Origin: Brachionus manjavacas
Taxonomy: Eukaryota > Rotifera > Eurotatoria > Ploima > Brachionidae
Direction: 5' to 3'
DNA length: 64,000 nt
Assembly (NCBI GenBank): GCA_019054805.1
Contig: JAHQIY010000016.1
Location: forward strand, 2,021,112-2,085,111
Positions 1 to 64,000 of the stretch are shown one piece after another (the stretch's first letter is position 1; the number at the start of each line of letters is the position of its first letter). A program made the translations under genes and the position numbers. The notes beneath the pieces are model-generated. The model was not told the origin of the DNA and made no database searches. It was given only the letters and a program-made list of their open reading frames with translations.

Positions 1-1370
1 CAACAAAAGTACTTTACAGCTATTCAACCAAGAAAAGAAGATGAATTCGATTTAGAATTTAGCCGTGGCTATTCTTGGCAGAATTGCTGTTCTATTTCTT
101 AGAGGAAAACTGAGTAGAAGCCGATGATTGACCGATTGAAAGGATAAAGATTTTTATGGTAAAACATTTTAGTACCAGAATTTTCCAAATTCTTTGCTCA
201 GTTGTTTTCGCATAAAGGGAAATTTCATCAAGACTCTTATCATGAAAATAAGAACATTGTTAATAACCACCAGAGGTTTAGTGAAGAGGATGTGAAGAAA
301 ATGTTAATTAAGTCTCTAATAAATTCTACATATTAAGCTCATGCAAAGCTCTTATTACCAACATAACATGGTGTTTTAATGCTTTGTTAAAATTTCGTCA
401 CTTGACAAATTTTTTTAATGTTTCAATAGTAAAATAAAGTAAAATAAAATATGAATCAATTTGGTTACAAAAAAACGTTTCATGTAAATAAATCTATCAG
501 CTTTTATCGGCAAAACAATTCAAAATTACATTTTATCCTCTTAGATAATGAAACTAAAGCTTATGATAAACTATGGAGAGATGGACTGTTCGGTTAGCTT
601 ATTAACAACATTCCAAAAGAAATTTGCGCCTGTCTCTTGGAAATTAGCGTGAAATATCAGAAAGAGGAAGGCTTTATGATCACAACAACTGAAGATGTAA
701 AAAAAAAGGGCTATTCCTTCACTTTACTTGTTTAACTATCTTGAAAACGACCTATTCGATAAATTTCCATATCTAAAACTTGGTGCATTCATAAATGGAG
801 TGATTTTATCTATAATTGATTACTGTGATGATATTGTTATACAAGCAACGACATTTAGACATTGTCAACTTCTCTTGGACCAAAAGGCAAGATAGAGTTC
901 GCTCAAAATAAGAAAATTTAGGCAAATTAAGGTAAAACTTTCAGTGCAAATAACTTTATTCTTAATGGCTTTGAGATTCCATAAACTCAAATTGTTCAAT
1001 ACTTAGGTCTGCTAATCAGTGATAGGATTTTTTTCTGGAAGTTTATTCAAGAAAAGTGGAAAAAAATTGAGTTGAGTTTTTATGGAGTGGATTGTAAACC
1101 AAAATCTGCATGTCTTATTTATTAGTTAAAAGAGCACTAAGAATTTATAAATTTGCAAGGATTAGACCTCTATTGGAACCTCAATCTCTCTTTGAACTTA
1201 AAGATGTTTGTAGAACTGTTTTAGAACAAGATATTCTTCTTGAAGCAGTTAAGGAAAAGCTCGGTGTGCTGGAATATCATGACATTCCTACGTATTAAAT
1301 ATAAAGAGTTTGATCAGAAAAACACTCATATCGATGTTACGGATTATAGTTCAAGGACTTCAATAGAAAG
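1..1370 (+). pseudogene. Decayed non-LTR retrotransposon (LINE) RT relic
   Basis: Fragments in shifting frames read like the pre-RT and reverse transcriptase regions of a LINE. Around 175-330 a stretch resembles the FF..LF spacer before RT. Around 540-850 there are pieces ending in a YCDDI sequence (about 818-832), which matches the RT catalytic YxDD box. Around 1110-1298 is a 62-codon open piece that would be the RT thumb/connector. Many stops and frameshifts separate the pieces, so it is not functional. The family cannot be named from what remains, and the 5' end lies outside the window. Confidence 0.6.
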
Positions 1371-1924
1371 ATTTTAATTTAATCATTTAAATTTATGAAT
1401 TAATAAAAATAAATCGGGGTCTAGTTGATTCGGTAAAGTTTGTGTCTTTAAAATAAAATTAATTATGGAATTAAATTTTGACTCGAATTTTTAAATTTTT
1501 TTCTAATCTATTAAATGGCCGTCTAAAGATAGATTTTTTTATTTCAATTTTATTTTATATTAAATTATTATTCTTTTCATAGATCTTTAAATTAATTAGA
1601 ATAGATGAATAAGATGAATAAATAATTAAATATCAAAAAGTTTTAAAAAATATGAAATTCCAGAGATGAATATAGATAGTGAAAAATCACCAGAACCGGT
1701 GTGATTATTTTGCGTACATAAATATTTGGTAATCGAATTTGGTCTCAAGTTTTAATATTTTGACAAGATTTTTATTTTTAATTCTATTTCTGCTCTTGCT
1801 AAGGAGGCTTTTATCGTTTCTATGGTTGTTAAATTTTATGATTTTTTTTAACACTTAAATTTATTAAATAAAGTTTTTAGTATTAAATTTTTTAATTTAT
1901 TCGTTTATTTTTGTTACGTAGAAG
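1371..1924. other. AT-rich intergenic spacer
   Basis: Very AT-rich sequence between the LINE relic and CFAP144. It presumably contains the CFAP144 promoter and 5' UTR. No distinct element is visible. Confidence 0.5.
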
Positions 1925-2444
1925 ATGACTACGGATGCCAAGAAACCTATTGAAAAACCGCCGAAAAATATCGTCCACGAGCAAGCGATTTTGGTTGAGA
2001 CAATAAAAAAAGAGCTAAGAGAACAAAGATTATATGAAAAGTTTTCGATTAATCCGTTTACAAAGCGGGAAATATTGGCTGCCAAACCTAATACTTATCC
2101 GGATTTAGTGCAAGATGAAGCTGACTCGAATTTTGTCGAAATGATTAAGCGAGCCAATTTAGAGCCTACTAAAAAATACCAGTTTCCTCAGACATCATCA
2201 CAAGAGATCGGATGGTTAACGACGCCATTGGTTTGTCTTATAATCCTTTAAATTTTTTTTCACTTTTTAAAGAATATATAAATTTGTTTAGATTGATGTG
2301 GACAAAAATGATAAGAGATTCAATTTTAATAGACACAGATCAGAGATTAGTGCGTACGCTGAAGAGTACTATAAAATGTTTCCGAAAAAGCCGGCAAATG
2401 CTGCCGGAGCAGCGGCCATGACAGCGGCTAAAAAAGAAGCATAA
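1925..2444 (+). CDS. CFAP144: CFAP144 (FAM183) homologue, cilia/flagella-associated protein
   Basis: Two exons, 1925-2230 and 2292-2444, with a 61-bp GT-AG intron in phase 0, give a protein of about 152 residues. Exon 1 carries the family core: a basic N-terminus, an ETIKKELREQRLYEKF-type helix, INPF, and PTKKY...QEIGW..TPL near the exon end, matching vertebrate FAM183A in order and spacing. Exon 2 supplies a tail with RFN.NRHRSEISAYAEEYYKM and an Ala/Lys-rich end. In other animals the family is found in motile cilia and associated with axonemal microtubules, so the same role is inferred here. The 3' end is about 100 bp from the convergent VEPH1 gene. The identity is strong; the exact C-terminus rests on my splice choice. 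Confidence 0.86.
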
Positions 2445-2548
2445 CCAAAAAAATAGCAATTTTTATTATTCATTTTTATTTATGTATTAATAATAAAAAA
2501 AGAAATAAATTAAATTTTAATGCTTGGAATTAAATGAGTGACATTTAT

Positions 2549-5500
2549 TTAATTTGGCAAAATGCTTGATTTTAGAGTGGCTGATTTCGAGCGTTGGTTT
2601 TCGAGCGCTTTTGATAGCTGCAAATATTGAATCCACTTTTCGGCATCATTACTGTTTTCGGCTTTTAGAATAAAACTGTTTTTATTCGTAAATATCTCGA
2701 ATGCTTTGGGTACTTCTCTTTTGGTCTTTGATCTGGACGCACATGATGATCGCACTGCTTGTATTTCTTTTATGTATTTAACATTCAAGCTCTCTTGCCT
2801 CTGTTAAAGAGAAATAATAACAAAAATAGTAACACATTAAAATTTAAATAAACTAGCTTTTAAACTAAAATTACCATGTCTTTTTTAAAATAAACAATAC
2901 TTCCACCTGTGAGTGTAAATAGCCGTTTGTGCCATCTGCGCAAAAATTTCCACTTTCCGTGCTTTTCTTTCAATTGTCCTTGAATAAGAGGTTTCTCATC
3001 GAAAAGATCCGATGAGCGCTCGGGATTAGCACAAACAAAACAAGACCATTTTTGATCCGAGCTTTCACTGCACTCAAACAAATCCAGCATTCTACTTTCA
3101 ACAAGTTCATTTCTGAGATCATTCAACTGCTTTTCGGAAGGAAACGAAGAAGTTACAAGAAGATTAAAAGGCATTTTGTCATTTAACTTCTCGTAAATTA
3201 GTCTCAATTTTATGTATTCTTCATTTTCTTGGTTTAAAGGCTCATTTAGGCCAGCCTAATAATATCAGTTAGAAATAAACAAAGACCAAAATTCTAAAAT
3301 TTGAACAAATAATAATAAAATTACTTGAATAGATAAAATTTTAAGATGTATCCAAATAGATGCATAATTAGTGGGTATTTGACAAAAGTTATAGCTAAAA
3401 AGACAATTGTCTTGGGACTTGATTGAGCATGAAAATTTAACCAACGCCTCGCTTCGTCTTGTTTTGAATTTTTTCAATAAAAAATCTAAACAACAAAAAA
3501 AAGGCTCAGAAGTTAAAAAAAGTTCTTTAGGAAAAGCTATTTTATCTACCATTAAGACCTGAGTTGACAGCATGTCGCCGTAGTGACGAAACACGATATG
3601 AAGTATAAGTAGAATTGTGGCTTTTGTCAGTACTCTCATCTAAACTTGTATTTTGACAATCAATAATCTCAACTAAATCCGGAACGGGAAGCTGCAAATG
3701 TTCACTCAAATTGCTAAAATAACTCCTTACTTTGTCCATGTGCTTCATAAAAAATCGGTGAACGACGTCCAATTTTAACTGTTGAATATCGGGCTGGATT
3801 CGAATGGTCGAGCTTATCGGATGATTGGCTTGGGAAATTTTGTGATCCAAATGAATGCGAAACGAATCAGAACTTGGCGACAAATTGTTTACAATTAAGG
3901 CTTCACTTTGTTCATTTTCTTCGTCGATTTTGCTCGATATTATTGAGTAATTGCAGATTTCGTTTATTGGCTTGTAACTAGTCACTGACACTTGAATCGA
4001 TTCGCATTCCTCATACTTTGGACTTTCGCATTTTGACACTTTGTTCCCACTGTTCTTGTTGTTCTCATTCAAATTGTCATCAAGTGAATCTTCATAAAAA
4101 TTGTTGATTTCTTCATTTTCGGAAAATTCCAATTCGTTGTCAAAAGTTCGCATGAAATCCTCAATTTCTTTCTTAGTTCTTTCGTTGTGTGAATCGAAGT
4201 CGTCCTCGTCTTCAATGTCTTTGTTGGACTCGTCCAATTTGAGCTTGCAAACTTTGTTGATGTCATCCTTGAGTTTATTTATTTCTATATTGAGCAAATC
4301 TTGTTCGATTTGATGGTCCAATTTTTGCACACAAATGTGGTCACTTTTGTCATTATGAGCATTTTCGTCTGAATTACTCTCTTCGGCCAAGTCATCGCGA
4401 CTACTGCTGCATACCCTTCATTTTTAGAAAAAGAATAAAAAAAAAAAAACAACTAGATAGAATGAATGCAAAAATTCAAGAATTATTTATTTAAAAAAAA
4501 AAATTACGAAGAATTTTCAGCTTTCAAATTGTTGAATTTGTCAAATATAATTTGAATATCTTCGGGTGGATTTTGAAACAAGTCACAAATTTTTTTTAAA
4601 TAATGATCTTAATAAAAATTAATTAATAAATAAGAAGATAAAAAAAAATAGAAAAGAAATTTTAGTTTAAATTACTCAAAATGTTCGGAAACACATTGGC
4701 AATTTCGTATATTTCGGCCAAAATTTGAATATATCTTTTTTGATATTCATAAATTTGAATTTCTTTGTCAATGATGACTTTTTCGACCAGGTTTTCATCA
4801 TCACTCTCAGCCGACTTCGAATGACTTAGTCTTTTGTTCAAACTATTTATTTTTACTGTTCTTTTTATGAGATATTTTATTCTTTCTATCAAAAGATTGG
4901 TGCAATACTCGGACTTTTTCTAGATTTAGAACAATTAGATTTTTTGTTGTTTCAAAGTTATTTTCAAATTTTTTTCCAATTACCCTGAGTGATTTTCCCA
5001 CAGTGCTCAAAATTTTGTCAATTTTATACGACTCAAAATAGATAGATGTTGGATTTTCGAACAAAACCAAATAGTTCTCCAAGGCTATGGGCGTCTGAGT
5101 GCTAATGCTAAAAATGATGTCCAGTAAAATGTCATTGAACAATTCGTCTCCGAGGAACACAATCAAATCATCCAAATGAACAATTATGAGCTTGAAGAAA
5201 TTAATAAAAAATTTTTAAAATTTAAAATAAAAGAATAAAAAAAAAGAATAAATTAAAAGAATAAAAAAAAGCTGAGAATTTAATTTAATTTAATTTAATC
5301 TTTTTAAAAAATTTAATTTTAACCCATTTATTACTTGTACATGATTAATGCTGACCAAATACATAATTTGAAATATGTTTATCAAGTCGTTTGACGATGA
5401 CAACAACTTGAGCGATCTGATCAAATGTTTGACCAACGGATAAATGCACTCGACATGAGCCTCGCTTATTTGGAATAGCAAATGAGCCAGACCGAATTGG

Positions 5501-6303
5501 TTTGATGCAGCTTTGAGCATTCCACTTACAATATAGTAGACATGATTGACCAAGAGATCAGCAGAACGACACGCTATCAAACTCAAATAGCTAGTAATTT
5601 CGCGCAATAGCTCGTGTTTACAGTTCGGATGCTGGATTAGTTTAATGCAATAGGGTATGGCTTTGGCCGACAAGTCCACGTCCAAATAGTCCAAAAGAAT
5701 GCAGCTGAGAATGTCCGAGACTATGTTGGCATGAGGAGTATTGTTGGCTGTGCTGCCCGGAATCAAAGTCATCGAAGTGTTCATTATGGGGTCATAGTCG
5801 TAATAGTAATAGTAGTCTTTGGTTGATATTAGACTATTGCGAAAGCTTAGGCTGCCTGGTACTTTGGTACAATTTAAATTGTACTTGAGACAAATGTCGA
5901 GCAGGTCTAAAAGATCGTCGTAGTAGTTGACAATCATTTTGGTTTCCCTTAGTGCTGTTATGCATCTGGTGAGAACAATTTCGACTATCGACTGCTGATT
6001 TAGATTGGTAGTGTAGAATTCTGAATCAATAATGGTCTTAATGAGCTCTATGGTTAGCGGAAAGTTGTTCAAAAGTACATCGTTGTTCAAAGTGAACAAG
6101 TATCCAGCTCTTGACAAATCTTGTTCCTTTAGAATATCCTGAACAATAAAGGATTCGTGTTTTTGATGAAATCTAGTGCGATGGCAACTACTCCGAAACA
6201 GGGGACTTAGAGGCCTTTCGAATTGATGATCGTACACATCGGTCGCATCGTCTTGCATCATCGAGTCGCCAAGCTTCAACTTCAACGCATTCGATTCAGT
6301 CAT
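2549..6303 (-). CDS. VEPH1: VEPH1/melted homologue: armadillo-like and PH-domain membrane adaptor
   Basis: I reconstruct eight exons: 6303-5335, 5190-4909, 4814-4676, 4607-4508, 4415-3550, 3485-3325, 3255-2875 and 2800-2549 (about 1049 residues; human VEPH1 is about 830). The N-terminus has the family signature DLSRAGYLF and a helical repeat region including TPHANIVSDILSCIL. Exon 6 matches the conserved Cys-containing segment before the PH domain. Exons 7-8 encode the PH domain (LIQGQLKEKHGKWKFLRRW, then PKAFEIFTNKNSFILKAE and the closing W of the last helix). In flies melted binds phosphoinositides and tunes TOR/FOXO and Hippo signalling at the membrane; a similar role is inference. Exon 5 is long, acidic and low-complexity. 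The exon 2-3 junction (4814-4909) is the least certain splice because frames overlap there. The start is the first Met before the conserved region. Confidence 0.88.
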
Positions 6304-6759
6304 TGCAGAATAATGTATTTGTAAAAATTCTAAGCAACAAAAAAAAACCAAAACAAAAAACAATTAACCCCATAAAATAATAAAATTAGATTTTATAGTT
6401 GTTTACCTTAGTATATTTGAACGACTTAGCAAAAAATAATAAAAACTCCTACAACTTAAGTCTAGTAATTTTGTTCTTTACCTTTGTTAGAATTTTACAA
6501 TTTTTAAAATTCAAAAAAAAAAAACAAAGAAAAAAGAGCTTAATATTTTATGAACATATATATATATATATATATTTAAGTATATACTTATGTATTTATA
6601 AATATATATTTTAAATTTATATTTTTTTTGATATATTTTTTTTCATATGTACGTATAAAAAGAAATTATTTATTCGGTTGTTATTAGTTTTCGCTTCGTT
6701 TATACGCGAGTATGTATCGGTGTTGGATTGAAATTTAAATTTTTGCTCTCAAATCCATA

Positions 6760-6790
<31 letters not shown>

Positions 6791-8215
6791 GAGATTTAAT
6801 GGAATAAAACAAAAATTTACAACTTAAACAGGTAAATAAATAAGCTTTGTGAATAAATTTTGACGATAACAAAAAACCAATTTTAAATTAGTCATTTTTC
6901 TACTAAAAAATATTTGAAATCGATCACTTTTGACTCAAGTTTTAATTATCAAAACAAAAAAAAAAACGATTTTAAAATTAGGTTAATAAATTTTTTTGAC
7001 AATTTCAAAAGCTTATCATTTTCAAAACGCCTTAAGAGATCCAACACCACACACACACACACACACACACACATAGCTTATATTAACTTTAAATCATCAA
7101 ATGCTAAATCGGGCACATAATTTAAATATTATTTCTCTGGGTGTACTATTCAACTATCTATTCATTTTATTTACAAACATGAATCTAATTACCATTTCTT
7201 TTCTCTGTTCTTACTTTTATTTTTGAACGCTATCGTTATTCAAATCAATTGAAACACCTTTAATGACAACTTAAATTAATCATTTTCTAAAGATATTTTA
7301 AAGCACTCATTTTTCATAATTAATGATCATTTTTTGATCTGCCGTATGCCATCTATTCAAATCTCTAAAACCTATTTGAATAATGAAAAATTTTGATAAT
7401 TTTATTTTAATTTTAAAAGTTTTTTTTTTTTTACACTCAGATGAAAGTCAAGTGAAGCTTAAAAAAAATTACAATGATTTCAAAATTGGGTGAAACTGTC
7501 ATTTTGGAAAATATTTCGGATATCTCACCTGAAATTATCTTACTTGAAATTATATTTATGGATAATTTAAAATTAACAAAAAAAAATATACAAAACCTAG
7601 TATTAAAAATGTTTTAATTAATTTAGAGAAGAAGTTGAAATTTTATCGATTATTCATTTAGTCGCGTTTTTGCAAACTATTTTAGCAAGTAAGTAGAGCA
7701 TGAACGTCCATTGAAGTGACGGCCAGCTAAGAATTAAAAAAAAGAAAAAGAAGAAGGGACCCAACATATTGTCAGGCAACTTTTTTTTATTTGAATTAAT
7801 AAAAATTTAATTATTTGGATTTTTTTTTATTCAAGATCAAATTTTCTTGTCAAGTTCTATAATTTTAAACTTTATGTTTATCATGTTTTCTTAAATTTTT
7901 TTAATTTAAATGAAAATTTTGAATAAGAAAAAAAAAAAAGAATTAACGTTTTGTTTTTGCCATTTTTATTTAATAAACTCTTGTTTTTTATTTTTTTGTT
8001 TTTTTTTTTAATAAAGCTCAATGTATCACATTATCTAAATTTTATTGTCTATGAATAATTTATTTCATTTTTTTATCAAAATTAAGTTAAAAATCAAGAA
8101 ATAAAAAGAATAAGGAATAAAAGAAATTTTTTTTTAATTTCTTCTTCGATTGTGAAAAATTTCAATTCTTCTTGTCTAAAAATTAGATATTTTCAAGAGC
8201 CAACTTTCATCTGGT
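6304..8215. other. Intergenic region with simple repeats
   Basis: No gene is visible. It contains a (TA)n tract near 6556-6575, a (TTG)n tract at about 6760-6791 and a (CA)n tract at about 7046-7072, plus many A/T homopolymers. The part near 6304-6400 should hold the VEPH1 5' UTR or promoter. Confidence 0.6.
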
Positions 8216-9736
8216 TTATCTAGTTCTCATTTTTTGTTTTACTCGAGCGAAAATTTCTTTTATACTTGGATTTCTATTATTTTTTGAATTATTAATCTTA
8301 TCATTGTTTTTCTCGATGGCATAATAAATTGGTCTTTGATTTTTACCACTATTGAATTGATCATACTGAGGTTTGGTTGGGCCTAGTGGTCTTTGAGTGG
8401 CTTGGGAAGCTTGCGGAGCTTTAGGAGCTATGGGTTTTTTGTTACCTGCTGCTTGATAAATTTCAATCAAATGATCAGTTACTTTTTCTGGAGATGTTAA
8501 TCTTTGAATATTTGTCTTGGTTGTGGGTTGTTCAACTTTCTCATTACTTGATTTGATTTTGGTGCGTGATTCTCTTTGTGAGGTCTTTAAACTTGTAGAA
8601 TCTATTTCATTAGAAGCATTATCATTGCTTTTATTGCTTTTCAAATCATTATATAATTCTTCGAGTTTAATTTTATCATTATTATTTAATTTATTGAAAT
8701 CAATTGGAGAAAGCTTTTCAAAATCAGAAATTAGTTCTTCATCAGTTTTGTCTATAGTTGTCTTTTCAATTGGTTTGGATTCTAAAGATGGTCGATCTGC
8801 TATCGGCTTGAACGCCGATTGACGAGCCTTGCTATTTGCCTTCTTGTTTGCTTCAACGTCCGAACTGCTCAATTCCTTGTCCAAATGAGACATCACTCTA
8901 TGTCTATTTCGTTTAGGAGGAAAATTTTTTTTTGCCTGAACACTTGTAGTTTTTTGATAAAAAACTCGTGAAGACGATGAGGAAATTGACGATTCGTCGT
9001 CAAAATCGTTTTCACAGTTTGACTTAAGATCATCTTCGATTTTGTTCAACGACTCTTGTTCTAATTTTTTTAGCGATTTTTCAGATTTCATCTCATCAAA
9101 ATCGTTTGGGCTTTTTGTGCTAGTGCGTTTTGAACTTATTGTTTGTGATGATGATTCAATATTTGATTTTAATTTTTCGTATTCATTTAGCAATCTTGTT
9201 TCATGGATACTTTTAGAGGGAATTGTTTTTTTTTTAATCGGTTGTTGAATTTGTCTTTCATAGCTTTTACTCAAAGTGTCATGAATATTGTTTAGCGTTT
9301 TCTGGATTGCAAGACTGGTTTGCAGATCATGAGCGTTGTAGCATCCTTCGTAAATACTGGTTGTTGTTTTTTGAGACTTTGACAGGTAATTATTGAAGTA
9401 ATTGATATTTGATTTCGGTTTAGGAAATAATCTATTTTCAAAGTTTAATGCAAACGGCTCGGTATGATTCGGTTGATAAGTAGACTTAAAATCTGTCTCA
9501 AAGTCTACTGCAGCAAGCAAGTGTTTTATATTTTCTAGCTTATGAAAATCGTCCAAAGCGCGCCAACATGCAACGCCTTTATGGGTTGGCGATTCATATA
9601 GATAGCCATTTAAATAATGCAGTTTTGGTTGATTTAAATGTTGGTTGACATTTTTTGACATCTTAATATAGTCATCAATCAAATTGGAATCGTTTAGTCC
9701 AATGTTTCTGTCCATATTGGACCATTTTACTACCAT
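8216..9736 (-). CDS. Unidentified 506-residue protein, disordered C-terminal two-thirds
   Basis: A single open frame of 506 codons, far longer than chance in DNA this AT-rich. The first ~150 residues look folded, with aromatic and conserved-looking runs (GVACWRALDDFHKLENIKHLL; NHTEPFALNFENRLFPKP). The remainder is Ser/Lys/Asp-rich and low-complexity, with a Ser-rich block near residues 250-260 and Pro/Ala/Gln near 440. There is no signal peptide or membrane segment. A second Met at residue 8 is an alternative start, and a 5' intron directly after the first ATG (GTAGTA) cannot be excluded. I do not recognise the family. It lies between the VEPH1 and AF10 homologues on the same strand, about 1 kb from the AF10 stop. 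Confidence 0.7.
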   Translation of the reverse strand: MVVKWSNMDRNIGLNDSNLIDDYIKMSKNVNQHLNQPKLHYLNGYLYESPTHKGVACWRALDDFHKLENIKHLLAAVDFETDFKSTYQPNHTEPFALNFENRLFPKPKSNINYFNNYLSKSQKTTTSIYEGCYNAHDLQTSLAIQKTLNNIHDTLSKSYERQIQQPIKKKTIPSKSIHETRLLNEYEKLKSNIESSSQTISSKRTSTKSPNDFDEMKSEKSLKKLEQESLNKIEDDLKSNCENDFDDESSISSSSSRVFYQKTTSVQAKKNFPPKRNRHRVMSHLDKELSSSDVEANKKANSKARQSAFKPIADRPSLESKPIEKTTIDKTDEELISDFEKLSPIDFNKLNNNDKIKLEELYNDLKSNKSNDNASNEIDSTSLKTSQRESRTKIKSSNEKVEQPTTKTNIQRLTSPEKVTDHLIEIYQAAGNKKPIAPKAPQASQATQRPLGPTKPQYDQFNSGKNQRPIYYAIEKNNDKINNSKNNRNPSIKEIFARVKQKMRTR

Positions 9737-10710
9737 TTTATTGTTTTGGTGATTATATTTCTATTGTAGTTTGTATATGAATGCAAAAATTAGGCAATTT
9801 TTATTTAAAAATATGATATAATATGAAATTATTCTTGGAATTTCTTGGAATTCATCAAAAAATAGATAATTATTTTTGAAAAAATATATGTTTTTGAAAA
9901 TGGTCTATTCATTCATTTAATTTTTCAAACAAACAACAATGTTAAATATTTTTTTTGCCAAATTGTTTGTATATTTGAATCGAATATTCTAATTATGTAA
10001 TAAATACTAAATATTTATCTATTTGGCAAATGATTGTTTTTCTTAAAAAAAAGGTTTATTTTTATATATTGAAAAATTTTGTCTCGAATATTTTTCAATT
10101 AAAATAGCTCTCATTACTAAAACCAAACAGCTATGATTCTCAAAATGCAAATACATGTGAATTTTGGAACAGAGAACAAAGGCAAACATTTTTAATTGAC
10201 CTAACTTTTTTTTTCGTTCTTATTTTCCAAAAATCACAATGCTTTAACTTTATGTGGATTATTTTTGATTTCTGTTCTTTTTAAAAAAAAGGCTTATTGA
10301 ATGAAAATCATTTTGAAGAAAAAATTTGAATATTTAGATAAAGTAATTAAAATAAAATTTTTGCTTAAAATGTTTCAATTTTTATTCAAAAGTAAAATTT
10401 AAGTGTTAATTAAAGAAAATGAACAATAATGGTCAAAACAAACAAGGGCTAAGTACGTTTTTTGGCTTCGTTTCTAACTAGCACTACAAAGATGCTTTTT
10501 TTTAACAATTGATTTTAAATTTTTACTCTAAATATGAACTTAAATTAAAACAAGTAATAAACAACTCAAAATATACAATAGACAATGGACAATAGACTTT
10601 AGAAAATTTAAAGGCCTTTTTCAAAAAAGAAGGAAAAAAAAAGAAGGAAAAAAAAATGGAGGAATTCATGTTTATTTAGTTAAACGCGGAAACCCTGAGA
10701 TCACATTTTC
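9737..10710. other. AT-rich intergenic spacer
   Basis: AT-rich, without open frames or clear repeats. It separates two minus-strand genes, so it should contain the AF10 3' UTR and the promoter of the 506-residue ORF. Confidence 0.5.
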
Positions 10711-13700
10711 TCAAGAGTTGTAGTTAGTTGTTGTCGACGGTGCAATCGATTGTGAGGGATTTGTTGTGGCAGCCATATAATAATAGCTAGCTATTTGTTG
10801 TTGCTGCAATGGATTTAGTTGTTGAAACGACTGAAGCAATTGATTTTGACTTAGCAACGAGTTGAGACTGGAAGAATTTCCATTATTTTGAGCAGGAAGA
10901 GAAGGAGGAGTAGGAGGAGGATTCGCTTTTGTAGGTGTTTGAGACTGCAAGTCGGATGTTGCAGGATTCCAAGTAGTAGTTTGAAAGTGTGTTAAAGTGT
11001 TTGGTTGTGCGGGCGATTGATTTTGCATTTGTTTATTGTACAAATTGAGAAGACTGCTATTGTTTGTGGTAGGTGACAAATGAGGTGACTTTGAATGCAA
11101 ATAACTCAGGCTTTGTTGAATTAAATTCGAATAGTTCAAAGAATTTGCGCTCGGTTGAAAAGACGACTTATTAGTGGTGACAAGATTTTGCACATGATCA
11201 TTTATACATTTATTAAAACTGGATGCCGATGCGGTTTGTTCGTGTACGGACTGAATTAATTTTCTAAATGGTATTGCTTCATCGGCTTGGTTAAACGACC
11301 GAGACAGTTTTCTGTTCATTTGTTCATTCTGTAAATTATTTTGTTCGAGAAGTTTTAGTTTTTTTTCCATTTCCAAATTGTCCTGCTTACATTTGTACAG
11401 TAGATCAAGCAAATCCATGCAATCGAATTTTTTGCTCAAATTTCGACATAAACTGGCTCCCAAATGCCATTGTTTGGTCAACATTTCTTCTAGGCTATTG
11501 TTGCGCTCATTTCTTTCTTCTTCTGACGAATGGTTGTCACAATTTTGTCCTATTTGTCCTACTTGTCCTACTTGTCCTACTTGTCCTACTTGTCCTACTT
11601 GTCCTATTTGTTTGTTTAGAAAATTTCCGAATGCATCTATACACTGTGTTTGTGTATCATTGACGAGTTTGTCATTGTCGAGTGAGTGTTTGCATTTGGC
11701 ACGAATGTCAAGAGATTCGGGCGATTTGGAAAAGTTGGATGAAGTCGAAGAAGCACAAGATGAAGTGGACGGTGTGACTATGCCACCGTGGCAAGCTAGC
11801 TTGGCATCTTCTAAATTAATGGTCAATGTCGGATTGTTATTCGCTGGAGCATCGTTCGAATCGTCATTGTCTAACTTTGATGTCTTTGACGACTTTTTGG
11901 ATTCGTGGTCGACACCACTGCTCATCGATTTACGTTTTGATGTACATGAACTAGTTGTTGAAGCTGAGTGAAACGATTTTATCGAATTGCATTCGTCATT
12001 TTTTTCATTATCAATTTGCTCGGTTAAAACTTCAGTTTTCGCTTCTTCCAATTTAGCAATGTTTGCTCCCGAAAATATTTTCACCTCATTCAAATTAGCT
12101 TCCTTTAATTCAAATAAATTCAAATATTAAAATAGTACAACAAAAACATGACATATATATTTTTTTTTATTCACAAATATTAAATAAATAAATTCATTCA
12201 AATTTTATGCAAAATAAAGAAAGGTTGTAAATTTAAAGGAAGAAAATTAAAGAAAAAAGTTTTTTTTATTTTAATACGAAGTAAATAATTAGATTCATTG
12301 ATTTACACGGTGTTGAGGTGTTGAACTTTATTGGGCTAAAGACTAAAGAAAATCTGTTCGACAACAAAATAAAAAATTTCGTTAAAGATAATTCAATTTA
12401 AAAAAAAAAACCTCAAAAACTATATTTTGATTTAAGTTCAAGCCTTGATTTGTTGGAAAAATTCAAAATTTTCGAAGAATTTATTTTTTCAAATTATCAT
12501 TACAATTCAAAAATAAAAATTAGTTCTAAATCTATTTAAAATAAATAGATTTGTTTAGAATTGACTATTGAAAGTTTGATAATTGGAAATTTTGCCGTTC
12601 TGGGAAAGGTTTAAAGTTATATGCTTATGCCTGACCTTGTTTAGCTAAATTTTTCCCATCGAAAACCAATTTTGCCAACAAGCCAAAGTTTTGACTTTTG
12701 AAAAAAAATAATAAAATCTTAGTCATAACTTTGACTTGATTTGCGACTCTCAAACATCTCTGATTTTTTTAAATAAATTTAGAGCTAACCCATTGACATA
12801 CTTTTTATTAAAATTATTATTATAAAAATTAGTATTCCAAAGGATTTTTTGTTCATGATTTAATTTTTTCTAAAAGATAAATAATTAATTTTTGTCTGGT
12901 CTAAAGGGGAGTGTGTACTTATTTCATAAGCATTTAACACTAGAAGCACCAACGAGTCAAATAAAAAAAATATTTCCTTAGTACAAAATCAAGTATATAC
13001 TACTAGAAGCACCAAAAGGAGTCATTTTGACTCGTTTTTTAATTAGAATTTTGAATTTATCTACAAAATCGATGGATGAGTCATAAAATATTTATAAAAA
13101 GTATACAAATCTTTAAAAAAACTGACTCAAATCCTAAGACTTGAACGAAGATAAGCAAATTTTAAAAATGAAAAAATTATAGTTTGCTTATTTTACATAA
13201 AAGACGAAAAATTGGTTCAAAAATGAATGAATTCAGTAGAAGATAAAATTTTTGCGAGATACTTTTTTTTAGCCAAATTTTTATTATTACTCAATTAAAA
13301 TTAAGTTTTGAATAGATTTATCTAAATAATAAATTATTATCCATTTTTATCCATTAGATTCCATTAAAACAAGTCATTTTGACTCGTTTTGGTGCTTCTA
13401 GTAGTAAAAAAATTTTATGCTTCTAGTGTTAATTCAAATATAAAAATAAAGTTTATAATACATTAAATTTTTTTTTTTGGATTAATAAAAATAAGAAGAA
13501 GAAAAAAAGCTTACTTTTGACTTGAACTCGTCTTGTGAAATGTTCGTTTTATCTAACTCGTCTGTTTTGTTCGAGTCTAGTTTAGCTTTATTTACATTAT
13601 TTTGTTTTATTGTCGATCGTTGACTTAAAGACGATGAATTGTTGAAAGAAAATCTTTTCTTTTTTTTCTCGCCTAAGTCAATGATGGGCTGTTTTTGTTT

Positions 13701-14786
13701 GGAATTTTTGACATGAGATGGCCGTGGCTTGCTCACGCTTTCATCACGTGAACTTTTCTTTGCGTTCAGCTTTAATTTTTCTTTGAGCTTTTCTTTTTCT
13801 CGTGCCTCAATAAACGCACTCAAATCATCGACTATTGCATTCGAAAGTAGCGACTGATTTACACAGTGGATTAGATTGGAAACACTTTTGCCCAGATTGT
13901 TTTTGTTCGAAGGATTGGACACCGGACATAGGCTTGAATTGAATGGTGGCAATTTTTTTAGACAATTTGTCGACTGAGATAAAAGCATATTCAAATGTAG
14001 ACTACAATAAATACTATAGTTTAGATTGTTTTTGTACGAGGTGTTGGACTCTTCGCACAAAAGACCCTTTCGCTGAGCACAAGTCACATGAAACCACTCT
14101 TGACAGCCATCCTTGTATCCACAATTAACATAGACGCCTTGGCTAGTGCAGCTGTTATCTGTGTTTAGGCACACGGAACACTTTTTGTCAAATCGTTGGC
14201 ATTTGATGTCCTTTAGAATAATTGGCTCCATTGTTTTCACACTGCCAAAGCTTATCTCGGGTATATACAACGCACAAACCACATGAGCCCATTTGTTGCA
14301 CTGTGTTCGCTTAAGAGCTCCATCTGGACACGGACACAGTTCACAAGTTAGCTTTTTGAACTGGTCGTGCAAATGCTGGCCACCGTGCCAACATTTGGTC
14401 TTGAGCGCAATGCTAGCTAGTTCTATTTTATGCTTGCACGAGCCACAGTACCAAGAATCGTCGGGCACATTTAAAATTCCGTAGCAACATTGATGCACAG
14501 CTACTTTGCAGTCGACTCCGTCACAGTAGACCAGCAAATTGTTCGAGTATCCGGTGTCATCTCCACATACACAACATCCGCCAAGCATTTGTTTGTCCTC
14601 TTCTTCTTGGTAATCTTCGTTGTTGTTTGCTGTTCGAGAGAGTGTTTTTGGCGAATGGCACTCGACACTCGATGCTGCTTGTTCTGCCATTCGGCTTGTC
14701 GTTGTTTCATTCTTTAGCAAATTAATGCTTGGTTTATTGAGCGATTTGTTTACTTTTAACTTGACACATTCATTTTCTGCGCTCAT
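10711..14786 (-). CDS. MLLT10: AF10/AF17 (MLLT10/MLLT6, Drosophila alhambra) homologue, DOT1L cofactor
   Basis: Two exons, 14786-13515 and 12102-10711, flank a 1.41-kb intron (donor GTAAGC, phase 0), giving about 887 residues. Exon 1 encodes the PHD finger-zinc knuckle-PHD module: CCVCGDD, LVYCDG, VAVHQCCYGI, CELCP, GALKRT, WAHVVCALYIPEISF, TMEPI and FHVTCAQRKGLLCEE. Exon 2 encodes the octapeptide (EEMLTKQW, near 11490) followed by a leucine-zipper-like helix, the OM-LZ part that binds DOT1L in known family members. The protein would read unmodified H3K27 and promote H3K79 methylation (family knowledge). Unusual points: about 22 extra residues between the first PHD finger and the zinc knuckle; a VGQ repeat encoded by a 9-bp tandem repeat just before the OM-LZ; and a Gln/Asn-rich tail. 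The start is the first ATG; an upstream TTG in the same frame is ignored. Confidence 0.9.
11545..11612 (-). repeat. 9-bp coding tandem repeat (Val-Gly-Gln units) in the AF10 homologue
   Basis: TGTCCTACT (plus strand) is repeated about seven times with two T variants. It keeps the frame and encodes repeated VGQ triplets just N-terminal to the octapeptide motif. In-frame length variation between alleles is likely. Confidence 0.85.
12938..13428. mobile_element. piggyBac-type MITE with TTAA target duplication, in the AF10 intron
   Basis: A 491-bp non-coding element bounded on both sides by TTAA (12934-12937 and 13429-13432). It has 11-bp perfect terminal inverted repeats, CACTAGAAGCA. A second, longer inverted repeat lies just inside (TACTAGAAGCACCAAAA with GAGTCA, about 13001-13024 and 13377-13403). 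TTAA duplication, C-initial TIRs and paired subterminal repeats are the hallmarks of piggyBac-superfamily non-autonomous elements. The intact TTAA pair and perfect TIRs suggest a fairly recent insertion. It lies wholly within the long intron of the AF10 homologue. Confidence 0.88.
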
Positions 14787-16266
14787 ATTACCCAATAAAT
14801 TTTCAAATAATTAAACTTGAATTTAAATCTTAATTAAGATAATTTGTACATCAAGTTGTCCCTGGCAACTTGATTTTTATCGCTTTTGTTGTTGTTGTTG
14901 TTGTTTCTTTTTTTGACAATGCCTAGCTTTTCGCTCTGAAATGCGAAACGAAAAAAAAAAATTTTTTTGTTGGCTTTTCTTTTCTTGTTTTGTGGGGCGC
15001 GACTTGTTCGTTGTGTTGTTTAGTCGCTCTCTGAATCAATTCGGTCGGCTTGAGATTGGATTTTTATACGAGCTAGTCTAATCAAATTTTATGATGATTA
15101 CAAAAATATTTTAATTCTATGCTCGTGTATTATAATTTCTATTTTATTTCGTCGAATGCGGCCCAAAATTATTAAGTTTATTCTATATGGGTTTATTATT
15201 TTTGCTATAATTATTTTCTTTGAATTCTTTTTTTTTTTTTCTTTTTTTATTTAAATTTTTGCACGAGCAATAATCATGCAAAGCTTTGCTATAATTTTTT
15301 CTTATTATAATAATAACAATAATAATAAGAAGAATAATAATAACAAAAATGATAATGAGATAAATTGAAATTTGTTTCTAAATTGTCTTCGAATAAAACA
15401 AAATCCCATCTACTCAACCTATAAATCGCTCGTGTGTGTACTAATATTGTATTAAAAGAGTTAAAATAAAAAAATTATTTAAAATCTTGTCAAATTTATT
15501 TATTTTTTTAAAACAAAAATTCAAGTTTTTATTCAAGTGTTCTTTTAACTAGTTGAACAAAAATTATCGAAATAAAATTAAATAATAAATTTGAATGTCC
15601 CATTTGATTTACTAAACCCATTTGCTAATATACACAATCAATAGCTTTAATCAAAGATTTGACTTAAGTGTTCAAGTCAAAATTCAACACTTTGCTTCAT
15701 TCATTTGATTTTATTAAATATTGCAGCATAAGATTTATGTAAGTTTTTGATGTAAGATGGGAATGCAATGGAAATTAATTCATAATTTACAAAAAGATTC
15801 ATATTATTCCTAATTAGTTGAATATGAGAGAGAGAGAGAGAAAGAGAGAGAGAGAAAGAGAGAGAGAGAAAGAGAGAGAGAGTGAAAAACTTTGATAATG
15901 AAAAAAAAATTCAAAACTCGTTCGAAACGAGATCTTCTATTCCTAAATGGAGCATAATTAAAGTTTCATTTTGGTTAATTTTAAGCTATAGTCAAAAAAT
16001 AAAAAATTACTCAATGAACATTCACAATTTTTTTTCTTCTTTGTTTGATAAAGCATTGAAGCCAAGCGCGCTTTTAAAATCTATTTCACTCTTTTTTTTT
16101 CTTTTTGATGATTTAAAGAGACAATTTGAAAAATTATCAAAAAATATGCACAATTTTTCTTCTATGCTTTTACTAATGCTTCCAACACTTTCCATTAACT
16201 TAACCTTAATTTATCTATTGGCTTAAAGTTAGATACTGATAGAGAGCTCTTTGAACTTTGAAAAAA
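14787..16266. other. Divergent promoter region between AF10 and eIF4E, with a (GA)n tract
   Basis: About 1.5 kb between the divergent starts of the AF10 homologue (-) and eIF4E (+). The first ~280 bp from 14787 is less AT-rich and is a plausible promoter/5' UTR zone. A (TTG)n tract lies near 14886-14906. A (GAGA)n tract with AAAGA interruptions lies at about 15827-15882. An open frame at 15882-16226 is low-complexity Phe/Ser/Leu and is not convincing as a gene. Confidence 0.55.
15827..15882. repeat. (GA)n microsatellite
   Basis: About 56 bp of GA dinucleotides broken by regular AAAG interruptions, some 390 bp upstream of the eIF4E start. It could act as a GAGA-type promoter element, but only the repeat itself is seen. 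Confidence 0.85.
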
Positions 16267-17242
16267 ATGACCACCGACGTTTTGCCACAACAAACCAACG
16301 ATAATAAGCAACAACAAAATACTGTTGCAACCAAAGATCAAGTCCAAACCATATTAAACAATCCGAATATTAAATTTCCGCTCGAGGACTCGTGGTCGTT
16401 TTGGTTCTATAAGAATGAAAGATCCAAAGAGTGGAAAGAAAATGTTAAATTCATAACAAGTGTGGATTTTGTGGAAGATTTCTGGGGGTTGGTGATTTTT
16501 CTATTTCTTTTTTTGTTTTTCGTTAAAAAATATTAATTTTAATCTCATCGAAGAGTTTACAATCACATTCAATTAGTTAGCAAAGTGAATGTCGGATGTG
16601 ACTACATGTTTTTTAAAGTATGTTTTAATAAAATTTTTACATTCATTTTTTATTAATATTTTTTCTAAACAAAAAAAAATAGAAAGACATACCGCCAATG
16701 TGGGAAGATCCTCAAAATTGTGACGGAGGAAGATGGATTTTAAATTTAGATAAAAAGTATCATAATACCAATCTTGATATGTATTGGTTGAACACCGTAA
16801 GGATCAATAAAAAAATATACACAAAATTTAATATCTCATAGTCTAAATATTTAATTTAAGCTATTGGCTTTAATTGGTGATCAATTTTTCGACGAAGGAC
16901 CATATGTCAATGGTGTTTGGGTTAATATTAGATCTAAGCTAGATAAAATAGCTCTTTGGACAAAAGTTGCTAAAAACGCCGAGGTTCAAATGAAAATAGG
17001 GTAAAATTATTATTTTAATAAAAAAAATGGAAAAATAAAATTAACTTTTTTTATCTATTTAGACGACGTTATAAAGAAATATTAAATCTAAAGGATAAAG
17101 ATACTACCATAGCTTATGAAGTATGCTCTTATTAACTGAAAACGTTATTCATTGATTTATACAATTTTTTTTTCACTAAAATCAGGAACATCAAGCTGCG
17201 AATAGTGGATCGTCTCAAGCAGAACCGCTTTATATGGTATAA
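16267..17242 (+). CDS. EIF4E: eIF4E, cap-binding translation initiation factor (class I)
   Basis: Six exons join cleanly with GT-AG introns of about 60-66 bp: 16267-16487, 16554-16617, 16683-16796, 16861-17000, 17063-17120 and 17186-17242, giving 217 residues (human 217). The cap-binding tryptophans are present: W in SWSFWFYKN, the SKEW tryptophan, VEDFW in the 4E-BP/eIF4G-binding helix, and PPMWED carrying the W102/E103 pair of the cap sandwich. GGRWILNL, YWLNTLLALIGDQF, VNGVWVNIRSK and IALWTK follow in family order, with a C-terminal SGSSQ...V tail. Retention of both tryptophans that 4EHP replaces argues for class I rather than eIF4E2. The start is the ATG at 16267. Confidence 0.96.
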
Positions 17243-19665
17243 AAATTTTGTCTCATGATGCTTTTGTGTTCAAATAAAATTTTAAGCATTCATATTTATT
17301 TTTATTAGTTGTTAACCAGATATTTTGTTAACCCATAATTTTTTCCTTGAAAACACTGCCGAATTTATTATCGCATTAAAACTTTATATTTAACTTAATA
17401 CTTTTTTTTTGTCAAACATATAATTTTTTATTAAAAGTAAAAAAAAAAGTGTTTATTTAATAAATATTGATTTAAAAAAATCGAATTTTAATATAAGTTT
17501 TTAAAATGAAACAACATTATTGACAAGACAACAACAACAAAATTAGCTATTTATTATTCATTATCTTCATCTTTCTCACTAAAAAATTTTCAATTATTTT
17601 TTATTTTAAATTTATTAGCTCCAAGTACATTTGAAGATATTTGGCACCGTGTTCATTCATAATTGGAGAAAATACGAAACTATGTTTTTCAATCAATTTT
17701 TATCTTTAACTGGCAAATTCAGTTTAATTCATACATTAGTACATTTGTAGACCATGATTGTTTTTATGAAAATTTCCCAAATGAAGTCTTTTAAAAACTA
17801 TTTTGCGCTGATCATTTTTTGGAATTTTTCGATTCAATTTTTGAACACGACCTAAATTTTTAAACTAATAAAATCTTGTTTTATTTTTTGGTTATTTTTG
17901 TAATTTTCTGGGTTTTCTTTTCATTTTTAGATTTAAAGTAGGCGAATACAAATTTTTACTCAAATTTTCTTTTGTCTTTTTGTTGTGACGATTAAAACCT
18001 AACTTTAATTTCGGTTATATCTTGTTGGCAAACATTTAATTAAAGACAAATGAAGTTTTTGTATCCAATTCTTTATAACTTTTTTCGTCATTTTTTTCTT
18101 CAGGTTGTAATTCATTTTGTTTAATTTTTTTTCTAAAAGTTTCAAGTTATTTCTATGAATGCAGCATGGTGCAATTTCTATGAAATTCAAAGTTGCATTA
18201 TCTATAAAAGTCTGCTAATGGTGTGCAAAATCTCTGCAAAATGCACTATGCTCGATTATATTGGAATTTAATTTCTGGCAAAATCTACAAATTTAGCAGA
18301 ATTTGATATTTGATGCAACTTTGAATGTTGGACTATGTTGCATTTACAGAACTAAGATAAAACGTTTAGAAAAACATTCAATTTTTTTACATTTTTTACT
18401 GTTCTTGTTAACAATTTGTACTGAATTTCACAAAGCCACTTTTGGATTTTTGATATTCTTCCTGTCAAAAATTTTTGATTCCAAATTCGTTTGATTTCTA
18501 ATTTTTTTGGTTTTTTAGCTTTATTTTTTTTTATCTTATTTTTTGTTTCGTTTCTCTTTAAGTTTGTAAATTTAAAAATCGATCGATTTACGGGCTTCAT
18601 TCTATTACTTAAAATTATAGATTTTTTTTTCGAACGATAAACAAAAGTTTATTATAAAGAATTGAGAATTTATAAACTTACTATTATTATTCGGCGTAGT
18701 GAAATTCAAAAACGAATTAAAAAAAAATCCTCCATTTTTGATAAATTAAAATTAAAGATAATTATATATACTTTAAAAATACTACAACACTAATAACTAT
18801 GTTGCACTTTTTTTTACCTAAGATATAATCTATTTCTAGTAAATCAAAACTAATAATCAATTTGAAATTAATTGATGTTTTATTTTTTGTCTTTTTTACA
18901 TGAAAAATATTATTTTTGTTAAAAAAGTATGTTTTAGTATGTTGCAGTATTATTTTAAGTATATATTTTTATAACTATAGTTATCTTATCAAAAAAAAAG
19001 AATCTCTGTACAATTTGTATTTAAATTTCACAATTCCTTATTTTTCTTTAATAAGCAAAAATCAATATTGATGAACAAATCGTCAGAAATTGTCTTGACC
19101 ACATCAGTCGAAAAGTTTCGCAAAAAAATTTTCTGTTTTTTGAAATTAGACCAATTGAAAGACACAAATTATTGAAATATAGATTAATTAATTAGATTAA
19201 TAAAATATAATAAAATATAATAAATGAATTAAATAAAAGTGTCTTTTTTCATGCTAATGTTTCTTTTAATAAGTTGGTAATAATACTAACACATTTTGTA
19301 TCTAAGTAGAAGATAATTTAAATTTTTTTAAATTTATTTTGGTATTAATAGGCTGATAATAATGAATCAATCAATTTTGACTTAAATTTTTATTAAATAT
19401 ATAACAATTTAACTTTTGTTTAACAAGCTAAGTAAAATTATTCAAGAATATTATGCCAAATTTATTATGCTATTACATTTTTTTATTTAGAAATTAAAAT
19501 GCATGTATCAAACGATTTAAAGCCAAAACTAAAACAAATTGTTTTAAGAAAAAGTCTACAACAGCTTTGCGTTTTTAATGGCACTTCAAAAATGCCAAGT
19601 TAATCTTTCATTCGAAATCATATTTCACTTTTTTTTTAAACTTTTTAAAATTAGATCAATAGATA
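17243..19665. other. Intergenic region between eIF4E and MPC1
   Basis: No supported gene. It is AT-rich with many homopolymers and contains one degenerate inverted-repeat structure (listed separately). The short ORFs at 18005-18600 read across that structure on both strands and look like its shadows. Confidence 0.55.
18115..18400. repeat. Degenerate inverted repeat (foldback/MITE-like), ~285 bp
   Basis: The sequence around 18153-18196 (ATGCAGCATGGTGCAA, then ATTCAAAGTTGCA) is matched in reverse complement at about 18313-18350 (TGCAACTTTGAATG, then GTTGCATTTACAGA). Weaker similarity extends outward to arms of about 80 bp. The central part is GC-richer than the flanks. It is probably an old palindromic MITE; no target duplication was identified. 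Confidence 0.5.
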
Positions 19666-20069
19666 ATGGCTTCAAATAAATTATCATTGTTTAAAAAGAT
19701 AATTGCTACTGTGAAGTCTAAGGAAACGCTGAATTATTTTACAAGCACTCATTTTTGGGGACCTGGTAAAATTAATTTTAAGATATTGAGGTTTATTTTT
19801 AAAAAAAAAGTTAATTTTTTGTTTAAGTTGCAAATTGGGGACTTCCGTTAGCTGCATTGGCTGATTTGAAAAAAGATGTGAGCATTATTAGTCCAAAAAT
19901 GACATTAGCAATGTGCATCTATTCTTTGATATTTATGAGATTTGCCATTATGGTCAAGCCAATAAATCCATTATTGTTTGCATGTCATTTTACAAACGAA
20001 TGCGCTCAACTAACACAAGGCGGACGTCTCATCTACTACAATTTAACACATAAAGACAATCCAGTTTAA
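19666..20069 (+). CDS. MPC1: MPC1, mitochondrial pyruvate carrier subunit 1
   Basis: Two exons, 19666-19765 and 19828-20069, with a 62-bp intron splitting the Val codon in FWGPVANWGLP, give 113 residues (human 109). Diagnostic motifs are [18 protein letters not shown], the ISPKMT.A.C.YSL.FMRFA transmembrane segment, LLFACH.TNECAQL and QGGRLI. MPC1 pairs with MPC2 in the inner mitochondrial membrane to import pyruvate. The helical membrane segments expected for the family are visible and nothing is missing. It converges on the large minus-strand gene with a 547-bp spacer. Confidence 0.96.
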
Positions 20070-20616
20070 AAGAGAAGTAGATGACATCAAAAAATTATTA
20101 TTTTGAACGCTGTGGGACAAACTTATACTTATTTTAAAATATACAAATCAAACTAAAAATTATCTTTTTATTTGTTGTTGATTACTTTGGCTCCATAATA
20201 ACAGTTCAATTTTTTAATCTTATTTTCATTTATTTAAATAAAATACTAAATAATCTAATCATTTAATGTAAGTTTTTGATTAAAAAGTTATAAATTAAAA
20301 AAATAAAGTTAATTAAAATTTCTTTTATTTCTTAGTAAAATGTAAGCAAGTATAAAATCTTTCATAAAAATCAAGCCATCTTAGATTATAACTTTAAAAA
20401 TGGATAAATAATACAGTTTTCAATGAAATAAAAAAAATAATTAACTTTTTTTTATAACGATATCCTTTGATAGCTTAACAAACAACTTATTTAAAAATTT
20501 AAACAAAAATACACTGTTTTTATTAAAGTTTTTTTTTTTAAATCAACAATATTATTTATACAAATTTTAATATTAATATTAAAAAAAAAAAAGAAAAAAA
20601 GAAAGAAAATTTTATT
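20070..20616. other. Convergent 3' intergenic spacer
   Basis: AT-rich spacer between two convergent stop codons, with several AATAAA-like sequences suitable for polyadenylation on either strand. No other feature is seen. Confidence 0.5.
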
Positions 20617-23600
20617 CTATGGCTTACTATAATCTAAATCAAGTCTTGGTAGTTCATCTTCGTCGTCCGACTCAATGCGCAAAACACTAGATTTGCTTGG
20701 CTTTTTGAAATAATTCTCATTTAAACTAACATCAGCTGAACTACAAGCAGGACTTGTTTTGAACGGCAATGACTTTGATAGTTTGTCTGATTTGTGAGAA
20801 GTTTGACTTTTTGTTCTATTGACTTTTTTGGCTTGATTCATTCTCTTCAAGTATTTTCCTATGTCTATTTTTTCTACAACTACTTTGGAATTTGCGTTTA
20901 CGTTATATTTTTTGATAAAAAAATTTTCGTCAAACGAATCAGTGGAATAGAGATCACTTTGTTTGATAGCTGAGAGATTTTTTGGTTCGGCCATTTTCTT
21001 CGGAACAAAATTGAAATGTTCGTTTTGACTCAATGGCATGATTTTATCGTCGGGCACTACAAAATTTAAATCTTTTTTCAATTCATCAAGCTCTTTTTCT
21101 TGGACGATTAGACGGGCGCGCTTTTTAAATTCGTGCACATTTTTAGACTTTTTGCGTTTCAGTTGTTTTTTGCCTTTGGATTGAGAGGGCGAATCGATCA
21201 AAAAAGAACAATTGCTTGCAGATGGTCTGGACTTATTTTTAATTTGGAGCTCTTTTTTCAACGATTCAATTGTGGGTGGAGTGTGTCGCGTGGTACACAG
21301 TGTGGTCTTTGATTTTTGATTATTTTTTGGTGAACAAACATTTTGAGAGCATGATGTGGATGGCAACGGCTGTTTAAGTTGTTGATTTTGAGGTTGAGAG
21401 TCGATTTTTTCTTGCTTTATCTCAATTGGTGGTATGCTAGTTTGAATTCTGTCTTTTTTGCTCATTTTCTTTTCAATATTTTTTTTCTCCAATATTTTGT
21501 CCATGTAAGTTAGAACTTGATCTTTGAGCAAATCGTCTTTGGCAATCAATTGATCACGATTCAAAAACTGCAAAGCAGTGCATGAATTTCTCTTTCTAAA
21601 AAGGTATTTGTATTTAATGAGTTGTTTGAATTTGTTGGAGAATTTGAGCAGAACAGAAGTTTCCGAGTATGACCTAAGTCTGGGTTTGTGCTTGAAATCC
21701 TCTTGGCTAAATTGATTTGAATTTTTTTGTTGATTCAAAACTGCCATGGAAATAGTTTGAAGAGCGGACTGGTCATCACTTTGAGGCGACATGTACACTG
21801 ACTCTTGGCCGTTGTCGCCGGCAGCTTGGTCACTTGTTTGTCTTGTATTAGCTGGTGGCTGATGAACGTCAGTGTTCTGTGGCCTGGACTGCTTGTGCTT
21901 GTCTATTTGGTCCAGGTCATTGAGCCACGATTTGGGAAAGTTGGAATTAAATTCACATAGAATTTTAAAATTGTCCGGAAATAAAGATAGACATTTTTTC
22001 AAATTAAAAAAATGAGTGTTTTTTTTTCTAAAGTCCTTATTTGTTTGTAGCGAAAAATAAAATGTTTGCAAGCGACAAAATTCGTTTATTTGTTCGATGA
22101 GTTTAGAATCTTTACGTAAATCGAAAGTCACTTTTTCACTTTCCATTTCAGATGTGTTCGAACAAAGCGATTTGGACACCAACTCGACAAGATTGCATGA
22201 GACCAAAAGTTGATCACCTAATCGAACAAATGGTCTAATATTGCGCTTGTTTTCAATGGGCACATAGACAAAGCCACCTTGCATACACAATATCTTGTTG
22301 TATTCGGCATAGTAGTCAATGCCAGGCTGATTAAAATAGTGTAAATTTTTGAAAAAAATTGCCTCTTTGGCATACACATTTTGAAATTGGAGTACATTGA
22401 CCAATTCGAGTTTGGCCTCTGTGACTACTTCTAAACTCATGGGCGCATGATTTTGATTAAACCATTTGATCAAATTTTTTATCCTTTCATTATTTTCTAT
22501 GATCTTTATTTTTAGATTTTTTTTCAATTCATCCATTTCACAATTGATATTCAACTGTTTCATCAAGTGAACCAACAATACATGTTTGCTGCATTTGGGC
22601 AAGTATCTATTGTAGCGATAGAACGCGTCTTCTACGTCTATGTAAAGCAAGACTTTGTCGTTCACTTGAACAAAACCATATGCTTCATCATTGAAATCAA
22701 TAGCGGTCTCATCGATACTTTGGTTATTAGCTTCGATATTTTTGTTCAATTGATCGTCATCGATCAAAAAAATGTCTGTGCTCGTGTCAAGACTTTTTAT
22801 TTTTTGTTCTTTTTTTCCTAGACTTTTTATCTCTTGCCTAGCATTTGGCTGTTGAACATGGTTGCATTGAGCGCTGTTGCATTGAGTACTGTTGCATTGA
22901 GCGCTGTTGATTTGAACATTGTTGGCCTGAGCATTGTTGGCCTGAGCATTGTTGCATTGAACATCATTGGCCAAGTTAGATACCATAGTTGCTATAGGCG
23001 TTAATGGTGGCGTTAAATTACGTATAGTAGTCGTATTTGGAAAAGGAAGATTACGCTTAGACGCATCTATTATGCCTATTGATGGATTTTTTTGCTGTAA
23101 ACTTGTTTGAATTTGATTACCATTTAGACAACTAATTAAATTTTGATTTTGATTTCTTAGATTTGCCATTTGATTTAAAGGTGCTGTTGTGGCTTGAATG
23201 ATCGGTATCGCTTGTCCTGGTCCTGGTCCTGCTCCAACTATTTGAACAACTTTGTGTTGCATCGGATTAATTTGAGTTGCTTGCAAATTATTAATTATGT
23301 TTGGAATGTAGTTGACAAAATGACCTGGACTAGTTTGATTACTATTATTGTATTGACTAAAATTTGGCAAACGTTGCACCAATCGTTGTGATAACTGGTT
23401 TGGATAATTTGGAATAAATTGTTGATAGCCAACACTTGCAGCTGTCCTTGGATTAGGCATTCGAAAATTTTGAATACTTTGAGCTTGCTGTAAATGGAGT
23501 TGTTGTTGCTGTTGCTGCTGTAACTGTAAATGCTGTTGTTGTTGTTGATGTTGTTGTTGTTGATGTTGCTGTTGTTGTTGTTGTTGGTGGTGGTGGTGTT

Positions 23601-24177
23601 GGTGGTGATGGTGGTGGTAGTGTAATTTCTGTTGCTGCTGTAGTTGATGTTCATGAAGATTAGTTTGACCATTCTGGTTTAAATCATTTTTGAAACTAAC
23701 TGTTCGCTGAATGATTTCGTAAAATTTTAAAAATGTTCTTAAACAAACTAATGTGTCAATGTCAATTTTGAATTTTTCGTTTCCATACAATCCATCCACG
23801 TGATTTTCATTAATGTCGTTTAAAGTGAATATTTCGTCAGATGTACAAAAGTATGTGGTCAAAACTCCAAAATTTCTAGCTTCTTCGGATAGATTAGCCT
23901 CAAATTTGGACAAAATAATTTTTTCAACAATTCGAACTGACACATATTCGTTTACAGGATCGTTATGACGTATTATACATGGAATGGGATAATCTTTGAA
24001 TCGAACTGGATCGATCACAACCCATTTCCAATTTACTAAATTTTGTTGGACAGCCGCTTGATTTGCTCTTTGAACTTGAGTTATTATTGTACTATTGGCG
24101 TTTGGGGCATGCTGATTTGGGCCGTTTGAATGCTGAACAGAACAACGGGACTCGTTGTTTTTTGATTCTTGCTTCAT
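20617..24177 (-). CDS. Unidentified 1186-residue protein with polyHis/polyGln tract, probably nuclear
   Basis: A single uninterrupted frame of 1186 codons starting MKQESKNNES. After a disordered N-terminus, residues ~48-165 look folded (NWKWVVIDPVRFKDYPIPCIIRH...). Then comes a His/Gln tract (~180-235), Asn/Gln-rich low complexity with short repeats (NNAQANN, NSAQCN; ~415-450), two more folded-looking blocks (~515-640 and ~650-780), and a basic Ser/Lys-rich tail with KRKKSK-type clusters ending in an acidic DDEDELPRLDLDY. The three folded blocks share a weak pattern (P/F, V/I, R, then a D, hydrophobic pair, ΦxVExΦ), suggesting a repeated domain. The basic clusters suggest nuclear location. 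I do not recognise the family and assign no function. Confidence 0.8.
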   Translation of the reverse strand: MKQESKNNESRCSVQHSNGPNQHAPNANSTIITQVQRANQAAVQQNLVNWKWVVIDPVRFKDYPIPCIIRHNDPVNEYVSVRIVEKIILSKFEANLSEEARNFGVLTTYFCTSDEIFTLNDINENHVDGLYGNEKFKIDIDTLVCLRTFLKFYEIIQRTVSFKNDLNQNGQTNLHEHQLQQQQKLHYHHHHHQHHHHQQQQQQQHQQQQHQQQQQHLQLQQQQQQQLHLQQAQSIQNFRMPNPRTAASVGYQQFIPNYPNQLSQRLVQRLPNFSQYNNSNQTSPGHFVNYIPNIINNLQATQINPMQHKVVQIVGAGPGPGQAIPIIQATTAPLNQMANLRNQNQNLISCLNGNQIQTSLQQKNPSIGIIDASKRNLPFPNTTTIRNLTPPLTPIATMVSNLANDVQCNNAQANNAQANNVQINSAQCNSTQCNSAQCNHVQQPNARQEIKSLGKKEQKIKSLDTSTDIFLIDDDQLNKNIEANNQSIDETAIDFNDEAYGFVQVNDKVLLYIDVEDAFYRYNRYLPKCSKHVLLVHLMKQLNINCEMDELKKNLKIKIIENNERIKNLIKWFNQNHAPMSLEVVTEAKLELVNVLQFQNVYAKEAIFFKNLHYFNQPGIDYYAEYNKILCMQGGFVYVPIENKRNIRPFVRLGDQLLVSCNLVELVSKSLCSNTSEMESEKVTFDLRKDSKLIEQINEFCRLQTFYFSLQTNKDFRKKNTHFFNLKKCLSLFPDNFKILCEFNSNFPKSWLNDLDQIDKHKQSRPQNTDVHQPPANTRQTSDQAAGDNGQESVYMSPQSDDQSALQTISMAVLNQQKNSNQFSQEDFKHKPRLRSYSETSVLLKFSNKFKQLIKYKYLFRKRNSCTALQFLNRDQLIAKDDLLKDQVLTYMDKILEKKNIEKKMSKKDRIQTSIPPIEIKQEKIDSQPQNQQLKQPLPSTSCSQNVCSPKNNQKSKTTLCTTRHTPPTIESLKKELQIKNKSRPSASNCSFLIDSPSQSKGKKQLKRKKSKNVHEFKKRARLIVQEKELDELKKDLNFVVPDDKIMPLSQNEHFNFVPKKMAEPKNLSAIKQSDLYSTDSFDENFFIKKYNVNANSKVVVEKIDIGKYLKRMNQAKKVNRTKSQTSHKSDKLSKSLPFKTSPACSSADVSLNENYFKKPSKSSVLRIESDDEDELPRLDLDYSKP
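23480..23650 (-). repeat. CAG/CAA and CAC coding repeat (polyGln/polyHis)
   Basis: Mixed CAA/CAG and CAC/CAT codons encode alternating His and Gln runs in the 1186-residue protein. Interrupted codons make it a purifiable coding tract rather than a pure microsatellite, but length polymorphism is likely. Confidence 0.85.
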
Positions 24178-27100
24178 TTTTTAACTCAATTTTTAGAATC
24201 AATTATTAAATTTAGTTCATTATATTTTAAAGAAGAAATTTCTAAATGCATTAGCCAAACTGTATTTGAAATAAATTTATGAATAAATAAATTACAAAAG
24301 ATCATGAAAATATTACATTTATTAGCAAAAATGGTTTAGTTAAAAAAAAATAATAATAATTATTTAAGCAATAAAAAATTTAAAAAAAAATATTTTTCTT
24401 ATCAGCATTACTAACTATTTTATAATATTTGATAAAAAAAATTATTAATTTAATGAAAAAAATATTATTTTTTTGTTTTTATTTCTAAAACTAACTTAAC
24501 AAAACAATTTCTTCTTAAATTCAAGAGTCAAAAATTTTCAAAAGATTTAAAATGTTAAATTTAAAGATAAATAAAAATTTTTATATTCAAGTAATGTTTT
24601 TAAGGCTATTTTTTGTACTTTAAAAATTAAGAGAAACTTTTTAATTTCGATAATTTTAAAAAATATCAAAAGCAAAAATAGACAATTTAGTTTATATTTT
24701 GTAAGTAAATTTGCATTTTATAAAGCATTTGATATATTATTTTTTTTCAGATATAAAAAAATCAGAACTGTAATAGCATCGAAAAAGTGCGATTATTACC
24801 AATGTTTGTTCAATTTCAATTAGAACATAAAAGAATTTATACTAAAAGTAGTTGGATAAGATATTCAAGTTGAACGTGTTAGTGTCTAAATAAATGCTGA
24901 AGCAGAGTATGCTTCCAAATATTCTGTCAATCATTCTAATAAATTGAGCTGAAATGTTTCTAAATCGAAAAGAAGTTTTTTGTAACTGAAATGTCAATCG
25001 GGTATCGAAGATTCAGTTTTTCTTCAGAATCCTGTTGCACTTCTCCTTGTGAATATTAGAAGAGCCATAGTAAATTAACAGAATATGAAGCAATTTAAAC
25101 ACTTGTCAGGCAAAGAAAATACCAAGTAATTTTAAAAATCGAGAAAAAAACTCAAAATCGAAAAAACAAGCGTATTACGAAAAAACCTTATACCAATTTT
25201 TTATAAGAAATTACTATGACACATTCTCTGTTTCTTTATTGCATCATCGGCATAATTTTTTTGTTCTTTATTTAATTTTTTGTGGACTCAAACTGGTCGC
25301 ATTTTATGTATATTATGATGCTGAGGGAAAATTGTTCCATAGCTCAGACCAGAATTCATCTTTAATAAATTCCTTTGTTATTTTAAAATTCAAAATTGGC
25401 TAGTTCAAATCTGCAGAATCAATTAGAACATCGAAACCTTTGACAACCACCAAGTATTTTAGAAACGATAGGTTAAGATCGATTTTTTTTATTAACAATT
25501 CTAGTTCAATTGAGAAAATTTAGAAATAACAAAATTTTAAGATCCCAAAATTAATCTTGACAATTCAAGACACTTTTTTTGTTAATAGCTAATTGGTGAG
25601 GCATTAGCTAAATAAATAAAAAATTTCTAGGTTGTTGCAGTTTTTTGCATTGAAATAAAAAATAAAATAAAAAAATAATCATAATAGATTTAAAAAAAAA
25701 TTTGTATTAATTAACAATTAATTTTTAGTAATTAAACAATAAAATTGGTTAAATCTAATGAATCGATCATGTATGAAAAAATATGAAAAAAAAGAGATAA
25801 TTTTCGTTTTTAAATTATGAAATCCTTTTCATTTTAGTAATAACCATCAATTCGAAAAAAGCAGGCAAATTGAAGTTTATGATCAAATTGTTATGAATAA
25901 AAATTATTAAAAATAATCAATAGAAATAAATTTATTTTAGATACTTTTGTTCTTAAATTTTACTGCAGAAGAAAAATATCAAAGTAAACCAACAATGATA
26001 AATTTTATTTTATTTTTCTGAAAACCTCTGCAAAATTTGTTTGCATGCAGAATCATGCACAATACCAAAGTATGGTTTAACATTGGTTTAAAATGTATCT
26101 CTGCATTTAATTATTTAATTTAAAATTCTTAAAAGCCTTTTTTAGAAATAATTTTTGACAATTTTCATGAGAATTTGACCAAAGGCTTCATTTTGCCAAA
26201 AAGCTACTAGCTAGAAAGGAAAAAATTCTGCTTTAGAAAATATTTTTAGTAAAATGTAACATTTATATTTCTTAATAAGTAAAAAAGCTTAATCTTTGTT
26301 ATTTAAATAAAGTTATAAGTAATCAAGATTAGGTTATAACATTTATTTGAAAGTTCAAATATCGTATATTGGTCGTTTTTGATCTTAATCAAGTCAAGTT
26401 TTTTCTTCAGCTCTAGTATGCATAATAACTTATTTATGCATACTAGCTATTTCAAATTTTGAATTCATATTTAGTTCAAAAAATCAAAAGGACACAACGA
26501 GAACAATTATGTAAAATTGAATAAATAAGTTTATTTTTATCTAAAAAATTACTATAAAATTAAAGTGTGTTTTTTTTTTTTAGCTCTGTGTTACTTGGAT
26601 TACTTTTACCTTAAAGAATACAGCTTCATTATATTAATTAAATACCTGAATCTGTAAAAATACGAAAGATATTTTATTTATCTGAGTATTTTTACTTTTG
26701 ATGGATTTTTTGTGCAGTAATTTTAAAGTTTTAATTTTTAGTGATCATAAAGAAAGAAAAGGAAATTTTTTTTTTAAATTAATTAAATAAAATTAATAAT
26801 TGAATTTTTTGTTTAGTTGTCATTTTTGACAAATTAACAAAAAAAATTTAATTCACTTGAAATAAAGGCTTGCCGGTTACTAATAAACATTGATGGCTTC
26901 ATAAATAATAAAATTTTCAAACAAAGCTTTGAAGCTTTATTTTTTGTCACAAATTTTTTATTAAGATTTTTGTTAAACGGGATCAACTATTTCCAATATT
27001 TATCAATATAATCATCAAAATATTTGTTTCAAATGGCCAAGCCAATGTAAATTTCAAAACATTGTCTATATCCAAGAATACTATAAATTCGAAAAGAAAA

Positions 27101-30100
27101 ATACAATAAATGGCTTAACGATAGTTGATCAGAAATTTAAAATTAGATACTTGATTAGATATTTTAACTTTTGTTTAGTTATTAAAGCGTGAGATTTTTT
27201 TGATTTTTTTAAAACTCACGCGATTGGCATGTAGTGCATGAGCGAATTTTTTTAAGTTTTTCGACAAACTTAAGATAGAAGGCCGAAATTTGCTAATAGT
27301 GCATGCAGTCGGAATATTTTTGTAAAGTTAAGCTAGTATGAAAAAATGGTGCCTAATCAAGGTCCAGTTGGTAACCATCTTTTCCTAATAAATATTTGTT
27401 ATAAACAAGACTGAAATATTGTTAAATAAAATCGAAAAAATTAAACTCGTTTTATTCTAGAATTTTACCTTTACTGCCCCTTTCTAAAGATCATTGTAGT
27501 AATTTTCGTTAAACTTTTGCTTTCTATCTATCATAATCCTTAATAAAATAAAATAAAATTCTATTTCATATTTCATTTTCGTTTACTCTAATCTAAATCT
27601 AAATGACTTAATCTCTTATTAATCTCGAATGAGATATTGCTCTAAATCTCATTGAAATCTCGATTCACGTGATGCTCACTATCCTGCTGATTTAATTTCA
27701 AATATTTATATTAATTCACTTAAATTAAGAAGATTAGAGTTTTCCCTTGATTGATATTCAAATCAAGAATCAACTACTGCTGATTGCTAACTGGACCTTA
27801 GCTAATTACCTAGTTGAATTTTGTGTATGTTATTGTTGGTCAGTAATATCTGGTTTTGGGACTATGAAATCAATCAAATTATTATTTTTTTGCTTTTTGC
27901 AATAACTCTAAAAACATGCTAATGTAAATGACGATGCATCAAAGGGACAACTCTTCTATGTGAGAGAGAAAGAGAGAAAAATAATAGTTTCAAAAAAGGT
28001 TAACAACGAAAAAAAATTGGTGTCCATAAAGTTCGTAAATTTTTCTATGGGGCAAAAATTTGTGCTAAATTATTTATTGAAATGGATGGATAGATAGTTA
28101 AATGAATTGATAAAAGAACAAGGGGTGAATAAATTTTTTTGACCTATATTGTTTTGTTGTTGTTGTTGTTGTTTATGTGATATATTTAGCAATAAATTTT
28201 TCTAAGATTTAATAAAAAATATTTCAGTTATTTGGCAAATTGTTTGCTTAGTCTAAATTTTCACCAAACACAAAGTATTAAGTTAAACTCAATATCAAAT
28301 AGTTGGGCCACGCAAACGCAAAGCTGATCTTAGCTGATCCGAGCCTAGTCGACCTATTTTTGTCTTTGTACACTTCTCTTCAAAATCCAAAGACCTCTTG
28401 TCGTTCTAATCAATTGTCATTTTAACGAGCATGTTCATTTAGCAATATGTGCAGATTAGTCGACATAGACGAATTGAATTCGAGTGGCTTAGTAAAATCC
28501 GTTCAAATAGAGCTAACAAATCACCGCGCAAATAACATAAATAAAGCCAAATCTAAGACCTACTAAGAATACATATAAATCCACGAGTAATTTCAATTTT
28601 TTTTTAATTGAATAAACCGAAATAGACAAAAAAAAAAAAGAAAAGAAGAGAAAAGAAAGAAAGTTTATCCAGGCAAATGAACTTGCTGGAATTAGATATA
28701 TTCATAAAGATGCATGGATACCATGTTGTTGTAGTTGTTATTTAGAAAAAAATAAATGATTTCATTTAGGAGATAACTAGCAGGTTCGAATAAAGCATAA
28801 TAAACACAAGCAGTAGCAGCTTCAGTATCAGCAGCTTGAGAAGTAGCATTAAATGATTGAAAGCTAGTGATTATTGAAATAACAAGACTAATAATTGATT
28901 TTATTAATTAGATATGATTTTTCTTTTACTTGAAATAACAAATTTTGTCTGTTTTGCAATTAAAAATAATAAATAAAAGCGAAACAAATTCCGATATATC
29001 TGTTATGCCTTGAAATGTTGTTATGATAACCTTTCTTAAGATTAAATCTAAACAAACACACAAGCTCACACATAATCAAAGTAAAGTCAACGTTAGGAAG
29101 CCTTTTAAATAAAAGCAGCTAATGCATTTCATCTAGCTATCGTGGATACCATATTTAAAAATAAATATTTCACTATTATTAATTTTGGTTATTTTATATT
29201 AAGCCAATACTAATATTGCATGGAGATATTTTGCCAAAACCAACTGTTACATAATAATTTATTTGTTAAATAAAGATAAAAAACCCAATTTATGTCTTAT
29301 CCAAGTTTTAAATTTTTTAAACGAAAAAAATAAAGTACACTGTTTTAAATTTTCCTTTTTAGTCGTGTAATTTAGTTTCATGTAGCTTAGTTTTATGCAT
29401 TTGATTGAATTTAAAAAATTATTTTTGTCCTAGCATAAAATTTTGTCACTAAAATTGTTTTGTTTTTAAATGGCTTTACATCTATTCTCTCCTGTATCAT
29501 GTTTTATTGCATCATGTTCAATAAACAAAAAACTAATAATTAATAACTAATAAGTGTGTCGGCACTTAAATGGGCACGACATGTTTAACGGTGCCAAAAT
29601 ATAAGAATATTTCTGAGAGAAAAAATCGAATAATTAATTGATTGATAAATTTTATTATTCCAGGGCATACAGGTGAATTCATTTTATTTATGATGCACTT
29701 TATTTTTATAATTCTATTAGATTTTGACTATTTTCAAATAGTAAGTAGTACTAAGTTGGTCTTTTTTCTTCTTCTGTTTTTTTTTGTGAATGCTTTAAGT
29801 CGGGTTCAATTTTGAATTTCAGCTATTGAAAATTTGTTAAGTCCGAATTGAATTTTTCAAAACCAACAAAATAAATGAAACTATTAATCTTTTGTTATTT
29901 TAATGAGATTTTATTTTTATTTCATTTCTTTTTTTTTATTATTTTGAGCAGCTACTTATTTACTTAAGCTTTAAAATTAAAATTATTTTTTCTTGAGTTA
30001 TACTTAGAAATTCTTTTATTCTCGCATTCGGCTTCAAAAGAAAATATATTTAAACAATAAAATTTCACTCTACACAAAAAAAAATCGTTATTTTGGTTTT

Positions 30101-31686
30101 AGAAATTTCTAAGATTGACAAAGTTGTCGAATACCTGGGAAAATTCATTAAATTCTGAGGATATTTACTTTGAATGTTCCGTTTTAACACACTGACAGAC
30201 ACATACACAAATAAACATAATTATTTGATCAGTTATGCAAACATTTTTAAACATTTGAAGGTCTACATTTTTCGAATATCAAAGACTCAAAGTTCAGTTT
30301 TAATCTTAAAATTATTGTTACATGTCCATTTTTGTTTTTTTTTCAAAATTTTCTTCATAGCCAGAAATTGTTTTAGTTCAACAATCGTTCAAAGTAGCTA
30401 GCTGGCTCGAATAAACAAACTAACAAAAAAAATATTCGTCGCTATGTATACTAGATTATTAAGCTATCACAACCTTTGCTTTATTTGCAAAGCCTATAAA
30501 TTTATTAACTGTAAAGTAGCATGTTAGATTTTAATTAAAATTTTTACATTACTCTCAGATATTAATATTAAGCAAAATTATATAGGTGTATCCAAGTAGA
30601 AGTTATTTAATACAGATTTAATCCGTATTCTCAATTTTGCAAAATTTTAATCTAACCCAGCACTTGTTTTTTGTCTATCTAGTTTTTTCGACAATTTATT
30701 TATTATTATTATCATTATTATTGCTAAAAAAAAAATAAAAATCATATTAAGAATTTTCTACTATTTTAAGCATTGGATATTTTGCACGCCTTTTCTTTTT
30801 CATTTTAATTATTCTTGTTCTAATTATTATTGCTTACAGAACGGAAAACAGAACGGGAAAGAGAGCGGGTGGCTTCTTTTGTTTAGGACTCACCACTTTG
30901 TACATTCGTTCATGCTAATTTTATGTTTTCAGAAATCGGAAACTATCAGATGTGAGAAAACAAAAAATAACAAAAAAAAAAAAAAAAAAAAAAACAGATG
31001 ACATGTGTGTATAGTTTGAAGTGTCATGAACACTAGTGTATCGTGTATTATTTTATACCAAATAAAACTTAAACTCAAGATTTTCACAAATGTTTTTAGT
31101 TTATTTTTTACAAAAGAACAAATTACAAATGCATTAAATTCAATAGCGGACAAGTCGGACAAGGTTGTGCTATGTTGGGTAAACATCAGCCATACACAAA
31201 TCTAATATTAGAATAAAAAACATTTGAACAGACTTAAGTGTACTCTAAATTATTTTAGAATAGTTTTGGCATAATTGTAGAAAAACGCCAAATAAAATAA
31301 CGCTTTTGAGTTTATTTAGTTTAGTTATTATAAATGCCAAATTGTCATGTTCTCTCTTAATTTAGATAGAATTTAATATTGTTTTTAGAGTAAATATTTA
31401 TTTCAAAAAAATATTTGATTCAAATATTCAGAACACAATTAGTTTTGAGTATATTTTTTGGTTTTTTTTTTTTTCGTTTTTTTTCCTATATTTTTTCCTT
31501 TATTTTTTTTACTTTAAATAAGTTTCTATTTTTCTATATTTCTATTTTAGCTATTTTAGCTATTTTTAGATAAAATCGATATTTCGGTATTTTGTTAAAA
31601 ATTGTCAATTAAATGCTTATAATTGAAACGAAATTGATCTATGGTTAGGTGCACTCTATTATTTATTAGCAATATATTTTAGCAAT
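24178..31686. other. 7.5-kb gene-poor region upstream of two divergent genes
   Basis: No open frame of interest on either strand and no recognisable transposon protein. It lies between the starts of the 1186-residue gene (-) and the REDD1-like gene (+), so it may hold long regulatory sequence or 5' non-coding exons. Visible items: a perfect 13-bp-arm hairpin at 26413-26446 (CTAGTATGCATAA/TTATGCATACTAG); an imperfect inverted pair around 27358-27372 and 27787-27797 (AAGGTCCAGTTRG); a CACGTG E-box near 27667; a less AT-rich stretch at about 28300-28560 that could be a 5' UTR or promoter; and a long poly-A at 30974-30993. None of these proves function. Confidence 0.5.
26413..26446. repeat. Perfect palindromic hairpin, 13-bp arms
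   Basis: CTAGTATGCATAA and its exact reverse complement TTATGCATACTAG are separated by 8 bp. It stands alone in the gene-poor region; possible short MITE remnant or regulatory dyad. Confidence 0.6.
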
Positions 31687-32798
31687 ATGTCTTGTTCGAA
31701 CCAAACTTACAATCAAAATACTGACCAACAACAAAAACAAAAACGTTTCATTGAAAAGTTTAAGTCCAAATTAATTGAGTTGTTTTTTGTGTCAAATAAA
31801 AAACTATGCAAACAAAATGACACAAATTTAAATAGAAAAATGCACAATTGCACAGCCACCTTTTCTCCCAGTCCAACAATGAATTTCAAAGATAACAGTA
31901 TAAGTAATTACTATTATGGCTATATTACTATGAACGTAGCCAACAATCCTAATAAAAAAAGTATTAAAACAAATGGTAGATCACAGTCAAATAGAGCAGA
32001 CAATATTTCTCAATATTCAATTGAAAGTTCAACCAAATGTTCGAGTGTGAGTGACAACGATTTTGAGTGCGGTTACATTGACAAAAAAAAGAAAAATCCA
32101 TTTTTCGATGCCAGGCTAAGCGAGCTTTTAACTTTTGATAATTTAATCAATTTTAATAGAATCAAAGCGCATTTTGACCCATTTTTGCACACAATTGAAG
32201 GTAGTCTTTGTTTTTTTCTTTGTCACTTCCTACAAAACAAAAAAAAAGATTTTCTAATATTTGTTTAAATTTTTAAATAGATGAAAACAATTTTTTTGAT
32301 GCTGATTTCATGACCAATTACATATCATTTTATTTAATGGACAATTTATGCAAGTCAAGTTTTTTAGACGAAAATAATTTAAATCTAGTCACAAATGAAT
32401 CGTCGTCACAAATGAATCAAGTGAAACAAATAGCCCGTGAAATATTTCTTCAATCAGAATGTGAGCCATGCGGTCTCAAAGGATGTGCCATTAGAATTTT
32501 TATAGAAAGTGAAACCGATGAATTTTCGCAAATGTTAAGCGATTTTAGATTTGATACGAACAGCTATTTGACAACATTTCAATTGGATCTCACTATTGGG
32601 TGTCATTATCCAGCTCATGTCAAGTCTAAAATGTACAATTGTACAAATTGTAATGAAACAAATCAATCAGATAATATATTAGCAAAATCTTTCAGAAGTT
32701 TGATTAGTTTTAATAGTAGTATTTGTGATGATTGTGTTCAAAAGTCGTCTATATGCCTGAAGAGCCACTATAGTCTAAAAAAAATCAAGCTCTATTAG
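31687..32798 (+). CDS. DDIT4: REDD1/DDIT4-like (Scylla/Charybde) stress-response mTORC1 inhibitor
   Basis: Two exons, 31687-32200 and 32281-32798, with an 80-bp GT-AG intron joining in phase 1 (GAT codon), give about 343 residues. The C-terminal half carries the RTP801/DDIT4 domain: an NLCKSSFLDE helix, VKQIAREIFLQSECEPCGLKG (vertebrate members have ARELL...SEPCGLRG), acidic IES, then TTFQLDLTIG and a closing SHYSLKKIKLY like the family's FRVIKKKLYS. The N-terminal ~170 residues are Asn/Lys/Ser-rich and not conserved. Family members are induced by hypoxia, DNA damage or energy stress and restrain mTORC1 through TSC. A Cys-rich insertion (CTNCNETN...CDDC) lies between the last two strands and is unusual. 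The orthology is good; DDIT4 versus DDIT4L cannot be split here. Confidence 0.85.
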
Positions 32799-35218
32799 AA
32801 ATTTGGTGGATATTGGCATTAAAATTTTTTTAAAATAAATATTCAACTTAATATCGATCTGATCTTGATTAATTAATTAATATTTGATTGTTATTGTTTC
32901 AAAATAAAAAACTTCTAAGCATAAATTAATTGATCATTGATCAATGTTTTTAAATTTTGATTATTCACCACTAAATAAAAGCATACGAAATGTATGTTGT
33001 CCTAAATAGAAGATTAAAAACATTGACCTTATCTCGAGCAGTCGGAGTAAACACGTTCAGAAAAATTTCTTCTAAATCCATTAGAAAATCCTTTGAAGAT
33101 TGCACTTTTTTTTATTTAAAGTGCATTCTTTCTTTGTTAACAGTAACAATTTGTCCAAAATTTGAAGACAAAATATTTTTTTATGAGGTTTACTTTTTTC
33201 TAATGAGATTATTCTTTATTTAAATTTAATAGCGCTAGCTCATTTGAGTGTTAATAATTAAATATGATTTAGTTTTTACCAAAGTTTATATTTCAAAAAC
33301 TACATTATTTCGATTTAAAATTAATAATGATGGTAATGTAAAATTTGAACAAATCGAACAACAAATAATAAATTCTTAGAGAAAATTATAAATTTTTAAC
33401 GAAAAAAAAGATTGCTCAGTTGTACTTTTTTAATTTGATTGTTTTTGCGATTTAAACACAATGAACTATTGAAGTGATTATTTTTGAAATAAAAATTAAA
33501 ATCATTAGAATTTGAATTAAAATGAAGCCTTGCTAAGTTAGGCTACCATTTTATTCAATTCGATACAACTTCAATAATTTGTTAAAAGAAATTCACAAAT
33601 ATGGTTTTTCTTCTTAAAAAAGTAACCACAGATAGAACAATTTTATAATTTTTGCATCAATTAAAAAGTGTCAAAGATACAGCTTAGGTAATTTATATTA
33701 AAATTTTGTCATTTTTAAAATAAAAAAATTTAGAAAAGGATTTTTATTCAATATATTTAATCTATTATTCTATATATGATGTTAATGATTGAAGATTTTT
33801 ACTCAACAATTGGCGAAAAAAATTAAAAATTTTGGTTATTTAATTCAAATTTTCTAAAATAGATTTTTAATCGCCACTTAAAATAAATAATTTAGAAAAT
33901 ATTATGAAAATAATTTATAGTTTAGGATCAAAATACAGATTTTTTTTTTGAATTTTAATAATGAATGCGATAAAATGATGATGTTTATTTTTATTTATTC
34001 AAAATTTTTGTATCCCAGAAACCCGAAACTTAAGTTTTTGTTCGGATACGGTAACATCTAAAAACCCGATAATAAAATGTACTTCGGGTATGTATAATTT
34101 ATCGGTTAAAAACCGAAACCCTACCCCGAACACGTCAATATTTCATGTCGACTTGAATGAATTCATTTTATTCAAAATTCAGCTATTTGACAACAAAAAG
34201 CATGATCATGTTAAATTTTAAGCATATTATTTTTAGTCTTAACCTTTTGGTCTTTAAACTTAAAATTTGCATTAAATTCAAATGCAATAAAATTTTTGCC
34301 CAAGATACTTGGCAATAAAAATTCTTTTAAAATTTTTATCAATGAAATTAAATAAAAATTCAACTCTAGACTCTGGACTTAAAGTCTTCTTCGATCAAGC
34401 AATCTGAGGGCAATTTAGCGCGGTAAATTTAAACAAAATAATAAGTAATAATAATCATATTTTCCAAAGTTCAAATCTTTCGGTGTTAATAATTAATTTT
34501 TTAGGATTGACTAGATTTAACTTTCCTTAAAATAGAAAAAAATCTATGTATTAAATTTACGTACGTCTGTCCGTTCATTAACAGGCCAGAATTGACGAAA
34601 ACATTAGCAAGACCCAGTCACAACCAAAATAAAGTTTCATCGAGGAATTAGCGAAGTTCATCGAAAAATCATCAAATAACCCACTGATTTTACGATGAGA
34701 CTATTAAATCCCCAATCAGAAGTCATATTTTTGTAAGATACTAACAAAATATTAAAAAAATAGGAGAGTCACTATTTGAATCTTGCATGAACTTTGAATC
34801 TATGTTTGAGTAATATTTAGAAAGCAAATATACTTTAAAACTCAGTCATTAATTTTTCTTGAATAGTATTGTAGCTTATTTCTATTAAACACGCAAGGAG
34901 TAAATTTAAACTAAGTCATTTATCGATTATTTGATAAGCATACTCAATTTCTGTTAAGATTCGTTAAAATCAGTGTTATTCAAAATTCTTTAGCCAAGCT
35001 AAATCACAAGCCTGGCCAAAAATATAAAGATAATCCTCATTAAAAAATAACCATCTTTTTTTCTGACAAATTAGACTTTGCTCAATTAATTAATTTAATT
35101 AATTAATAAATTATTTTTTTAAAGATTAACCACAATTAATAGAGAATCAGAATCCGGAAAAATGAGCTATGGACCTTAACAAATATAATCTTTAGATACT
35201 CTTGGATCTCTTTTAATC
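32799..35218. other. AT-rich intergenic region
   Basis: No supported gene. A 77-codon frame at 32990-33223 has no recognisable feature. A patch at about 34015-34135 is unusual in containing repeated CCCGAA/TTCGGG motifs in both orientations, possibly a fragment of a repeat. Near 35085-35110 is a TTAATTAA-rich run. Confidence 0.5.
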
Positions 35219-36370
35219 AATTAAGATTAACTTTCAGCAATGGAAACTTTTGGAAACTGTTGGAAACTCTCTTTTCATCACTAAAGATTAACTAACAGCA
35301 ATGGAAACTTTGGATACTCTCTTACATCACTTCAGTTTTATTTCAGCATTGGAAACTCTAGGAAATTCTTGAAAACTCTTGGAAACTCTCTTTTCATCAC
35401 TTATTAAGAACTTACAGCAAAATAAACTTGGAAATCTTGGATACTAACTGAAACTCTTGTAAACTCTTGAAAACTCATTGAAACTCTTGGAATCTCTCTT
35501 TCATCACTTAATATAATCTTACAGCAATTAAAACTTGGAAACTTTTAGAAACTCTTGACAACTCTCTTTTTATGACTTAAGATTAATTTTCAGCAATGGA
35601 AATTCTTCCAAACTCTCCTTTCATCACTTATTAAGAACTAACAGGTATGCAAACTTGGAAATCTTGGATACTTTTGAAACTCTTGTTAATTCTTGAAAAT
35701 TGTTGGAAACTCTTGGAATCCTTCTTATCATCAGTTAGGATTTACTAAATGTAATGGAAACTCTTGGAACTTCATGGAAATTGTTGGGAACTCTTGTAAA
35801 CTCTTGAAAACTCTCTTTTCATCACTAACGAATAACTAACAGCAATGGACACTCTTGGAAACTCTCTTTTCATCAGTAAAGATTTACTAACAGCAATAGA
35901 AACTCTTGGAATCTCCTTGAAAATCTTGGAAACTCTTGAGAACTCTCTTTGCATCAGTTTACTTACAGCAATGGAAACTCTTCGAAACTCTTGGAAATTG
36001 TTGGAAACTCTTGGAAAATCTCTTTTCATGAGCTAAGATTTACTAACAGCAATGGAAACTCCTGGAACTTCTTGGAAATTTGAAAAATCTTGTAAATTCT
36101 TGGAAACTCTTTTCAACCCACTTTTTATCACTTCATTTTTGCTTTCAGTATAGAAAACTCTTGGAAACTCCCTTTCCAGCACTTATTATTAACTTACAGC
36201 AATGCAAACTTTGAAATCTAGAAAACTATTGAAACTCTTGTATATTCTTGAAAATTTTTGGATTGTTGTGAACTCTTGTAAACTTTTCGAAACTCTTTGC
36301 AACTCTCTTTTCGTCACTAAAGAATAACTAACAGACGTGGAGGCTCTTGGCAACTCTCTTTTCATCAGTA
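35219..36370. repeat. Degenerate minisatellite, GGAAACTCTTGGAAACTC-type units
   Basis: About 1.15 kb built of variants of a compound unit: several GGAAACTCTTGG-like modules, then CTCTTTTCATCACT, AAGATTAACT and AACAGCAATG, recurring roughly every 70-120 bp. Small open frames here on both strands are products of the repeat and not genes. The array ends abruptly where the hAT inverted repeat begins at 36376. Confidence 0.85.
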
Positions 36371-36829
36371 AAAAGCAGACTTGTTTTTAAGTCACAGATA
36401 TAAGTCTAAGTCACAAAAATTTAAGTCAAAGTCATGACTTAAAATTTTTTTCTTTTTTTTTTTAAGTCAAAAGACTTATTTATAATAAATATTAAAAAAT
36501 TAAAATGTGGTATGAATTTTGAAGAAAAATTTGAGTTCTGTAATCTGGGTTCTAATTTAGATCTCAATAATTCTTTGTATATTACAATTCGGTCCATAAA
36601 GTAACAAAAGATAAAAAAAAATTTTGAAAAAGTTAAATAATAAATTAATTTTTTAAAATTTAATTTAATTTAAATTTTAATAAGTTGCATCAAACATTAT
36701 TTTTAATTTTTTATTTTCATTATAAAATTTATGAAATTATGCTAGAATTTTGTTAGATTCTAGCAAATTTGTATTCATAATAAATTTTCAATTTTTTTTT
36801 TAAATCTGCTTGTTTCCGTGTGCATCTCT

Positions 36830-37440
36830 ACAAACACCGGTTGCTGTGCTGGAACTCAATTGAATTTTGGCTGTTTATTAAAAAGCCTTTATTAGAGCCA
36901 TGGTGAGATGCTTTGATTCAAAATTAGGTTAAGCGTTTGACTTAATAGTGAAATCATAAAAAAACTTAACGACCCGAAGTGATAATTACCTTGAGGTTGA
37001 CCTTACGACTCATCTCTCATTGTATGCATGTGGCTCGGGAGTCCAAGGAGGCGCCTAAGCCGAGAACTTAAAACAAGTTCGGCCGACTGTTGATCGAGTA
37101 GGCAAATCTGGAAGGCTAACTGAGATCATGCAAGGTTTCGAGAACAATATGATCTATAGAGTTTTTAACCGGCCGTTAAAAAATCTTTAATTCTTTATTT
37201 ATTTTAAAATTTTTTTTTTCGGATGGACACTTAATCGAGTTAATGCGTAGAGGGATTCGATTTTTATCAAACTCTTTTACCGCTTGTTTCACCATAACTC
37301 GGTCTATTGTGAGACTACTTTCTAAAGAGCTGATAGGAGAAGTCTTGTGCTCGAGGTTAACTCGGTAGGTGTCTGTCCTAGGTACGAAATAATGGTATGA
37401 TGCAATGGATGTAAACAAACAAAATGGTTATTCAACACAA
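36830..37440. other. GC-richer block of unknown nature inside the hAT element
   Basis: Markedly less AT-rich than its surroundings, with sequences such as GGCTCGGGAGTCCAAGGAGG and CGGCCGACTGTTGATCGAG. It has an 80-codon frame on the minus strand (37176-37418) without recognisable motifs. It does not fold into an obvious tRNA or 5S gene by eye. It could be cargo captured by the hAT or another nested element. Confidence 0.4.
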
Positions 37441-38321
37441 TCGATTCAATAATTATTTTTTTTTAAATTGATTAATAATATTTTAAATGTATTTTTTTGT
37501 ACAATAAAGCAATAAAATTTTTTAATTTATTTAGTTTTTTGATTTAAAAAATTTTTAAATTTTTTATCTTTATAATCTTTAATAAATTAATAAAATCAAA
37601 TTTATTTGTTTGTATTTATTTTTATTTTATTTAAAATTTCAATTTAAATTAACATTGTAAAAATAATTTATATTTAATCGTGCTGTGCGTAGGTCTGTAA
37701 GCCTGTAATTTAAGTCAAGTCAGGGACTTGAATTCTTTGGCCCTTAAATTAATTAAAAGAAATATTGAATTCTTTCTTTTCTGAGAAATATTTTTTAATA
37801 AACATTTTAAATTTTAATCAGTCCTTCACTAATTATGCAATTGAAGTTTTTTAAAATAAAAGGATTTTTTTTTTAAATTTTTAATTTATTCATTTTTTAT
37901 TATATAAAATTATATTTAAAAGTTCTGATTTTTTTAATTTATATTTAAAATTAATTTAAACTTTCATTTCATGCGTTGTTGTAAATTTCTTAAGTTTTTT
38001 GAGATAAATAAAATTTTTAAAATTTTTTTTTCTTTCAATTTTTATATTTGGGAAGTGGTTTCCTAAAAAGATTTTTAAATCATTTTTTAAATATGAGTTT
38101 TTGTCGTAGAAATTCAAAATAAAAAAAATTTACATTTTAAGATTTAAAAAAAATTATTGAATAGCAATATTAGCAATTTGATTGATGTATCTCAATTTTC
38201 GACAAACTCATAATCTGATTCTCAAAAGAAGCAAGCAATCATGAACTTTGCCTACTCTGATTTGACAATAAAGAGTAATTTTAAATTTATATCTTTAATT
38301 TAATGTGACATTTCTTTAGCT

Positions 38322-40279
38322 AACAGTGATAACCAAATTGTTTCAAGAACGGCAAAGTGTAAACTTTGTTCGTACAACATTACCGATACAAGGAATAATA
38401 CATCAAACTTTATTCGGCATTTAAAATATTGCGATAAGGAAGCATATAATGAGTTAAAATCTTCAAAGGAACAAAAAAAAGCAACGTCAAACCAAGACCA
38501 TAAGAAAAACCTAACGGCAGAGATAGTCAACGACTTCATTTTTAAATATTTAATTATTGAATGTGGACTGCCTTACCGCTTAGTCGAATGCGAAGCCTTT
38601 AGATCTTTTATGTCACTGATTTGCAAGAAATGGAAACCGACATCGAGGACAAAACTATTAAAATTGCATAATAAAGCGATCGACCTTGTGAATTATAATT
38701 TGAAATTGTTATTATCTAAAATAGGGTTAGGGGTTAGGGGTTAGGGTTTTTTAGATGTTTGGACAGATCGACGACTAAGATCATTTCTCGGGATAACGAT
38801 GCATTTTTTAGACGAAAATTTTAATTTCAAAATTTATGTTCTTCGCTACAAAAATATTTCAACAACGACGGGGAGGGGTATTAAACGAGAAATAGATATG
38901 ATTATTGAAGAATTCGCTATTCGTGAGAAATTAGTTCGAATAGTTACAGATAATGGTTCGAATATGGTTAAATGGGTACGCTATTGCATCTTGTCGGTGA
39001 AGATGAGTTTGACCTTTCTGAAAGGGAAATTGAAGAAAGTGAAACTGATACTGAAGAAGAAGTTACAAGCTCTGAGGATGAAATTGATACAAATTTTAAT
39101 ATCAACGAGATTGATTTATCACAGGACTCAGGATTGAAGCATATGAGATGTTTTGCCCACTCTCTACAACTTGTTGTTAAAAAAAGCTTTGCAAAAATCA
39201 ACAACGTTAAAAGAATTATTAAAAAGTGCACTAAAATTTCAGCAAAATATAGGCCAAAGAAAGATTTTGCTTCGTATTTAGCTGAAAAAAAATATAATTC
39301 AATTCCAAAACCAATAAAAGTACCCTGGAATAGTGAGCTTACGGGCTATTTAAAAATAAAATTAATCGATCTAAATGAAGCTCTAAATATGATCAATAAC
39401 CAAGGATTAAATTTAAGTCAAAATGAACATTCAAGACCAGCAGAAATAATTAATATCTTAGAACCATTTGAATTTGTTACAAATGAAATTCAGGGAGATC
39501 AGTACTCAACTCTAAGTCTAGTAGTAACAAATTTGTTACAATTAATACAACATTTTGACGATTTCAAACTGGTAAACAATAGTCTGAAAGCGTTTATCAG
39601 TAAATTGAGAAACGAAATTAACACACGATTCAGTGTAATATTAGATTTAAAGAACAATAGCATAGTCGACTATTCATGGTATATTTCTTCTTTCTTGGAC
39701 CCTTTATTTAAAAACGAATGGTTAGCTATATCAAGTTTGAATTCAGATGAAAAGCATTTGTTTATTAAACGCTTAGAAGATCAATTATTTCAAGAATGGA
39801 AAATAATAGCTGCTAGAGAAGGCAATGAAAATAATTTAGAAAATCAAATTCCGTGTACCTCGAATGATGCAACAAAAAAAATCCGGCCATTGAGTCCTAT
39901 TAGTACAGATTCAGAAGCAAGCCTCCTAAAATCACCAACAAAACGACGGAAGTTTTTTAGTTTTTTAAATAGAAGCACTCCACAAGTTGAAGAGAACGAC
40001 GATAAAACTAAATTCAAGCATGAATTGGAACAATACATCAATATCGATTATAACGAAGATGATGGCTTCACGAGATTTTGGATGAAGAATAAATTAAAGC
40101 TACCGGCTCTATCGAAACTTGCACAAAAATTTGTATCAATACCTGCTTCATCAGGACCAGTTGAAAGACTTTTTTCTAAGTCTGGCTACATCAACAGACC
40201 ACATAGGTCAAGATTAACTGCCAAAAATTTGGAAGTAACAACTTTATTGGTATCAAATATGGATTTATTAAATGAATAG
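38322..40279 (+). pseudogene. hAT transposase (BED finger, DDE catalytic region, hATC domain), frame broken
   Basis: An N-terminal BED-type zinc finger (CKLCSYN...NFIRHLKYC) is followed by the hAT core: FLDVWTD with the first catalytic Asp, FLGITMHF, IVTDNGSNM with the second Asp, CFAHSLQLVV, then the C-terminal dimerisation domain (W...LKLPALSKLAQKFVSIPASSGPVERLFSKSG). A long frame runs 38972-40279 (435 codons). Two breaks precede it: a telomere-like GGGGTTA repeat insertion at about 38724-38748 that introduces a stop just before the first Asp, and a one-base shift near 38968. The acidic, Ser/Glu-rich segment after TDNGSN is a typical spacer. It is not active as it stands unless the frame shift is a sequence error. 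Confidence 0.85.
38724..38748. repeat. Telomere-like GGGGTTA tandem repeat inside the transposase gene
   Basis: Three to four tandem G-rich units (GGGTTA/GGGGTTA) replace the few codons expected between SKI and FLDVWTD in hAT proteins. They create a stop and shift the frame. Confidence 0.85.
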
Positions 40280-40334
40280 AGAATTATAAACTATTTAAAA
40301 CATTAATTAATTATATTTTTTTGTTTGTTTAATA

Positions 40335-41450
40335 TTAGTAGTAGTATTAGTAGTAGTAGTTCTTGCTGCGACACCTAACATGTAGATTGTCTAAGCCCAT
40401 CACCGCCAATTGGCCGTGTAGAGCTGTAGCAGCCGATTCCATTGAACTTATCAAAAGCCATTTTAAAATTAGCGGTTGACTTGGATTTCACCATGTTTTC
40501 TGGCAACCTATTCCAATGCGGAACTACTCTGTTTGAGAAAAATACATGTCTCGCATTTACTGCAGCCGCAAAATCGTTTCTAATTTTAGCTAGGAAACTT
40601 TCTCTCTGGACTCTGATGCTATTTCCTCTTAACGCCCCGGCTGGTCCCTTGTTTTCTGATTTATTCACTAGATTCTTGACCAAGCTTACCTTTTCTATTC
40701 CATTCACTAGTTTGTACATTTCAATCAAGTCCCCTCTCACTCTTCTTTCACTCAGCTTTGTCAGTCCTAATTTTGTCAGCCTCTTTTCATACGGAATATT
40801 TCTTACAGACAAAGGTATTTTTGTTGCCCTCTCTTGCACCTTTTCCAACGCATTCACGTCCATTTTCATACTTGGATTCCAAACCTGCACTGCGTAATCT
40901 AGGTGGGGTCTCACCATGGATATACCATGGATCTTACAATCTTACCCAAAGTCTTTCCTCTCTACTTGTAAACGTTCGCTTTAGCATTCCAAGCACCCTA
41001 CTCGCTTTCGCACAAGCACTTTTCACTTGGCTGGTCCACTTCAAATCTGATGAAACCATCACTCCAAGATCCCTTTCACAATCTGTGGTCGCTAGTATAA
41101 CATTCCTGTAGCTTTTTGTGTATATTTATGCCTTTCATTTAGTCTGCCGAAATGCATTACTTTACATTTGTTAGCACAAAATCCCATACGCCAAACCTCT
41201 ATCCATTGACATACTGCATCCAGATCTTTCTGTTACATCGCTCTCTCATAAACATTATTAACTATACCGAGTATTTTTGAGTCATCTGCATACAATTCCA
41301 TTTTATTTGAAACGCAGTCAGGTTCTTCATTTATGTACAAAACAAATAGCAGGGGTCCAAGTACAGATCCTTGCGGAACTCCACTCAGTACCTTTGACCA
41401 TCTAGAAACTCCATCTCCAAGTACAACTCGCTGAGTTCTAATATTAAGTT
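40335..41450 (-). pseudogene. 5'-truncated LINE (CR1/jockey-like) reverse transcriptase fragment
   Basis: On the minus strand the fragment reads, in order, SGVPQGSVLGPLLFVLYIN, then YADDSKILG (RT catalytic box), the CNKCKVMHFGR region, and an open 180-codon C-terminal piece (40917-40375) with MVRPHLDYAVQVWNPS, LEKVQERATK, RRVRGDLIEMYKL and FFSNRVVPHWNRLPE. These are the standard landmarks of CR1/jockey-type RT thumb and C-terminal regions. Several stops and shifts lie between 40920 and 41290, so it is dead. It is truncated 5' near 41450. The 3' end abuts a (TAG)n tract at 40335-40362, consistent with microsatellite-type LINE tails. It is inserted in the hAT element just behind the transposase stop. 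Confidence 0.88.
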
Positions 41451-41529
41451 AAATTTAATAAAATTTAATGAAATATGAAAAAATTTATTTAGAAAATTTA
41501 TTATATAAAAAAAAAAATTTAAGTCATTG

Positions 41530-42600
41530 AAAAAAAAGAGGTGAAAATATCATAAAATAATTAAAAATTTAAGATAATTAAATATGCTAATTAATTTTAA
41601 AAAAATTGATTAAAAAAAATTTACAAATACCAACGGCCATCAATCACCCACTACCAACAACCCCAAACTACAAACAACTTTCTTCAACCCACTACCAAAA
41701 ACAATACAACGAACTTTCAACCAATACCAACAACTATCAACAGTCAACGGTCAACCACTACCAACAACCAACAACAACCACTAACAACAATACTCCGACT
41801 ACTCCCACTACTTAATTTCTTTAAAGTAGAAGTAGTAGTAAATTAGCAGATGAAGAAAACTAGTATTAAAGTGGTAGTAGTGAAGTAGTAGCAGTAATAG
41901 TGGAAGAAGTAATAGGAGTAGTATTTACAGTAGTAATAGTAGTAGTAGTACAAGTAGGAGAAGTAATTATAATAGTAGTTAAATAGTAGTAGTAGTTATA
42001 GTAGTAGTATTTATAGTAGTAAAGTAGTAGTAGTAGAAGTAAGGTACTAGTAACGTACTAGTATAGTAGTAAAGTACTAGCATAGTAGTAAAGTAGTAGT
42101 ATAGTAGTAAAGTATAGTTTTAGTAGAAGTAAAGTAGTAGTATTTATAGTAGAAGTAGTTATAATAGTAGTTAAATAGTATTTGTATTTTTGTTAATGGC
42201 TGTTGTTAGCCATTGACGGTTGATAGTTGTTGGTAGTGGTTGGAAGTTAGTTTTGTTGTTGTTGTTGTTCTTTGAAGTTGGTTGTTGGTTTTTGGTAGTG
42301 GATGATTGTTGGCCGTTGGTTTTTTTTATTTTTTTTAATAAAATTGTGTTTTTTTTTTTAATTAATAAACATATTTAATTTTCTTAACTTTTTAATTTTT
42401 TAGGATATTTTAGCATCTTTTTTTTCAGCGCCGCAGTCCAAAATTCCGGCCGCCAAGCTGAACGGCTAAATGACCGCCCGCCACAATGTTGACCGTAAAT
42501 TTGACTGGCCGCTTTTTTTTTTATCGATTTTTTAAACGGTCCAAAATTTTGACCGTCAAGCTGACCGGCTTTACTTAGCCTTTTTCTAAAAAAAAAAATT
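41530..42600. mobile_element. Foldback element: inverted arms around an (AGT)n core
   Basis: The left arm (about 41540-41815: AT-rich, then ACCAACGGCC, then a CAACAACC-type run) is the reverse complement of the right arm (about 42190-42430: TTGTTGG runs, GGCCGTTGGT, then AT-rich). Between them lies an AGT/AGTAA tract (about 41826-42180). The right arm continues into a GC-rich end (42425-42570) with repeated modules GCCAAGCTGAACGGC and TCAAGCTGACCGGC. The left arm lacks that GC-rich end. The structure matches foldback-type elements with long, internally repetitive inverted arms. No protein is encoded. Confidence 0.75.
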
Positions 42601-42694
42601 TTAATTCATTGACTTGACTTAAGAAAAAAAAAAAAAAAATTTTTAAGTCATTGACTTGACTTGACTTAAGACTTGTGACTTAAAAACAACTCTG

Positions 42695-43302
42695 CTTTTT
42701 TTTAAATATTTTTCAAATCAAACATAAGATATTTATTATTTTAATTTAAAAAAAATTTTTTTTTTCCTAATTGATCTTTAATTGATTCATCTAAAATTTT
42801 TATTTTAAAAATGAGTGATTGACAATAAGCGTGTTTAAAAAGCAAAAAAAATTTTTGTGTCTTTTTTGTGAATTTAATACAGATAAAAAATGAAAAATTG
42901 ATCAAAATATTTATTTCAGATCAAAATTTTAAGAATTAAATTTAAAAAAAGTGAAGTGTCTTGTTATTTACATTGAAATTTTTACCATATTAATCAAGCT
43001 GCTCTAAAAAAATTAATACAAGGCGGAACTAAATTGATCTTTTGAATTGATTAACTTGTAAATTTAGGACTTAGATCAATTTTTGTTCAACATATTGAAA
43101 TCTTAATAACAGTTAGGTTAAAAAAATAAAAAATAAAACTAGCAACGAAGCTCTCAGCTAAAAAATTTTGAGACAATTTTAAATGCATAAAATAAATCGC
43201 AAATTAAAAAGTCAAGTAATTCATGCATATTAATTTTATTATTTGCTTTACATTTTGAAATAAAAAAATTGTCAAACCTCAAAAGAAAAATTTAAATATA
43301 AT
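42695..43302. other. AT-rich spacer between the hAT element and the HEVCH gene
   Basis: AT-rich sequence with nothing recognisable. It should include the promoter of the downstream gene. Confidence 0.5.
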
Positions 43303-44358
43303 ATGGCTGCTGAACAATTTATTGGCTTTCTAAAAGAAGAAATTGAATCAAAAAAATGGGACACTGTTGTTGATTTTGCCAAGTTTAAACAAGATAAACT
43401 TGTTACAGCTACACCACAAAAAGTGAAAATTTCACCGTTAGATTCACTGAATATGATCGGTTTTCAAATGCGCAATGCTATCATCTCCAATTTAAGTCTG
43501 AACAGCTTTTTCTTACTAAAATGCTCTAAAATTAAATGCAGCTTACTAAAAAACTTGTACGATCTTTTAATCACTACCAGGGATGCTGTCAATAAGGACC
43601 AACTTGCCCAATTAATTTTTCTGCTACATTTGAGCAAGTCCAAAATAGAAGAAGCATCTGAATGGCACTATTTTTTTGTTAAATTTATTTCATTAAGTCA
43701 TGAAAATCAAATTGATTTTTCATTTAAAGAGTCAATTGAAAAACTTTTTGATCAACTCAAATCAAATATTCACGTTCAACAACGCTTGAAAAGAGCGGTT
43801 CAAAATATCACCGGTGAAGTGAACTTAGCATTTGATATGAATAAATTTTTAAGTAACGAGCTAAAATTGAACTTTGTTTCATGTGAAATACCTGGATTGA
43901 AAGGCTATGCCGGTTTCAATTCAATTTTTGTAAATATTGTCGAATTGTTTTCCAGATATAAATTCATTAATGAAAACGATCATTCTGCATTTGATATTTT
44001 GAAATTAGAATTTACTCGTTTATTCGTACATGAAGTATGTCATGTGATTATTCGACAAGTTTTAAGAGATATTAATGTTTCAACTCCAAAACTTGAGAGA
44101 TCAAAAAAATTAAACATATTCGAAGCAGGAATTTATTCAGAAGAGACATTTTTTTGCAAAAGAATCGATTGGATAGCCTCTTTCAGTTCAAATGAGTTTA
44201 ATAGAAAATATTGTTTAGATTTTTTTTTTAACCTTTTGAAGGACGAAAACTTAACTTTTGATTTTATTAAGTCTGGTTGCATCGAAAATAAGAGAGCAAG
44301 TTTATTGATGGCAGTTGATTATGAGAAACCAAGAGATCATTATTTTGAATTTTTTTAA
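43303..44358 (+). CDS. Single-exon gene with HExxH metalloprotease-like motif, family not recognised
   Basis: A 351-codon uninterrupted frame with ordinary amino-acid composition, starting MAAEQFIGF. It has no signal peptide or membrane segment. The first ~165 residues are mostly helical. At about residues 243-252 is LFVHEVCHVIIR, an HExxH zinc-binding signature in a helix, and about 30 residues later FEAGIYSEE offers a Glu at the spacing gluzincins use for the third zinc ligand. That makes a cytosolic zinc peptidase-like fold plausible, but no other family landmark is recognised. It lies between two repeat-rich regions and is followed 72 bp later by a MITE. It may be a lineage-specific gene; lack of introns could reflect retroposition or transfer. 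Confidence 0.7.
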   Translation: MAAEQFIGFLKEEIESKKWDTVVDFAKFKQDKLVTATPQKVKISPLDSLNMIGFQMRNAIISNLSLNSFFLLKCSKIKCSLLKNLYDLLITTRDAVNKDQLAQLIFLLHLSKSKIEEASEWHYFFVKFISLSHENQIDFSFKESIEKLFDQLKSNIHVQQRLKRAVQNITGEVNLAFDMNKFLSNELKLNFVSCEIPGLKGYAGFNSIFVNIVELFSRYKFINENDHSAFDILKLEFTRLFVHEVCHVIIRQVLRDINVSTPKLERSKKLNIFEAGIYSEETFFCKRIDWIASFSSNEFNRKYCLDFFFNLLKDENLTFDFIKSGCIENKRASLLMAVDYEKPRDHYFEFF

Positions 44359-44430
44359 AGAAAAAAATAGATATACCAAAAAAACTTAACTTTTTCTTTA
44401 TTATTTTAAGCTTATTTACAAAAGGAATAA

Positions 44431-45185
44431 TATTAAACCGTCGAATAAAAAAAGAATTGTCAAATAAATTTTAAGTCTAATAAAAAATTAATTTTCTAAT
44501 AGATAATTAATTGTCAAATATTATATTAATTGTCATATAAATGACTAAAAAAGTCATATCAATAATTAAATGTCAAATAAAAAATAAATTACCAAATAAA
44601 ACATGAATCGTAATATATTTATATTAATGTGTCAAGTACAAAAATAAAGATGTCATATATTAATGACATTACTCTGTCAAATTCGTCAATATTAAACGTT
44701 AATGTAAAAATAAACGATCACAATTCAGACGAAATGTATCGAAATGAAACGAAATGGTATGGCGAACAGTTCAGATATCAATCAAATCCAAGATTTTCCA
44801 GAAGCAGCGTATACCGTACCTCTAAATAAAATTTGTTGCAAAGGTAGACCAGCAAAAATGAAAAAGGCTTTGTATAAGTAATTTTGCTTTTTTCTTTATT
44901 TTATACAAAATATAAAATAAAGAAAAAAAGCATAATTATAAAATTATAAAATTTCACGTAAAATTACGTAAAAACAGTTTTTCGTAGCAGTACTGTATAT
45001 TCAATTTTTTATTAGACATTTTATTTTTTTAATTAGACATTTAATATTTTATAAGACAAATTGAATAAAATTATGACATTTAATTTAATGTTTGACTTTT
45101 AATTATATTTGATGAATTCATTTTTCATAAGACAAAATGAATTATTTTTATTTGACAAATTCATTTTTGATTAGACGGGTTAATA
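44431..45185. mobile_element. MITE-like element with inverted arrays of GTCAAATAA/GTCTAATAA
   Basis: The ends are inverted copies: left TATTAAACCGTCGAATAAAA, and the right end in reverse complement reads TATTAACCCGTCTAATCAAA. Inside each end is an array of short GTCAAATAA- or GTCTAATAA-like units, pointing inward on both sides (44460-44610 and 45010-45180). The middle contains a 66-codon frame (44629-44829) without recognisable homology. About 755 bp. Possible TA or TTAA-type target, but the duplication cannot be separated from the palindromic ends. Confidence 0.6.
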
Positions 45186-45409
45186 TAGATCCTTTACAAA
45201 AATATTCGCCAAAAGACTAAGAAATATAAAGACGCTATATTAATAAAAAAAAATTAATGTTTTTATATAGTTTTTTTTGGCTAGTAAATAAATTTTTTAA
45301 ATTTTAAATTTAATTTTGATTTATAATATTTAATCGAATTTAACTTTTACTCTTAGAATAAATACAAAAATTAGAATAAACTTTAATTTTTAATTTTTTT
45401 TAATTTCAA

Positions 45410-45700
45410 ATTTAACTCTACAATTTTGGACCGTTTAAAAAACCGGTCAAAAATAAGTGGGCGGTCATTTAGCCGTTCAGCTTGGCGGCCAGAATTTTGG
45501 ACTGCCAAGTTGAAAAAAAAGAGGTGATAAGATTTTGAAAAAATAAAAATTTAAGATAATTTAATATGTTTATTAATTTAAAAAAAAAAACAGTTTTTTT
45601 AATTATAAAAAATAAACAATTACCAAAGGCCAACAATAACCAACAACAATTAACTAGAGCAGAGCTTGGTCTCGCACGAACCAGAATAATCACTTTCCAA
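45410..45700. mobile_element. Partial second copy of the foldback element
   Basis: It has the GC-rich end modules (GGACCG...GGGCGGTCATTTAGCCGTTCAGCTTGGCGG) followed by the same AT-rich arm and the start of the CAACAATAACCAACAAC run seen at 41540-41760. In orientation it matches the left arm, and it supplies the GC-rich left end missing from the first copy. Only one arm is present; an AGT-rich patch at 45992-46035 may be its core remnant. Confidence 0.7.
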
Positions 45701-46274
45701 AATACATCCATGCACTAACTTCGGATCATAATTCTAAAATAAATTCGAATCTTTGAATAAAAATTTGTGCCACATGAAACAGTCTTTTCCAATTTATGTC
45801 TTTTCAACTTTAATTTTTTTTAGCTTATTTACTCTATTTTGATTCTTTTTTTTATCTAATTTTATTTACTTTAATTTTATTTTTATTTTATTTTTTTTAT
45901 TTTATTTTTAATTTATTCTGAGGGAGCTTTAGCTCGGTACAGAAAACAAATAAATAATATCGAAGAGTAAATAATAATAAAAATTTTAACTAGTAGAGTA
46001 GTAGTAGTAGAAGTAAAGTAGTAGTAGTAGCAGTATTGGACTTCACTCATTTTTATTACTTAGATACTAGTCAATTATTTTTCTTTTTTTTTATTTTATA
46101 CGAAATTGACGCTTTTTTCCACTTTTCTTTTTATAGCCTATTTGTCAATTTTTTTTACTAATAAATAAATTTGATAATTCAATTATTAATTAAAATTTCT
46201 CATTCAATCCAAAAATAATTTGACATTTTTATTAAAATTAACCCGATATCTAATAAATCAGAATTTATAGTTTA

Positions 46275-46601
46275 ATGTCTGGTTTAACTGTTCAAAACAA
46301 TTCATTTTCGACTCCACAAGCGCTAATAAATTTACTCAATTTTAGTTCTTCAGCAAACAAAACTAGCTCTTCCATAGTAAATGTTAAAAAATTCATTCCA
46401 CCACTTACCAAAACAAATGAAACCGATTCAAATACACGTACATTAAACCATAACAAAAGATCATTACCTGTAAAAATAATTAAATTAAAATAAAATAATC
46501 GATTTCTAATATAAAAAAAATTAAAGAATGAAGTTGAATCTGTAAATAAAAGGTTAAAATTTGATGAATTAATTCACACTACAACTACATTTTTAGTATA
46601 A
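46275..46601 (+). CDS. Small two-exon gene, ~89 residues, function unknown
   Basis: Exon 1 (46275-46469) and exon 2 (46527-46601) join in phase 0 across a 57-bp intron (GTAAAA...TTAAAG), giving MSGLTVQNNSFSTPQ...ending KRLKFDELIHTTTTFLV. The unspliced frame would stop four lysine/isoleucine-rich codons into the intron, which favours splicing. It is Ser/Asn/Thr-rich with a basic middle. No domain, signal peptide or membrane segment is visible. The codon content is more varied than in the surrounding AT-rich DNA. Whether it is a real gene needs transcript support. Confidence 0.45.
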
Positions 46602-47700
46602 TTTTTTATAAGTAATTTTATCTAGGTCTGCTAACTTTATTTATATTTTTTAAACCTTTTGAAGAAACGAATAAAAAAAGAAAAGAGATAATGTAATAGT
46701 TGTTTTTGTACTGACCATTTGAGAATAACTTTTTATTGTCTTCGTAATAAAAGAAGGCAAAGTAAAAATTTTGCTCAAATTTCAATTTTCAAAATTTTCA
46801 GATAAAAAAAATAAAAACATGTATTTTAACAGATTTGCATTGTTGCATTTGTATTAATAAATTAAATGCTAATTAACATATTTTATAAAATTTTTAATTT
46901 TACTGTAAAAAGAATAAATTAATTTTATGTTACTTTACTTTTTAATTACTTTTTAATTTTATAAACAATTCTAATGGAAGAGATTTTAATGACATCGATA
47001 ATCTAAATCGAGAGAATTTAGTCGAAAACGACTCAAGTAATTTAAGAGAAAAAACTTAGTATAAAAAATCCAAATTGTGGTCTGCAAGTCTTATATAAGA
47101 TTTTGATATTATCTTTATCTTATCATTTTTTTTTTCTTTTTTATCAATTATTTTTTAAAGGTTAGATTAATATTTTATAATAAACAAATAATAAAAATAA
47201 TAAATGACTGAACATAACTTAATTAATATTTCAAATTAATAATATAAAAATTGATAAAAAAATTGAATCATTTATTTGCAATAATTTTTATTAATTGATA
47301 TTCAATTTAGAAATTTTCGATTGGCCTTTAAACTCATTTTTTGATGAATATTTCAGTAAATATTTTCATTTTTGCAGATGATAAAAAATCTCCATAATAT
47401 TTTTCATTTAAATTACTTTATTATTTAATAATATATCAAAGGGAAAAGAAAATATATTTTAATTTCCATAATAAATAAATGTGACAAACAAAATAGACAA
47501 ATTGAACAAATATAAGTGTTAAGTTTTTATTTTTTAATAAAAATATAATGAAAAATTAGTTAATTGATAATTCGTGAATTTTTTTATTCGAATTGAACAT
47601 TGAACATTTATTAATAAATTAATTTATTTAAGAATAAATAATTTTATTAACAAAGAGCTATATGAGAAAAAAGAACAATAAAAACAAAACTAAAATAATT
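46602..47700. other. Highly AT-rich spacer
   Basis: Almost entirely A/T, with no open frame, no repeat structure and no recognisable element. Confidence 0.5.
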
Positions 47701-47914
47701 TTAAAATTTATCTAGATATTTTTCTAAAATGCTTCCGTAAAGTTTATTATAACGACGTATAATATTTAAATGCATCACTGTTTGGTGATTTCTCAATCAC
47801 TTGAATTCCTGAAAGTCCTTTCCACAAACATTGCATTTCTTTGAATGGGAATCTAAACTCTGCTTGTCCATGAATAACAAGTGTTTCAGATTACTATTTT
47901 GTTCTCTTGACAAA
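47701..47914 (-). pseudogene. C2H2 zinc-finger gene fragment interrupted by the Helentron
   Basis: On the minus strand from the Helentron edge at 47914 a single frame reads NSNLKHLLFMDKQSLDSHSKK, then a C2H2 finger (CNVCGKDFQEFK, one TGA codon, LRNHQTVMH) and a short tail ending in TAA at 47701. The Cys-x2-Cys-x12-His-x4-His spacing is right and the single TGA falls where a Ser is usual. The sequence upstream of the helix (the Cys pair of the preceding finger) is missing exactly at the transposon boundary. It looks like the 3' end of a zinc-finger gene cut by the insertion. Confidence 0.6.
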
Positions 47915-47919
47915 GGTTG

Positions 47920-47967
47920 CCTAGATTTTTCGCTGATATATGAATATCAAGAAAAAAAAAATCTAGG
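47920..47967. repeat. Helentron terminal hairpin
   Basis: CCTAGATTTTT pairs with AAAAATCTAGG, enclosing an inner dyad (TGATAT/ATATCA). It is present identically next to the terminus in the copy at 63040-63087 and partly in the copy at 60560. A palindrome near the 3' end is the termination signal expected in Helitron-class elements. Confidence 0.8.
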
Positions 47968-47978
47968 TATTACGTTTG

Positions 47979-48028
47979 TCGTGTCCGTCCGTCCGTCCGT
48001 CCGTCCGTCCGTCCGTCCGTCCGTCCGT
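47979..48028. repeat. (CCGT)n microsatellite in the Helentron 3' region
   Basis: Eleven or so CCGT units in this copy. The copies at about 60610 and 63104 have fewer, so the tract length varies between element copies. Confidence 0.9.
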
Positions 48029-48266
48029 CTGTGGACACATCTAACCCTAGTTTTTAGATGTTAACCCTAGTTTTAAAAATGACAAAAAATATGTCGATCG
48101 ATAGCATTGAATACATAAAAGGCGCGAAAAATCTAGGCCATCTAATTTTTTAAAAATTAAACTTTAAATCGATCAATCACTAAAACAAAAATATTAATCA
48201 AAAAGATTAAAGTAATAAAAAATTTATTGACAACAAAAGTATGAACTAAAAAAGAAAAAAAGAGAA

Positions 48267-49160
48267 TTAAAATGTGATCTCGGTGAAAATAGCCTGATGA
48301 TCACTGAACCATGTTGAATATGGCTGTGATTTAAATTGACCAAAAGAATGTGACTTGCTCGTTAGACACCAATCCAATTGAGACATATCCTTGAAAGTTA
48401 AACATTTGCTAAACACGGGTGTCATGTTCAAATTGTCTCTTAGCGTATCAAGATATTTAGAATTGTTTTCTCTATTAAAGTCAATATTGAAATCACCAAA
48501 GATTACCAAAGAGTCTTGGCTGTGCAAATTTAAATTCAAAAAGGCAATCAACTCTTGAATAAACTTGTCATTGTCCATCTTTGGATGCTTGTAAAGATTT
48601 AAAAAATAAACAACTGTTGAATTTCCCTTTCTAAATTTGAATAAACTCAATTCAACACATTTCGATTGATTAATGCCCGAATACTCAAACCCTGTGGATG
48701 CATTGTGTGCAACTAATTCAAAATTGTCAACAAGTGATTTTTCCTTGCGTATTAAACATATTTGTCCATTTGAACAATTTAAATTGATTCCACTTGAATA
48801 ATAAACAAGGTGATAATTGTCAAATAATAATTTTGCTTCATTTTGTCTAAAATTTTTTCTATTGTGACATTCACTTAGAAAAATAACATCAGCTTGCTTA
48901 TATCCATAATCATATTTGACATTTTCTTTGTTTGAATTAAACGATTGAATATTTTGAAACATTATTGTCAAATCACTTGTTCTCTTCAACTCAAAACCAT
49001 AGTCCAAAAAAGAGTAATGGTTTCTCATGTTAGCATTCGATCTTAGTCTATTCATTTTCAATGCGAACCGGATCATTTTGTTCAAACAATTGCAATTCTT
49101 TTTCTCGTTGTTCTTTGGACAATCGTTGAACACGATGCACTCTCAATCGAAAGACTGCCA
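48267..49160 (-). CDS. Helentron C-terminal AP-like endonuclease domain (EEP family)
   Basis: A 289-codon frame with the exonuclease-endonuclease-phosphatase landmarks in order: MFQNIQSF (Asn), ADVIFLSECH (catalytic Glu), LNLYKHP, VIFGDFNIDF (GDFN, near 48490), LDWCLTS and WFSDHQAIF (terminal SDH). It is complete and all catalytic residues are seen. It would nick DNA and in Helentrons is fused to the C-terminus of the helicase; here a one-base shift near 49150 separates the two frames. Partial copies are present at 60840-61236 and 63372-64000. Confidence 0.88.
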
Positions 49161-50636
49161 TACAAATACAAACCAGTCAGCTTAGTTGCTCTACTCAATG
49201 CTACATACAACAACGATCGTTTCAAACTGTCTCCAATGAACACAGCAACACATGTATACGATTGTCCCTGTGATTTGTGTATGGTCATTGATTCACATTC
49301 AATCAAAGTAAATTGTCTCCTATCCACGCGATAATTGCCACCCGCTTTTGGTCTTTTAATTGTCTGTTGTTCGTAAACCAACGCAGTCAAATGTGGATCT
49401 ATTGTTTCTTTTAGAATCAATGCATCATCTCTCATCCATTTAAGTTGATCGTTTTCATTTCGTGACAAATGACCAACATCTTTATCTGCAAATTCCAAGT
49501 ACACTCGTTTAACCAATGGCTTTACGTCTGTTTTTCTTTGTAAAAACAATATGTTTCAAACACCTAACTGCACCATTCACTAGACCATCTTCTGTTCGCA
49601 CATTTGTTGTCATCATGTATTTGCAGTTGACTTTTAAATCTCAACAATGTAGGCATTCCACATGTTTTATTCATGTCCATTTCATTTCTAAGACTTGCCA
49701 CTAGGTTTTTTGCTTTATTTGAATTTTTCTCTTTGCCTTGAGCCAAATCAATTGCTCGATTTTCAATTAAATCACCAGGCATTGATCTCAACTTGTAATC
49801 GTTGTATTCATTCACTCCTTTATTTGAATGAATAACACAAATAGCTTCTCTTGGTATTTGATCAATGAGAACAATGCGTGAATTAAACATTCTCACTTGT
49901 TCTTCACTCAAACCTATAACACCTTTGTTTCCAAGTGTATTAAGAGCTTCAGCAAACACTGCATCGTCACGTTGTCTCATTATTTCCTTGAGTTCAACAA
50001 ATTCAAACTTGTGCCACAACAAATCACCTGCCAAAATCGAATAGCCACTCTCTCCTCTAGATCTTTCAAATATCCAACTGTCTTGCACTGGACATATTTG
50101 ATTTAAATCACCAACAACAACAATAGATATATTGCCAAATGGCTTTGAATTGTTCATTATTTGCATTAAACGCTTATTTAATTTCGAAAATAAATTGCTT
50201 CCGACCATCGATATTTCATCAATTATTAATAATTTTACTTTTTAAATAGCTTTCGCACTTTTGTCAATAAATTTTCTGACAATCTGTCCATATTGTTTGT
50301 ATGAATTGAAAAATGGAACAATGAGTGCAAAGTTGATCCTTTAATGTTAAAAGCTGCTTTGCCAGTAAATGCTGACAAGAGAACAGTAATAGAAGTTGGA
50401 TCATCGATATTGTCACTATTTATTCTTATAAACGTTTGATATAACGACTTGATTAGATGAGACTTACCAGTGCCCGCACCACCACTAACAAAATGATAAA
50501 ATGGCTCTGTTGATCGTACACAATCGATAAAATTTGACAAATACTTGTGTTGAATACGATTAAGAGACTTCATCAATGTTGCATATTCATCATTTGTTGT
50601 TCGCTTTGGCAAAATTATCAGAATCACAATCGGCAT
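49082..50636 (-). pseudogene. Helentron PIF1-family helicase domain, frame-shifted
   Basis: Three overlapping frames make one helicase: Walker A GGAGTGKSHLIK (about 50460-50483), the AFTGKAAFNI.G.TLHSLF segment, Walker B LLIIDEISMVG (about 50215), GDLNQICPVQ, LKEIMRQRDD, the DGLVNGAV motif (about 49570-49590), MTIHKSQGQSY and YVALSRAT near the end. These are the SF1B PIF1 signatures of Helitron RepHel. It would unwind DNA during rolling-circle transposition. One-base shifts occur near 50240, 49637 and 49555, two of them in A runs. So the copy is either degenerate or carries indel errors. Confidence 0.88.
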
Positions 50637-50639
50637 TAA

Positions 50640-53031
50640 TCATACTTTGCAAATTACTAATTTCATCTTGAATAACAGCATGATATCCAAATTCATCTTC
50701 AATTTCTTCATTTCTCGCTTCATTTGCATTCGTCACAAGGTTTTCATTTGCTTCATTCACTCGTTCCACATAATCTTCGACCATACGTTCATAATGCTCT
50801 TGTATTTCTGTTTCCAAATCATTTATAGCTTTATCAAACTTTTTCTGCCACAACAGATTCAAAGCGTGCACGATTATTAGCTATAATTGTCTTGTTGAGC
50901 TCAAATATTTCAAATGTATCTTTTACTTCAACTTCTTTTTTTTCATTTCTCCACGGGTGAAACAACATTATTTCAACACGATAGTAATTTTCCGGATCTT
51001 TTATTCGATTATATCTTTTGTAACGCAATATTTTACACTTGTTTTTTTTTTTTTACATATCCATCGTTATTTTTCAATTTAATCAATTTTGAATTACTTG
51101 CTATTTCAACAGTGTCAGAAACATCATCGTCTTCACCAGTGTTCGTTTCAACTCTTGCCAATTGTTCATTTTCAAAATAATAATTGTTGTCATCTTCGTC
51201 CAAATTTTCGTCTTCTTCTTCTTGAAATCGTCCAACTCGGAGTCAAATCGTTTGGATCTTTTGCTCTTTCTCTTGAAAAATAGTCAAAGTAAGTGGCAAA
51301 TTCGGCCAAACACATTCTTTCCATTTCAATAGGTCTATTAACATAATGCTGAAGTATGCCAGCTCGAAATATGTTTTTGGATTCAGGATTCATTATTTCC
51401 AAATAGCGATCCTCCTTAAGTATAACATTTCTTTCTTTGAAGGAAATGTATTTACGTAAATGGTTTCACGAGATGTTCGCGACACTGGCATACTCAACAA
51501 TGTATATGTACACTCTTGAGCTGATATTTCACAACAATTGTTAAACTTGTTGGCTACCTTTAACAAACGTTGTTTAACACTCAAATTTCCACGCACCACT
51601 TCCTCAACAGTATTTTTAAGTAGTCGTGACATTGAAGCATTTGATTTGAGCATGTACGCTGACACATAAGCTGCAGCACCATACGGATCAGTAATAAATT
51701 GAATGTCCATATTTGCTCTGTGACGAACATAAATGGGTTTATTGTATGGATTAACCATTATGTCATTAGATGATCTTTTTAAAAAGACTGTAGATCTTTT
51801 AATAGAACGTGAAAGTGCCCTCAAATAATCAATTTCATTTAATCCTATCATTTCTAAAAATTGTTCAAAATTAATTGAATATGATGAGTTACTTTTGAAT
51901 TTTGTATTTATTTCATTCAATTTCTCTCTTATCAATAGAAAAATTTTCGTAAGCCTTGTGAAAATCGTTATCATCTTTTTTCAAAGGCTCTAATATTGTT
52001 GTTTTGTCCAGAATGGGCCATGGAAATCCATACTTGCACAAAATGTTACCATGATCATCGGTAATTTTACAGTTACTTTTGTGCACATGAACTTGATACT
52101 TCAAAGGTACCTCTTGCAAAATACAACTACGATTCTCATAATCGTCTTCCTCAATCATATTGTTTGCTGGACGCTTTGACGTTATGTATTTATCAATAAA
52201 TTCGGCACAATTTTTGACCAATTCACTTTTGTCTTGCAAATCTTCATCATATTTTAGAGCATCTATATTCCATGTTATCATATGAATGTGAGGACTTCCA
52301 CGATTTTGAAATTCCACACGCCAAAAGTAATCAAACACAGGATTTTCTTTAAAGGGTCCATTCAAATTGAAAATGTATTTGAGCAATTCGCCCATTCTAT
52401 TTTCAAAATATCTTGCCACAGTGATTGGATCACGACTTACCATTTCAATACGCTTGTCTCTTGTTATGTTAGTCAATTCATCATCTGAAAGATATTTATT
52501 GTCGAGCGTTTTCGACAATACTTGAATCAATTCATTCCAATCTATTTCTGCCGGACTCAATGTAATAAAAAACGACGGACAGCCCAATTGACGAATCATT
52601 GCATTTATTTCCATTTTTTTCCACTCCCAATACTGTGGACTTGATCTTATTGTACGCAAAAACATTTGTGCTTCATTTCGAACTATTAAATCATTTATTT
52701 TTGTTTATTTAGAGCATCACGTGCGGTCAGCGATTCAATTTCTTGGGTTTTTCTCAAGCATGTGTCTATGGCTGCATTTAGTTTTTTTGCTCACCAATTT
52801 CTTGTAGGAATAAAACAATTTATTTATGTCATTGGCACAACGTCTGTCAAATCGACGAAATTCCGACTTGCATCTCATTCCGTATTTGATTTGTAATTTT
52901 GGTTGAAACTTTTCACCACCATATATTTTAATAAATGTCAACTCTTCAGCATCTTTATCTGAAAGAATTGATCTTGGCTGAATACCTTCGCCTGGCGCTA
53001 TTGTCTTTACCAAATCGTTGTTGTCAAACAA
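50640..53031 (-). pseudogene. Helentron Rep (HUH, two-tyrosine) nuclease region, frame-shifted
   Basis: The frames at 52735-53031, 51913-52665, 51393-51974, 51190-51402, 50834-51028 and 50590-50871 together form the Rep and the Rep-helicase linker. Landmarks: MIRQLGCPSFFITLSPAEIDW (motif 1), RGSPHIHMITW with the HUH histidines at about 52282-52290 (motif 2), and AAAYVSAYMLK with the two catalytic tyrosines at about 51654-51668 (motif 3). Rep cleaves and joins single-stranded DNA in rolling-circle transposition. The active-site residues are all retained but single-base shifts break the frame at several points (for example near 51960 and 52700). Confidence 0.85.
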
Positions 53032-53090
53032 AAGAGTAGGTTGTGCATTTTGAAATTGTTTAACATAATCAGCGTCTTCATTTCTTTTTT

Positions 53091-53921
53091 CTAACCCTTG
53101 TAAATTTGGATAAAGTCTTTTAAATTACCCGAAGCCAATAATCTATCTTCATTATTTACAATGAAATCTTCAGTCAAATCCACATTGTCAAAATCTTTAT
53201 GTTTCTCGAACCATTCCGTTGATAATTTTATGTTATTCTCTTTGAAAAGGGGCCTATTAAGCAAATATCTAATTGCTTTTAAAATTAAATATGGTCGTAT
53301 TGAATCGAACATATAAGGTTTTGTATAGTCCATTCTCCTTTTTAATACCAACTGAATTGTTTCGGATTGTTCAAATGAACGCGGAAGAATTTCCAATGTT
53401 TTTTCTGTATCAATTGGTACATTTACTACATTACCAGATATTTTTTGTTGATGATCCCAATTAACCAATTCTTTGATACGCATAAATGGAAGTCTTGGCG
53501 AACACAAGCGTTCTTCAACTTCATTTAAATGTTTTAATTCGTCTGGAACAACTGGGAATTGTAATCCATTTGACAATGCGAGATTTGGTATTTTGTTTTC
53601 TCTCACATATTTAGAACAAGTAACACAAATCCAATTAAAACCACATTCCGATTTTATATCTACATTAAATATTTGATTGAACAAACTGTTATTTCTACTA
53701 AGTGTGAACTTATTTACTGTTCTCTTAAAAAGACCACCACAACAAACACAAGCAAACGACGGACCATTTTGAATTCCTTCTTCATAAACATCTATCAAAA
53801 ATTTAATATTTGATCTTTGATTTCGTTTACTAATTGAATTTCTAGCTTGTTCTTCAATCCTAAAAGTTTCATTTGATCTTCTATTTCTGTGTTGTTCGGT
53901 ATTTGACAATTGTTCTTGCAT
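53091..53921 (-). CDS. Helitron N-terminal zinc-binding region
   Basis: This frame has the conserved segment that precedes Rep in many Helitrons: CVCCGGLFKR, a second Cys pair (CVTCSKYVRENKIPNLALSNGLQFP), then PDELKHLNEVEERLCSPRLPFMRI. The Cys pattern suggests a zinc module for DNA or protein binding. It follows the repeat linker without a clear start of its own, so I read it as an internal part of the polyprotein. A one-base shift near 53090 separates it from the next frame. Confidence 0.82.
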   Translation of the reverse strand: MQEQLSNTEQHRNRRSNETFRIEEQARNSISKRNQRSNIKFLIDVYEEGIQNGPSFACVCCGGLFKRTVNKFTLSRNNSLFNQIFNVDIKSECGFNWICVTCSKYVRENKIPNLALSNGLQFPVVPDELKHLNEVEERLCSPRLPFMRIKELVNWDHQQKISGNVVNVPIDTEKTLEILPRSFEQSETIQLVLKRRMDYTKPYMFDSIRPYLILKAIRYLLNRPLFKENNIKLSTEWFEKHKDFDNVDLTEDFIVNNEDRLLASGNLKDFIQIYKG

Positions 53922-54789
53922 TCTGTATTCAATATTTTTTCTTCTTAATGCATGCTCGATTGTGTTTGTTATTTGTTCATCGTTTCGATATATGGAATTA
54001 CTTCTTCTTAATTGATGTTCTTCAGTGTTTCTTAGCTGTTCTTCTTCTCTGTATTGTGGATCGAGTCTTCTTAGTTGATGTTCTTCAGTGTTTCTTAGAT
54101 GTTCTCTTCTCTGTATTGTGGATCGAGTCTTCTTAGTTGATGTTCTTCAGTGTTTCTTAGCTGTTCTTCTTCTCTGTATTGTGGATCGAGTCTTCTTAGT
54201 TGATGTTCTTCAGTGTTTCTTAGCTGTTCTTCTTCTCTGTATTGTGGATCTGTTCTTCTCATTTGATGTTCTTGAGTGTTTTGATTTCTCAAAATTTCTA
54301 TATGCTTGATCTTGTCTTCGTAATCTATGCTCTTGACTATTTCTGATTTGTTCATTGATCCTATATTCGACATCGTTAATTCTTTTATTTTTTTAAGAAA
54401 AGTGTTTTTTAATTGTTCGTATTGTTTTTCGTACAAATCTTCACGTTTAACTTGTTTACTTATTTTTTGTATTGATTTTTCGACATTTCTATAATTTTCA
54501 TCTTCTCTTTTCTTTCTCATCCATTCTCTCTTGTATTCTTTTCGTTTATCATGCTGTGATATATTTTCTGGAGTTTGACTAATTTCTTGCAATCCAAACT
54601 CCCTATCAGATTCTATGATTTTCATTTCAACACTTGTTTTTTGGATAGAAAATGACATTTTTTCATCCTCTAATGATTGAAAACTCATATGAGAATCATG
54701 TCTTTGTTTTCTATTTGCTTGCGCACTAGCTGAATTATCCGGAATAACCGGCCTTACAACATTGACACGTCGAATTTGATTTTGGGATC
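53922..54789 (-). CDS. Polyprotein linker with basic coiled coil and 21-residue tandem repeats
   Basis: It connects the USP domain to the Rep zinc region. The first half is a Lys/Arg/Glu-rich, coiled-coil-like segment. The second half contains at least four copies of a 63-bp repeat encoding EEQLRNTEEHQLRRLDPQYRE-type units (about 54000-54290), with more diverged copies down to about 53900. A one-base deletion relative to the other units near 54100 shifts the frame. Confidence 0.78.
54000..54290 (-). repeat. 63-bp coding tandem repeat in the Helentron polyprotein
   Basis: Four near-identical 63-bp units (21 codons), with weaker units either side. The high identity between units indicates recent expansion or homogenisation. 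Confidence 0.85.
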
Positions 54790-56286
54790 TTCTATTCAAT
54801 TTGTAAAATAAAAGGTAACATTGATTTGTACTCATATCAATTGTTTGTTTAAATTGATTTAGGCTCGGAAAAACTTTAATATTTTCGTCGTCAAAATAAT
54901 GCCAATTATTAGATTTTGAACGAACCAACGCTTTGAAAAATAATAATTAATTAAGTTTTTAAAATATTTAAATTAAAAAATAGGTCAAAATAAAAGATCC
55001 AATTAAAAGAATTTTATTTAATTTGACTAATTATAAAATATATGAATTAAAATTAATAAAGCTAACCCTTTACTTCTATTTAGCCGAAATCCCTAAACAG
55101 ACCCCATTAAAGCTCAAGACGTCTGGCGACGTCTCTCGCTTAGCCAAACTATGGTTTATTTTAGGCTTGATCTAATTAAACAGGAGTTATTTTTTTTTTA
55201 AATTGTTTTAATTGGAATATTTTCTTTTACTGATATTGTTAAAAGCTTACTTACAAGTATAATGTCCCGAGTTTGATGCGTCTCCAAGATGAAAACAAAT
55301 TGATGTTAGCTCATAAATTCTGTCATTTAAATTTGAAACTTTATATTTGCTCAAGTTTAATTCTTCTTGAAAATCAATAGAATTTGACAATTTTCTAACA
55401 GTCCCAAAAATTATCTATCTTTTTTTTAAATAGAAATTTGATAAAAATTTGGAAAAAAATTTGTATAAAATTAAATTACTCTAAATCTTTTGAGCATTAT
55501 AATCAAATTGTCCTTCATTGCATTTAATTTTGAACTTGAAGTAAAGGTTTGATTTGAATTGCACTGATTGCAAAACGTATCCTCAATCAATTCATCACGA
55601 ATAAATATTTCCAAACAGTCGTTTATTGATTTACAATTCGAATCCATTGGCAATTGTAAGCAAAGATTTGTAGAAGTGATTTGTTTTTGATGCATTGAAT
55701 TTTTGCCACATTTCATTTTCTGCATTGTTTCGAATATAAAGCTTTGACTCATTAGATTATGAGTAAACTTGAAATTTTCAAAGACATCTTCTAAACGATC
55801 GGTTGATCTAAGTCCTCGTTTTCCAATCTCAATCTCAATTACACATTCATCTATGTAACACATGAATTGTATGAGAAATTCATGAGCATCGTGCTGATTA
55901 AATTGTGTAAAAGTCTCACTTAATTTCGACTCGTACAATTGATCGAAAAAATTTTGATACAAATTTTTAAATTCTTTTTGTTTCAGTCTTTTTGTTAAAT
56001 TCAAACCTTCGTACACAAAATTAACATATGTATCAACCAAATTGTACTCGTCTTGATCATAGGCAAATTGATGTTGGTATTTGTGTTCAATAACATTTTT
56101 TAATACCATGTCGAATGAATTAATGCATTGAACTATTGAACCGACAAAACAAGTGTTAATTAAATTTGGAATTCCTTTGCCAACAAAGGAAGAATTTCGA
56201 TCGTAGTCAAAGTTTGTCAATAGTAAATTGTTTCTAAACAATTGATTGATCGAATTAATTTTGCTTCTTGTTAATTGTCTGCTCAT
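54790..56286 (-). CDS. USP-family deubiquitinase domain at the head of the Helentron polyprotein
   Basis: Three exons: 56286-55480, 55414-55255 and 54930 onward, with introns of 65 and 324 bp in matching phases. The Cys box GIPNLINTCFVGSIVQ puts the nucleophile at residue 46 (about 56151). QHDAHEFLIQF, a zinc-finger-like FCNQCNSN and LIIMLKRFR follow. Exon 2 ends in the His box GDASNSGHYT, and exon 3 starts LVRSKSNNWHYFDD and reaches CYLLFYK, the canonical USP end. Cys, His and Asp of the triad are therefore all present. USPs remove ubiquitin from proteins. Exon 3 runs on without a stop into the repeat linker, so the domain appears fused to the transposase polyprotein. OTU-type proteases are known in some Helentrons; a USP in this position I do not know of. 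Confidence 0.85.
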
Positions 56287-56430
56287 TTTCGTTGGTTAAA
56301 ATAATTTTTCAATAGGATTTTTTTGATTTCTAAATATCTAAAATGAAAAAAATTTATTTAAAAATTAAAATATAAAAAATTAAAACAAAACTAAAAGAAA
56401 AAAGACATATTCAAGGGCTAAGGTTTAATA

Positions 56431-58365
56431 TTAGGCATATTCAACATTGCCTTTTGAATAATTGCCATATTTTACTTTGCTAAAATAAAAGTAAATCAAA
56501 TAAATGGTAATAGTTACAAGAAATAAAATTCCAAAAAATATTAAAATTGTTGAAAAAAATTTCTTATCAGATCATAAATATTTCCAATTTTGTTTGCAAA
56601 CCATTGCACAATTTTTCCCATTGAATTGGTTTCGATCAAATTTCCATTTACGTCCAATTTTGAAAGCTCTTTTGGCGAGTCCATTACAATAAATGGCGAA
56701 TTAAAAAATAACGATTCATCTTCCAAAATATGTATGTTCTCAATAAAGTCCGTTCCGTTCAACAAGTACGCGTGATGATCGTATAAATTTTTTAAATCGC
56801 CTGTTTTCAATTTAAAATCAGTAGAATGGTGAGTTAAATTTGAAATGCGAATAGTATTCTGTGACAATCTTTCCACTAGAACTGCTTTTTTATTTGACAT
56901 TCTTAACATTATTGATTGATCACATTCGACAGTTTTTTTGAATATTGGGTTATTATGTTATTTGGCCGTATGTAACCTGGTCTGAAGTTTTTTGAATTTT
57001 GAATACGATATTCAATTGGCAAATGTTTGGTGCATTCTTTTGAATTAACTTTATTTTTGATTCGAATTTTTGTCGATTTTCGAACAAAGTGGTATAAATA
57101 CTTGGCCATTGTTTATGTAAAAAGGAAATTTTTATTATCTTTTAAAACAAAATAAAAAATTCAAATTATTAAATAAAAAAGTAATTTAATATTTATTACC
57201 TATATGCGTTAGATTCAAGAACGTATCTTCTAGATGAAGATTTTGTTTAATTGAATTGATAAAAATGCTACAATGCAATTGTTTAATCATTTCCAACATA
57301 ACAAATGTTTTATAGTCTTGTTCAGAAACTAAAAGCCTATTTTTGTCTTTCTCTGTAAAATGACTAAATGAGTACTTTGATGTGGGAAGGTTTTCAAGCT
57401 TATCCTTAATGACTTGGCTATTAGCGTGTAAGATTTGATACATCCCATCATGCGCCTGGTGGAAAACCCCAGGGTAGAAAGAAAGGTAGAGTCCCTCTGA
57501 TGTTTTCCAAAAATCAAATCCACAATCTTTAACATAACCAGTCACCATAAAAAGATAATTTACTTTTGACGAATAAAGAACTAATCTTTTAATCCCATTA
57601 TTCACTTTATCCATTTTAATCATATCATCAAAATGTAATAATCTTTCATATTGACAATTGTGAATATCCTTTCTATCCCATATTATTGTACTTTGAGGCA
57701 TTTTACAAAATTCATCTTCGGCATAGCATGGTTCAATTGAGTTGTGAAAAATATTTTGATTTTTATTTTTGAGCGAATACAATCTTTTCATTGAAATGAC
57801 ATTCGTAAAAAGTTTTTTCAATTGTTCCAAAATAAAATGGATATTTTTCGACAACATCTTGTGAAAACGAGCAAGTGTTATTGTTAGTACATAGCATATT
57901 GAATTTTTTATTCGAAAAGCCACACTGTTTTTCCTTAAACATTTGAACACAATCATGTTTAGATAAATAAATTTTTTCTAAATCATTTTGAACATATTTA
58001 TTGAAGAAAATATCTCTACTAAATTTATATTTTCGCACTAACATTCTACATTCGATTCCTTTTGTCTCTAAAATAAAATTATGCTTGGAAAAAACGTATC
58101 CATGTGAACCTATGGAATGAATGTCACCTTCTAACCCACCTGAATTCTGCTCTTCTTTACCTTTAAAAGCTTTTATTGAAAACTCATGCACAGATTTACT
58201 AAAAGACTCCACAAAACAATCATTCTCTAAATTTAGCATATTCAAATGGTTGTTTACGATACACATCTTGTAATCGCCCAAGATTTGTTCATAAAGTTGA
58301 CTTTTGTTTTTTACAACAATTATTGCCATTAAAATCAAAACTTGGGTAAAATAAAGTCTAACCAT
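56431..58365 (-). pseudogene. Candidate envelope-like membrane glycoprotein gene, frame-broken
   Basis: It lies directly upstream of the USP in coding order. The first frame (58365-57763) starts with a hydrophobic signal-peptide-like segment and is Cys-rich. A second frame (about 57800-57186) continues with more Cys and a W...C.YERL motif followed by a Gly/Phe/Tyr-rich stretch. Two shorter frames (57109-56909, 56909-56541) follow. Near the end is an amphipathic stem, and in a neighbouring frame at about 56475-56550 a single ~24-residue hydrophobic anchor with a short polar tail, ending at 56431. N-terminal signal, Cys-rich ectodomain, amphipathic stem and single C-terminal anchor is the architecture of viral type I fusion glycoproteins. 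The family is not identified; a class III-like fold is only a guess. One-base shifts lie near 57790, 56935 and 56550, with a stop or possible intron at 57120-57190. Confidence 0.5.
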
Positions 58366-58739
58366 TTTGAAGAAAATTTAAAATGAAACTTTCTCTTAGG
58401 AAAAATTCAGCCTTTTAAATTGGATTTTCTAATATATATTATATAATATTATTTTTACTTATAAAAAAACTATTTCAAATAACCAAAATTATGGAATGGT
58501 TATTAATGGAATTGTATGGTAAAGCAAATACAATCATTATTTAAAAAATTCGTCAACTTAATTTTTTTTTATCGATTTTTTTCCTAGCAACTAAAATTAA
58601 TTTTTAGAAATTTTTATTAATTATTTTGCTGAAATATTTTAAGTTAAAAATTGGGTTTTTTTTTCAAATTAAATAAAGAAAAAACAATTTGAAAAGCAAT
58701 TTGTGTGCTTCATAGAATTTCATTTATAAATTTCGAAAA
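58366..58739. other. Helentron 5' flanking segment
   Basis: AT-rich leader upstream of the envelope-like ORF. Positions about 58390-58490 recur at 61237-61320, which ties this stretch to the transposon. The remainder to 58739 is single-copy here and leads into the satellite. It probably contains the promoter for the first gene. Confidence 0.6.
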
Positions 58740-60559
58740 AAATGGGTCGCAAAAATAAAAAAGATTTTAGCAAAAATATTCTCATAAATTAATTCTAAAA
58801 TCTTAATCCAAAAAAATAATTAATTGTTTGTGTTAAACAACTTATTGGTACAGTGTTCCGGTTAGGGAATTGCTCTAATTGATAGAAAAAAAATTAGTGA
58901 GAACGGGGTCCGGGGCGGAGCCCTGGTTTAGGGTTCCGTATGCAGTAAGCTAGAGAACCATTAGTAAAAATTACTATTATTTTTGAATGTTAAATAATCT
59001 AAAAAATTATTAGTAATTATTTTAGCATAAATATTCTCATAAATAAATTCTTAAATCTTAATCCAAAAAAATAATTAATTGTTTGCGTTAAACCACTTAT
59101 TGGTACAGGGTTCCGGTTAGGGAATTGCTCTAATTGATAGAAAAAAAATTAGTGAGAACGGGGTCCGGGGCGGAGCACTGGTTTAGGGTTCCGGGTATGC
59201 AGTAAGCTAGAGAACCATTAGTAAAAATTACTATTATTTTTGAATGTTAAATAATCTAAAAATTATTAGTAATTATTTTAGCATAAATATTCTCATAAAT
59301 AAATTCTTAAATCTTAATCCAAAAAAATAATTAATTGTTTGCGTTAAACCACTTATTGGTACAGGGTTCCGGTTAGGGAATTGCTCTAATTGATAGAAAA
59401 AAATTAGTGAGAACGGGGTCCGGGGCGGAGCCCTGGTTTAGGGTTCCGGGTATGCAGTAAGCTAGAGAACCATTAGTAAAAATTACTATTATTTTTGAAT
59501 GTTAAATAATCTAAAAAATTATTAGTAATTATTTTAGCATAAATATTCTCATAAATAAATTCTTAAATCTTAATCCAAAAAAATAATTAATTGTTTGCGT
59601 TAAACCACTTATTGGTACAGGGTTCCGGTTAGGGAATTGCTCTAATTGATAGAAAAAAAAATTAGTGAGAACGGGGTCCGGGGCGGAGCCCTGGTTTAGG
59701 GTTCCGGGTATGCAGTAAGCTAGAGAACCATTAGTAAAAATTACTATTATTTTTGAATGTTAAATAATCTAAAAAATTATTAGTAATTATTTTAGCATAA
59801 ATATTCTCATAAATAAATTCTTAAATCTTAATCCAAAAAAATAATTAATTGTTTGCGTTAAACCACTTATTGGTACAGGGTTCCGGTTAGGGAATTGCTC
59901 TAATTGATAGAAAAAAAAATTAGTGAGAACGGGGTCCGGGGCGGAGCACTGGTTTAGGGTTCCGGGTATGCAGTAAGCTAGAGAACCATTAGTAAAAATT
60001 ACTATTATTTTTGAATGTTAAATAATCTAAAAATTATTAGTAATTATTTTAGCATAAATATTCTCATAAATAAATTCTTAAATCTTAATCCAAAAAAATA
60101 ATTAATTGTTTGCGTTAAACCACTTATTGGTACAGGGTTCCGGGTAGGGAATTGCTCTAATTGATAGAAAAAATTAGTGAGAACGGGGTCCGGGGCGGAG
60201 CCCTGGTTTAGGGTTCCGGGTATGCAGTAAGCTAGAGAACCATTATTAAAAATTACTATTATTTTTGAATGTTAAATAATCTAAAAATTATTAGTAATTA
60301 TTTTAGCATAAATATTCTCATAAATAAATTCTTAAATCTTAATCCAAAAATAATTAATTGTTTGCGTTAAACCACTTATTGGTACAGGGTTCCGGTTAGG
60401 GAATTGCTCTAATTGATAGAAAAAAATTAGTGAGAACGGGGTCCGGGGCGGAGCCCTGGTTTAGGGTTCCGGGTATGCAGTAAGCTAGAGAACCATTAGT
60501 AAAAATTACTATTATTTTTGAATGTTAAATAATCTAAAAAATTATTAGTAATTATTTTA
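58740..60559. repeat. ~256-bp satellite array, about seven units
   Basis: Tandem head-to-tail units of 252-258 bp measured from the recurring GGTTCCGGTTAGGGAATTGC. Each unit has an AT-rich part and a GC-rich core (GAACGGGGTCCGGGGCGGAGCC, then GGTTTAGGGTTCCGGG). The first unit is slightly diverged and the next six are nearly identical. The GC core can form a short stem (GGGTCCG with CGGAGCCC, one bulged base). No coding potential. The array ends where the second Helentron copy begins. Confidence 0.92.
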
Positions 60560-61330
60560 GCTGATATATGAATATCAAGAAAAAAAATCTAGGTATTACG
60601 TTTGTCGTTTGTCCGTCCGTCCGTCCGTCCGTCTGTGGACACATTTAACCCTAGTTTTTAGATAATAACCCTAGTTTTAAAAATGACAAAAAATATGTCG
60701 ATCGATAGCATTGAATACATAAAAGGCGCGAAAAATCTAGGCAATCTAATTTTTCATAAACAACCTTAAAATCGATCTAATCACTAGAAACAAAAATAAT
60801 TAATCAAAACGATTAAAGTAATAAAAACTTTATTGACAACAAAAGTATGAACTAAAAAAGAAAAAAGAGAATTAAAATGTGATCTCGGTGAAAATAGCCT
60901 GATGATCACTGAACCATGTTGAATATGGCTGTGATTTAAATTGACCAAAAGAATGTGACTTGCTCGTTAGACACCAGTCCTATTGGTACAGGGTTCCTTG
61001 AAAGTTAGGGAATTGCTCTAAACACGGGTGTCATGTTCAAATTGTCTCTTAGCGTATCAAGATATTTAGAATTGTTTTCTCTATTAAAGTCAATATTGAA
61101 ATCACCAAAGATTACCAAAGAGTCTTGGCTGTGCAAATTTAAATTCAAAAAGGCAATCAACTCTTGAATAAACTTGTCATTGTCCATCTTTGGATGCTTG
61201 TATAGATTTAAAAAATTAACAACTGTTGAATTTAGGAACGGTTCAGCCTTTTAAAGTGGTTTTTCTAATATATATTATATAATTTTATTTTTACTTTTAA
61301 AAAAATATTTCAAATAACCAAAATTGTTTG
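60560..61330 (-). mobile_element. Internally deleted Helentron copy
   Basis: It starts inside the terminal hairpin (CTGATATATGAATATC) directly after satellite sequence and carries the (CCGT)n tract, the 3' non-coding region and the C-terminal third of the endonuclease (to about 61236). It then jumps to sequence matching 58390-58490 upstream of the envelope-like gene, before re-entering satellite. About 9.7 kb of the full element is missing at a junction with short shared sequence (TTAGGAA-like). A block at 60972-61020 is a mosaic of endonuclease and satellite sequence. Confidence 0.85.
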
Positions 61331-63034
61331 CGTTAAATGACTTATTGGTACAAAACGGTTATTGATAGGGTTACCAGGATGGTATGCAAAAGTTGTAGAA
61401 CCACGGGTAAAAATTACTATTATTTTTGAATGTTAAATAATCTAAAAATTATTAGTAATTATTTTAGCATAAATATTCTCATAAATAAATTTTTAAATCT
61501 TTAATCCAAAAAAATAATTAATTGTTTGCGTTAAACCACTTAATATTGGTACAGTGTTCGGGTTATGGATTTGCTATAATTGATAGAAAAAAAAAATTAG
61601 TGAGAACGGGGTCCGGGGCGGAGCCCTGGTTTAGGGGTTCCGGGAAAGCGCAGTAAGCTAGGAGAACCATTAGTAAAAATTACTAGCTATTTTTGAATGT
61701 TAAATAATCTAAAAAATTATTAGTAATTATTTTAGCATAAAATATTCTCACAAATTAAATTCTTCAATCTCAATCTGCTATTCAATTGTTTGCGTTAAAC
61801 CACTTATTGGTACAGGGTTCCGGTTAGGGAATTGCTCTAATTGATAGAAAAAAAAAATTAAAAGAGAACGGGGTCCGGGGCGGAGCCCTGGTTTAGGGTT
61901 CCGGGTATGCAGTAAGCTAGAGAACCATTAGTAAAAATTACTATTATTTTTGAATGTTAAATAATCTAAAAAATTATTAGTAATTATTTTAGCATAAATA
62001 TTCTCATAAATAAATTCTTAAATCTTAATCCAAAAAAATAATTAATTGTTTGCGTTAAACCACTTATTGGTACAGTGTTCCGGTTAGGGTAATGCTCTAA
62101 TTGATAGAAAAAAAAATTAGTGAGAACGGGGTCCGGTGATTCTGGTTTAGGGTTCCGGGTATGCAGTAAGCTTAGAGAACCATTAGTAAAAATTAATATT
62201 ATTTTTGAATGTTAAATAATCTAAAAAAATTATTAGTAATTATTTTAGCATAAATATTCTCATAAATAAATTCTTAAATCTTAATCCAAAAAAATAAATT
62301 AATACTTTAAACAAATCATTTATTGGTACAAGGGTTCCGGTTAGGGAATTGCTCTAATTCGATAGAAAAAAAAAAAATTAGTGAGAACGGGGTCCGGGGC
62401 GGAGCCCTGGTTTAGGGTTCCGGGTACGCAGTAAGCTAGAGAACCACAGTAAAAAATTACTATTATCTCTTGAATGTTAAATAATCTAAAAAATTATTAG
62501 TAATTATTTTAGCATAAATATTCTCATAAATAAATTCTCAAACTTTAATCCAAAAAAATAATTAATTGTTTGCGTTAAACCACTTATTGGTACAGGGTTC
62601 CGGTTAGGGGAATTGCTCTAATTGATAGAAAAAAAAATTAGTGAGAACGGGGTCCTCGTGGGGCGGAGCCCTGGTTTAGGGTTCCGGGCATGCAGTAAGC
62701 TAGAGAACCATTAGTAAAAATTTTCGTCATTATTTTTGAATCGTTAAATAATCTAAAAAATTATTAGTAATTATGCCAGCACAATTATTCCCAGCTAAAT
62801 TCTTTAAATTCCAACCTTTCTGCACACACCAAAACAATGTCCAAAAATAATTGTTTCAGCGTTAAACCACTTATTGGTATACAGGGTTCCGGTTAGGGAA
62901 TTGCTCTAATTGATAGAAAAAAAAATTAGTGAGAACGGGGTCCGGGGCGGAGCCCTGGGTTTAGGGTTCCGGGTATGCAGTAAGCTAGAGAACCATTAGT
63001 AAAAATTACTATTATTTTTGAATGTTAAATAATG
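61331..63034. repeat. Second ~256-bp satellite array, degraded units
   Basis: About six further units of the same satellite with many scattered indels and substitutions, for example extra bases in the GC core near 62650 and a rewritten AT part near 62775-62850. The contrast with the nearly perfect units of the first array is strong. It ends in mid-unit at the third Helentron copy. Confidence 0.88.
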
Positions 63035-64000
63035 GGTTGCCTAGATTTTTCGCTGATATATGAATATCAAGAAAAAAAAAATCTAGGTATTACGTTTGTC
63101 GTGTCCGTCCGTCCGTCCGTCCGTCCGTCCGTCTGTGGACACATTTAACCCTAGTTTTTAGATAATAACCCTAGTTTTAAAAATGACAAAAAATATGTCG
63201 ATCGATAGCATTGAATACATAAAAGGCGCGAAAAATCTAGGCAATCTAATTTTTTAAAAATTAAACTTTAAATCGATCAATCACTAAAACAAAAATATTA
63301 ATCAAAAAGATTAAAGTAATAAAAAATTTATTGACAACAAAAGTTGAACTAAATAAGAAAAAAAAAGAGAATTAAAATGTGATCTCGGTGAAAATAGCCT
63401 GATGATCACTGAACCATGTTGAATATGGCTGTGATTTAAATTGACCAAAAGAATGTGACTTGCTCGTTAGACACCAATCCAATTGAGAAATATCCTTGAA
63501 AGTTAAACATTTGCTAAACACGGGTGTCATGTTCAAATTGTCTCTTAGCGTATCAAGATATTTAGAATTGTTTTCTCTATTAAAGTCAATATTGAAATCA
63601 CCAAAGATTACCAAAGAGTCTTGGCTGTGCAAATTTAAATTCAAAAAGGCAATCAACTCTTGAATAAACTTGTCATTGTCCATCTTTGGATGCTTGTAAA
63701 GATTTAAAAAATAAACAACTGTTGAATTTCCCTTTTTAAATTTGAATAAACTCAATTCAACACATTTCGATTGATTAATGCCCGAATACTCAAACCCTGT
63801 GGATGCATTGTGTGCAACTAATTCAAAATTGTCAACAAGTGATTTTTCCTTGCGTATTAAACATATTTGTCCATTTGAACAATTTAAATTGATTCCACTT
63901 GAATAATAAACAAGGTGATAATTGTCAAATAATAATTTTGCTTCATTTTGTCTAAAATTTTTTCTATTGTGACATTCACTTAGAAAAATAACATCAGCTT
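63035..64000 (-). mobile_element. Third Helentron copy, 3' end, running off the window
   Basis: Nearly identical to 47915-48890: terminal GGTTGCCTAG, hairpin, (CCGT)n (shorter), 3' non-coding region and endonuclease. The endonuclease frame is open from 63755 down to 63372 (GDFNIDF, LDWCLTS and SDHQAIF retained). A stop or one-base difference interrupts it upstream relative to the first copy. The rest of the element lies outside the window. Confidence 0.9.

What the first reader, a model, noticed from the sequence alone, without database searches (positions are those of the whole stretch)
47915..58490. Rolling-circle transposon carrying a deubiquitinase and an envelope-like glycoprotein
Seen in sequence: a Helentron backbone (HUH Rep, PIF1 helicase, AP-like endonuclease) preceded on the same strand by a USP domain with complete Cys/His/Asp triad, and before that by a Cys-rich gene with signal peptide and single C-terminal anchor. 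Known: Helitrons normally encode only RepHel, with endonuclease and sometimes OTU protease in Helentrons; envelope genes occur in errantiviruses and some Mavericks. Inference: a Helitron that combines a membrane-fusion-type protein with ubiquitin removal could be a route for movement between cells or hosts, which would help explain frequent Helitron horizontal transfer.
Basis: partly seen in the sequence, partly recalled or inferred. Interest (0 to 1): 0.95.

Follow-up and report, generated by a model that had tools for sequence, protein, structure and literature searches.

The report
Telomere-dwelling Helentron carrying envelope-like glycoprotein
A rolling-circle DNA transposon in an unnamed AT-rich eukaryotic genome carries, inside its own boundaries, a virus-type membrane glycoprotein gene related to retroelement Env and (more weakly) rhabdovirus G, plus a deubiquitinase joined to its transposase, and many of its copies are stacked at telomeric repeats; what the glycoprotein does is unknown.

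Summary
The element runs from 47915 to about 60554, not 58490. It is a Helentron: HUH Rep with VEFQNRGSPHIH, PIF1 helicase, C-terminal AP endonuclease, 3' hairpin. A USP is split over exons whose last box lies in the Rep frame, so a USP-Rep-Hel-EN protein is inferred. The two-exon Cys-rich glycoprotein gene lies inside the element: all 9 complete family-1 copies examined contain it as DNA (and the window), a second family carries it, and deletion derivatives keep only the element's outer parts. dN/dS between families is 0.26 and 0.45 for its exons, but exon 2 is broken in every family-1 copy listed. It is homologous (E 3e-13) to Env of Ty3/gypsy elements of the same genome, a family matching the rhabdovirus fusion domain over the Pfam cut-off in gypsy copies and below it in the Helentron. 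Unexpectedly, 32 of 167 exact 3' ends directly follow TTAGGG, arrays mostly point one way at contig ends, and one array is followed by TTAGGG repeats to its contig end. Movement between cells is possible but untested; no usable fold, expression data or second species were available.

The parts
47915..60554 (-). Helentron copy 1, complete in extent but decayed (3' end at 47915, 5' end inside a satellite array near 60554)
   Evidence: Left end constant and right end variable among copies; copy census
47920..47967 (-). 3'-terminal hairpin, 5 nt from the element's 3' end
   Evidence: Fold of window:47915-47975 minus strand: -9.3 kcal/mol, z -4.36, 0 of 200 shuffles as good
48267..49142 (-). AP-like endonuclease domain at the C-terminus of RepHel
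   Evidence: PF03372 3.9e-7; GDFNID and SDHQA motifs
49085..50639 (-). PIF1-type helicase (several broken frames in this copy)
   Evidence: PF05970 2.9e-16, PF13538 3.3e-9; GGAGTGKS at 50460-50483
51393..52704 (-). HUH Rep domain (VEFQNRGSPHIH 52282-52317; YVSAY 51645-51668)
   Evidence: PF14214 1.8e-26; motifs
53091..54146 (-). Rep N-terminal region with DUF6570 and part of a 63-bp (21-residue) coding tandem repeat
   Evidence: PF20209 1.4e-18; TRF 54003-54281
54095..54946 (-). Frame holding the USP Asp box (WHYFDDE 54884-54904, CYLLFY 54803-54820) continuous with the Rep N-terminus
   Evidence: same arrangement in family 2, one 2143-aa frame
55253..55267 (-). USP His box (GHYTC), overlapping a donor-like GTAAGT
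55471..56295 (-). USP exon 1 with catalytic Cys box NTCF (56146-56157)
   Evidence: PF00443 UCH 1.1e-9, over the cut-off; 53% identical in family 2
56541..57150 (-). Glycoprotein exon 2 (membrane-proximal part and C-terminal anchor; broken here)
57186..58377 (-). Glycoprotein exon 1 (signal-like N-terminus, Cys-rich ectodomain; frame-broken here, open in other copies)
   Evidence: PF00974 E 0.0095, below the cut-off
58396..58763 (-). 5' non-coding region kept by deletion derivatives
58764..60561 (-). 256-258 bp satellite array forming the 5' part of the element; copies end at different points in it
   Evidence: TRF 7.0 copies; junctions
60555..63033 (-). Non-autonomous derivative: 47927-48624-like plus 58396-onward-like plus satellite
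   Evidence: repeat families D12-D20; alignments
63034..64000 (-). Start (3' end) of a third copy, cut by the contig end
   Evidence: contig ends at window position 64000

Best explanation
It is a Helentron family that lives mainly at telomeric repeats and has acquired a retroelement/virus-type envelope glycoprotein as an element gene. Shown: the element encodes Rep, PIF1 helicase, AP endonuclease, a USP and a two-exon Env-like glycoprotein; the glycoprotein is within the element in both families and evolved under purifying selection between them; it is homologous to Env of gypsy elements of the same genome; many 3' ends are joined to TTAGGG with the 5' ends facing contig ends, and one array is followed by a TTAGGG tract. 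Inferred: the USP is translated as the N-terminus of the RepHel-EN protein and removes ubiquitin from the transposition complex or host factors, as proposed for VTD domains of other Helentrons; the element joins its 3' end to telomeric DNA, its 5' end becomes the new chromosome end, erodes and is recapped by TTAGGG, so copies stack. Inferred with least support: the glycoprotein works, or worked, as a class III-like membrane fusogen that helps the element's DNA pass between cells (for instance soma to germ line, by vesicles or by gypsy particles).
For: Domains and motifs. Element limits and contents: 8 of the 30 stretches tabulated are complete family-1 copies (7 on C52, 1 on C28); with the window copy that makes 9, and all 9 hold USP and both glycoprotein exons as DNA. 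13 of the 30 are internal-deletion derivatives that keep only the EN 3' part and the 5' non-coding part (a fourteenth is cut by the end of the fetched stretch). Second family: Rep-Hel and the start of EN in one 2143-aa frame, USP 53% and glycoprotein exon 1 55% identical. dN/dS 0.26 (exon 1), 0.45 (exon 2), 0.14 (RepHel), dS near saturation. Env homology: search with family-2 exon 1 gave 68 matches, best one outside Helentrons E 3.2e-13; the six first fetched lie behind integrase sequence (read by eye), confirmed by Pfam in the one tested (L034: Chromo 3.2e-15, rve 9.2e-6). Rhabdovirus fusion domain: 9 of 13 aligned members match at E<=0.1, best 1.5e-5; genome search 56 matches, best E 5.4e-4, 21 over the cut-off, 0 of 14 control genomes. 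Telomeres: 32 of 167 exact 3' ends directly follow TTAGGG, 34 with a shorter end pattern, 0 in each reversed control; TTAGGG repeats follow the C52 array to the contig end; of the 100 3' ends listed, 97 lie within 70 kb of a contig end and 95 of those have the 3' end on the inner side; 8 of 9 contig ends are uniform.
Against: No copy examined is open in every gene. In family 1 no exon 2 listed is open from its start through the anchor, so present-day function there is doubtful; in family 2 the EN end lies in another frame in both copies read. The exon-2 dN/dS used a family-1 copy (L013) whose anchor end is out of frame, so that ratio is unreliable. The Helentron glycoprotein scores below the Pfam cut-off (16.2-20.1 bits against 22) and family 2's exon 1 gives no match. 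No Protein Data Bank relative by sequence. The fold attempt was meaningless (pLDDT 38). No capsid domain in the ten frames scanned. A third, more distant Helentron on C11 shows no USP or glycoprotein in the 6.3 kb held, though that locus is rearranged. A cluster on C1 lies 1.8 Mb from the contig start, C19 holds two copies the other way round, some TTAGGG tracts lie inside contigs without these ends, and the window copy's own left junction is not telomeric (...CTTGACAAAGG). Most 3' ends (135 of 167) have no complete TTAGGG directly before them.
Confidence: 0.78

Rival explanations
1. The glycoprotein gene is passive cargo: a gypsy env captured by readthrough, as Helitrons capture host fragments, carried without a function and now decaying.
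For: Helitrons capture genes often (PMC6431247, passages). Gypsy Env genes of the same family are common in this genome. Exon 2 is broken in every family-1 copy listed.
Against: Complete gene with signal-like start, Cys pattern and anchor in two families whose proteins are 40-55% identical, with dN/dS 0.26-0.45 and codon position 3 the most variable; 9 family-1 copies keep a 396-codon open exon 1 and family 2 a 405-codon frame.
Confidence: 0.16
2. The glycoprotein is used for interference, not spread: an element-encoded Env that blocks receptors or spoils particles of gypsy elements or rhabdovirus-like viruses.
For: Its relatives in the same genome are Env of gypsy elements; Env genes acting as restriction factors are known (recalled; one such title is in the reference list seen in PMC5408684).
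Against: Only 19-25% identical to those Envs, which argues against recent mimicry; no functional data.
Confidence: 0.14
3. It is an ordinary host secreted membrane protein that happens to lie beside a Helentron.
For: Signal-like start and single anchor are also typical of host proteins.
Against: Present at the same place in the 9 complete family-1 copies examined and in family 2; the relatives found are retroelement Env.
Confidence: 0.01
4. The telomeric pattern is an assembly effect: repeat arrays break assemblies, so they sit at contig ends.
For: The window contig ends inside a third copy, with no TTAGGGTTAGGG in the window; the fetched ends of C28, C14, C18 and C27 are Helentron satellite.
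Against: Exact TTAGGG-3'end junctions at 32 of 167 ends with 0 in the reversed control; TTAGGG repeats after the C52 array; one-way orientation at 8 of 9 contig ends; satellite-TTAGGG junctions at four different satellite positions, on C52, C1, C8 and C31.
Confidence: 0.08

Closest known systems
Helentrons and their non-autonomous HINE/DINE-1 partners (PMC4067079, PMC7492417, passages read)
   Same: RepHel with C-terminal AP endonuclease; Rep motif with RGSPHxH; 3' palindrome; non-autonomous derivatives; satellite-like repeats inside the element
   Different: USP instead of OTU or VTD; an Env-like glycoprotein gene; many copies joined to TTAGGG; satellite at the 5' end with variable ends
Helentrons with VTD or OTU deubiquitinases (PMC9741609, passages read)
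   Same: A deubiquitinase in the transposase gene with catalytic residues kept
   Different: Here the domain is of the USP class, N-terminal to Rep and spread over inferred introns
Env of Ty3/gypsy retroelements of the same genome (L029-L034)
   Same: Homologous ectodomain with shared cysteines, C-terminal anchor
   Different: There it lies behind integrase and chromodomain; here it is a separate, apparently spliced gene of a DNA transposon; 19-25% identity
Gypsy-type elements with mononegavirus-like Env (planarian Burro, PMC6431247; paramyxovirus-type Env in bdelloid TelKA, PMC5408684; passages read)
   Same: Env of negative-strand RNA virus type in a gypsy-like element
   Different: Those are retroelements, and other Env types; no Helitron involved
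Rhabdovirus G (class III fusion glycoprotein)
   Same: Pfam fusion domain PF00974 matched from its second position in the Env family
   Different: Helentron copies score below the cut-off; no fold available
Telomere-dwelling retroelements HeT-A/TART, SART/TRAS, Athena (names and arrangement recalled; Athena named in PMC5408684 passages)
   Same: Head-to-tail stacks at telomeres, constant 3' end proximal, variable 5' end distal
   Different: No reverse transcriptase in the frames scanned; rolling-circle Rep instead

Membership tests
Helentron (Helitron subclass) | HUH Rep with Helentron-type motif (S between G and P: ExQxRGSPHxH) | tested here: met
   VEFQNRGSPHIH at 52282-52317; criterion from PMC4067079 passages
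Helentron (Helitron subclass) | PIF1 helicase fused to Rep, AP endonuclease at the C-terminus | tested here: met
   One 2143-aa frame in family 2 with Helitron_like_N 9.8e-26, PIF1 2.8e-33 and the start of the EN domain (E 0.22; rest in another frame); EN 3.9e-7 in the window
Helentron (Helitron subclass) | Palindrome near the 3' end | tested here: met
   Hairpin 5 nt from the 3' end, z -4.36
Helentron (Helitron subclass) | Subterminal inverted repeats at both ends | tested here: inconclusive
   A 16-nt inverted copy of the 3' end lies about 210 nt inside the same end; no fixed 5' end was found to compare
Helentron (Helitron subclass) | Insertion between T and T | tested here: inconclusive
   TTAGGG|TTGCC junctions share TT between target and element, so the exact cut cannot be placed
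Class III fusion glycoprotein, rhabdovirus type | Sequence match to the rhabdovirus fusion domain | tested here: inconclusive
   Below the cut-off in the Helentron (17.1 bits, cut-off 22); over it in gypsy Env relatives
Class III fusion glycoprotein, rhabdovirus type | Class III fold | tested here: inconclusive
Class III fusion glycoprotein, rhabdovirus type | Signal peptide, Cys-rich ectodomain, one C-terminal anchor | tested here: met
   By hydropathy only: 1.78 at residue 1 of family-1 exon 1 (1.09 in family 2), 13 cysteines in exon 1, anchor 2.68-3.13 in exon 2 of L017 and L026
Ty3/gypsy element | Reverse transcriptase and integrase in the element | tested here: not met
   No such domain in the ten frames of the element scanned; only its Env-like gene is related
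USP deubiquitinase | UCH domain with Cys, His and Asp boxes | tested here: met
   PF00443 1.1e-9 and 2.7e-13; boxes located; USP15 in the PDB at E 8e-4
USP deubiquitinase | Ubiquitin cleavage | not testable with these tools
   needs an assay
Telomere-specific retroelement (HeT-A, SART/TRAS type) | Element-encoded reverse transcriptase | tested here: not met
   None in the ten frames scanned; resemblance is of arrangement only

The most novel reading that the evidence does not exclude
A rolling-circle DNA transposon that is or was semi-infectious: its circular DNA passes between cells or hosts with the help of its own class III-type fusogen, and docks by joining its 3' end to telomeric TTAGGG, where stacked copies form part of the chromosome end.
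Probability: 0.19. Interest if true: 0.96.

Novelty: new variant of a known kind. Interest (0 to 1): 0.82.

Why it matters
How Helitrons cross species so often is open. A Helentron with a virus-type entry glycoprotein kept over the divergence of two families makes one answer testable: look for the protein on vesicles or particles that hold element DNA. It also shows an env gene family shared between retroelements and a DNA transposon, and a rolling-circle element arranged at telomeres as HeT-A-type retroelements are, which would be a new way to build chromosome ends. In the papers searched I saw no report of an envelope-type glycoprotein or a USP in a Helitron, nor of a Helentron joined to TTAGGG; the library lacks most subscription journals, and I saw listings and passages of six papers, not whole texts.

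Tried and rejected
Looked for relatives in other genomes: viral contigs with the glycoprotein, a gypsy Env and RepHel gave nothing, genome contigs with RepHel nothing; genome contigs is prokaryotic, so absence means little. PDB searches with the glycoprotein (no match), a full gypsy Env (one match, E 1.9) and their alignment (one match, E 0.15) gave nothing of use. Rejected: host gene, and element ending before the glycoprotein (copy census). I kept the assembly-effect reading of the telomeric pattern as a rival. The tree used 8 of the 13 rows of A2, five short or near-duplicate rows dropped; it puts the two Helentron rows together (100/99) on a long branch, about as far from the other gypsy Envs as one gypsy Env (C1:6434) is, and the program warns that long branches meet, so the direction of capture is not settled. 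dS is near saturation, so the ratios are rough. Of the 56 fusion-domain places, 11 are Helentron copies, all below the cut-off; of the other 45 I fetched 8.
Full report
What is in the window. The window is the last 64 kb of contig C16 in an unnamed 114-Mb genome. On the minus strand lie, in gene order, a Cys-rich glycoprotein (58377-56541), a USP (56295 to about 54803), and Rep-helicase-endonuclease (54146-48267). Pfam supports EN (3.9e-7), PIF1 (2.9e-16), Helitron_like_N (1.8e-26), DUF6570 (1.4e-18) and UCH (1.1e-9). The Rep motif VEFQNRGSPHIH has the serine that marks Helentrons according to passages of PMC4067079. The USP Cys, His and Asp boxes are all present. The Asp box and the following YLLFY strand are in the same open frame as the Rep N-terminus, in the window and in a second family with a 2143-aa frame. 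I infer a single USP-Rep-Hel-EN protein with introns inside the USP.

Where the element ends. Aligning the window to 20 fetched stretches showed repeated blocks that begin at window 47915 and end in a satellite array of 256-258 bp units. So the element is 47915 to about 60554, and the glycoprotein gene is well inside. The 3' end carries a hairpin (z -4.36). Short derivatives consist of window 47915-48624 joined to 58396 onward: a deletion that removes the genes except the EN end, the glycoprotein included, and keeps the ends. One follows directly at 60555-63033 and a third copy begins at 63034.

Copy census. Of 30 stretches tabulated, 8 are complete family-1 copies (7 on C52, one of them with an internal duplication; 1 on C28); with the window copy that makes 9, and all 9 contain USP, both glycoprotein exons and the 5' region as DNA. 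13 are derivatives, and a fourteenth is cut by the stretch end. One C52 copy has an internal deletion but keeps part of exon 1. The family-1 stretches on C1 are incomplete or rearranged; one of them holds USP and both exons. Family 2 (about 73-78% nucleotide identity in RepHel) carries the glycoprotein in its C52 copy; its C18 copy keeps exon 2 and the end of exon 1; its C1 copy is cut in the Rep N-terminal region. No copy examined is open in every gene. Exon 1 is open in 9 family-1 copies and one family-2 copy. Exon 2 is open through the anchor in the family-2 copy on C18; in family 1 none of those listed is.

Selection. Between families, glycoprotein exon 1 is 54.5% and exon 2 39.6% identical, with NG86 dN/dS 0.26 and 0.45; RepHel 0.14; USP exon 1 has dN 0.34 with saturated dS. 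Codon position 3 is the most variable in all four. The exon-2 value includes the out-of-frame end of a family-1 copy and is the least reliable. The glycoprotein was kept as a protein gene over much of the time since the families split; whether family 1 still makes it is doubtful.

What the glycoprotein is. A six-frame search of the genome with family-2 exon 1 gave 68 matches: Helentron copies, and distant ones mostly at 20-34% identity, the best of these at E 3.2e-13. The six fetched first (L029-L034) show Env behind gypsy integrase sequence, read by eye; in L034 Pfam finds rve and Chromo in the same open frame. Eleven of the 20 invariant columns of the six-row alignment are cysteines; the exon-2 parts align too. 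The Pfam rhabdovirus fusion domain matches 9 of 13 aligned members at E up to 0.1, best 1.5e-5; over the whole genome 56 places match (best E 5.4e-4), 21 over the cut-off, while 0 of 14 control genomes do (which genomes these are was not shown). The Helentron copies are at the weak end (18.6-20.1 bits) and the family-2 exon gives no match. So kinship to gypsy Env is firm, and kinship of that Env family to rhabdovirus G is likely; a class III fold is not shown. PDB searches found nothing of use and the one fold job failed. The tree groups the two Helentron proteins (100/99) apart from gypsy Envs, on long branches, so one acquisition before the families split is the simplest reading, and the donor is not identified.

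Telomeres. The junctions gave a surprise. The 3' end is constant, and the sequence before it is often TTAGGG repeats or a truncated satellite plus G's. Genome-wide there are 167 exact 3' ends; 164 are preceded by GGG and 32 by TTAGGG (34 with a shorter end pattern); reversed controls give 0. The C52 array of Helentrons runs up to 119512 and is followed by degenerate TTAGGG repeats to the contig end at 120400. On C52, C1, C8 and C31 truncated satellite passes directly into TTAGGG repeats, at four different points of the unit. Of the 100 3' ends that one search listed, 97 lie within 70 kb of a contig end (at most 7.5% of the genome), and 95 of these have the 3' end on the inner side; counted by contig end, 8 of 9 are uniform and C19 is mixed. 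The other 67 were not listed. Copies within arrays are not independent. Three listed ends lie inside C1. GGG before nearly every 3' end may be part of the element or left over from the target; I cannot tell. The arrangement is like that of HeT-A-type telomeric retroelements (recalled), but the machinery is rolling-circle.

How it may work. Shown: anatomy, conservation, Env kinship, telomeric junctions. Inferred: the Rep cuts and the 3' end is joined to telomeric DNA (TTAGGG|TTGCC shares TT, compatible with the TT preference of Helentrons); the 5' end faces outward, erodes and is recapped. The USP probably protects the transposition complex from ubiquitin-dependent removal, as suggested for VTD domains in other Helentrons (PMC9741609, passages). 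The glycoprotein may mediate membrane fusion that helps DNA circles or vesicles pass between cells; passive cargo and interference with gypsy or viral entry are the main alternatives. No capsid domain was seen in the ten frames scanned, so any transfer would have to use vesicles, cell contact or another element's particles.

Literature. In the listings and in passages of PMC4067079, PMC5408684, PMC6431247, PMC7492417, PMC9741609 and PMC12051294 I saw OTU, VTD and RPA genes in Helentrons, satellite-like repeats in Helentrons, paramyxovirus-type and mononegavirus-like Env in gypsy-type elements, and Helitrons enriched near chromosome ends of a fungus gnat; I did not see an envelope-type gene or a USP in a Helitron, or Helentrons joined to TTAGGG.

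Noticed in passing
L045 (C52:120001-120400), L020, L064-L066, L071, L072, L078: Helentron 3' ends and satellite ends joined to degenerate TTAGGG repeats; arrays mostly oriented with the 5' end toward the contig end.
   Followed up: yes
L075 (C31:561121-561300), L082 (C15:92001-92160), L068 (C14:41301-41480): A different repeat beginning TATCTGACACAAAGGTTTGG also directly follows TTAGGG repeats at three places: perhaps another telomere-joined element.
   Followed up: no
L081 (C17:1562381-1562520), L067 (C14:15861-16060): Diverged Helentron-like 3' ends (TTGCCTAGATT... then different) also follow TTAGGG or TTAAGGG repeats, one of them inside C17.
   Followed up: partly
window 38304-40279, +: hAT-type transposase remnant (Dimer_Tnp_hAT 6.6e-11 in the frame 38972-40276).
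   Followed up: partly
window 54003-54281 and the 2143-aa frame of L026: A 21-residue tandem repeat (63 bp in the window) in the N-terminal part of Rep, present in both families with different sequence.
   Followed up: no
L043 (C11:46501-52800): A third, distant Helentron (helicase and EN 45-49% identical to family 2) in a rearranged locus next to a reverse transcriptase with RNase H; no USP or glycoprotein seen in the piece held.
   Followed up: partly
C19:6262-45445: Helentron 3' ends with TTAGGG arranged as a large palindrome near a contig start, two each way.
   Followed up: partly
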